NCBI RefSeq assembly: GCF_002270485.1
Contig: NZ_NQOG01000025.1
Span: forward strand, 1 to 34,803
Length of the DNA stretch: 34,803 nucleotides
Origin: Anaerostipes hominis (ex Lee et al. 2021)
Lineage (GTDB): Bacteria; Bacillota; Clostridia; Lachnospirales; Lachnospiraceae
Direction: 5' to 3'
Positions within the stretch are counted from its first letter, which is position 1. Every line of letters starts with the position of its first letter. The position numbers were made by a program, and so were the translations under genes. Positions 1 through 34,803 of this stretch are shown here, in pieces. Under the pieces are notes generated by a model. That model was not told the DNA's origin and did not search any database. It saw only the letters and a list, made by a program, of their open reading frames with translations.

Positions 1-78
1 CCTACGTTCTCTTTCTGTCAGGTTAAATGTGCTGTCAGTCAACGACATTTGTTGACTATTATTTGATACAAAAGCCAT
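1..78 (-). CDS. Transposase, IS1182-type, N-terminal fragment cut by window edge
   Basis: The 26 visible codons begin MAFVSNNSQQMSLTDSTF. This resembles the N-terminus of DDE transposases of the IS1182 group that are common in Lachnospiraceae; the match is from memory. A GAGGTG ribosome site lies just ahead of the ATG at 78-76. The catalytic domain is off the left edge, so it cannot be said whether the element is intact. Its outer end must fall between about 79 and 209, because the terminator at 210-235 appears to belong to the neighbouring HD-GYP remnant. I did not find a clear terminal inverted repeat. Confidence 0.7.
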   Translation of the reverse strand, partial: MAFVSNNSQQMSLTDSTFNLTERERR

Positions 79-170
79 GCGAATCACCTCGATATTTGAT
101 ATTTATATTTTACCAAATGTTCGGATGAATTGATATATCGTGTTAAATTTTCAAGGTACAAATTTATATC

Positions 171-187
171 AAAGGTCAATGACCTTT
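171..187. repeat. Short perfect dyad between transposase and HD-GYP remnant
   Basis: AAAGGTCA-A-TGACCTTT has 8-bp arms around a single base. It lies about 90 bp upstream of the transposase start. It could be part of the insertion-sequence end or an operator. No T-tract follows on either strand, so it is not a terminator. Confidence 0.4.
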
Positions 188-209
188 TGACACCCTAATC
201 CTATGAAAT

Positions 210-235
210 AAAAAAAACACCCCATATTTGGAGTG
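210..235 (-). terminator. Intrinsic terminator after the HD-GYP remnant
   Basis: Read on the minus strand, CACTCC-AAATAT-GGGGTG forms a 6-bp stem with one G-T pair and is followed directly by eight T. It lies 28 bases past the stop codon at 263. Confidence 0.7.
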
Positions 236-262
236 GTAAAAATGTAAAATTTCACTATTTTG

Positions 263-764
263 TTAACTGCCGGGCATGTCACCGAGTATCTTCATGTTCT
301 GTTCATTTGAGAAGACCTGCTTATAGCTGCGCATTCGGATCAGGGTACTGATGTTGTCCGCCACCGCACAGATTCTTTCCTCCCTGTAAAGCTGATCTTC
401 TGTCAGCGCCCCGGCTTTTCTAAGATTTCAACCGGTGTGGCAACCTTTCCGATATCATGGAGCAGAGCACCGTAATACAGGCGGTCTGACCTGTCACCGG
501 GAATTCCCATAATATTTGCTATAGCAATGCTGGCATTGACCGTTGTGATCGTGTGAAGCACCATGAACTCACTGCGAAAATCGACAGAGGATTCCAGCAT
601 TTCCAGATAAATCCGCCGCTTCTCATAAGGACATTTTTCAGCATGTCGTCCGGAATCCCTCCCTCTGCCTCTTCTAAAATTCTGAGAGCGATGTAAGCTG
701 CCCTCTCTCCGTGTTCAACCAGGCGGGGATCTACTTTGTTCAGTGTCCGCTTAACGATCCCCAT
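263..764 (-). pseudogene. HD-GYP-type phosphohydrolase, broken by frameshifts and deletion
   Basis: Reading begins at ATG 764 with an AAGGAG site and runs MGIVKRTLNKVDPRLVEHGERAAYI, typical of the start of an HD domain. Near 630 the frame must shift to continue as RIYLEMLESSVDFRSEF and then [20 protein letters not shown], the HD signature. Near 410, in a run of four C, it must shift again to read GALTEDQLYREERICAVADNIS and end at 263. The segment that should carry HHExxDGxGYP, expected between LTEDQL and EERICAVAD (around 378-394), is absent. At least three lesions therefore exist, and the C-terminus is short. The parent would have been a cyclic-di-GMP-type phosphodiesterase or related phosphohydrolase. 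An intact HD-GYP gene lies at 23766-24470. Confidence 0.85.
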
Positions 765-850
765 ATATTTTTGCTCCTTATGGCGTACATTTTATGATAC
801 CTTTATATCCCCTTCTTTGTTATTATTTATGTTACCCTCATAAAAACTAT

Positions 851-1729
851 TTACTTTAACAATTTTTTAATCTTGGACAGTGATTTTTCACTGGCTGTAT
901 AAAACTTTTGGCTGCCTTTTTTATCCGTGATGCAAAAAGACGTTCCCTCTTCAGATATCGAAAGACTGGTCAGTGTCCCCTGAGTATAAAAGCGGTACTC
1001 GGTCCACTTCGCAGTGTCATGCTTTTTCTTATCTGCCTTGGCATTCTGCAGAAGATCAGACACCTGAACAGCTGTTTCGTTAAATTTCAGCTTCTGATCT
1101 GTGATGATCAGAGACGCATCTGCAAGCCTTTCCAGATAGGAAGGATAATGTTTGACATTGACCGCGTCGATCAGCCCATCCCCAATGACGCTTGCATTGT
1201 TGAAGCAATATACATTTTCAGGAATCTGGTCAAATACAATATAGCTGTTCCCATAAACCTTAAATTCATACGTAGTATTATCCTCATCAATCAGTGCATA
1301 AGAGTAAATATTGCCATGATATTTTTCCCGCAGATCAGTGACCGTCAGCCCTATGATCCGATAAGAATTCTGGACAATATTTTTCACAAACTTACAAACC
1401 GGCTCGTTTGTGACGGCAAAACTTTTGTACACCTTTCCCTTTTGAATACGGACAAAATCTGTCTTGGAAATGGTGCTCCCTGCCACTTCCTTTTTGTAGG
1501 AAGCCAGCTTCTGGTCACCGGTATATTCGTGTATTTCTTTAATTTTTTTGTCCAGCGAATCTTCCCTTGCTCTTGATTTCTTCAGGTCCTGGCTGAGCTT
1601 TTTGTTTTGGTCCTGTAATTTCTGGTAGTATTCTGATTCGATGATTTCCTGTTTGGAAGCTTTTCCGCAGCCGGAAAGCGCAAAAGAAACGCAGATGAAA
1701 AGCGTCAGCGTCATCATTCTTTTTCTCAT
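851..1729 (-). CDS. Predicted lipoprotein of unknown function
   Basis: The start at 1729 was chosen because AAAGGA lies 9 bases before it and it yields a clean signal peptide; the longer frame from 1804 has no signal peptide and begins inside the upstream gene. Residues 1-20 are basic then hydrophobic and end in the lipobox LSGC, so Cys21 would be lipidated and the protein held on the outer face of the membrane. Residues about 28-65 are charged and heptad-like, a probable coiled coil. The remaining roughly 220 residues are not recognised. The gene starts 22 bases after the GlmU-like gene and is probably the last intact gene of the topB operon. No terminator hairpin follows. Confidence 0.75.
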   Translation of the reverse strand: MRKRMMTLTLFICVSFALSGCGKASKQEIIESEYYQKLQDQNKKLSQDLKKSRAREDSLDKKIKEIHEYTGDQKLASYKKEVAGSTISKTDFVRIQKGKVYKSFAVTNEPVCKFVKNIVQNSYRIIGLTVTDLREKYHGNIYSYALIDEDNTTYEFKVYGNSYIVFDQIPENVYCFNNASVIGDGLIDAVNVKHYPSYLERLADASLIITDQKLKFNETAVQVSDLLQNAKADKKKHDTAKWTEYRFYTQGTLTSLSISEEGTSFCITDKKGSQKFYTASEKSLSKIKKLLK

Positions 1730-1751
1730 GCTGTGAAATCCTTTCTTTGTC

Positions 1752-2426
1752 TTAGTGTTTTTTGGCGATCTCCCCTGCTTTTTTATAAATACTGTTTTCC
1801 TCAATATAGCCTCTTACCATGGAAAGCGGATAGATATTCGTGTTCGCTCCGACAACAGACCCGGGATTTAAGACAGTGCCGCAGCCTACTTCCACATGGT
1901 CTCCCAAGATTGCCCCTATTTTCTTTCTTCCGGTTTCGATTTTCCGGTCCCCGCACTTGATCACTACATTGGTCTTGTCGGATTTTACATTGGATGTGAT
2001 CGACCCCGCACCCATGTGGGATTTATATCCCAAAATAGAATCTCCCACGTAATTATAATGGGGAACCTGCACGTTATTAAACAATATATCATTTTTTATC
2101 TCTGTGGAGTTCCCGATCACACAGTTCTCCCCGATCAGGGCATTACCGCGGATAAAGGCTCCCGGCCTTACCTCAGTGCCGGCCCCGATGATGGCCGGCC
2201 CATTGATCTCCGCAGTCCTTGCGATCACAGCAGATTTTGCGATCCAGACATCGTCGCCGATCCGGTCAAACTCTTCCGCGGAAAGTTCCGGGCCTGTCTT
2301 TAAAATAAAATCGCCGATCAGCGCCAGCACTTCCCATGGATATGTAGTCTTTTCAAATAATTCTTTTGCGGTCGTCTGGTCCATATCTTTAAATAATTCC
2401 TGATTTGTCAGCTGTTTCATACTCAT
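1752..2426 (-). CDS. Left-handed beta-helix acyltransferase-like protein (GlmU C-terminal-like)
   Basis: The 224-residue protein has an N-terminal helical part (residues 1-50) and then hexapeptide-type repeats, for example IGDDVWIAKSAVI, IIGAGTEVRPGAFI and VIGNSTEIKND. It continues YKSHMGAGSITSNV and IGDHVEVGCGTVLNPGSVVG. This is the trimeric beta-helix fold of the GlmU acetyltransferase half and related nucleotide-sugar enzymes. The uridylyltransferase half of GlmU is missing, so it is not GlmU itself; databases often label such proteins UDP-GlcNAc diphosphorylase-like. The substrate is unknown. ATG 2426 overlaps the topB stop as ATGA, indicating translational coupling. ATG 2420, 9 bases behind AAAGG, is an equally good start. 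Confidence 0.8.
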   Translation of the reverse strand: MSMKQLTNQELFKDMDQTTAKELFEKTTYPWEVLALIGDFILKTGPELSAEEFDRIGDDVWIAKSAVIARTAEINGPAIIGAGTEVRPGAFIRGNALIGENCVIGNSTEIKNDILFNNVQVPHYNYVGDSILGYKSHMGAGSITSNVKSDKTNVVIKCGDRKIETGRKKIGAILGDHVEVGCGTVLNPGSVVGANTNIYPLSMVRGYIEENSIYKKAGEIAKKH

Positions 2427-4411
2427 TCACCTTTCCCTTTCTTATTCACATAATATTTTGCAGTCTCGTCAAACATTCTGCGCAGTACATACTGATGATT
2501 CGTCCTTTTGACCGCATCGGTATGCTTTGCAACAAAATGATTCAGCTTCTTCATATACTCTTCTTCACTTACTGTGCCTTCTGCCACATAAGTAAGCCCT
2601 TTCTCCCAGCTTGCGGTAAGCTCCGGATTCAGAAGAGAATGGATGGAGCCTCTGACTACGTCAAAGATCATCTCACCCATCAGTGTCGGCGTTACAGTCT
2701 GGGTCTTTTTATTCAGCGCTATGTATTGATTGTTGATCAGTTTTTTGACAATCTCGGCCCGTGTTGCACTTGTTCCGATCCCGCTTCCCCTGATCTGAGC
2801 CCTTAAATCTTCGTCTTCGATGAGCTGCCCCGCATTTTCCATGGCCAAGATCAAAGAACCGGAATTATAACGTTTTGGAGGTGTTGTAGTACCATCCTTG
2901 ATTAAATGTTTTTTAATCTGAAGCTTCATTCCCTTTTTCAGGGAGAGTATGGCATCTATCTGCTCCTTGGATACAGAATCTTGCTTTTTGGCCTCTTTTC
3001 CCCCGGTCACTAAAAGATATCCGGGATCTACAAGCAATTTGAAATTTGCCGTAAAGGTTTCTCCCGCCGTTCTTGTCACCAGCTTTATCTTAGAATATAC
3101 CGCCGGAGGCAGAAAAATACATAAAAACCGCCGGACGATTACTTCATACACCTTCTGTCCGGTCTGTGAAACACTTTTTAGGTTATTCAGCGCCTGTCCG
3201 GTTGGGATGATGGCATAGTGGTCCGTGATCTTTTTGTCATCCACATACCTGGTTTTTGCAAGTCCGGTATAGGACTTCTTATCTAAAATCTCCGCAGCTG
3301 TTTCCGAGAGTATTCCGTAATTTTTTAATCCAGACAGGTTTTTGCTGATCTCCTTTGAAACAGCGACAGACAGAACTCTCGCATCGGTCCTCGGATAAGT
3401 GACCAGCTTTTTTTCATATAATTCCTGAACAATCTTCAGCGTCTCATCAGGACTTAACTTAAACATCTTGGAGCACTGGTTCTGAAGCTCCGCCAGATTG
3501 TATAAAAGCGGCGGATTCTTTTTCTCCTGACGCTTTGCAGAAGCTTCCACAATCGTCTCCATGCCGGAGGCTTCTTCAATTTCTTTTATAAAGGCCTCTG
3601 CATCCTCTTTTTTCAAAAACCCGTTGTCTTTGTATAATTTCTTTGACTCAAAATATCTGGAGCCCTTTACCGCTTTCCATTCGGACTCAATCATTACACC
3701 CTGTGGTGTAATGTGAGAGAGCACTTTAAAAAAAGGGGTAGGAACAAAACTCCTGATCTCCCGTTCTCTTTTGACAATCATGCCAAGGACACAGGTCATG
3801 ACCCTGCCCACAGCCACAACGACGCTCCGCTTTTGCTTCATAAAGTTTCCAAGGGTCCAGCCATACTTTAAAGTCAGCACTCTGGAAAAGTTAATCCCCA
3901 TCAGATAGTCTTCCTTAGCCCGCAAGTAAGCGGCGGAAGCTAAATTATCATACTCGCTCAGGTCTTTGGCCTCCCGGACCCCTCTGAGCACCTCTTCTTT
4001 CGTCTGGGAATCGATCCAGACTCTCTTTTTCTGTTTTCCGGTCACATGGGCTTCCTGGTCCACCAGCCGGTAGATATATTCTCCTTCCCGTCCCGAGTCG
4101 GTGCACACATAGATCGTATCGATATCTTCCCGGTTCAGAAGTGAACATACAATATCGTACTGTTTCTTTACTCCCGGAATAATCTCATACTTATAATCTT
4201 CCGGCAGAAACGGAAGTGTTTCTAAATCCCACCGCTTCAGCTTGGGATCATACTTATCCGGATATGACATGGTGACGAGATGTCCTACACACCATGTAAT
4301 CACGGCTTTCTCACTCTCCAGATATCCGTCCCTGCCGGACGGTTTCAGGTCCAGCGCATTGGCAAATTCTCTCGCCACGCTTGGTTTTTCTGTAATAAAT
4401 AATGACTTCAA
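2423..4411 (-). CDS. topB: DNA topoisomerase III (type IA)
   Basis: It relaxes and decatenates DNA by passing strands through a transient single-strand break. The Toprim domain opens with LFITEKPSVAREFA and carries TDSGREGE; the DxG form of the metal site is usual in Firmicutes TopB. The catalytic tyrosine is in TYPRTD (Tyr339 from the chosen start). The body is full length, but there are no C-terminal zinc fingers. I chose TTG 4411 because AGCAGGA lies a normal distance before it and the protein then begins KSLFITEKPSV as in relatives. ATG 4429 would lie only about 8 bases after the predicted transcript start and has no ribosome site. It is the first gene of an operon with the GlmU-like and lipoprotein genes. 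Confidence 0.95.
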   Translation of the reverse strand: MKSLFITEKPSVAREFANALDLKPSGRDGYLESEKAVITWCVGHLVTMSYPDKYDPKLKRWDLETLPFLPEDYKYEIIPGVKKQYDIVCSLLNREDIDTIYVCTDSGREGEYIYRLVDQEAHVTGKQKKRVWIDSQTKEEVLRGVREAKDLSEYDNLASAAYLRAKEDYLMGINFSRVLTLKYGWTLGNFMKQKRSVVVAVGRVMTCVLGMIVKREREIRSFVPTPFFKVLSHITPQGVMIESEWKAVKGSRYFESKKLYKDNGFLKKEDAEAFIKEIEEASGMETIVEASAKRQEKKNPPLLYNLAELQNQCSKMFKLSPDETLKIVQELYEKKLVTYPRTDARVLSVAVSKEISKNLSGLKNYGILSETAAEILDKKSYTGLAKTRYVDDKKITDHYAIIPTGQALNNLKSVSQTGQKVYEVIVRRFLCIFLPPAVYSKIKLVTRTAGETFTANFKLLVDPGYLLVTGGKEAKKQDSVSKEQIDAILSLKKGMKLQIKKHLIKDGTTTPPKRYNSGSLILAMENAGQLIEDEDLRAQIRGSGIGTSATRAEIVKKLINNQYIALNKKTQTVTPTLMGEMIFDVVRGSIHSLLNPELTASWEKGLTYVAEGTVSEEEYMKKLNHFVAKHTDAVKRTNHQYVLRRMFDETAKYYVNKKGKGE

Positions 4412-4443
4412 ACGTAATCCTGCTTTCATTTTTTTCTTTTGCT

Positions 4444-4452
4444 ATTATATCA
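4444..4452 (-). promoter_or_regulatory. topB promoter, extended -10
   Basis: The minus strand reads TGATATAAT, an extended -10 (TG-N-TATAAT). The best -35 candidate, ATCACA with a 16-bp spacer, is weak, as is usual for extended -10 promoters. Transcription would begin near 4437, which supports the TTG start of topB. Confidence 0.65.
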
Positions 4453-4467
4453 TATTTAGGTCTCATG

Positions 4468-4476
4468 TGATACAAT
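4468..4476 (+). promoter_or_regulatory. Promoter of the LUD-domain gene, extended -10
   Basis: TGATACAAT is an extended -10 facing right. It lies back to back with the topB extended -10, the two being 15 bases apart, so the promoters share a control region. Transcription would start near 4484. Confidence 0.55.
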
Positions 4477-4515
4477 AATATCCAGAGATAAAATGAACAA
4501 AGGAGTGTGTTTGAT

Positions 4516-5151
4516 ATGAGTATGGAAAAAGCAAATCAGGTGACTGCAGCTACGATCATCAAGAACATGGAAAAGAGAAACTTTACAGGAGTTTACTGTG
4601 CTACGAAGGAAGAAGCCTTAAAAAAAGCGTTGTCCTACATAGAAAAAGGCTCTGTTGTTTCATGGGGCGGTTCCATGAGTGCGGCAGAGATCGGCCTTAT
4701 AGATGCCGTAAAGAATTCCGGACAGTATGAAGCTGTGGACCGGTCAGCGGCAAAGAATTATGAGGAACAGAGGCAGATTTATGCAAAGGCGGTCCTCGCC
4801 GACACCTATATTATGAGTACGAATGCCATCACACTGGAAGGGGAACTGATTAATATCGACGGCTCCGGCAACCGTGTAGGTTGTTTAAGCTACGGGCCAA
4901 GACAGGTGATCCTGGTCGTCGGAATGAACAAAGTGGTAAGCACCGTGGAAGAAGGCATACACAGGACGAGGAGCAAGGCTTCCTGTCCGAACACGATCCG
5001 TCTGGGACTGAAAACTCCGTGTTCCATCACAGGACACTGCGGAGAATGTTACGGCAATTCCTCTATCTGTTCTCATCTGCTCATCACCAGAAGATGCGGC
5101 CAGAAAGACCGGATCAAGGTCATCTTAGTTGGAGAAGATCTGGGTTATTAA
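4516..5151 (+). CDS. LUD-domain (LutC/YkgG-like) protein
   Basis: The protein belongs to the LUD (DUF162) family, whose named members are LutB and LutC of lactate oxidation, although many members act elsewhere. Visible family features are VSWGGSMS near residue 50, STNAITLEGELINIDGSGNRVG in the middle, and the C-terminal cysteine group TPCSITGHCGECYGNSSIC. ATG 4516 follows AAAGGAG by 11 bases; GTG 4507 is too close to that site. It stands alone on the plus strand between a promoter and a terminator and is not next to lutA or lutB. A direct role in lactate oxidation is therefore unproven despite the lactate block further right. Confidence 0.85.
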   Translation: MSMEKANQVTAATIIKNMEKRNFTGVYCATKEEALKKALSYIEKGSVVSWGGSMSAAEIGLIDAVKNSGQYEAVDRSAAKNYEEQRQIYAKAVLADTYIMSTNAITLEGELINIDGSGNRVGCLSYGPRQVILVVGMNKVVSTVEEGIHRTRSKASCPNTIRLGLKTPCSITGHCGECYGNSSICSHLLITRRCGQKDRIKVILVGEDLGY

Positions 5152-5205
5152 AGCAAAAACAGGTGTTCCGGAAGAAGCAAATTTTCGAACACCTGTTTTT
5201 GCTTT
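5150..5205. terminator. Bidirectional terminator between convergent genes
   Basis: Perfect 19-bp arms (5150-5168 and 5187-5205) enclose an 18-base loop. The arms themselves contain A5 on the left and T5 followed by GCTTTT on the right, so the hairpin can stop transcription in both directions. It overlaps the stop codon of the LUD gene. Confidence 0.9.
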
Positions 5206-5211
5206 TCTCTG

Positions 5212-5892
5212 TCAGACTGTTTCCAACAGCTCCAGTCCGACTTCTCTGAAATCCTCGATGACAGCCGTGACTCCCGGGAGTCCAAGAAGCCTTTCATGCT
5301 CTTTTTTCGGCCCAATGGCTATAATCTTTCCTGCCCCTGCCCTTCTGGCAGCTTCAATCCCCGCATCTGCATCCTCAAAGACGACGCATTTTTCGGGACT
5401 GAGGCCGATTCTCTCCATGGCCATCAGGTAAATATCCGGCTCAGGCTTGCCCTTGAAGGTTCCGTCGTCATAAACAATATGTTCTGCCGGAATCCAATGG
5501 GTAAGGTGCATATGCTTCATATAAAATCTCACATTCCCAATGGCTGATGCCGTGGCTATAGCAAAAGGCACCGCATGTTCTTTAAGCTTGGTGAGAAATT
5601 CCGGAAGGCCTTCTGTAAAATTTATCCCCTTCGAATCATTCAGACACATTTCCCTGTAAATATCTTCCTTTTCCTCTGTCAGGTCATAAATCTCCTGTTC
5701 TGTGAGATCAGGATTTAGAGCCATTTTCAAAAATTCTCCTCCATTGATCCCGTGGATCATTTTGTGAAGCTGTTCGACCGTATACTTCCCATTTGCATGT
5801 CTCTGAAAAAATTCAAACCACGCAGCTTCCTGTTTGTCCCCATCAATATACATCGTTCCGTTAAAATCAAATACAATCCCTTTTAAGCTCAT
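5212..5892 (-). CDS. HAD-superfamily phosphatase / phosphoglucomutase-like
   Basis: This is a cytosolic hydrolase of the HAD superfamily with a helical cap after motif I, as in beta-phosphoglucomutase and similar phosphatases. Motif I is DFNGT (residues 9-13), motif II ATAS, motif III the Lys of KGKPEPD, and motif IV FEDADAG. The second Asp of motif I, normally the general acid/base, is Asn here. The DFNGT form recurs in a clade of Firmicutes HAD proteins, so this is likely a subfamily trait and not damage. The substrate is unknown. GGAGG lies 6 bases before ATG. The gene ends in the bidirectional terminator at 5150-5205. Confidence 0.85.
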   Translation of the reverse strand: MSLKGIVFDFNGTMYIDGDKQEAAWFEFFQRHANGKYTVEQLHKMIHGINGGEFLKMALNPDLTEQEIYDLTEEKEDIYREMCLNDSKGINFTEGLPEFLTKLKEHAVPFAIATASAIGNVRFYMKHMHLTHWIPAEHIVYDDGTFKGKPEPDIYLMAMERIGLSPEKCVVFEDADAGIEAARRAGAGKIIAIGPKKEHERLLGLPGVTAVIEDFREVGLELLETV

Positions 5893-6125
5893 TTCTTCCT
5901 CCTGTCTTTTCCTCTTTCTTTTCTGCCAGCATTGTCATCCAGTCTTCTCTCATTTTTTCATTGCTTCCGCAAACGTTTTTTAATATTCACCTCCTGCGGA
6001 ATGACCTTGGCTGTCATTAATCATTTTCAATCCGTCTCATCTGTTCTTCCCTGATCTGCTTTCTGGCTTTTGCTTCCTCCATTTTATGAATTCCTCTCTT
6101 CTGCAGAAAGTAATTAATTTATGAC
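5893..6125 (-). other. Gene-poor gap upstream of the HAD gene
   Basis: The minus strand has a 21-codon open frame at 6017-6082, rich in Glu, Lys and Arg. It also has a strong GGAGGTG (5988-5994) followed only by a 10-codon frame, and a 26-codon frame (MREDWMTMLAEKKEEK...) that runs into the HAD start. These could be remnants of a small charged protein broken by a frameshift. None is solid enough to call as a gene. Confidence 0.35.
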
Positions 6126-6159
6126 AAAAAAGTACAGCCCGATGACCCGGCTGTACTTT
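6126..6159 (-). terminator. Terminator of glyA
   Basis: On the minus strand AAAGTACAGCC pairs with GGCTGTACTTT (11 bp, 9-base loop), followed by a run of six T. It lies 25 bases past the glyA stop. Confidence 0.9.
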
Positions 6160-6183
6160 CTTACGTTTTAAGCTTTTTTCAGA

Positions 6184-7419
6184 TTACTCATATAAAGGAT
6201 ATTTTGCTGTCAATTCTTTTACAAGCTGTTTTGCTTCTTCAAGCTTCTGGTCTAAAAGTGTAAGCCGGATTGCCTTGGCGATCACCGCCATATCCTCTTC
6301 TGTTAATCCTCTGGTTGTCACTGCAGGTGTTCCGAGACGGAGTCCTGATGTAACGAACGGAGATTTCGGATCATTCGGCACTGTATTTTTATTACAGGTG
6401 ATGTGAATGGAATCCAAAACTTTTTCTGCTTCTTTTCCGGTCAGATCATATTTTTTAAGATCCACCAGCATCAAATGGTTGTCTGTACCGCCGGATACAA
6501 TATCAAATCCCTCTTCAATGAGAGCTTTTGCCAGTGCTTTTGCATTCTTCACCACCTGTTTTCCATACTCTTTAAAATCATCGGACAGCGCTTCTTTGAA
6601 GCACACGGCTTTTCCGGCAATCACATGCATCAGCGGGCCACCTTGAATGCCAGGGAAGATAGCTTTGTTAAAGTTGTATTTTTCATTAATCTCATTGCTG
6701 CACATGATCATACCGCCGCGGGGACCTCTCAGAGTCTTATGGGTGGTTGTTGTCGTCACATGGGCATATGGAATCGGACTCTGATGTACGCCTGCCGCCA
6801 CAAGGCCTGCGATATGTGCCATGTCCACCATAAGAACGGCTCCGACTTCATCTGCAATCTCACGGAACTTCTTAAAGTCAATGGATCTCGCATAAGCGCT
6901 CGCTCCTGCAATGATCAGCTTCGGGCTGCACTCCTTCGCTATGCGGAGCACTTCATCATAGTCGAGGAATCCCTCGTCATTGACGCCGTAAGGCACGCAG
7001 TTGTAATATTTCCCTGACATGTTGACCGGGCTTCCGTGGGATAAATGACCGCCGTGGTCCAGACTCATTCCCATATAAGTATCCCCTGGATTTAAGACCG
7101 CAAAAAATACTGCCATATTCGCCTGTGCACCTGAGTGTGGCTGAACATTGACATATTCACATCCGAACAGTTCTTTTGCACGTTCTCTTGCCAGATTCTC
7201 CACTACATCCACGAACTCACAGCCGCCGTAATATCTCTTTCCGGGATATCCTTCCGCATATTTGTTGGTCAGGTGGCTGCCCATGGCTGCCATGACTGCC
7301 TTTGAAACTAAGTTCTCAGAGGCAATTAGTTCCAGATTGTTTCTCTGTCTGGATAACTCGTCCTGCATTGCCTCGGCAACTTCAGGATCATAATTCTTAA
7401 CTTCGCTAAAATCGAACAT
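6184..7419 (-). CDS. glyA: Serine hydroxymethyltransferase
   Basis: This PLP enzyme converts serine and tetrahydrofolate to glycine and 5,10-methylene-tetrahydrofolate, the main one-carbon source. At 411 residues it is the usual bacterial length. The N-terminal LELIASEN is the family hallmark, PHSGAQAN and VDMAHIAG line the cofactor pocket, and Lys228 in [14 protein letters not shown] is the Schiff-base lysine. AGGAGG lies 8 bases before ATG. It follows the ACT-domain gene by 31 bases and is probably the last gene of an aspS-ACT-glyA transcript, ended by the terminator at 6126-6159. Confidence 0.97.
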
Positions 7420-7450
7420 CTTGGTGTCCTCCTGTTATATATTGATGATG

Positions 7451-7921
7451 TTAGTCTTGGAATTGTTCTTTCAGTGCTTCCACTGCTGTTTCCACACGGC
7501 TTTCTCTGATCAGGACTGTGATCTTGATCTCAGAAGTATAGATCATATGGATATTTACGCCTTTGTTATAAAGAGCTTCAAACATTTTAGATGCCGCCCC
7601 TGAGTTTGACATCATTCCTGCCCCCACAATGGATACAATACCCACGTTTTTGTCAGAAACAATTTCTTTATAAGAGCCTTCCTGAAAGGTTTCTTTTAAG
7701 GTCTCCACCGCGGCATCCGCATCAGATTTTTTCACAACAAAGGAAATGTCTTTGCTGTCTTTTCTCCCGATGGACTGCAGGATCAGTTCTACATTGATCC
7801 CTTTGTCCGCGATGGCGGTAAACAGTTTCGCCGCGATCCCCGGTTCATGCTTCAGACCTTTGATCGCCACCTGTGCAACATCTGTGTTTGATAACACGCC
7901 GCTAAATAACATTTTCTCCAT
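7451..7921 (-). CDS. Stand-alone tandem ACT protein resembling the aspartokinase regulatory region
   Basis: The 156 residues form two ACT domains, about 12-80 and 90-155, with no kinase part. The order of elements (IKGLKHEPGIAAKLFTAIAD, then VSIVGAGMMSNSGAASKMFEAL, then IHMIYTSEIKITVLI) matches the C-terminal regulatory half of class II aspartokinases. That half is also made separately as the small subunit of Bacillus aspartokinase II. Here the gene has its own AAGGAG site, starts 13 bases after aspS, and has no kinase gene beside it. It may be a regulatory subunit acting in trans on a distant aspartokinase, or an independent amino-acid sensor. The aspS and glyA neighbours point to aspartate, serine and glycine metabolism. 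Confidence 0.85.
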   Translation of the reverse strand: MEKMLFSGVLSNTDVAQVAIKGLKHEPGIAAKLFTAIADKGINVELILQSIGRKDSKDISFVVKKSDADAAVETLKETFQEGSYKEIVSDKNVGIVSIVGAGMMSNSGAASKMFEALYNKGVNIHMIYTSEIKITVLIRESRVETAVEALKEQFQD

Positions 7922-7934
7922 AATCTGCTTCTCC

Positions 7935-9734
7935 TTATTCCTCGTTCGTATCGTTTTCTTTCAAATCTATTCCAAGCTCATCCAGCTGCTCTGTGTCCAC
8001 CCCTCCCGGTGCCTGTGTCATCAGGCAGGAGGCGTCCTTTATTTTCGGGAATGCAATGACATCACGGATACTGTCCTCCCCTGTCATCCACATGACAAGA
8101 CGGTCCAGGCCGTAAGCAAGGCCTGCATGAGGCGGTACTCCGTACTGGAAAGCCTCCAGGAGGAATCCGAATCTTTCATTGGCATCCTCATCGCTGAATC
8201 CAAGAGCCTTAAACATGGCTTTCTGAATATCATCGCGGTGAATCCTCACGGACCCCCCTCCGAGTTCTGTGCCGTTTAAAACGATATCATAGGCCTTTGC
8301 CCTGACTCTTCCGGGATCTGTTTCAATGTACTTTAAATCCTCTTCCATTGGCATAGTAAATGGATGATGCATCGCCGTATAGCGGTTCTGTTCTTCGTTC
8401 CATTCCAGAAGAGGGAATTCTGTCACCCATAAGAAATTATATAAGGATTCATCGATCATTTCATATTTTCTGCCGATCTCCAGACGAAGGTTTCCGAGGA
8501 CATCATAGACGACAGAGTCTTTGTCGGCCGCAAACAGAAGCAGATCTCCAGGTTTCCCCTGCATCGCATCGATCAGCGCCGTCATCTCTTCCTCTTTCAT
8601 GAACTTGGCAAAAGAAGATTTTACGCTTCCATCCTGCTTCAGCTGGATATAGGCGAGTCCCCTTGCACCGAACTCTTTGGCGGAATCTACAAAAGCATCG
8701 ATCTTCTTGCGTCCCAGATCTCCCAGTCCTTCTGCGTTCAGTCCGCGCACGGAGCCTCCATTTTCCAAAGCTCCTTTAAAGACCATAAAATCACAATCTT
8801 TCACTGTTTCCGATACGTTAATGAGTTCCATGCCAAACCTTGTATCCGGCTTGTCGGAACCGAACCGGTCCATGGCTTCCTGGTAAGTGAGACGCTTCAT
8901 CGGAATCTGCACATCCACGTCCAGCACTTCTTTAAACACTCTCTTTAACAGGCGCTCGTTGACATCGATCACGTCATCTACATCGACGAAAGAGAGCTCC
9001 ATATCGATCTGTGTAAACTCCGGCTGACGGTCCGCCCTTAAATCCTCATCTCTGAAACACTTTGCAATCTGGTAGTAGCGGTCTACCCCTGAACACATCA
9101 AAAGCTGCTTAAAAAGCTGCGGTGACTGGGGAAGTCCGTAAAAGCTGCCCGGATGCACACGGCTCGGCACGAGATAATCCCTGGCCCCCTCCGGTGTGCT
9201 TTTTCCAAGAATCGGTGTCTCGATCTCCAAAAATCCTTCTTCTGCTAAAAAGTCTCTTGCCGCTTTGGTCACCTGACTCCTCACGAGGAGATTCTTTTGA
9301 AGGTTCGGCCTTCTTAAATCCAGGTAGCGGTATTTGAGCCGCAGCTCGTCTTTTACGGTCTGTTCCGCGTCGACAGGAAATGGCGGTGTTTTTGACTCCG
9401 ACAGGATTCTTAAGTCTGTCACCTTGATCTCGATATCCCCTGTCTTTAAATTCTCATTGACAGCGGCGCTTCGTTTTTGTACTTCCCCTGCCGCCGCGAT
9501 CACATATTCATTTCTCAGGGAATTGGCTTTTTCATAATCTTCACTTGACAATGTATCTTCATCAAAGACCAGCTGCAATAATCCTGAACGGTCTCTTAAA
9601 TCTACAAATATAAGACTTCCTAAATTTCTTCTCTTCTGTACCCATCCCATGACGGTTACTTTCTCGCCGATATTTTCACGGCCCACTTCTGTACACCGGT
9701 GGCTCCGTGATAGCCCGGCCATTGACTCTGCCAT
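7935..9734 (-). CDS. aspS: Aspartyl-tRNA synthetase, bacterial type
   Basis: It charges tRNA-Asp (possibly also tRNA-Asn, if the organism uses indirect asparaginylation). At 599 residues it is the bacterial form with an N-terminal OB-fold anticodon domain (GWVQKRRNLGSLIFVDLRDRSG), a class II core (motif 2 around FRDEDLRADRQPEFTQIDME) and a GAD insertion from about 300 to 400. Motif 3 is GLAYGLDRLVMW. AAGGAGG lies 7 bases before ATG 9734. It is the first gene of a transcript with the ACT protein and glyA. No T-box leader is present: the predicted leader is only about 30 bases. In many clostridia aspS directly follows hisS; here the lactate block and one other gene lie between. Confidence 0.97.
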   Translation of the reverse strand: MAESMAGLSRSHRCTEVGRENIGEKVTVMGWVQKRRNLGSLIFVDLRDRSGLLQLVFDEDTLSSEDYEKANSLRNEYVIAAAGEVQKRSAAVNENLKTGDIEIKVTDLRILSESKTPPFPVDAEQTVKDELRLKYRYLDLRRPNLQKNLLVRSQVTKAARDFLAEEGFLEIETPILGKSTPEGARDYLVPSRVHPGSFYGLPQSPQLFKQLLMCSGVDRYYQIAKCFRDEDLRADRQPEFTQIDMELSFVDVDDVIDVNERLLKRVFKEVLDVDVQIPMKRLTYQEAMDRFGSDKPDTRFGMELINVSETVKDCDFMVFKGALENGGSVRGLNAEGLGDLGRKKIDAFVDSAKEFGARGLAYIQLKQDGSVKSSFAKFMKEEEMTALIDAMQGKPGDLLLFAADKDSVVYDVLGNLRLEIGRKYEMIDESLYNFLWVTEFPLLEWNEEQNRYTAMHHPFTMPMEEDLKYIETDPGRVRAKAYDIVLNGTELGGGSVRIHRDDIQKAMFKALGFSDEDANERFGFLLEAFQYGVPPHAGLAYGLDRLVMWMTGEDSIRDVIAFPKIKDASCLMTQAPGGVDTEQLDELGIDLKENDTNEE

Positions 9735-9770
9735 GCTGCTTCCTCCTTACATATATTAAACCTGTCTGTC

Positions 9771-9800
9771 ATTATAGCATAAGGGATGGCAGGATTTCAA
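9771..9800 (-). promoter_or_regulatory. aspS promoter
   Basis: On the minus strand TTGAAA and TATAAT are spaced by 18 bases, with TG one base before the -10 (extended -10). Transcription would begin near 9764, giving a very short leader. It diverges from the promoter at 9819-9847. Confidence 0.7.
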
Positions 9801-9818
9801 TGAAACTTGCAGGTTTTA

Positions 9819-9847
9819 TAGACATTACATCATTTTTGCATTATAAT
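9819..9847 (+). promoter_or_regulatory. Promoter of the flavin-reductase-like gene
   Basis: TAGACA-17-TATAAT is a near-consensus sigma-A promoter. Transcription would start about 25 bases before the ATG at 9878. Confidence 0.75.
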
Positions 9848-9877
9848 GGTAATTACACAAAAAAGGAGGCAAGTAAC

Positions 9878-10399
9878 ATGAGTGAATATGCAATTGTTGC
9901 ACCAGAAGATTTTGACCAGAGTGCCTTCCGTCTCATAGGGAAGGACTGGATGCTGGTAACCGCCAAAAATGAAGAAGGCAAGATCAATACGATGACCGCA
10001 TCATGGGGTGGATTCGGAGTCATGTGGGGCAAGGACGTGGCAGTATCTGTGATCCGTCCGCAGCGCTATACGAAAGAATTTATCGATAACTCTGAAACTT
10101 TCTCGCTGTCATTTTATGATGAAGCATTTAAGAAGGACCTGACTTATCTCGGAAGTGTGTCAGGACGGACCGAAGATAAAATTGCAAAAACAAGACTTAC
10201 ACCGACAGATGCCAACGGCATCCCTTACTTTGAGGAAGCAAAAATCGTTCTGATCTGCAGAAAGCTGTACAGCCAGCCGATGGACCCGGAAGGATTTATA
10301 GGAGACGCAAAAGCACTGGATGCTCAGTGGTATGCGGATAAAGACTACCATACTCTCTATGTGGCGGAGATCGAACAGATTCTCGTAAAACAGGATTAA
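9878..10399 (+). CDS. Flavin reductase / flavoredoxin-like FMN protein
   Basis: The 173-residue protein belongs to the split-barrel FMN-binding flavin-reductase family. The stretch NTMTASWGGFGVMWGKDVAV followed by VIRPQRYTKEFI is the FMN-contact region, and NSETFSLSF follows. Members either reduce flavins with NAD(P)H or carry electrons as flavoredoxins. ATG 9878 follows AAAGGAGG by 8 bases; the longer reading frame from 9707 extends through the promoter and is not used. The gene converges on the second lactate dehydrogenase and shares its terminator. A redox link to the lactate enzymes is possible but only suggested by position. Confidence 0.85.
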   Translation: MSEYAIVAPEDFDQSAFRLIGKDWMLVTAKNEEGKINTMTASWGGFGVMWGKDVAVSVIRPQRYTKEFIDNSETFSLSFYDEAFKKDLTYLGSVSGRTEDKIAKTRLTPTDANGIPYFEEAKIVLICRKLYSQPMDPEGFIGDAKALDAQWYADKDYHTLYVAEIEQILVKQD

Positions 10400-10405
10400 T
10401 ACCAT

Positions 10406-10443
10406 AAAAAACCGGCGGAAAACATGTTCTCCGCCGGTTTTTT
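10406..10443. terminator. Bidirectional terminator
   Basis: Perfect 14-bp arms AAAAAACCGGCGGA and TCCGCCGGTTTTTT enclose a 10-base loop. A6 on the left and T6 on the right make it work for both the flavin-reductase gene (plus) and the second lactate operon (minus). Confidence 0.92.
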
Positions 10444-10464
10444 ATGAAACAGTATATATGAAAT

Positions 10465-11868
10465 TTAAAGCTGGCATACTTTGTGAGGGTTCAGGATATT
10501 TTTCGGGTCAAAGGCTGCTTTGATTCCCCTCATGATATTCATGGTTTCTTCTTCTAAAGACTCATTAAGATATGGCTTCTTGGCATATCCTATGCCGTGT
10601 TCCCCGGACACCTGACCGTTTAGTTCATTCGCTTTCCGGTATATTTTTTCCATTGCCAGCGTCATCCGCTCCTGCCATTGTTCCTCTGTCAGATCGTCCT
10701 TCAAAATATAAGCATGGAGATTTCCGTCCCCCGCGTGGCCAAAGCTCTTGATCCTGATGTCCACTTCGCTGTGAAGATTGTGCATATACTCAACCATCTC
10801 ACTGATCTTATTTCTTGGAACGACCACATCCACCTCGTCCATATAGGTGGTAGATCCTTTGATCGCTTCCAGAAATGCACCTCTGGCTTTCCAGATGGAT
10901 TCGTCCCGCTCTTCTGTATCGGAGATCAGCACATCCAGTGCGCCCTGACTTAAACAGAGTTTTGCGACCTTATCGTAGTCCGCTTCGATCTCCTCGGCCG
11001 AATTTCCATCGAATTTCAGAAGAAGGTATGCGTCTGCCTGATGGTCCGGGAACTTTTTGCCCAAATATTCTTCGGCATCCTCAATAACCTCTCTCTGCAT
11101 GAATTCGATTGCCGTAGGAATCGCTTTGGACTTGATGATCTCCGGCACCGTCTGTATCGCCGAGTTAAGATTTTCAAACGGTATCAGAAGACTGATCGCT
11201 TTTTTCGGAAGCGGAAGCAGTTTAAGAACCGCCTTCGTAATAATTCCCAGTGTTCCCTCGGACCCTACCATCAGATCCTTCATCGCATAACCGGAACTGT
11301 TCTTCACGATTTTCCCTCCGAACTCTACAATCTTTCCGTTGGGCAGAACCACTTCCAGTCCACGGACATAATCTCTTGTAACCCCATATTTTACTGCCCG
11401 CATGCCTCCGGCATTTGTACTGATATTTCCTCCGATAGTTGCAGATTTCTCCCCCGGGTCCGGCGGGTAGAAAAAGTCATGATCCTCTACAAATGCTGAC
11501 AGCTCCATCAGGAGCACTCCAGGCTCCACGGTTACCGTCAGATTTTCTTCGTCCAGTTCAAGGATCTGATTCATCAGACTGGTATCCATCATAATCCCGT
11601 GTTCCATTGCCACAGAAGATCCCACAAGCCCTGTGCCCGCTCCCCTTGGAGTGACCGGAATCGTGTGTTCATATGCGTAGGACATGATCTTTGAAATCTC
11701 TTCTGCATTTGCTGCCTTTACTACAACGTCAGGATAACTCTGGGTACCGCTCAGCTCGTCATGGCTGTATTCCTCATTTATATTTTCTCCGTATAAAATA
11801 CGTTCGTCATCACCGATTACCTGCTTTATGTACATAAGATCTTTTTCATCTAATCTTTTATATCCCAT
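10465..11868 (-). CDS. lctD: FAD-linked lactate dehydrogenase (LctD/GlcD type), copy 2
   Basis: This FAD enzyme of the vanillyl-alcohol-oxidase fold oxidises a 2-hydroxy acid, by context D-lactate, to pyruvate and passes electrons to the Etf pair encoded just upstream. FAD-binding motifs are [10 protein letters not shown] (near residue 76), [21 protein letters not shown] and [10 protein letters not shown]; the C-terminal [10 protein letters not shown] and SGEHGIG motifs are family hallmarks. The start is only 2 bases past the etfA2 stop, with AGGGGG as ribosome site inside that gene. EtfB-EtfA(4Fe-4S)-dehydrogenase is the gene order and domain make-up of Acetobacterium woodii LctBCD, which couples lactate oxidation to NAD reduction at the expense of reduced ferredoxin. 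Exact substrate and stereochemistry are inferred. Confidence 0.9.
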
Positions 11869-11870
11869 AG

Positions 11871-13064
11871 CTATGCCCCCTGACTCTCTTTGATTTTTTC
11901 AATGAACTGAGGAATGACCTCATATAAATCCCCCACCAGACCGTAATGGGCTACCTTGAAGATAGAAGCTTTCTCATCCTTATTGATGGCAATGATCTGG
12001 TCTGAATGATCCATGCCGGCAACAAACTGAATGGCACCGGACACCCCGCAGGTGATGATCAGTTTCGGGCGGACAGTACGGCCGCTTAAGCCCACCTGCC
12101 GTTTTGCATCCAGCCAGCCGTTCTCTGCCACTGGCCTTGTACATGCCAACTGCCCGCCTAGAAGGTCTGCCAATTCTTCCAGCATCAGGAGATCCTCTTC
12201 TTTTTTGACACCGCGTCCCGCCACTACGAGGACATCGGCAGATTCAATGAACTTTTCCTTCTCTTTCAGAACAATATCAAGAACTTCAACATTTGTCTTA
12301 AGTTTATCCTTTTCAATCGAACATTCTACAATTTCACCCTGTTCTTCCTCCATCCGTTCCGGAGCATTCATCACTTTATAGCGGACGGTTGCCATCTGCG
12401 GACGGTGATTGGGTGTTGTGATATGTGCCATAATATTTCCGCCGAAGGCAGGCCGTATCTGGGACAGATCTGTGTTTTCATTCATCTCAAGGATCGTACA
12501 GTCCGCCGTAAGCCCTGTCTTCATTCTGGCTGCTACTCTTGGGGCCAGCTGTCTTCCGACAGTTGTTGCACCTACTAAGATAGCGGATGGATGCTGTTTT
12601 TGTATAAAGTCTTCAAAGACTGCCGTATACGGTTCTATTTTAAAACGGCTCAGTTCCGGGTCGTCATATAAAAATACCTGATCAACTCCATAATGCAGCA
12701 GTTCCCTGCTCTTTTCTTTAATATCGCTTCCGATGAACAGGGCATACACAGGATGAGAAATCTTTTTGGCCAGTTCTTTTGCCTTTCCGATCAGTTCATA
12801 AGTCACCGGGTGTATCTTGCCGTCCACATGGTCAACATACACTACGATTCCGTTCCATAAGGATTTATCAATCTCTTCTGCCTTCTGGTCCTCCACATAA
12901 GTGACGGCTCCTTCCGGTCCTTTCTTCACACACAGTCTGCACATCTTACAGGCCGAATTGATCTCCAGTTTTCCGTCTTTTTCTTCCATCGCCCCAAACG
13001 GACAAATTTTAATCAGTTCACTGAGATCCGTTATTTTTTCCTGATTAATTTCTAACTTTGCCAT
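11871..13064 (-). CDS. lctC: Electron-transfer flavoprotein alpha subunit with N-terminal 4Fe-4S domain
   Basis: The 397-residue protein has a ferredoxin-like N-terminus (residues 1-65) before the usual EtfA body. Cys21 (ICPFGAM) together with Cys39, Cys42 and Cys45 (CKMCRLC) can hold one 4Fe-4S cluster. The C-terminal FAD domain shows [22 protein letters not shown], then [23 protein letters not shown] and [13 protein letters not shown]. The extra cluster domain is what distinguishes confurcating LctC from ordinary EtfA, and it is the likely entry for ferredoxin electrons. It starts 12 bases after etfB2 behind TAGGAGG. Confidence 0.93.
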
Positions 13065-13076
13065 ATGTAATTCCTC

Positions 13077-13865
13077 CTATACAAATTTCAGTTCTTTCAC
13101 TTTTTGAAAGAGTTTTTCTGAAAGGATACTGCTCTCCTCGTTCCAGAGTTCCCTGTGGTGGTTAGTTTCCGGAGGGAAAATCTTCTGAACCTGTGTGGGT
13201 GAACCGTTCAGTCCGTAATGGGTCTCATCTCTGTCATCCATGTCATCCAGACTGAGCATAGTGATTTCCGTATCTGCTTTCTCGGTTTTTCTCACGTAAG
13301 AAGGAAGTCTCGGCTGGAAAATGTCTTTATCCACTGCCAGAAGACAAGGATAGGCAATCCTTGTGATCTCAATGTCGTCCGGCATATCCATCTCAACTGT
13401 AATATTCTGTCCGTCTGCCTCGGTGATTTTTCTTACATTTGATACACTCGGGATACCAAGCCATTCCGAGATCTCCGGTCCAACCTGGGCTGTATCCCCG
13501 TCTGTGGTCTGTTTCCCGCACAGAATCAGGTCAAAGTCTCCCATCTTTTTGATCCCCTGGGCCAGGGTATAGCTTGTGGCCAGCACATCGGCTCCCCCGA
13601 ATCTCCGGTCGGAAATCAAAGTTCCGTGATCTGCTCCCATCGCATAGGCTTCCCTTATCACCTGGGCCGCCTGAGGAGGCCCCATGGTGATCACACTGAC
13701 CTCCCCTCCCAGTTCTTCCTTTAATCTCATGGCTGTCTCCAATGCGTAGAGATCATAGGGATTCATCTTGGACGCTGCCCCGTTTCTTTTCAGGACTCCC
13801 GTTTTTGGATCAACCTCTACCTTATTGGACTCCGGCACCTGTTTGATACAAACTAAAATATTCAT
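13077..13865 (-). CDS. lctB: Electron-transfer flavoprotein beta subunit, copy 2
   Basis: EtfB partners EtfA to bind the FAD that handles NAD(H) in confurcating complexes. The 262-residue protein opens with NILVCIKQVPESNKVEVDP and carries MNPYDLYALETAMRLKE, VITMGPPQAAQVIREAYAMGAD and LILCGKQTTDGDTAQVGPEISEWLG, all EtfB hallmarks. It is the first gene of operon 2, with GGAGG 9 bases before ATG. The leader between the promoter at 13982-14010 and this start holds two GntR-type operators and a hairpin. The paralogue at 15952 is clearly related but differs along its whole length. Confidence 0.93.
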   Translation of the reverse strand: MNILVCIKQVPESNKVEVDPKTGVLKRNGAASKMNPYDLYALETAMRLKEELGGEVSVITMGPPQAAQVIREAYAMGADHGTLISDRRFGGADVLATSYTLAQGIKKMGDFDLILCGKQTTDGDTAQVGPEISEWLGIPSVSNVRKITEADGQNITVEMDMPDDIEITRIAYPCLLAVDKDIFQPRLPSYVRKTEKADTEITMLSLDDMDDRDETHYGLNGSPTQVQKIFPPETNHHRELWNEESSILSEKLFQKVKELKFV

Positions 13866-13887
13866 ATCTGCTTTTCCTCCTGCTCTT

Positions 13888-13906
13888 CGATTGGTCCTAC
13901 CAATCG
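13888..13906. promoter_or_regulatory. GntR/FadR-type operator, leader of operon 2 (perfect)
   Basis: CGATTGGTCCTACCAATCG is a perfect palindrome with 8-bp arms and a 3-base centre. Its core TTGGT-N3-ACCAA matches the operator form known for FadR-subfamily lactate regulators (LldR, LutR). It lies about 23 bp before the etfB2 start. Confidence 0.85.
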
Positions 13907-13919
13907 TTTGAAAAATAAT

Positions 13920-13941
13920 TGGAAATGATTCTTCATTTCCA
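13920..13941. repeat. Inverted repeat between the two operon 2 operators
   Basis: TGGAAATGA-TTCT-TCATTTCCA has perfect 9-bp arms and a 4-base loop. It lies in the transcribed leader of operon 2 between the two palindromes. It is unlike the TTGGT operator and has no T-tract, so it may be an RNA hairpin or a second regulator's site. Confidence 0.5.
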
Positions 13942-13959
13942 GGTTCTCTGTTCTCTATA

Positions 13960-13972
13960 TTGGCCCTACCAA
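13960..13972. promoter_or_regulatory. GntR/FadR-type operator at the operon 2 transcription start
   Basis: TTGGC-CCT-ACCAA has one mismatch from the perfect site at 13888-13906. It lies directly after the predicted transcription start (about 13975), so bound protein would block initiation. Confidence 0.8.
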
Positions 13973-13981
13973 TTTATCTTT

Positions 13982-14010
13982 ATTATAACTTTTTTTGTAC
14001 TATCCGTCCA
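13982..14010 (-). promoter_or_regulatory. Promoter of operon 2 (etfB2-etfA2-lctD)
   Basis: On the minus strand TGGACG-17-TATAAT: a perfect -10 and a 4/6 -35. It lies 44 bases past the gntR stop, so operon 2 can be transcribed apart from gntR. Confidence 0.65.
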
Positions 14011-14054
14011 GCATTTTTTTATATCTTATGACTTTTTCGTCATAATGCACAACT

Positions 14055-14744
14055 TTATCTCGTTTTCATGCGCTCCAGCGTGCTGTTGATAATATCAAAG
14101 TGATCCTCAATCGCCTTTCTTCCGCCTTCCAGGTCTTTTTCAATCATGCATTTTGCAATTTCTTTATGTGCCTGCTGCAGCTTTTCTTTGTTGTCATCCT
14201 TAAATATCTCTCTCCGCATGTCTGTGATATAAGTATCCAGCACATCGGATAATGCCTGTAAAATATCTATAATCAGAACATTGTGGGAAGCCTTTGCTAT
14301 CGCATAATGAATCTTTTTATCCCAGATCACGCATTCTTCCTCAGTTTTGCCCCGGTCCAGATTCAGTATATACTCGCCAATCTTCTGGATCTCCTCTTTG
14401 CTGATGTTGTCCACTGCCAGCACAAAGGCCTGCATTTCCAGCGCAAAGCGGAGCTGTGTGATGGAACCATAGTCAAGTTTATGCAGAATAAACATCATGG
14501 ACATTGATTCTACAAGGTTTTTTTCAAAATTACAGGAAACATAATTTCCCGCTCCCTGCTGACTTGAGATAAACCCCATCATCTCCAGCATATGGATCGC
14601 CTCACGCACAGAATTTCTGCTGACGCCCAGCTGCTCTGATATTTCTCTCTCAGGAGGTAATTTTTCACCGATCGTCAGATCATGGTTGATGATCTGTTTC
14701 TTAATATGTTCAATCACTTTTTCGTAAGCTTTTGTCTGCTGCAT
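14055..14744 (-). CDS. GntR-family regulator, FadR subfamily, of the lactate genes
   Basis: The 229-residue protein has a winged helix-turn-helix at residues 5-70 (LPPEREISEQLGVSRNSVREAI, GFISSQQGAGNYV) and a helical FCD ligand domain at 75-225. Asp and His residues typical of the FCD metal site appear in DKKIHYAIA, AHKEIA and DHFDI. FadR-type FCD regulators of lactate genes (LldR, LutR) bind TTGGT-N3-ACCAA-like sites and release them with lactate. Four such sites lie in front of the two flanking lactate operons, the best evidence for its role. It has its own promoter and an AGAGGG ribosome site; no operator was seen at its own promoter. Confidence 0.88.
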   Translation of the reverse strand: MQQTKAYEKVIEHIKKQIINHDLTIGEKLPPEREISEQLGVSRNSVREAIHMLEMMGFISSQQGAGNYVSCNFEKNLVESMSMMFILHKLDYGSITQLRFALEMQAFVLAVDNISKEEIQKIGEYILNLDRGKTEEECVIWDKKIHYAIAKASHNVLIIDILQALSDVLDTYITDMRREIFKDDNKEKLQQAHKEIAKCMIEKDLEGGRKAIEDHFDIINSTLERMKTR

Positions 14745-14779
14745 CTCTATCCCTCTTTCTATGAAACCGTTTGGAGAAA

Positions 14780-14808
14780 ATTATACCGTCCAGGTTTCAT
14801 CAAATCAA
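14780..14808 (-). promoter_or_regulatory. Promoter of the GntR regulator gene
   Basis: On the minus strand TTGATT-17-TATAAT. Transcription would start near 14773, about 30 bases before the start codon. An 8-bp inverted repeat, ATGAAACC (14761-14768) and GGTTTCAT (14793-14800), brackets the -10 and could be an operator of different type. Confidence 0.65.
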
Positions 14809-14861
14809 GGGAATTTCTATTATTTCCGGCTTTTTCGCCGTTTTTTTCGCAAAAGAGGATT

Positions 14862-14895
14862 ACCTTCTGTTTCGGATTACTCCGGAACAGAAGGT
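14862..14895 (-). terminator. Hairpin ending operon 1, after etfA
   Basis: Arms of 14 bp with one G-T pair and a 6-base loop (ACCTTCTGTTCCGG and CCGAAACAGAAGGT on the minus strand) lie 45 bases past the etfA stop. The tract that follows, AATCCTCTTTTG, is a modest T-run, so termination may be partial. Confidence 0.65.
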
Positions 14896-14939
14896 GCATT
14901 AAGATGGTCAATATGCATTAAGCATAGAAACACGCTGAT

Positions 14940-15938
14940 TTATTCTGCTTCCTTTTTCTTTTTGATCTCTTCGATCATAACCGGAAGCACGTTTATTGCA
15001 TTTCCTACGATGCCGATGTTGGCTACTTCAAAAATAGGCGCATCTTCATCTTTGTTGATCGCTACTATATAATCGGAATTCATGATTCCGGAAACATGCT
15101 GTGTCGCACCGGAAATACCGCAGGCAATATAAAGCTTCGGCGCTACGATTTTTCCTGACTGCCCTACCTGGTGGACCCTGGAGATCCATCCGTCTTCGAT
15201 AGCGGGCCTTGTGGCTCCAACCACTCCGCCCAGAAGATCTGCCAGTTGTTTTACAAGTTCAAAGTTTTCCCTGCTGCCCATTCCCCTTCCGCCTGAGACG
15301 ATGACTTGGGCATCTTCGAGATTGACTGTCTCGGAAATTTCTTTGACCACATCCTTTATCTTCAGCCGGATATTTTCATCTGCGGCCGGAATATTTTTCT
15401 CTGTGATCGTACCTTTTACAGTTTCCTCTGACTTTTTAAAAGCTCCGGAACGCAGCACTGCAATCTGGGGCACAGATGTTTCCATAACCACGTCCTGAAG
15501 TACGGTTCCTCCATAAAGAGGGCAGGTATAGACTGTCTTTCCATCCTCCGTCTTTACATCCATGACATCAGAGGCACAACCGGTCTTTAATCTGGCGGCA
15601 AGCTTCGGGGCAAGGTCTTTGCCGTCCTGAGTTCCTCCCACGAAAACCGCATAGGGTTTCACCTCTTTTATCACTGATTCCATCACATTGGCAAAGCGGT
15701 CCAGATGAAATATTTCATACTCAGGACTTTCGATCAAGATCACTTCGTCGGCGCCGGATTCGGCAGCTTTTTGGGCGGCTGTTCGAATCCCGTCTCCGAT
15801 CAGGACTGCTCTGACCTTCCCGCCCTTTTTTTCAGCGATTTTTCTGGCAGGAGAGAGCATTTCCAATCCGACCTTGACCGGACTTTTGTCCGCAGTCTCA
15901 ATATAAACCACGATATCCTTATATTCTGTCATATCCAT
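14940..15938 (-). CDS. etfA: Electron-transfer flavoprotein alpha subunit, copy 1 (no 4Fe-4S domain)
   Basis: ATG 15938 is preferred because AAGGAGG stands 8 bases before it; the longer frame from 15968 begins inside etfB. The 332-residue protein has the usual EtfA layout: an N-terminal Rossmann-like domain and a C-terminal FAD domain with GGRGMGSRENFELVKQLADLL, QVGQSGKIVAPKLYIACGISG and IVAINKDEDAPIFEVA. It lacks the cysteine-rich N-terminal domain of copy 2, so it is not expected to take ferredoxin electrons directly. It is the last gene of operon 1 and partners the etfB 13 bases upstream. Confidence 0.94.
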   Translation of the reverse strand: MDMTEYKDIVVYIETADKSPVKVGLEMLSPARKIAEKKGGKVRAVLIGDGIRTAAQKAAESGADEVILIESPEYEIFHLDRFANVMESVIKEVKPYAVFVGGTQDGKDLAPKLAARLKTGCASDVMDVKTEDGKTVYTCPLYGGTVLQDVVMETSVPQIAVLRSGAFKKSEETVKGTITEKNIPAADENIRLKIKDVVKEISETVNLEDAQVIVSGGRGMGSRENFELVKQLADLLGGVVGATRPAIEDGWISRVHQVGQSGKIVAPKLYIACGISGATQHVSGIMNSDYIVAINKDEDAPIFEVANIGIVGNAINVLPVMIEEIKKKKEAE

Positions 15939-15951
15939 TGCAAACTCCTCC

Positions 15952-16755
15952 TTAGAATACTTTCGCATCCGCCATCATGGCAACTGCTTTTAATGCTGAA
16001 TCTTGCGCTGTCTCTTCCTGAATCTTGATCCCAGCCTCTTTTTTCGGCGGTTCATACAGCTTAAGAGTTTTTACAAAGGCACCGCCCTCTCCTGTTTTTT
16101 CAGGTTCCAGCACTGACAGGTCTTGTGCCTTGATCGTACCAATCGGCTTTTTCCGGGCTGCCATCTTATTTTTAATCGTCGGATATCTCGGATCATAATC
16201 CGGCTTTGTGACAGTCAGAACACACGGAGAGGCCGTCTCGATGAGGCGGTATCCTTCTTCCGTCTCCTGTTTGGCGCACACCTGTCCTTCGGCAAATTCG
16301 ACCTCGATCACGTTGGTGATGACTCCGGTACCCAGCATTTCGGAGAGTTCTGCTCCCACCTGTCCAAGGGCAGCGTCGGTAGCCTCTTTCCCACAGAAGA
16401 TCAGATCAAACTTCTTTCCGGTGTCTTCCTCGATCTTTTTGGCGGCACACATCAGTATATGGCTGATCCCCCTGGAATCCGAACCGTCAAACCGGTCTTC
16501 CTGGACCAGATATGCATGGTCTGCTCCCACTGCGAGACAGTTTTTTAATGAATTCCTGGCTTCCTCACCGCCGATGCAAAGGGCAGTGATCTCCCCTTCC
16601 CCGGCTTCTTTCAGGCGGGCAGCCATCTCCAGCGCATAGGTATCAAACGCATTGACGACAGGCGTGATGTTTGCAAGATCCGGCTTCCCTTCTTCTGTCA
16701 AATGTACTTCCACGGAATCATCCGGCACCTGTTTAATGCACACTAAAATTTCCAT
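15952..16755 (-). CDS. etfB: Electron-transfer flavoprotein beta subunit, copy 1
   Basis: ATG 16755 follows AAAGGAG by 8 bases and gives the standard start MEILVCIKQVPDDS; GTG 16764 lies too close to that site. NAFDTYALEMAARLKE, ICIGGEEARNSLKNCLAVGADHAYLV-type and LIFCGKEATDAALGQVGAELSEMLG segments are family hallmarks. It forms the Etf dimer with the downstream etfA and follows the acyl-CoA dehydrogenase gene by 29 bases, the usual pairing for Etf that serves an acyl-CoA dehydrogenase. In this operon it could equally accept electrons from the lactate dehydrogenase two genes upstream. Confidence 0.94.
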   Translation of the reverse strand: MEILVCIKQVPDDSVEVHLTEEGKPDLANITPVVNAFDTYALEMAARLKEAGEGEITALCIGGEEARNSLKNCLAVGADHAYLVQEDRFDGSDSRGISHILMCAAKKIEEDTGKKFDLIFCGKEATDAALGQVGAELSEMLGTGVITNVIEVEFAEGQVCAKQETEEGYRLIETASPCVLTVTKPDYDPRYPTIKNKMAARKKPIGTIKAQDLSVLEPEKTGEGGAFVKTLKLYEPPKKEAGIKIQEETAQDSALKAVAMMADAKVF

Positions 16756-16784
16756 AATCTTCACTCCTTTGTCCAGTCAATTTC

Positions 16785-17921
16785 TTATCTGCCAATGGTA
16801 TTGTTCGCGATGACAATTCTCTGGATTTCGTTGCTTCCCTCAAAAATCTGGAAGATCTTCGCGTCACGGAGAAGTTTTTCTACCGGATATTCTCTGCTGT
16901 ATCCGTATCCGCCGAACATCTGGATGGCTTCTGATGCCACCTCCATGGCAATATCGCTGGCGTAGCATTTTGCAATAGCCGCTTCCTTAGAATGAGGAAG
17001 TCCAAGATCCATCTTTGTCAGTGCATGGGCAACCATCTGGCGGGCTGTCTCTGTCTTGATCGCCATATCTGCGATCTTAAACTGCAGCGCCTGATTTCTG
17101 ATGATCGGTTTTCCAAACTGGATTCTTTCTTTTCCGTAGGCAATTGCCTCATTGATGCCTCTCTGTGCAATTCCGGCTGCTACACAGCCCATCCATGCCC
17201 TGGCCTGGTCAAGGGTCTTCATGGCGATTCCAAATCCTTTTCCTTCCTGCCCGATCAGGTTCGCTGCCGGAATTCTGCAGTCTTCCAGGACAACGTCACA
17301 TGTGTTGGATGTACGAATTCCCATCTTATCTTCTTCATTTCCGGTGCTCAGTCCAGGTGTTCCTGCATCCACAAGGAACATGGAGATACCTTTTACACCC
17401 TTGCTTTTATCGGTCATAGCCGTAATGCAGTAGAAGGAAGCGATCCCGCCGTTTGTGATAAAGCATTTTCTTCCGTTCAGTATGTATTCGTCTCCGTCTT
17501 TCACTGCAGTTGTTGTACCTGCTCCTGCATCTGAACCTGCTCCCGGCTCTGTGAGGCAGAATGCTCCGAATCCGCCCTCGATGATCTGATCACAGACATG
17601 CTTCTTTTGTTCTTCGTTTCCTGCAATGAGAACCGGCTTTGTTCCCAGTCCGCTGGCAGAAATCGTGGTGGCAAATCCTGCATCCGCGATTGCCATCTCC
17701 TCGATCAGCGCCGCAACATCTACTCTGGAAAGACCCGGTCCGCCGTATTCCTCAGGGACTTCGAGGGAGTGCAGCTGCATCTCGATCGCTTTATCATAAA
17801 TCTCTTTCGGCCATTCTCCTGAACGGTCAAATTCTTTACACTGTTCTTTGACTTCATTCTCGCAAAACTCTCTCACATCCTGCAGTAAATCGTTTGCCTC
17901 TTCTGAAATTAAATATGCCAT
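16785..17921 (-). CDS. Acyl-CoA dehydrogenase, short-chain (butyryl-CoA dehydrogenase-like)
   Basis: The 378-residue flavoenzyme interconverts an acyl-CoA and its 2-enoyl-CoA using Etf as electron partner. Visible marks are FCLTEPGAGSDAG and FITNGG around the flavin, QALQFKIADMA, MFGGYGYSREYPVEKLLRDAK, and IFEGSNEIQRIVIANN, whose Glu is the expected catalytic base. It resembles the crotonyl-CoA/butyryl-CoA enzymes of butyrate producers, but the true chain length cannot be read from sequence. It lacks the usual butyrate neighbours (crt, hbd, thl) and sits between lactate dehydrogenase and etfB. Related lactate clusters of Anaerobutyricum and Anaerostipes are recalled to carry such a gene. Its role there is unsettled. 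Confidence 0.9.
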   Translation of the reverse strand: MAYLISEEANDLLQDVREFCENEVKEQCKEFDRSGEWPKEIYDKAIEMQLHSLEVPEEYGGPGLSRVDVAALIEEMAIADAGFATTISASGLGTKPVLIAGNEEQKKHVCDQIIEGGFGAFCLTEPGAGSDAGAGTTTAVKDGDEYILNGRKCFITNGGIASFYCITAMTDKSKGVKGISMFLVDAGTPGLSTGNEEDKMGIRTSNTCDVVLEDCRIPAANLIGQEGKGFGIAMKTLDQARAWMGCVAAGIAQRGINEAIAYGKERIQFGKPIIRNQALQFKIADMAIKTETARQMVAHALTKMDLGLPHSKEAAIAKCYASDIAMEVASEAIQMFGGYGYSREYPVEKLLRDAKIFQIFEGSNEIQRIVIANNTIGR

Positions 17922-17960
17922 AATTGATTTCTCCTTTATAGATAAATAGTTGGTTTTACA

Positions 17961-19388
17961 TTATAACTTGTAGCAGACTTTGCCCGGATTCAGAATCATA
18001 TTCGGATCAAAGACAGTTTTTACGCCTTCCATGATACGCATGCTGACCGGTCCCACAGATTCTGCCAGGTAGTCAAGCTTTCCGTGTCCAATGCCGTGTT
18101 CTCCGGAGATCAGCCCTCCGAATTCCGTGGCTTTTTCGTACACTTTTTTCATAAACACTGATACTTGCTTTCTGAATTCCTCCTCCTGCATATCATTGCT
18201 GCAAGTATAAATATGCAGATTTCCGTCTCCCGCATGGCCGAAACTTTTTACCCTGAAATCAGCTTCTGCTTCCAGAGACTTGGTATAGGTTAAAAACTCG
18301 GCAATCTTATTCGTAGGTACGACCACATCACATTCATCCAAAAGCACAGTATCCGCCTCAATGGCCTCTAAAAGAGCACTTCTCACAGCCCACGCGTCAC
18401 GTTTCAGTGCCGGTGTATCAGCTACCAGAACATCGATGGCTCCCGCCTCCAAGACAACCTCAGAGGCTGCCTCTATGATATCTTCCAGCTGTTCTTCTGA
18501 GTCCCCGTCAAAGGTGGCCAGCAGATAAGCACCGACCTCCACGCCTTCCATTTCTTTTGGATAAACCTTCTTTCCCAGGAACTTCTCCGTATCCATGACG
18601 ACATCCTTTTCCATAAACTCCAAGGCCTGAGGATGCAGATGATTCATGAAAAACCGGGGCACTGTGGCAATACAGTCTTCCAAAGTTTCATAGGGAATGA
18701 TCAGGCTGATAACCGCTTTCGGCTGAGGGATCAATTTAAGAGTCAGCTCTGTTATGACTCCCAATGTCCCTTCCGATCCGATCATCAGATTCAGCAGGCT
18801 GTATCCGGAACTGGTTTTGGAAACTGTCGCCCCCAATTTGACAATCTCGCCGGTGGGAAGAACGACCGTCATCGCCCTGACATAATCTCTCGTAGTCCCG
18901 TATTTTACAGCCCTCATACCGCCGGCATTGGTTGCCACATTCCCGCCTACTGTTGCAAATTTTTCTCCCGGGTCCGGCGGATACAAAAGCCCCTGCTTTT
19001 GTGCATCTTCCGCCAGATCGTTTAGAAGAACTCCGGGCTGTATCGTCACCACAAAGTTTTCTTTGTCATAGCCCAGGATTTTATTCATTTTCGTTATAGA
19101 CAGCATGACTCCGCCGTGTATGCTGACGGCTCCTCCTACCAGCCCGGTTCTGGCTCCGCTTGGCGTCACTGGAATCTTTTGCTCATTACAAAGCTTCATC
19201 ACCGCTGCAACTTCTTCTGTAGTCAATGGTTCTACTACCGCTTCGGGTTTTGCCTTTCCGTAGATCGACATCTCATCGTGGGTAAAATCATCATTGATCT
19301 CATCTCCCGTATAGACACGCTTGGGTGCAATCTCATTCAGACGGTCAATGATTTCCTGTGTCACTTTGCCGTATTCATATTCGCTCAT
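17961..19388 (-). CDS. FAD-linked lactate dehydrogenase (GlcD/LctD type), copy 1
   Basis: ATG 19388 follows AAGGAGG by 5 bases; the upstream TTG 19403 is inside that ribosome site. The 475-residue protein shares all motifs with the copy at 10465: [53 protein letters not shown] and SGEHGIGHGK. By context it oxidises D-lactate (L-lactate after racemisation by LarA) to pyruvate, with EtfAB of the same operon as acceptor. It follows larA by 20 bases. It is clearly a paralogue of copy 2 but diverged enough to argue for a distinct partner, not a recent duplication. Confidence 0.9.
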   Translation of the reverse strand: MSEYEYGKVTQEIIDRLNEIAPKRVYTGDEINDDFTHDEMSIYGKAKPEAVVEPLTTEEVAAVMKLCNEQKIPVTPSGARTGLVGGAVSIHGGVMLSITKMNKILGYDKENFVVTIQPGVLLNDLAEDAQKQGLLYPPDPGEKFATVGGNVATNAGGMRAVKYGTTRDYVRAMTVVLPTGEIVKLGATVSKTSSGYSLLNLMIGSEGTLGVITELTLKLIPQPKAVISLIIPYETLEDCIATVPRFFMNHLHPQALEFMEKDVVMDTEKFLGKKVYPKEMEGVEVGAYLLATFDGDSEEQLEDIIEAASEVVLEAGAIDVLVADTPALKRDAWAVRSALLEAIEADTVLLDECDVVVPTNKIAEFLTYTKSLEAEADFRVKSFGHAGDGNLHIYTCSNDMQEEEFRKQVSVFMKKVYEKATEFGGLISGEHGIGHGKLDYLAESVGPVSMRIMEGVKTVFDPNMILNPGKVCYKL

Positions 19389-19408
19389 CTTCTCCTCCTT
19401 CAAAAATC

Positions 19409-20698
19409 TCAGTTTCTGTTTCTTACAATAACTGCAACACCGTCCGGTATCACAGTGATCTTACTGTTTTCTTTGCCCAGATACTCATCGGCCAAGCGGA
19501 TCGCATCTTCCACGCTGTCCGCATAGTCCATCTGCATCTCCTCCACCATGTCCTTCGGAGCCTGCGTCACCAGGATGACTTTATACTTTAATAGGATACG
19601 GCATAAGATCTGGGACTCCCATTGGTCAGGCACTGTGGAGTTCCGGTCTGTAGCGAGAAATCTCTGCATGATCTTTTCCTTATCCTTCTCCTTTGCAAAA
19701 GTGTCATACAGCTCCTTGCCGCCGTGTCCGTCAATGCAGCTTGCAGCCATAATAATGACTCCGCCCGGCCGGCAGGTGGCTTCCGCCGCAGTCATGCCTT
19801 TGACTGACTGGTAAATATTCTGATCCAGAGGGTAACCCCCGTTGGTGGATATGACGATGTCGGAAGGTACTGCGTCCACTCCTGAAAGCTGATCCACGAA
19901 CCGGCAGCCCTTTTCATGAGCTTTTTCATAGTGCCCCGCGAATGCCTCGATCACCTTTTTATCTTCATCCAGCACAACGTTTATGATAAAAGCCAGTTTT
20001 GCCTTTCCAGCCGCATAGATCATATCTCTGTGAATAGGGTTTCCTTCAAGAATTCCTGTTCTGGCATGGGAATCATCAATAAACTCTGAGCAGTGGTTGG
20101 CCAGTACCGTTGTTCTGCTGGAGACTCCCGGAAGCACGCTCTTTCTTCCTCCGGAAAAACCTGCAAAAAAGTGGGGTTCAATGAATCCTTCCGAGATTAG
20201 AAGATCGGCCTCCCAGGCAATTTTGTTGATTAAAAGCTCTCCTCCGGATGGAAGCTTTCCAAGGCTTACCATATCCTCCGGCTTCCCGCTTTCGTGCACT
20301 ACAAACCTGATATCCGGATGATCCACCATATCTTCCCCAAACTTTGAGATCAGTTCTTCTCTTGTGGTAGGACGGTGAAATCCCGTGGCGATTAAAACTG
20401 TAATCTCTGCATCAGGATTTCCCTGCTTGATCTCCTCCAAAACAGCCGGCATGATAACCTTGCTTGGAACCGGACGAGTATGGTCGCTGGCGATCATCAC
20501 AATATTGTCTTTTCCCCTGGCCAGTTCTTTTAGCCTCGGTGTTCCCACCGGATGCATCAGGGCATCCCTGACCAGATCTTCCTCTCCCATCTTTGCCTGA
20601 TAATCATGGGCTTTTGATAAGAGGATTCCTGCTAGCCGCTCCTCCGGGATCTCAATCGCTAATTTCCCTTTTCCGTAGGGAAGGTTTATCATTTTCAT
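19409..20698 (-). CDS. larA: Lactate racemase, nickel-pincer (LarA)
   Basis: LarA interconverts D- and L-lactate with a nickel-pincer nucleotide bound to a lysine. Residues known from the Lactobacillus enzyme are all present with a small offset: His108 (GFHRP), His176 (EPHFFAG), Lys186 (SGGRKS, the cofactor lysine) and His202 (ANHCSEF); SDHTRP at 71-76 is also typical. At 429 residues it is full length. GGAGG precedes ATG 20698 and the gene starts 21 bases after lctP. The cofactor-making genes larB, larC and larE are not in this window. With one racemase, the D-type dehydrogenases can serve both lactate isomers. LarA homologues with other 2-hydroxy-acid substrates exist, but the neighbours favour lactate. 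Confidence 0.92.
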   Translation of the reverse strand: MKMINLPYGKGKLAIEIPEERLAGILLSKAHDYQAKMGEEDLVRDALMHPVGTPRLKELARGKDNIVMIASDHTRPVPSKVIMPAVLEEIKQGNPDAEITVLIATGFHRPTTREELISKFGEDMVDHPDIRFVVHESGKPEDMVSLGKLPSGGELLINKIAWEADLLISEGFIEPHFFAGFSGGRKSVLPGVSSRTTVLANHCSEFIDDSHARTGILEGNPIHRDMIYAAGKAKLAFIINVVLDEDKKVIEAFAGHYEKAHEKGCRFVDQLSGVDAVPSDIVISTNGGYPLDQNIYQSVKGMTAAEATCRPGGVIIMAASCIDGHGGKELYDTFAKEKDKEKIMQRFLATDRNSTVPDQWESQILCRILLKYKVILVTQAPKDMVEEMQMDYADSVEDAIRLADEYLGKENSKITVIPDGVAVIVRNRN

Positions 20699-20719
20699 AA
20701 GTCACCTCCGTCGAATGTA

Positions 20720-22270
20720 TTAAATAAATCTAAGTCCCAAAAATGCGATCACTCCGTAAAGTACGATAAACAGAATGAAGTATTTCATGGACCCGTTCAG
20801 TATCCTGCTCTCTTTTCCCACTGTTCCCGTAGCTGCCACAGCAATGGCAATGCTCTGGGGTGAGATGATCTTTCCCGCCGTGGACCCTACTGTATTGGCC
20901 GCCGCCAGCCAGACATCGTTCATACCGAGTGTATGGGCTGTCTGGACCTGAAGACCGGTAAAGAGGACACTCGAAGATGTGGCGCTTCCCGTCACGAAGG
21001 TTCCGATCGAACCGATGAGCGGTGCCACCAGAGGATAAAAAGAACCGGTGACTGCCACAATCAAAGCCGCAATATCGCTGATCATTCCGCTGTATCCCAT
21101 GACTTTTGCTGTTGCCAGAACGGATACGATGGTAAGGACCGTCTTTGACATCTGTATCAAAGTGTCTCTCAATACCATTCCGATCTCTCTTAATGAGGCT
21201 CCCTGTGCTTTTCCTCCGATCAGAGCCGCTAAAAAAATCAGAACACCCGGTGTCGCCAGCCAAGTGAAAGTATACGGGGCTGCATCCGCACCTGTATAAA
21301 TTTGAACAGAACTCTTTACGCTCGCCAGCGGATCGTGAATGGCCGGGACAAGACTGGAAGTCAGCAGAAGAAATACCAGGATCAGCAGAAACGGAAGCCA
21401 TGCGATAACTGCCCTTTTTAATCCAAGAGGTTCCCTTCCGGATTGTTCCGAATTTTCAAGCCCGTGAAGAATGTATTCCGGGTCCTCTTTTTTCTTCAAA
21501 AGTTTTGCCGCCAGGATCGTGACAGCCATGCTGCATACAGAGCCGATTACAGCCGGAAGTTCAGCCCCCACAAACTTTGCCGTAAGGTATTCCGGAATAA
21601 TAAATCCTAATCCGGATAGCAGCGTGATCATGCCGATTCCCTTCAGTCCTTTGACAGAACCCCCTGTCATGATCATCATTAAAAACGGTGTCAGGACTAC
21701 CAGGACTGCAAGCTGTATTACAACGGCTACTGCTACGCCTTTGGAATCCAGGCCGCTCACAGAGGCAGCCGTGATGGTTGGAATGCCGATCGATCCGAAT
21801 GCAGTGGGCGTTGCATTGGCAACCAGACATACCGTTGCCGCAAAGATCGGGCTGATGCCAAGCCCGCATAAGATACTGGCCGGAATCGCAACTGCCGTTC
21901 CAAAGCCGGCCATCCCTTCCATGAATCCTCCAAATCCCCATGCAATGATGAGGATCAGAATCCGTTTGTCTCTGGATACACTGGTCAGCATCCGTTTAAT
22001 TAAATCCATATTTTTTGTATGTACCGTCAGGTTGTAAGTGAAAATGGCCGCGATAATGACGAGACAGATCGGCCAGATCCCCATAGCCGCTCCCTCCAGT
22101 GTTCCGGTAAGAGCATCAATGAGCGGCATTTTCCAGAGAAACAGTGCAAGAACTAGTGTGATCGCAAGTGAAATAGGACAGGCTTTGTATCCTGGCATTT
22201 TAAGACCGCTCAAGGCAGCCATCAGCCAAAGAATAGGGAGCAAAGCCAAAATAAATTTGATGAACATCAC
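20720..22270 (-). CDS. lctP: Lactate permease (LctP/LldP family)
   Basis: This is an integral membrane carrier that imports lactate with protons. The 516 residues hold a dozen or more hydrophobic segments, and the family signature regions FGGFMEGMAGFGTAVAIPA (near 115), ANATPTAFGSIGIPT and GSIGTFVTGSATSSSVLF are intact. AAAGGAG precedes GTG 22270 by 9 bases and ATG 22267 by 12; either could be the start. It is the first gene of operon 1, behind a promoter overlapped by two GntR-type operators. Its leading place fits uptake as the first step of the pathway. Confidence 0.94.
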   Translation of the reverse strand: MMFIKFILALLPILWLMAALSGLKMPGYKACPISLAITLVLALFLWKMPLIDALTGTLEGAAMGIWPICLVIIAAIFTYNLTVHTKNMDLIKRMLTSVSRDKRILILIIAWGFGGFMEGMAGFGTAVAIPASILCGLGISPIFAATVCLVANATPTAFGSIGIPTITAASVSGLDSKGVAVAVVIQLAVLVVLTPFLMMIMTGGSVKGLKGIGMITLLSGLGFIIPEYLTAKFVGAELPAVIGSVCSMAVTILAAKLLKKKEDPEYILHGLENSEQSGREPLGLKRAVIAWLPFLLILVFLLLTSSLVPAIHDPLASVKSSVQIYTGADAAPYTFTWLATPGVLIFLAALIGGKAQGASLREIGMVLRDTLIQMSKTVLTIVSVLATAKVMGYSGMISDIAALIVAVTGSFYPLVAPLIGSIGTFVTGSATSSSVLFTGLQVQTAHTLGMNDVWLAAANTVGSTAGKIISPQSIAIAVAATGTVGKESRILNGSMKYFILFIVLYGVIAFLGLRFI

Positions 22271-22319
22271 AAGCAGAAACTCCTTTCGGTTTAAGACGAC
22301 GAGTTACAATCCAAATAAA

Positions 22320-22332
22320 TTGGTTCTACCAA
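22320..22332. promoter_or_regulatory. GntR/FadR-type operator in the lctP leader
   Basis: TTGGT-TCT-ACCAA is a perfect palindrome, extended to 15 bp as ATTGGTTCTACCAAT. It lies about 10-22 bases after the predicted transcription start and 50 bases before lctP. Confidence 0.85.
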
Positions 22333-22348
22333 TCCCCTGTTGTCCCTT

Positions 22349-22361
22349 ATGGTAGGACCAA
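22349..22361. promoter_or_regulatory. GntR/FadR-type operator over the lctP -10 region
   Basis: ATGGT-AGG-ACCAA has one mismatch from the TTGGT-N3-ACCAA core. Its centre is 29 bp from that of the neighbouring site. It covers the -10 and part of the spacer of the predicted promoter, so binding should block RNA polymerase. Confidence 0.82.
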
Positions 22362-22377
22362 TTTCTTCATTTGTCAA
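22349..22377 (-). promoter_or_regulatory. Promoter of operon 1 (lctP-larA-ldh-acd-etfBA)
   Basis: On the minus strand TTGACA (22377-22372), a 17-bp spacer, and TACCAT (22354-22349). The -35 is perfect and the -10 is 4/6, partly dictated by the overlapping operator. Transcription would start near 22342. Confidence 0.65.
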
Positions 22378-22466
22378 GCCCATTTGCATGAACAAGTCTC
22401 ATAATACCCTATATTTTTTGTGCAAAACGCCGAAGTTTATATCGTTTCCATAATTTATCCTATTCG

Positions 22467-22492
22467 GTGAAACAGGCCTGCAGCTGTTTCAC
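22467..22492. repeat. Inverted repeat upstream of the lctP promoter
   Basis: GTGAAACAG and CTGTTTCAC, 9 bp each, are separated by 8 bases. It lies about 90 bp upstream of the lctP -35 and is followed by no T-tract. The arms differ from the TTGGT operator, so a second regulator is possible. The rest of the gap 22271-22537 shows no gene. Confidence 0.45.
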
Positions 22493-22530
22493 AGAACATT
22501 CCATTTTTTATAAAATTCATGAAATCTCAC

Positions 22531-22575
22531 AAAAATAAAAAGCTTCTCTGATCTCAAATAATCAGAGAAGCTTTT
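22531..22575 (-). terminator. Terminator of hisS and its operon
   Basis: On the minus strand perfect 15-bp arms AAAAGCTTCTCTGAT and ATCAGAGAAGCTTTT with an 8-base loop are followed by TATTTTT. It lies about 30 bases past the hisS stop and insulates lctP from the upstream operon. Confidence 0.92.
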
Positions 22576-22606
22576 GCCTCTGTACACTGTAAAAAACAGG
22601 CCGTCC

Positions 22607-23848
22607 TTATAATGCACTTTTTATATCGTCCAGAGAAATTTCTATCTCTTCTCCGGATTCCATGTTTTTCAGTCTTCCTTTATTTTCTTTTAATTCATTC
22701 TCACCGATAATGATCGTGTTTTGTGCCCGGAGCTTGTTTGCATATTTCATCTGTGCCTTTACCCCTCGTCCAAGGTAGTCTGTCTCCACCTTGAATCCTT
22801 CCGTGCGCAGACCGGAAACGATCTCATAAGCTCTTGCCCTGGCTTCTTTTCCGAGAATTCCCACATAGAGGTTCAGGGGCCTGCCCGCGGGAAGTTCTAC
22901 TCCTTCCTCTTCAAGGAAAAATAAGATACGCTCTACTCCCATGCCAAATCCAACCGAAGGCATGGACACTTTTCCGTCGATCTCATGGACTAAATTATCA
23001 TATCTTCCTCCGCCGCACAGGGTAAAACCTTCCCCATTTACAAACTCAAACACGGTCTTTGTGTAATAATCGAGCCCGCGGACAATGCCTGTGTCCACTT
23101 CATAAGGAATATTCAGGCTGTCCAGGAGGCTTTTCAGCTCTTCAAAATGTTCTCTGCACTCTTCGTCCAGATAGTCGATCGTTCTCGGTGCATCCTTGAT
23201 GATCTCTTTACAGGAAGGCACTTTGCAGTCGATGACTCTCAGCGGATTCTTCTCCATCCTCTCCCGGCAGGTCGGACAAAGCTTGTCCTCATGCCGGTGA
23301 AGGTACGCAAAAAGAGCCTCGTTGTAATCCTTTCTGCAGTTTGAGCATCCGATACTGTTGATGTGAAGTTTTGCATCAGTAAGACCGATCTTATTGATAA
23401 AAGATGTCACCAGGGTGATCAGTTCCACTTCCGCCAGCGGACTCTGGGCACCTACAAATTCGATTCCGAACTGGTGGTGCTGTCTGAGTCTTCCGCTCTG
23501 TGGTTTTTCATAGCGGAAAGCCGGGGTAATATAAAACATCTTTACCGGCTGGGGTTCGTTCTGCATTCCGTGCTCCAGATAAGCGCGGATGGCTCCCGCA
23601 GTCCCTTCCGGTTTTAAGGTAATGCTCCGGTTTCCTTTATCTTCAAAGGTATACATCTCTTTCTGGACCACATCCGTTGTCTCTCCCACGCTTCGCTGAA
23701 ACAGTACGGTGTGCTCAAAAACAGGCGTAATGATTTCATGGATATTATATGTCTCACACAGGTCTTTAAACACGTTCTCCAGATATGTCCGTTTCTGCAT
23801 TTCCTCTCCGTACCAGTCCTTCGTCCCTCTCGGTGCTTGTGTTATCAT
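22607..23848 (-). CDS. hisS: Histidyl-tRNA synthetase
   Basis: This class II synthetase charges tRNA-His. At 413 residues it has the expected start [12 protein letters not shown], motif 2 around [20 protein letters not shown], the histidine loop [25 protein letters not shown], and motif 3 [11 protein letters not shown], followed by the anticodon-binding domain. It also has a cysteine group ([17 protein letters not shown]). AAAAGGAGG stands 9 bases before ATG 23848. Both the ribosome site and the first 27 codons lie within the 3' end of the HD-GYP gene. It is the last gene before a strong terminator. Confidence 0.97.
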
Positions 23849-24470
23849 TTACAGTTCCTCCTTTTATTGTATCTGTATCGTGCAGATTACTCTTTTCTAA
23901 TATTCTAAGCATTTCTTCTGAAAATGCAACCCGCTGAAACGCGAGAAACACTTTCATGTCAAAATTCTTCACTTCCTCGATCATGACTTCCAGGGCGGTT
24001 TCAACGGAAAATCCCTCCCGGTAATCCCTGTTGGCGATCAAAGCTCCGAAGATATCGCAGACATGCATAATCCTGCCTACCAGCGGGATCTCATCTCTCT
24101 TTAAGTTGCTCGGATATCCGGTGCCGTCATAGTGTTCATGGTGGTACAGCACCGCATCCAGCACAATATCATCATATCCATGCTCCACCAGAATTGAATG
24201 GCCGATCGTAGAATGCATGCGCAGATAGCGTGTCTCATCTACTGCAAGGATCTGTTCTTCCTTCTCATTCATGTAAAAATTCAGCCGGACTTTTCCAATA
24301 TCGTGGAGAAGGCCCGCCACCGCCAGATCATAGCAGGCTGCCTCATCCAGTCCCAGTTCTTTTCCCACACTGTATGCAAGGTTGCTCACAACGATCCCAT
24401 GTTCAATGGAATCATCCAGACCGACCTGGATCGGAGTCTCTACATCGCGGGATTCATATTTCATCGGCAT
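23766..24470 (-). CDS. HD-GYP domain protein (predicted cyclic-di-GMP phosphodiesterase)
   Basis: The 234-residue cytosolic protein is almost wholly an HD-GYP domain. It has His24, His56-Asp57 (GLLHDIGK), His86 (MHSTIGH), and [11 protein letters not shown] at 110-120, which carries a full GYP-type motif, then [21 protein letters not shown]. There is no receiver or sensor domain. Family members hydrolyse cyclic-di-GMP, although activity cannot be assumed. It starts 13 bases after hemZ behind AGGTGG. The last 27 codons overlap the start of hisS in another frame, an 83-base overlap, and look like a read-through tail without domain features. Confidence 0.88.
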
Positions 24471-24483
24471 ATCATAACACCAC

Positions 24484-25923
24484 CTAACACATACTTTTTA
24501 GCAATTTATCTTTCCGTAAAATCATTTCTTCGATCCGTTCCGTATACTGTCTTACGTCCTTCAGGTTTTCCGCCCTCTGAATGTTTCTGCTGCCGCCGAC
24601 AAACTTGGATGATGCGCCGGCGCCTGCTGCGATGATATCATGCAGTTCCTCCATAATCAGTATATTATAAAGGCACTCTTTTTCTTCCAAAGAAAAGCCT
24701 ATATTTTCAAAATTTCCGGGGATATTTTTCTGTCTGTACATGTAATAAGGTTGCATCCCCATATCAAAGCATGCCCGCTGTGCAAATCGGATCATCTCGT
24801 CATCGGCACCGAATGAAAACTGATCCCTCATCTGATTCAAGGGAGCACTTCTCTTGATCGCCAGCGCGTGGACCGTAATACTGTCAGGTCCCAGTTCCCC
24901 AAGGGCCTTAAACGTTTTCTCAAGCTCTCGAATGCCTTCTCCCGGAAGTCCGCAGATCATGTCCATATTGATATTGTCAAAGCCGGATTTTCTGGCCGTT
25001 TGAAAACAGTCTGCCACATCCTCCGCCGTGTGCTTTCTTCCAATTCTTATGAGCGTGTCGTCGTTCATCGTCTGAGGATTGATGCTGATCCTAGTAACTC
25101 CGTTTTCCGAGAGGACAGAAAGCTTTTCCGCGGTGATGCTGTCGGGTCTTCCGGCCTCCACCGTGATCTCACGGATTCCGCCAAAATCAAAACAGCGTCT
25201 CAGCTCTCCAAACAGACGGTCAAACTGCTTTGGAGAAAGGGTGGTGGGGGTTCCCCCTCCCACATAAAGACTGATCATCTCCCTGTCTCTGTATTGTTCC
25301 CCTATATAGCAGATCTCCCGAATCAGGGCATCCAGATACTGATCTACATACTCCCTGTATGCCGAAATCGGATAAGACGTAAAAGAACAATACAGGCATG
25401 TACTTGGACAAAACGGAATCCCCACATACAGACTATATCCGCTTTCATAAGAAATATCTTTCAGCAGTTCTGTCTCTTTCAGCCCCACAGACACACAAAG
25501 GTCTGCCTTTTCTTCGCTGACCAGATAGTCCCGGCGCAGTTTCGCTTTCATATCCGCTCTGGTTTTCCCCAACATGCAGTCCTCAAACACAAGCTTTGTA
25601 GGACGGATGCCGTTCAGTGTTCCCCAGGGCAGTTCTTTTTTAAGATGACAGGATAGCAGACGGTACAGAGCCGCCTTCAGGCTGTTTTTGAAGTTCCTCT
25701 TGTCCCTGAAGTCTCCTCTGACCTTCTCGGAAATGACGGATTCCCCGGCTCTCAGTTCCAGAAGAGTTTCTTCCTCTCCGTAGAAGACCCTGCATATAAA
25801 ATCATAGATAGAATTGTCATCTCCTCCCGAAGACAATTCTATCTTTTCTCCAATGCAGAATGCCAGAATCAGGCTTCTGATATCATATTCATACAGGGTT
25901 TCGTTCTGAATCAATCCGATCAT
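24484..25923 (-). CDS. hemZ: Radical SAM protein, HemZ type (coproporphyrinogen III oxidase-like)
   Basis: HemZ is an oxygen-independent coproporphyrinogen III dehydrogenase relative. The 479 residues hold an N-terminal HemZ-specific domain ending in LPWGTLNGIRPTKLVFE (near 100-113) and a radical SAM core with Cys172, Cys176 and Cys179 (CPSTCLYC). YVGGGTPTTLS, ITVEAGRPDSIT and NMDMICGLPGE follow. Many anaerobes lacking haem keep HemZ or HemW homologues, so a role in haem synthesis is uncertain; HemW-like haem chaperoning or another radical reaction is possible. ATG 25923 overlaps the MBL stop as ATGA. The place between an MBL hydrolase and hisS is conserved in clostridia. Confidence 0.9.
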   Translation of the reverse strand: MIGLIQNETLYEYDIRSLILAFCIGEKIELSSGGDDNSIYDFICRVFYGEEETLLELRAGESVISEKVRGDFRDKRNFKNSLKAALYRLLSCHLKKELPWGTLNGIRPTKLVFEDCMLGKTRADMKAKLRRDYLVSEEKADLCVSVGLKETELLKDISYESGYSLYVGIPFCPSTCLYCSFTSYPISAYREYVDQYLDALIREICYIGEQYRDREMISLYVGGGTPTTLSPKQFDRLFGELRRCFDFGGIREITVEAGRPDSITAEKLSVLSENGVTRISINPQTMNDDTLIRIGRKHTAEDVADCFQTARKSGFDNINMDMICGLPGEGIRELEKTFKALGELGPDSITVHALAIKRSAPLNQMRDQFSFGADDEMIRFAQRACFDMGMQPYYMYRQKNIPGNFENIGFSLEEKECLYNILIMEELHDIIAAGAGASSKFVGGSRNIQRAENLKDVRQYTERIEEMILRKDKLLKSMC

Positions 25924-26564
25924 GGCTGCATAAGAAACGGGTTTGTCCGTTTTTCGAACCCGATGGTCGTGCTGTTCATATGTCCCGGATACACTTCCGT
26001 TTCATCCGGCAGAACAAACAGTTTTTCCCGGATACCTGACAGCAGTGCGTCTGTATCTCCAGTAGGAAAATCTGTCCGCCCGATGCTCTGGCGAAACAGA
26101 GTATCTCCTGCGATCAGCCATCCCTGTTCTTTGAAATAATAGCAGACTCCGCCTTTTGTATGTCCCGGCACATGAATACAGTGTATCTCCGTGTCCAGAA
26201 GATCCAAAACCTGTCCGTCTTTTACGAGATGATCAGCATCCATGGAAACAGGCTCCCCGAACATAGAAGTCAGGTTCAAAGAGGGGTCTCTCAGTACATC
26301 TTCCTCATCCTCATGCAGATAAACCGGCAGCCCCGGCTTTAGCTCCTGCAAATAAGGAAGAGCCATCACGTGGTCAAAATGTCCATGTGTCAGAAGGACT
26401 GCCGTGAGCTCAAGCCCCTCTTTTTCAAGCATTTCCATCACCCGGTATCCTTCGTCTCCCGGATCAAATACGAGCGCTTCTTTCGTCTGGCGGTTACCGG
26501 CGATATAACAGTTCGTCTGCATCTGTCCGAGACCTGCGCCTATCAAAATAATATTTTCGTTCAT
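25920..26564 (-). CDS. Metallo-beta-lactamase-fold hydrolase (glyoxalase II-like)
   Basis: The 214-residue protein has the full zinc site: His60, His62, Asp64 and His65 (THGHFDH), then His of PGHTKGG, Asp of AGDTLF and His of YPGHMNS. Members hydrolyse thioesters such as S-lactoylglutathione, or other substrates. The RQSIGRTDFPTGD segment is common to the bacterial single-domain branch. The true substrate is unknown. It follows rel by 10 bases with a weakly placed AGGATAG ribosome site, so coupling to rel translation is likely. A dtd gene often found here in other clostridia is absent. Confidence 0.9.
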   Translation of the reverse strand: MNENIILIGAGLGQMQTNCYIAGNRQTKEALVFDPGDEGYRVMEMLEKEGLELTAVLLTHGHFDHVMALPYLQELKPGLPVYLHEDEEDVLRDPSLNLTSMFGEPVSMDADHLVKDGQVLDLLDTEIHCIHVPGHTKGGVCYYFKEQGWLIAGDTLFRQSIGRTDFPTGDTDALLSGIREKLFVLPDETEVYPGHMNSTTIGFEKRTNPFLMQP

Positions 26565-26574
26565 AGCTGAAAAA

Positions 26575-28851
26575 CTATCCTACCTTTCTCTCTATGTCTA
26601 CCACACCTTCAATATTGCGGATCCTTGCGATCACTTGATTTAACTGGGCAACTCCGTTGATGTCAAAGGACATGCTGAGGGTAGCCCTCCCTTTTTTGGA
26701 GTTTGAAACATTCATCGTCAGAATATCGATGTCCAGTTCCAAAAATACTTTGGATACATCTGCAAGCATCCCCTTCCGGTTGTTTGCATAAATCGAAATT
26801 TCCGTCGTATAGGTCTGTCCGGAGCCCTCAGAGCCTTCCTGCCATTCTGCCTCGATCAAGCGGGACCGGTCTGTCTCTGACATACTTAATAAGTTTACAC
26901 AGTCTGTCCTGTGGATGGACACTCCCCGTCCCCTTGTGACGAATCCGACAATCTCATCTCCCGGAACCGGATTGCAGCATTTGGAAAACCGCACTGCCAC
27001 GTCGTCCACGCCTTTGACAACGATTCCGCCCTTCTGTTTCTCTTCCGGACGCCGTTCCCTGACATGTTCTGCCGCCTCCAAAACCTGTTCATCTGTGATC
27101 TTCTGCTTCTGGTCTTTATTGAACTCCTCCGCCAGCTTATTGACAACCTGGCCCTCTTTCAGTCCGCCGTGTCCCACGGCTGCGCACACAGACTCCCAGT
27201 CTTTAAACCCATATTTGAGCTGTACCTTTTTAATATATTCCGGCTTTAAGTAGCTTGACAGTTCAATCCGCTTGCCCTTGCAGTACTTCTCAAGCATTTC
27301 CTTGCCTTTAACGATATTTTCTTCTTTAAACTGGGTCTTAAACCATTGATTGATCTTGCTCTTGGCCTGGGTCGATTTAACAATATTTAACCAGTCCCTG
27401 CTGGGACCCTTGGAATTCTGCGAGGTGATCACCTCCACCCTGTCCCCGTTCTGGAGATGGTACTCAAACGGCACCTGCCTGCCGTTGACCCTGGCTCCTA
27501 CCATCGTATTTCCTACCGCACTGTGAATACTGTAAGCAAAATCGATCGGCGTGGAACCGTTGGCAAGGCTCTTTACATCCCCGTTTGGGGTAAAACAGTA
27601 AACCTGCTCCGCAAACAGGTCCAGATTCGTCTTGAGGAGAGATAAAAACTCTTTGTTGTCGTCCATGTCCTGCTGCCACTCCAGGATTTCTCTGAGCCAG
27701 CTCAGCTTTTCCTCTTCTTTGTTGACGCCCACGCTGCTGCTTTTTTCTTTATACTTCCAATGGGCGGCAATACCGTATTCAGCGATCCTGTGCATCTCAA
27801 ATGTTCGGATCTGGATTTCAAAAGGATGTCCTTCCGGCCCGATCAGCGTCGTATGGAGCGACTGGTACATGTTCTGCTTTGGCATGGCGATATAGTCCTT
27901 GAACCTTCCGGGGATAGGCTTATACATCTCATGGATCACTCCCAGAGCCGCATAACAGTCCTTGACCGTATCCACTTTAATCCGCACCGCAAACAGATCA
28001 TAAATCTGGTCAAGAGTCTTATTCTGATTCACCATCTTCTTGTAAATACTGAAGAAATGCTTCACCCGCCCGTCAATCTCCGCCTTGATGCCGCTCCGCT
28101 CAATATGCCCGCTGACTTCATCAACGATCTCTTTGATGTAAGCTTCCCTGCGCACCTTCTGGGAGTCCAGAGAATGTTCCAGTTCTTTGTAGACATCCGG
28201 CTTCAGATATCTCAAAGACAAATCATCCAGTTCTACCTTGATCTTGGAAATACCAAGTCTGTGAGCGATAGGCGCATAGATGTCCATGGTCTCTCTGGAC
28301 TTTTCCTTCTGCTTTTCAGGCTTCATAAACTGCATGGTGCGCATGTTGTGCAGACGGTCTGCCAGTTTAATTAGTATTACCCTGATATCCTTGGCCATGG
28401 CAAGGAACATCTTTCGTAAATTCTCCGCCTGTACTTCGATCTTGTCCTTGGAATAACTTAACTGGCCTAATTTTGTGACGCCGTCCACAAGCTGGGCAAC
28501 CTCCACCCCAAACTCCCGGACTACGTCTTCATATGTCACGTCTGTGTCTTCCACGACATCATGCAGCAAACCGGCAATGATCGTCTCCCGGTCCAGTTCC
28601 AGTTCTGCCAGGATGATGGCGACACAAATAGGATGAATGATATAGGGTTCCCCGGACTTTCTCTTCTGGTCCTTATGGGCTTCAAAAGCCATATCATAGG
28701 CCCTGCCCACCATCTCTATATCTTCATCGCTGTACAGGCTCTTCATAGTCTCCATCAGCTGATGACGGAGTTCATCAGGAGCCGTAAAACTCTTGGGATT
28801 GCTGATATCTTTTTTTACACGGTTTATTTTTGTTTTACTGTTTTGCTCCAT
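26575..28851 (-). CDS. relA: Bifunctional (p)ppGpp synthetase/hydrolase, Rel
   Basis: Rel makes and degrades the stringent-response alarmone. The 758 residues show the hydrolase HD domain with His97-Asp98 and Glu101-Asp102 (LLHDVVEDT), intact, so hydrolysis should work. The synthetase domain follows (YDLFAVRIKV, GRFKDYIAMPKQNMYQSLHTT), then a TGS domain (YCFTPNGDVKSLANGSTPIDFAYSIHS), a zinc-finger-like region (RFSKCCNPVPGDEIVGFV), and a C-terminal ACT domain. A CTGGAG ribosome site lies 9 bases before ATG. It starts 16 bases after pyrI with no terminator between, so it can be transcribed with pyrBI. Confidence 0.97.
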   Translation of the reverse strand: MEQNSKTKINRVKKDISNPKSFTAPDELRHQLMETMKSLYSDEDIEMVGRAYDMAFEAHKDQKRKSGEPYIIHPICVAIILAELELDRETIIAGLLHDVVEDTDVTYEDVVREFGVEVAQLVDGVTKLGQLSYSKDKIEVQAENLRKMFLAMAKDIRVILIKLADRLHNMRTMQFMKPEKQKEKSRETMDIYAPIAHRLGISKIKVELDDLSLRYLKPDVYKELEHSLDSQKVRREAYIKEIVDEVSGHIERSGIKAEIDGRVKHFFSIYKKMVNQNKTLDQIYDLFAVRIKVDTVKDCYAALGVIHEMYKPIPGRFKDYIAMPKQNMYQSLHTTLIGPEGHPFEIQIRTFEMHRIAEYGIAAHWKYKEKSSSVGVNKEEEKLSWLREILEWQQDMDDNKEFLSLLKTNLDLFAEQVYCFTPNGDVKSLANGSTPIDFAYSIHSAVGNTMVGARVNGRQVPFEYHLQNGDRVEVITSQNSKGPSRDWLNIVKSTQAKSKINQWFKTQFKEENIVKGKEMLEKYCKGKRIELSSYLKPEYIKKVQLKYGFKDWESVCAAVGHGGLKEGQVVNKLAEEFNKDQKQKITDEQVLEAAEHVRERRPEEKQKGGIVVKGVDDVAVRFSKCCNPVPGDEIVGFVTRGRGVSIHRTDCVNLLSMSETDRSRLIEAEWQEGSEGSGQTYTTEISIYANNRKGMLADVSKVFLELDIDILTMNVSNSKKGRATLSMSFDINGVAQLNQVIARIRNIEGVVDIERKVG

Positions 28852-28867
28852 TGGCAGCCACTCCAGA

Positions 28868-29290
28868 TTAATTATTTTTTAATTTTGATTCACAGTAAAT
28901 GCATCTGTAAACCTTATTTTCTCTATTCACAAGTTTAAATGTATGATCGATCTCCTGCTCTATGGAAGTAATGCACCTCGGATTTTTGCATCTTGCAATA
29001 TTTGTGATGACTTCCGGAAGCCCGACTTTATGTTTGGATTTCAGCTTTCCATTCTCAATGATACATACGGTGGCATTGGGATCCACATATCCCAGCACAT
29101 CCAGATCGATATCAAAGTTATTGGAAATCTTGATGATGTCTTTTTTGCCAAGTTTATTGCTCTTGGCATTCTGAATGATCGCAATGCTGCAGTCCAGTTT
29201 GTCAAGTCCCAGCTGGTAGTAAATATCCATGCCTTTTCCGGCTGTGATATGGTCTAAAACGATTCCGTTCTTGATACTATCTATGTTCAT
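28868..29290 (-). CDS. pyrI: Aspartate carbamoyltransferase regulatory chain
   Basis: PyrI binds nucleotides and controls the catalytic PyrB chains. The 140 residues comprise an N-terminal allosteric domain (residues 1-95) and a C-terminal zinc domain with CKNPRC and CIYC as four ligands. ATG 29290 overlaps the pyrB stop as ATGA, so the two chains are made together. Its presence means the organism has the regulated class B-type enzyme, in contrast to Bacillus, which lacks PyrI. Confidence 0.96.
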
Positions 29291-30204
29291 GCCGTAACCC
29301 CCAATAAATCCATGATCAGCGCCATCCTCACGTGTTTGCCGTTCAGTGCCTGTCTGAAATAGCAGGCTCTCGGGTCCTCGTCCACTTTGACAGAAATCTC
29401 ATTGACTCTCGGCAGCGGGTGCAGGATGGACAGGTCTTCTTTTGCCTTTTTTAACTTCTCAGGGTCCAGAATGTAGCTGTCCTTTAAGCGGACATAATCG
29501 GCCTCGTTAAAAAATCTCTCCCTCTGGACTCTGGTCATGTATATGATGTCCAGTTCCGGCATGACTTCTTCCATCTCTCTGACTTCACGGAACGGAATAT
29601 TCTTCTTCTCAAATACATCTTTTTTCAGATATTCCGGTATCTGAAGCTCCTCAGGAGAGATCATGATGAAACTAATATCCTCATACCTTGAAAGGGCCTT
29701 GATCAGCGAATGCACGGTGCGCCCGAACTTCAGGTCGCCGCAGAATCCAATGGTCAGATTTTTAAGTCTTCCTTTTTCCCTTCTTATGGTCAAAAGATCT
29801 GTGAGTGTCTGAGTCGGGTGGTTGTGCCCTCCGTCCCCTGCATTGATGATCGGGATGTCCACATGTCTGGATGCCACATACGGAGCCCCCTCCTTCGGAT
29901 GGCGCATGGCGATGATGTCTGCGTAGCAGGCCACTATCCGCGCCGTGTCGGCAATACTTTCTCCTTTTACTGCCGAGGAAGAATCAGCAGAAGAAAAACC
30001 AAGTACACTGCCTCCTAACTCCAGCATGGCCGCTTCAAAACTGAGCCTCGTCCTGGTACTTGGTTCAAAAAATAGTGTTGCCAGCTTCTTATATCTGCAT
30101 ACTTCCCTGTACTTCTCCGGCCTTAACGAGATATTATCCGCAAGATTCAAAAGCCTGTCGACGTCATCCACAGACAAATCCATCGGATCGATTATATGTT
30201 TCAT
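29287..30204 (-). CDS. pyrB: Aspartate carbamoyltransferase catalytic chain
   Basis: It makes N-carbamoyl-aspartate from aspartate and carbamoyl phosphate, the first committed step of pyrimidine synthesis. The 305 residues include FEPSTRTR (46-53, carbamoyl phosphate), the SSSAVKGES loop, HPTQ at 129-132, TRVQRERF, and HPLPRVNE near the C-terminus. GGAGG lies 8 bases before ATG. The leader is only about 26 bases, too short for a PyrR attenuator, so control is probably by allostery through PyrI or at initiation. No other pyr gene is adjacent. Confidence 0.97.
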
Positions 30205-30236
30205 AGAAAGTACCTCCTAATCGTTATATTATAATA

Positions 30237-30265
30237 ATTCTACATTTACAGACCAATAGTGTCAA
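30237..30265 (-). promoter_or_regulatory. Promoter of the pyrB-pyrI-rel... operon
   Basis: On the minus strand TTGACA-17-TAGAAT: perfect -35, 5/6 -10. Transcription would start near 30230. A second -10-like TATAAT at 30228-30233 lacks a good -35. The -35 sits directly behind the DUF2156 stop. Confidence 0.78.
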
Positions 30266-30269
30266 TGAA

Positions 30270-31160
30270 TTACTTATATTTTAGCAGGCCTTTTTCCAGC
30301 AGTTCCAACGGCCGGTAAGAAAGTTTTGCCTTCCGCAGTCCTTCTTCCCCCAGGTCTTCCTCTCTGTTGATGAACTGATAATCCATGGCTTCGTGCAGAA
30401 TAAACTGCTGGTTGATCATCGGGTAGGCTCCCTGTATCTCTCCGAACGCCTTCTCGAAATGGACGACAAAGGTATCTTCCGTTGTTCCCTCCCCTATGGC
30501 AAATGCAATGATCTTTCCATCGCTTCTCAACACCCCGCCCCTTAAGTCGAGATCTTTATAATACATCAGAGCATTCTTGGCGGCACAGATCTCTTCATGC
30601 TTGTCGGCATCTTCTTCTTTGGTGGCTTCGTTTGCCATCTTCCATTCCATGAGCATGGTCAGGGCTTCCAGAGCATTCTCGTCATTTAAAGATTCGTAAG
30701 ACCAGTCGTGGTTTTCCTTAAACCTGTTGATGTGATTTCTCTTGCCGTGAAGCTTCTTGCCCCTCAGCGTTGCCAGAGATTCCCGTTCGTAAATATAATC
30801 AAAAAGATCCCGGTCATATTCCACTGTAAAAATATCCCCGAACATCTCTTTCATCTTTTCTTCTGTTTCCTTCAGGATACCATGCATGGCAAACGGGATT
30901 CCTTCTTCCCTGCAGTATTCCATGACGGCCTCCACGGCTTTCTTTTCATCCCCGCCTCCAATCGGATAGCTGAACGTACATCCATGTCCGTCTTTTGACC
31001 GGATGATCAGCATATCCTCAGTTATTGCATATGTCATGTGATAATGATCTTTCCACAGGATCAGTGTTGCCGCCGAAAAATCAGCACTCCGGTAATTAAT
31101 TTTGTGAAAATATGCGTCAAACATTTTTTTATCTTCTAATTTGGGTGTCTTAAAATCCAT
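30270..31160 (-). CDS. DUF2156 protein (GNAT-fold, phosphatidylglycerol lysyltransferase C-domain-like)
   Basis: The 296-residue protein matches the DUF2156 family: an N-terminal GNAT-like half, the conserved basic stretch GKKLHGKRNHINRFKENH near residues 133-150, and a second half with VLRSDGKIIAFAIGEG and FGEIQGAYPMINQQF. This fold is shared with the aminoacyl-transferase domain of MprF. The protein here has no membrane segments, so lipid modification is only one possibility. AAAGGAG precedes ATG. It follows the RlmH-like gene by 15 bases. There is no terminator before the pyrB promoter, so some read-through is likely. Confidence 0.85.
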   Translation of the reverse strand: MDFKTPKLEDKKMFDAYFHKINYRSADFSAATLILWKDHYHMTYAITEDMLIIRSKDGHGCTFSYPIGGGDEKKAVEAVMEYCREEGIPFAMHGILKETEEKMKEMFGDIFTVEYDRDLFDYIYERESLATLRGKKLHGKRNHINRFKENHDWSYESLNDENALEALTMLMEWKMANEATKEEDADKHEEICAAKNALMYYKDLDLRGGVLRSDGKIIAFAIGEGTTEDTFVVHFEKAFGEIQGAYPMINQQFILHEAMDYQFINREEDLGEEGLRKAKLSYRPLELLEKGLLKYK

Positions 31161-31175
31161 TGTAAACTCCTTTAA

Positions 31176-31583
31176 TTATTTATGATAGGGCTGGCAGTTC
31201 ATAATCCGGCAGCTCCGATAGATCTGCTCCAACAGGACGGCCGCACATAACTCAGGCGCCATGTCAAAAGAGGAGACAGAGAACTCAGAAACATCATGCT
31301 CCGGTCTGAACCCTCCGATATAAAAAAAGATATTAGAACAGCCGTTCATCATCCAACGGCTGATTTCTTCTGCAAATGCAGTGCTCTCCATGCTGTTTTC
31401 AGAACTGGTGACCATAAAATGCTTCCCTTCCTTCTCAAAAATTCTTCCCAATTGTTTCTCTTTTTTTACATACTTGACCTCTATCGTACAATATTTTCCG
31501 AGACGTTTCAAATATTCTTGCATTGCCTGGACATACAGTGTATCCCTGTTCTTTTGTAAAATAAAAATATAAAACTTCATCAT
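31176..31583 (-). CDS. Divergent RlmH-like SPOUT methyltransferase
   Basis: RlmH methylates pseudouridine 1915 of 23S rRNA. This 135-residue protein keeps the RlmH frame: AMQEYLKRLGKYCTIEVKYV near the start, an MVTSSENSMESTAFAEEISRWM middle, LLEQIYRSCRI and the exact C-terminal PYHK. But it is about 20 residues shorter than typical RlmH. The cofactor-loop motif GGSNGL is replaced by GGFRPEHD, and the SFSKMTFPHQ segment is changed to SVSSFDMAPEL. It may be a paralogue with altered or lost activity, or an RlmH branch peculiar to these bacteria. ATG 31583 overlaps the upstream stop as ATGA. Confidence 0.75.
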   Translation of the reverse strand: MMKFYIFILQKNRDTLYVQAMQEYLKRLGKYCTIEVKYVKKEKQLGRIFEKEGKHFMVTSSENSMESTAFAEEISRWMMNGCSNIFFYIGGFRPEHDVSEFSVSSFDMAPELCAAVLLEQIYRSCRIMNCQPYHK

Positions 31584-32242
31584 GACTTGCCTTTATCAAA
31601 AAAATTCTTCAGTTTCTTATCAGATTTGAGCGCTTTTTCAAAGGTATCGTTGGTCTCTTTGATCAGCTGTTTTACTTTTTCTGTTCCAAGACCAGCATTC
31701 AGAGCATTTTTTATCTGTGCTGTATAATGTTTCTCGTTATTATAGAGCAGATAAGACTGGCCCTTTTTTACAACATAATACTGGCTCATGCCGGGTGCAG
31801 GTGTTTTGATCCCCCGGAGCTTTGTACTGTAAGTGGCATAAACGATGAATGATTGTTCATCCGCGCCTTTTTCAGTGTGGAACGAGAGGTTCTTATATGA
31901 CTCCACATACTTATGTAGCTTCTTTACTGCCCGGCTGGAAACCAGATCTTTCGGGTCTTCCACCATGCCTTTTAAGCCCTTCTCGTCACCTGCCCTGAGC
32001 TTTTTATAGTACTCATTCATAAATGACAGCAGCTTCTCTGTCTCCGGCTCCACCGGCCGAGATGTTGCTGCAGCATCGGTGCTTTTTTTCTCTGAGGCTT
32101 CTGTCTCTTCCCTGAAAATCTTCTCATTTGTGATTTTTTCCGTATGTTCCTTGTCCAGTTTCAGGAAAATCAAAAAACAAGCGCAAAAAAATAAAATCCA
32201 GCTCAATACGATGACAATGACTGTTGATTTCTTTAGCTTCAC
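31580..32242 (-). CDS. Membrane-anchored protein of unknown function
   Basis: The start is GTG 32242, 8 bases after GGAGG, and gives a basic N-terminus followed by one transmembrane segment (about residues 8-27). A polar linker rich in Glu, Lys, Ser and Thr spans roughly 30-65. The extracytoplasmic domain (65-220) starts LLSFMNEYYKKLRAGDEKGL and continues with strands such as SFIVYATYS and QYYVVKKGQSYLLYNNEK, which recalls an NTF2-like fold. I do not recognise the family with certainty. It is the first gene of a three-gene operon with the RlmH-like and DUF2156 genes and is translationally coupled to the former. Confidence 0.75.
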   Translation of the reverse strand: MKLKKSTVIVIVLSWILFFCACFLIFLKLDKEHTEKITNEKIFREETEASEKKSTDAAATSRPVEPETEKLLSFMNEYYKKLRAGDEKGLKGMVEDPKDLVSSRAVKKLHKYVESYKNLSFHTEKGADEQSFIVYATYSTKLRGIKTPAPGMSQYYVVKKGQSYLLYNNEKHYTAQIKNALNAGLGTEKVKQLIKETNDTFEKALKSDKKLKNFFDKGKS

Positions 32243-32273
32243 TTACCATGCCTCCATCTAGATAGTTTCTTTT

Positions 32274-32302
32274 ATTATAGCATATCCCTTTTTTTGATAC
32301 AA
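32274..32302 (-). promoter_or_regulatory. Promoter of the membrane protein-RlmH-DUF2156 operon
   Basis: On the minus strand TTGTAT-17-TATAAT, with TG one base before the -10 (TGCTATAAT). The start of transcription would be near 32267, about 25 bases before the GTG start. Confidence 0.65.
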
Positions 32303-32393
32303 AGAAAACATAAAATAAGAACCGCACTCCGTCCAATCCCGTGTATTCACAGGAAAGCAGACAGAATACGGCTTTCAAATACTTCAGGCTTTT

Positions 32394-32970
32394 TTAGCTT
32401 TGTACCCGGAAACCAAGATTTATGAGAAAGTCGTGGACGTCATCCGGATTTTTGACTGTAGACAGAGAAGAAACGCCTATATATGCAGGATGGGTACCGG
32501 ATGCATTTGTCGTTGTTTTACTTGTCTCATATATTTTCCCGTCATAATATACAAGATATGTCCTCCACTGCCCATGCATGTCATTAGGATTGGAGCCGTC
32601 GCTTTTCGTGGCGATCAGTAAGGAACCGAAAGACCTCGATACCCCTTTTCATGACAGGTAATAGGGCTGCCAGTACAGCTGGTCTTCCAGTTCGTCAAGT
32701 GCTCATACATATACTTCATCAGCGACTCTCTGCTGGCCCAGTTGTTTACCTTTACTTCTTTGTAAAGCTGGTCCATGAGCTTTTTGTATTCTTCTACATA
32801 TTCCTCCAGCGGAGTCAAAGCGCTGTCATCGGAAATTACATATTTAACATCGGCATCTTTGTTGTATTTCACACAAAGGCCGTTTTTAAGATCTGTTTCT
32901 TATCTGCACCCACTGAAGTCAGGCGGTTTTTAACATACAGTTCCATATACGCACTCTGGGAAGATGCCAC
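32394..32970 (-). pseudogene. Unrecognised gene broken by two frameshifts and a stop
   Basis: Reading starts at GTG 32970 behind AAGGAGG and runs 35 codons (ASSQSAYMELYVKNRLTSVG...). A shift near 32872 continues as VKYNKDADVKYVISDDSALTPLEEYVEEYKKL. Near 32698 a second shift gives DELEDQLYWQPYYLS, followed by an in-frame TGA at 32649-32651. The same frame then continues as GSLLIATKSDGSNPNDMHGQWRTYLVYYDGKIYE to the stop at 32394. The pieces fit one protein of about 190 residues with a helical middle and a beta-rich C-terminus. I do not recognise the family. Alternative reading: two separate small genes, less likely given the continuous sense. Confidence 0.75.
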
Positions 32971-33026
32971 TAATATCCTCCTTACCGGCATTGATGACCT
33001 CTAAGTCTAATATACCTGATTTTGGA

Positions 33027-33851
33027 TCAGATTGAAATACGAAATACATCAATTTCCGGAGGAACTAGAAACCGTATGGGATAGTGGGATGTCCCGATCC
33101 CTGTGTTGACAAAAAGCTTCATTCCATTTACCGAATAGAACCCATCCGTAAATTTTTTGGCAAGAGACGTTTTCATCTTAAAAAACGGAAGCTTTACCTG
33201 TCCGCCGTGGCTGTGCCCTGCCAGAATCAGGTCGGCACTTTTTTCAGGGACGCGCTCTGCCGCATCCGGTTCGTGCATCAGCAATATTTTGTAATCACAG
33301 TTCTTTAACTCTCCCGACTCCATCAGTCCATAGTCCGGTGTTCCGAACAGCACATCGTCCAGCCCGCCGATCCCGATCTTTTTTCCATCGGGAAGACGGA
33401 TGATTGCAGATTCATTGGCAAGCAGCTTAAATCCTCCGTTCTGTATGATCCCCGGATAAGCCCTCATGGCGCTTCCTCCGTAATCCCGGTTTCCCCAGAC
33501 CGCATATTTTCCGTATTTGGCCTGGATGTCGGACAATGCCTTCTCTACTTTTTTCTCAGGATGGTAGGACGCATAATTGTCATAGAGATCCCCGGTAAAA
33601 ACAACAATATCCGGCGACTGCCCGTTGATCTTATCCACTAACTTTCCCAGCCGGTCTTCAGAATATGCTTCACTCACCTGGATGTCAGATATATGGACCA
33701 GCTTCAACTCTATCGATGCCGGTCCTTTCTTCAGTTCATAGTCATGGACTGCCAGACGGTATGGTTCTATTTTCACTGCATATACTGCCAAAAGACCCGT
33801 TAAAATCAGGATCATCAGTATAAACAGAATGATTCTTTTGATAATCTTCAA
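33027..33851 (-). CDS. Membrane-anchored metallophosphoesterase (calcineurin-like, YkuE-type)
   Basis: I chose TTG 33851 because AAGGAG lies 7 bases before it and the protein then opens with a basic stretch and one transmembrane segment (MKIIKRIILFILMILILTGL). The longer frame from 33926 has only a poor ribosome site and runs through a palindrome. Metal-site motifs are HISDIQ, FTGDLYD, GNRDYGG, LLMHEPD and GHSHGGQ. The usual DxH is DIQ and the usual GNHD is GNRD, both departures at metal or catalytic positions. The enzyme would act outside the membrane on a phosphate ester. Relatives include phosphodiesterases and UDP-diacylglucosamine hydrolase-like proteins. Confidence 0.85.
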   Translation of the reverse strand: MKIIKRIILFILMILILTGLLAVYAVKIEPYRLAVHDYELKKGPASIELKLVHISDIQVSEAYSEDRLGKLVDKINGQSPDIVVFTGDLYDNYASYHPEKKVEKALSDIQAKYGKYAVWGNRDYGGSAMRAYPGIIQNGGFKLLANESAIIRLPDGKKIGIGGLDDVLFGTPDYGLMESGELKNCDYKILLMHEPDAAERVPEKSADLILAGHSHGGQVKLPFFKMKTSLAKKFTDGFYSVNGMKLFVNTGIGTSHYPIRFLVPPEIDVFRISI

Positions 33852-33889
33852 TGGAATTCTCCTTATGAGCTTTTTATAACTATTTCCTT

Positions 33890-33905
33890 CGCATTTTAAA
33901 ATGCG
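33890..33905. repeat. 16-bp perfect palindrome upstream of the metallophosphoesterase
   Basis: CGCATTTTAAAATGCG is fully self-complementary without a spacer. It lies about 40 bases before the chosen start, a natural place for an operator. Confidence 0.6.
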
Positions 33906-33943
33906 TTCCTCCAATAGCGAAAACAAACTTCCCCTATGGAATG

Positions 33944-33966
33944 AAAAAACCGCATATTTCTATGCG
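33944..33966 (-). terminator. Terminator or attenuator in the metallophosphoesterase leader
   Basis: On the minus strand CGCATA-GAAA-TATGCG, a 6-bp stem closed by a GAAA tetraloop, is followed by G and six T. It stands about 45 bases after the predicted start of the promoter at 34019-34047 and about 90 bases before the coding start. Confidence 0.75.
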
Positions 33967-34018
33967 CTCCCATTTATTTTTAGACATTTCTACTATTTTT
34001 CATTCAAGGTATTTGTTT

Positions 34019-34047
34019 AGTATAAACGATGGCAGGGCAAATGGCAA
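34019..34047 (-). promoter_or_regulatory. Strong promoter ahead of the metallophosphoesterase
   Basis: On the minus strand TTGCCA-17-TATACT, 5/6 at both elements. Transcription would begin near 34012. The first 70 bases contain a seven-codon frame (MKNSRNV) and then the terminator at 33944-33966. Confidence 0.7.
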
Positions 34048-34094
34048 GGCTTGATTAGCCATCACTTACTTAAAAAATGATGGCTGACCAAGCC
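34048..34094. repeat. Long interrupted hairpin
   Basis: GGCTTG plus AGCCATCA pair with TGATGGCT plus CAAGCC, 14 bp in all, broken by a 3x3 internal loop, around a 13-base loop. It abuts the -35 of the promoter at 34019-34047. No T-tract follows on either strand. It could be a mobile-repeat remnant or a structured leader. Confidence 0.55.
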
Positions 34095-34135
34095 CCCTTT
34101 GCTCAAGGATATTCATTAGAGTTTTCTCTGTTTTT

Positions 34136-34144
34136 ATTATATCA
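34136..34144 (-). promoter_or_regulatory. Possible extended -10 promoter
   Basis: The minus strand reads TGATATAAT just past the stop of the chimeric gene. No convincing -35 is seen. It would transcribe the long hairpin at 34048-34094. Confidence 0.4.
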
Positions 34145-34152
34145 GTCTCCTG

Positions 34153-34434
34153 TCATTCAATCTCAAAATTTTCAGAATTGAAATTACTGTAAAATCTGCC
34201 CTGTTCCGCAGTAAAACGAAGTACACAGTAATCAGGGTCCGTCACGCCTTCCGGGTAATACATGGTATCGCCCGCATGCCATATTTTCTGGCTGATTCCC
34301 AGGATAGATTTTATCAAAACGGAAAGAGAACTGCCGCCCTTGCTGAGCTTCCATAAAATAACAGGCTTCCATTTGCCCTTTATGATGTCATGTATCAATT
34401 CCAACGGACATATATATTTATTCCTCATTTTCAT
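34153..34434 (-). pseudogene. Chimera: HxlR-type regulator N-terminus fused to PNPOx-like C-terminus
   Basis: ATG 34434 follows GGAG by 9 bases. Residues 1-50 (NKYICPLELIHDIIKGKWKP, then ILWKLSKGGSS and LGISQK) are the first half of an HxlR winged-helix regulator, up to where the next motif should read MLxxxL. From there the frame continues WHAGDTMYYPEGVTDPDYCVLRFTAEQGRFYSNF, the C-terminal signature of pyridoxamine-phosphate-oxidase-like flavoproteins. The recognition helix and wing of the first protein and most of the second are missing. The simplest reading is an in-frame deletion that joined two neighbouring genes. The product is unlikely to keep either function. Confidence 0.75.
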
Positions 34435-34480
34435 CTTGACCGACTCCAATCATCGGCAGGGATTTTATTTATTCAGAACA

Positions 34481-34648
34481 AAGTGGGCAAGCCCACTTCA
34501 ACGCCCCAACCCCTCACTCTTTGAGGGGCTTGACAACTTTGCGTGCCAGATGCAATTTGCCGCAGGCAAATAATTTCCTTACGCATCTGTGCACAACCCG
34601 CGGAGCGTTTTTATTTCATAGGGAAGGTCGTAGAACTTTCCTATGAAA
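34481..34648 (-). other. Highly structured intergenic segment (four hairpins)
   Basis: Four inverted repeats lie in series. AAGTGGGC and GCCCACTT are at 34481-34498, and CCCCTCA and TGAGGGG at 34510-34528. A nested pair of GTGC/AGATGC arms at 34543-34594 encloses ATTTGCC-GCA-GGCAAAT. The last pair is 13-bp arms at 34614-34626 and 34636-34648 with one G-T pair. None is followed by a convincing T-tract. The last one begins exactly at the predicted 3' exon junction of the group II intron. No gene is seen here. It may be a multi-copy repeat or a structured RNA. Confidence 0.5.
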
Positions 34649-34803
34649 ATCGAGTAGGGGAGATTAAATCTCCCCTCTCACACCACCGTACATGCCGTTC
34701 GGCATACGGCGGTTCAACATAACTTCAAAGCATGACGTTCCATGTAATAATCGTAGCAACTCACAAGCCCTGCCTGTTTCAGCTTTTCTTTTGAGATTGC
34801 CCT
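34649..34803 (-). mobile_element. Group II intron, 3' end (domains V-VI), continuing off the right edge
   Basis: On the minus strand the segment 34715-34681 folds as a domain V-type hairpin (ACCGCCGTA, TGCC-GAAC-GGCA, TGTACGGTGGT). It is followed by a domain VI-type hairpin GGGGAGATTTAATCTCCCC and the sequence TACTCGAT. The intron should end at the AT at 34650-34649. The tail of the intron-encoded protein lies just upstream, as usual. The catalytic core and 5' end are beyond the window. Confidence 0.85.
34714..34803 (-). CDS. ltrA: Group II intron-encoded reverse transcriptase/maturase, C-terminal fragment
   Basis: The last 29 residues are visible: RAISKEKLKQAGL, then VSCYDYYMERHALKLC and a TGA at 34716-34714. 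The pattern AISxxxLxxAGLxSxxDYY-xxxH is the usual C-terminus of bacterial group II intron proteins. It ends right at the start of domain V, so it sits in domain IV as expected. Whether the rest is intact cannot be seen. Confidence 0.82.
   Translation of the reverse strand, partial: RAISKEKLKQAGLVSCYDYYMERHALKLC

Follow-up and report, generated by a model that had tools for sequence, protein, structure and literature searches.

Gene content of the two lactate dehydrogenase operons

The window analysed here, a 34,803-nucleotide stretch of Anaerostipes hominis DNA (contig NZ_NQOG01000025.1), carries two operons with genes for lactate dehydrogenase (LDH) and electron-transferring flavoprotein (Etf) (Table 1). 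Operon 1 is compact, lies on the minus strand and comprises a lactate permease, a racemase, LDH1, the acyl-CoA dehydrogenase ACAD1, EtfB1 and EtfA1; 20 bases separate ACAD1 from EtfB1, whose likely start is the ATG at 16755, and EtfA1 overlaps EtfB1. The open reading frames, their Pfam domains and the absence of a CxxCxxC motif from the N-terminal part of EtfA1 (the motif is present in EtfA2 of operon 2) bear out the first-pass annotation, which had described an LDH, an ACAD and a single EtfAB pair without a 4Fe-4S domain. The interval it assigned to them, 16785..19388, takes in ACAD1 and LDH1, ending at the likely ATG start of the latter (19388), but EtfAB1 lies outside it. The LDH1-ACAD1-EtfB1-EtfA1 arrangement recurs in Lachnospiraceae, Eubacteriaceae, Oscillospiraceae and Fusobacteriota, and is therefore not a product of chance. 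Besides EtfAB1 and ACAD1, the host genome holds five other Etf pairs and five other ACADs, and a thl-crt-hbd-bcd-etf cluster is located elsewhere in it; the EtfB of its central Bcd-EtfAB is of the bifurcating type.

Operator-like palindromes are common to both LDH operons, and the GntR/FCD regulator is probably lactate-responsive. Operon 2 carries the features of the Acetobacterium woodii confurcating enzyme: the EtfB motifs, the 4Fe-4S domain of EtfA and the LDH residues, with LDH2 departing from A. woodii LctD at D32 (Glu) and retaining the other 12 positions checked. EtfAB1 does not fit this type; the first-pass annotation had likewise set its proposed route apart from the confurcating enzyme of operon 2.

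Table 1. Features of the two LDH operons, with positions in the window.
Feature	Position	Strand	Evidence or remark
Operator-like palindrome, second copy	22348-22362		2 mismatches; overlaps promoter-like -10
Operator-like palindrome ATTGGTAGAACCAAT	22319..22333	.	Upstream of LctP
LctP, lactate permease, 516 aa	20720..22270	-	TIGR00795 lctP above cut-off; PF02652
LarA, nickel-dependent lactate racemase, 429 aa	19409..20698	-	NF033504 above cut-off, 640 bits
LDH1, FAD-dependent lactate dehydrogenase	17961..19403	-	PF01565 + PF02913; nearest solved chain 7QH2_C
ACAD1, butyryl-CoA-dehydrogenase-like acyl-CoA dehydrogenase, 378 aa	16785..17921	-	Pfam acyl-CoA dehydrogenase domains; class X (F361, V248)
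EtfB1, Etf beta subunit	15952..16764	-	Without bifurcation glycine, NAD-site Arg, SPT anchor
EtfA1, Etf alpha subunit	14940..15968	-	PF01012 + PF00766; no ferredoxin domain, FAD-binding domain kept
GntR/FCD (LldR-like) regulator	14055..14744	-	PF00392 + PF07729; best NCBIfam match LldR, below cut-off
Operator-like palindrome	13959..13973	.	Upstream of operon 2
Operator-like palindrome	13890..13904	.	Upstream of operon 2
EtfB2, operon 2	13077..13865	-	Bifurcating type (Gly123, R-x-F-x-G, SPT)
EtfA2, operon 2	11871..13064	-	N-terminal CxxCxxC (4Fe-4S) domain
LDH2, operon 2	10465..11868	-	Confurcating type (A. woodii LctD-like)

EtfB1 lacks several residues of bifurcating Etfs

The 4Fe-4S domain is also absent from bifurcating Bcd-type Etfs (PMC9232219), so its absence alone is not evidence for a non-bifurcating Etf; judging by sequence, the telling features lie in EtfB. 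EtfB positions were compared as motif-anchored columns, with Acidaminococcus fermentans numbering for position 123. EtfB1 has Ala in place of the bifurcation Gly123 (DAALGQVG), Asp in place of the NAD-site Arg (D-R-F-D-G, with the Phe and last Gly retained) and AFV in place of the SPT anchor, and has also lost the DGDT stretch. The beta-FAD/NADH site features of bifurcating Bcd-EtfAB are thus missing, as is the A. woodii-type combination of glycine, R-x-F-x-G, SPT anchor and 4Fe-4S EtfA domain. The small side chain of Ala123 and the retained Phe and Gly count against the relay proposed below. A Latilactobacillus sakei plasmid EtfB has Ala at 123 and keeps both the NAD motif and SPT; Ala123 alone therefore proves nothing. 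Among EtfBs of the glycine-less clade, position 123 varies freely (A8 E7 Y6 F4 V2 T2 S2 N1 C1), and the equivalent of EtfA Arg243 is conserved in all 55 glycine-less EtfAs examined. The combined loss of the glycine, the NAD-site Arg and the SPT anchor, in agreement with the comparative table described below, supports the assignment of EtfAB1 to the canonical (non-bifurcating) Etfs of the Fusobacterium nucleatum kind.

Conserved and altered residues in LDH1 and ACAD1

LDH1 comprises FAD_binding_4 and FAD-oxidase_C domains, and its best solved relative by sequence is LctD of the lactate dehydrogenase-Etf complex (7QH2 chain C, E 7e-145). LDH1 is identical to A. woodii LctD at each of the 13 positions checked in the active site and at the flavin contacts, and the lactate site (E37, E139, R328, H377, H384, E422 and H423) is intact; contact residues 226 and 277 of PMC9232219 were left out of this reading, as their letters differ from the chain as numbered. 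By analogy, LDH1 may be D-specific, in which case LarA would supply it with both lactate enantiomers.

The closest solved relative of ACAD1 by sequence is 5OL2 chain C (E 2e-105), the Bcd of the Clostridium difficile complex (PMC5691135). ACAD1 retains the Etf contacts F155, E198, Y340 and Y346, with substitutions at T343 (Ser), E210 (Asp) and D345 (Glu). It carries Phe for Tyr361 and Val for Gln248; the five other host ACADs all keep the Tyr and the Gln. At 39-45% identity to these five, ACAD1 is not a recent duplicate of the central Bcd.

Loss of the glycine is linked to a neighbouring ACAD

We compiled a neighbourhood table of LDH-anchored loci from Clostridia and Fusobacteriota, counting an ACAD as linked if it lay within 6.5 kb. 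L146 was excluded as a miscalled 201-aa ORF, reducing the glycine-less rows from 34 to 33, and in L228 the automatic choice of EtfB was replaced by hand with the neighbour adjoining ACAD1 and LDH1. An ACAD is found near the LDH in 31 of the 33 loci with a glycine-less EtfB, as against 2 of the 122 with the glycine (Fisher p 7e-28, a value that ignores kinship, the glycine-less Etfs forming one clade in the EtfAB tree). A CxxCxxC EtfA occurs in none of the 32 readable glycine-less loci, as against 103 of 122. The two loci without a linked ACAD are L160 and L134. In L134 the LDH is followed by an N run, and an apparent 1,974-aa LDH fusion there was rejected because the N run falls within its reading frame; open frames of ~875-890 aa with one stop, from the family search, were read as adjoining in-frame genes rather than fusions. 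The ACAD is also absent from L036, among EtfB-anchored loci. By parsimony on a quick EtfAB tree, the class of the ACAD partner switched at least three times, with an ACAD staying in the cluster. In L087 and L162 a glycine-bearing Etf accompanies both an ACAD and an LDH of the LDH1 clade; a linked ACAD is therefore possible without bifurcation having been lost. Six of the 31 are Clostridium tyrobutyricum-type clusters with Glu123 and the order EtfB-EtfA-LDH-ACAD, which runs against the statement that every canonical cluster has Bcd ahead of EtfAB (PMC12630350).

Phylogeny of the glycine-less Etfs

In a tree with G1 (mitochondrial-type) outgroups, the glycine-less EtfABs fall outside the G1 ETFs, nearest the G1 root; a clade uniting them with LDH1-type glycine-bearing Etfs is not rejected (p-AU 0.373). 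The inclusion of these outgroups weakened the case for a single loss of bifurcation, and the clade may either have lost bifurcation or never had it. In the LDH tree the glycine-less rows are not one clade: LDHs of glycine-bearing loci are nested at two places, with L169 at the base. This mixing suggests that Etf modules were probably exchanged between LDH1 clusters.

LDH1-type Etfs carry their own docking-loop signature (PRYPT). Its reading as a dual-docking code was rejected, since PR[YF]P[TK] occurs in five LDH1-clade loci with glycine-bearing Etfs, of which three have no ACAD nearby; the loop tracks the LDH1 clade, and we claim nothing beyond this. A bolder proposal, which we regard as doubtful, is that the lct EtfABs form a class of dedicated two-partner Etfs, whose loop (PRYPTIKxKM) combines an ACAD-type Tyr and an LDH-type Pro and which often accompany a class X ACAD, perhaps acting as a one-way valve. 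Branching beside all bifurcating Etfs, they might then be extant relatives, themselves non-bifurcating, of the lineage that gave rise to bifurcation, rather than products of a late loss.

A putative lactate:enoyl-CoA electron relay

We infer that operon 1 encodes an electron relay from lactate to enoyl-CoA through a shared EtfAB1, with no part for NAD or ferredoxin (probability roughly 0.85). Lactate would be imported by LctP, its enantiomers interconverted by LarA, and D-lactate oxidized to pyruvate on the FAD of LDH1. EtfAB1, with a single redox flavin (alpha-FAD), would dock via the EtfB recognition loop, accept two electrons from LDH1 in two one-electron steps, leave, and dock on ACAD1, reducing the FAD with which ACAD1 would convert crotonyl-CoA to butyryl-CoA. 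Such alternating (ping-pong) docking, rather than a single ternary complex, is to be expected, since one solved complex has the alpha-FAD face turned to LDH and the other has it turned to Bcd. Summing LDH2-type confurcation and Bcd-type bifurcation gives the same net reaction, and the relay would therefore lose no energy relative to that pair. The first-pass annotation had proposed an Etf shared between LDH and an enoyl-CoA-reducing ACAD; residues, operon structure and the comparative table now support it, as does the F. nucleatum precedent, and the idea of a direct route is thus well supported but not new (PMC12630350).

A scheme in which one Etf confurcates with its LDH and bifurcates with its ACAD has been proposed for Anaerobutyricum hallii (PMC12630350). 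EtfAB1 might likewise still bind beta-FAD and work in both directions, given the small Ala123, the L. sakei EtfB with its other motifs and the glycine-bearing Etfs of L087 and L162; with DGDT, the NAD-motif Arg and the SPT anchor also gone, and E, R, Y, F or V at position 123 in its relatives, this seems very unlikely. LDH1-EtfAB1 and ACAD1 could instead be co-expressed yet not directly coupled, with EtfAB1 serving the central Bcd, or some other acceptor, and ACAD1 drawing on the Etf of another cluster. The five other Etf pairs and five other ACADs of the genome would allow this, and L160 and L036 do without a linked ACAD, but the ACAD stays near the LDH in nearly all glycine-less loci, even after replacement of its class, and direct coupling has been demonstrated for F. 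nucleatum (PMC12630350); we hold uncoupling to be highly improbable.

As to the acceptor, the first-pass annotation had named crotonyl-CoA or acryloyl-CoA. The butyrate cluster elsewhere in the genome makes crotonyl-CoA the likely substrate, whereas acryloyl-CoA is unlikely, since PF06050 (2-hydroxyacyl-CoA dehydratase) has no match in the host genome at E 0.001. That ACAD1 acts on acryloyl-CoA or another enoyl-CoA in place of crotonyl-CoA finds some encouragement in its best NCBIfam model, an acryloyl-CoA reductase whose cut-off it misses by a wide margin (424 of 640 bits), and in the class X changes, which fall at 240-248 and at 361; two of these positions, 248 and 361, are placed at the substrate cleft in PMC12630350. 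The F. nucleatum Bcd, however, has the same Phe/aliphatic pair and reduces crotonyl-CoA (PMC12630350), and we give a different acceptor a minimal chance.

The conversion of lactate to butyrate by Lachnospiraceae of the gut is of broad interest, and its electron path was still called not known in 2022 (PMC8914356). With a confurcating LDH and a putative direct relay side by side, apparently under the same operators, their division of labour is testable in one organism. In the portions of the searched literature available to us, we did not meet the finding that glycine loss almost always goes with an adjacent ACAD, the Glu123 clusters with the order EtfB-EtfA-LDH-ACAD, the docking-loop signature, or the question of whether bifurcation was lost in the glycine-less clade or was never present there.

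Comparison with known systems

The electron flow proposed for operon 1, from lactate to crotonyl-CoA via an Etf, has a parallel in the D-lactate dehydrogenase/ETF/Bcd system of Megasphaera elsdenii (1964 and 1975 work, recounted in PMC12630350), where, unlike in operon 1, the Etf is bifurcating and encoded outside any lct cluster. The A. woodii confurcating Ldh-EtfAB (7QH2; PMC9232219) is matched by operon 2; LDH1 belongs to the same LDH family and keeps the active-site residues, but R320 is replaced by Leu and positions 315 and 324 are Ala, and EtfAB1 lacks the glycine, NAD-site Arg, SPT anchor and 4Fe-4S domain. The bifurcating Bcd-EtfAB of C. difficile and A. fermentans (5OL2, 4KPU; PMC5691135) resembles operon 1 in ACAD family and most Etf-facing residues, whereas EtfAB1 is not of the bifurcating type.

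Similar gene content is found in the lct clusters of Anaerostipes caccae, A. hadrus, Coprococcus catus and Anaerobutyricum, for which a link between lactate oxidation and crotonyl-CoA reduction was suggested in 2022 (PMC7702098, PMC8914356, PMC12630350). The Anaerobutyricum type differs from operon 1 in keeping the glycine and in its order LDH-EtfB-EtfA-ACAD, also seen in L162; the Anaerostipes and Coprococcus Etfs have been called canonical by alignment (PMC12630350). The closest counterpart is the lct cluster of F. nucleatum (LdhFN/ETFFN/BcdFN, FN1531-1536), compared here by the residues named in PMC12630350. It has LrgAB where operon 1 has the permease, racemase and GntR regulator, and Phe rather than Ala at 123. 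Both hold Ldh, a Bcd or Bcd-like ACAD, EtfB and EtfA in one cluster; in both, the EtfB lacks the bifurcation glycine, and Phe replaces Tyr361 and an aliphatic residue Gln248 in the Bcd or ACAD. The purified F. nucleatum proteins transfer electrons directly from lactate to crotonyl-CoA in vitro, a route that the authors of that 2025 study extend by alignment to Anaerostipes (PMC12630350).

Operon 1 and its Etf pair

The window forms the entire contig C18 (34,803 bases) of a 3.33-Mb genome, and its minus strand carries operon 1, a GntR/FCD regulator gene and then operon 2. From LctP to EtfA1, the open reading frames of operon 1 lie 5 to 39 bases apart or overlap. The first-pass annotation read the gene content of this operon correctly, but the interval it gave (16785..19388) does not contain the Etf genes. 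Among named organisms, Anaerostipes sp. MSJ-23 has the protein closest to EtfB1 (74%).

Genes of the two lactate operons and the intervening regulator
Feature	Coordinates	Strand	Remark
LctP	20720-22270	-	
LarA	19409-20698	-	
LDH1	17961-19403	-	
ACAD1	16785-17921	-	
EtfB1	15952-16764	-	
EtfA1	14940-15968	-	
GntR/FCD regulator	14055-14744	-	after EtfA1
EtfB2	13077-13865	-	operon 2
EtfA2	11871-13064	-	operon 2
LDH2	10465-11868	-	operon 2

Gly123 (A. fermentans numbering) serves as the bifurcation test in PMC12630350, and PMC9232219 describes NAD-site residues R87, F89 and G91 and an S223-P224-T225 anchor in A. woodii EtfB. EtfB1 has DAALGQVG in place of DGDTAQVG, D-R-F-D-G versus R-K-F-G-G at the NAD site (the Phe and last Gly are kept, the Arg is lost) and AFV instead of SPT; the glycine stretch, NAD motif and SPT are all retained in EtfB2. 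Among relatives lacking the glycine (hereafter non-Gly), residue 123 is A, E, Y, F, V, T, S, N or C, with R in EtfB-anchored loci, a variety to be expected of a site freed from constraint. Their NAD-site Arg is mostly replaced by Asp, Glu, Ala or Pro, and SPT is absent from their six commonest anchors. An ACAD-EtfB-EtfA set on Latilactobacillus sakei plasmid pL13-1 (L289, 2501-3277) encodes an EtfB with DADTGQVG, thus Ala at the bifurcation position, that retains the NAD motif and SPT anchor; it is a possible test case for whether Ala alone abolishes bifurcation.

Loss of the glycine tracks a linked acyl-CoA dehydrogenase

So that selection would be independent of Etf, loci were gathered with LDH1 as query (E 1e-60) from 391 genomes of Clostridia (65 with matches), 397 of the family (60), which overlap the former, and 98 of Fusobacteriota (28), and the LDH neighborhoods were examined. 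The resulting table has 179 rows, with L146 dropped, the G776 match (L028) left out and the EtfB of L228 assigned by hand. EtfB was readable in 155 rows; two of the other 24 have an ACAD (L080, L157). An ACAD lies within 6.5 kb of the LDH in 31 of 33 non-Gly rows, the exceptions being L134, where an N run follows, and L160, and in 2 of 122 Gly rows (L087, L162); the association of glycine loss with a linked ACAD has a Fisher p of 7e-28, with kin counted as independent. The CxxCxxC motif is found on 0/32 readable non-Gly EtfAs versus 103/122 in Gly rows, where some of the remaining 19 are EtfA fragments (e.g. L104, L115). Fusobacteriota contribute 9 of the 33 non-Gly genomes, and 11 of the 33 carry a second, Gly/4Fe-4S LDH locus, as does the window's genome.

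Gene order is LDH-ACAD-EtfB-EtfA in 24 non-Gly loci, and in one more (L075) whose EtfA was not seen in the stretch. Six others, L078 among them, have EtfB-EtfA-LDH-ACAD, an arrangement that limits the claim of PMC12630350 that every canonical cluster has Bcd ahead of EtfAB. At L160 (G754) and L036, a non-Gly EtfAB adjoins LDH1 and no ACAD was found within the stretch examined; these pairs are served either by an unlinked ACAD or by another acceptor. A second, divergent EtfA/EtfB/ACAD set lies directly upstream of the lct cluster in Fusobacteriota genome G794 (L228, 8455-11371), its Etf 26-29% and its ACAD 45% identical to the window's proteins.

Partner contacts

LDH1 matches A. woodii LctD at 13/13 positions checked, including E37 and E139, which, according to PMC9232219, bifurcating Ldh conserve and membrane-spanning Ldh do not. 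At the Bcd residues that PMC5691135 names for the alpha-FAD/domain II contact, ACAD1 retains F155, E198, Y340 and Y346, with T343 replaced by Ser, D345 by Glu and E210 by Asp. The EtfA Arg243 equivalent is present in 55/55 non-Gly EtfAs, a set that includes EtfB-anchored loci. In the LDH-anchored set, 24 of 35 ACADs have F361 with V/I at 248 (one A, one T), and 11 have Y361 with Q248. The former accompany 22 non-Gly, two unreadable and no Gly EtfBs, the latter nine non-Gly and two Gly; on a quick EtfAB tree, parsimony requires at least three changes between these classes. BcdFN has a like pair (Phe, Ile), which PMC12630350 suggests is linked to the failure of butyryl-CoA to reduce it, and by analogy ACAD1 may be one-way.

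PMC9232219 describes the recognition loop of EtfB (RLPSY in A. woodii) as the fixed contact with the dehydrogenase. This loop reads PRYPT in 33/33 LDH-anchored non-Gly EtfBs; EtfB-anchored loci, for which one search pattern was YPTIKNKM and which are thus biased for the loop, stand outside this count. RLPS occurs in 104/104 Gly/4Fe-4S EtfBs (103 LDH-anchored, one EtfB-anchored). In the LDHs, R320, which takes part in a salt bridge in A. woodii, is kept in 0/32 non-Gly versus 103/103 Gly/4Fe-4S rows; position 324 is Ala in 30/32 versus V/I in 103/103, and position 315 is Ala in 32/32 readable non-Gly rows and also in 31/103 Gly/4Fe-4S rows. Among 28 EtfBs whose stretches, most of them short, contain an ACAD and no LDH (one gene counted twice, as L250 and L254), 23 have Tyr in the loop and 19 Met after it. 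A special dual-docking code is disfavored, as PR[YF]P[TK] also occurs in the five LDH1-clade loci with Gly Etfs, three without a linked ACAD, and two of the 28 loops (L266, L267) are also PRYP, followed by S.

Origin of the non-Gly Etfs

In quick trees with motif columns masked, non-Gly EtfABs form one clade (SH-aLRT 100 with 43 rows and with 33). In trees lacking an outgroup their neighbors are the Gly Etfs from loci of the LDH1 clade, a position suggesting that bifurcation was lost, and Q-V-G, kept in most non-Gly P-loops, is nearer to bifurcating Etfs than the NQTG/NATG of G1 Etfs, a sequence feature that would also argue for loss. With three proteobacterial G1 Etfs as outgroup (one tree also included haloarchaeal, L. 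sakei and Rhizobium Fix pairs), Gly rows cluster apart from the non-Gly clade (support 96-97). A tree constrained to unite the non-Gly rows with the LDH1-type Gly rows is not rejected (p-AU 0.373), and long branches are involved. According to PMC6085437, the prevailing view derives bifurcating EtfBs from non-bifurcating ones; the non-Gly clade may descend from bifurcating Etfs or from Etfs that never bifurcated. In the LDH tree, likewise a quick one, LDHs of Gly loci fall at two points within the LDH1 clade and one more sits at its base, a pattern that fits the 'co-opted twice' in PMC12630350.

Genome context and shared palindromes

Contig C9 (L250) carries a thiolase, crotonase, Hbd, Bcd, EtfB, EtfA cluster with a Gly-bearing EtfB; only the first three of these genes were named by eye from sequence. 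PF06050 has no match anywhere in the genome, and RnfC_N one over cut-off. The same genome holds an EtfB-EtfA pair with an ACAD on either side (C7, L251) and a further ACAD with no adjoining Etf (C12:178566; L253, L017). The palindrome ATTGGTNNNRCCAAT has exact copies at 13890-13904 and 13959-13973, before operon 2, and at 22319-22333, before operon 1, and none elsewhere in the window (five matches over both strands versus 0.01 expected); a fourth copy at 22348 has two mismatches. These are probably operators of the GntR/FCD regulator encoded between the operons, and the two lactate operons would be induced together. The two lactates per butyrate might then be divided, one serving crotonyl-CoA via operon 1 and the other supplying Hbd with NADH via operon 2.

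Comparison with known lactate clusters

Direct coupling of lactate to crotonyl-CoA has already been demonstrated in vitro for F. nucleatum (PMC12630350), PMC8914356 suggested it for gut bacteria and called for ACAD and Etf specificity tests, and a lactate cluster and lactate-induced proteome are described for A. soehngenii (PMC7702098). The route proposed for EtfAB1 is well supported, and operon 1 is ordinary in kind; a few comparative points sharpen published claims. Etfs adjoining LDH and ACAD have Glu at the bifurcation position in Clostridium tyrobutyricum (L078, L039), and a second locus in genome G314 (L105) is of the confurcating type (Gly, 4Fe-4S EtfA). The lactate-cluster Etfs of C. 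tyrobutyricum and C. butyricum were assigned to the lactate subgroup of the G2-group (PMC10397141, PMC6373154), a view that, given Glu123 at L039, may need revision for one C. tyrobutyricum cluster.
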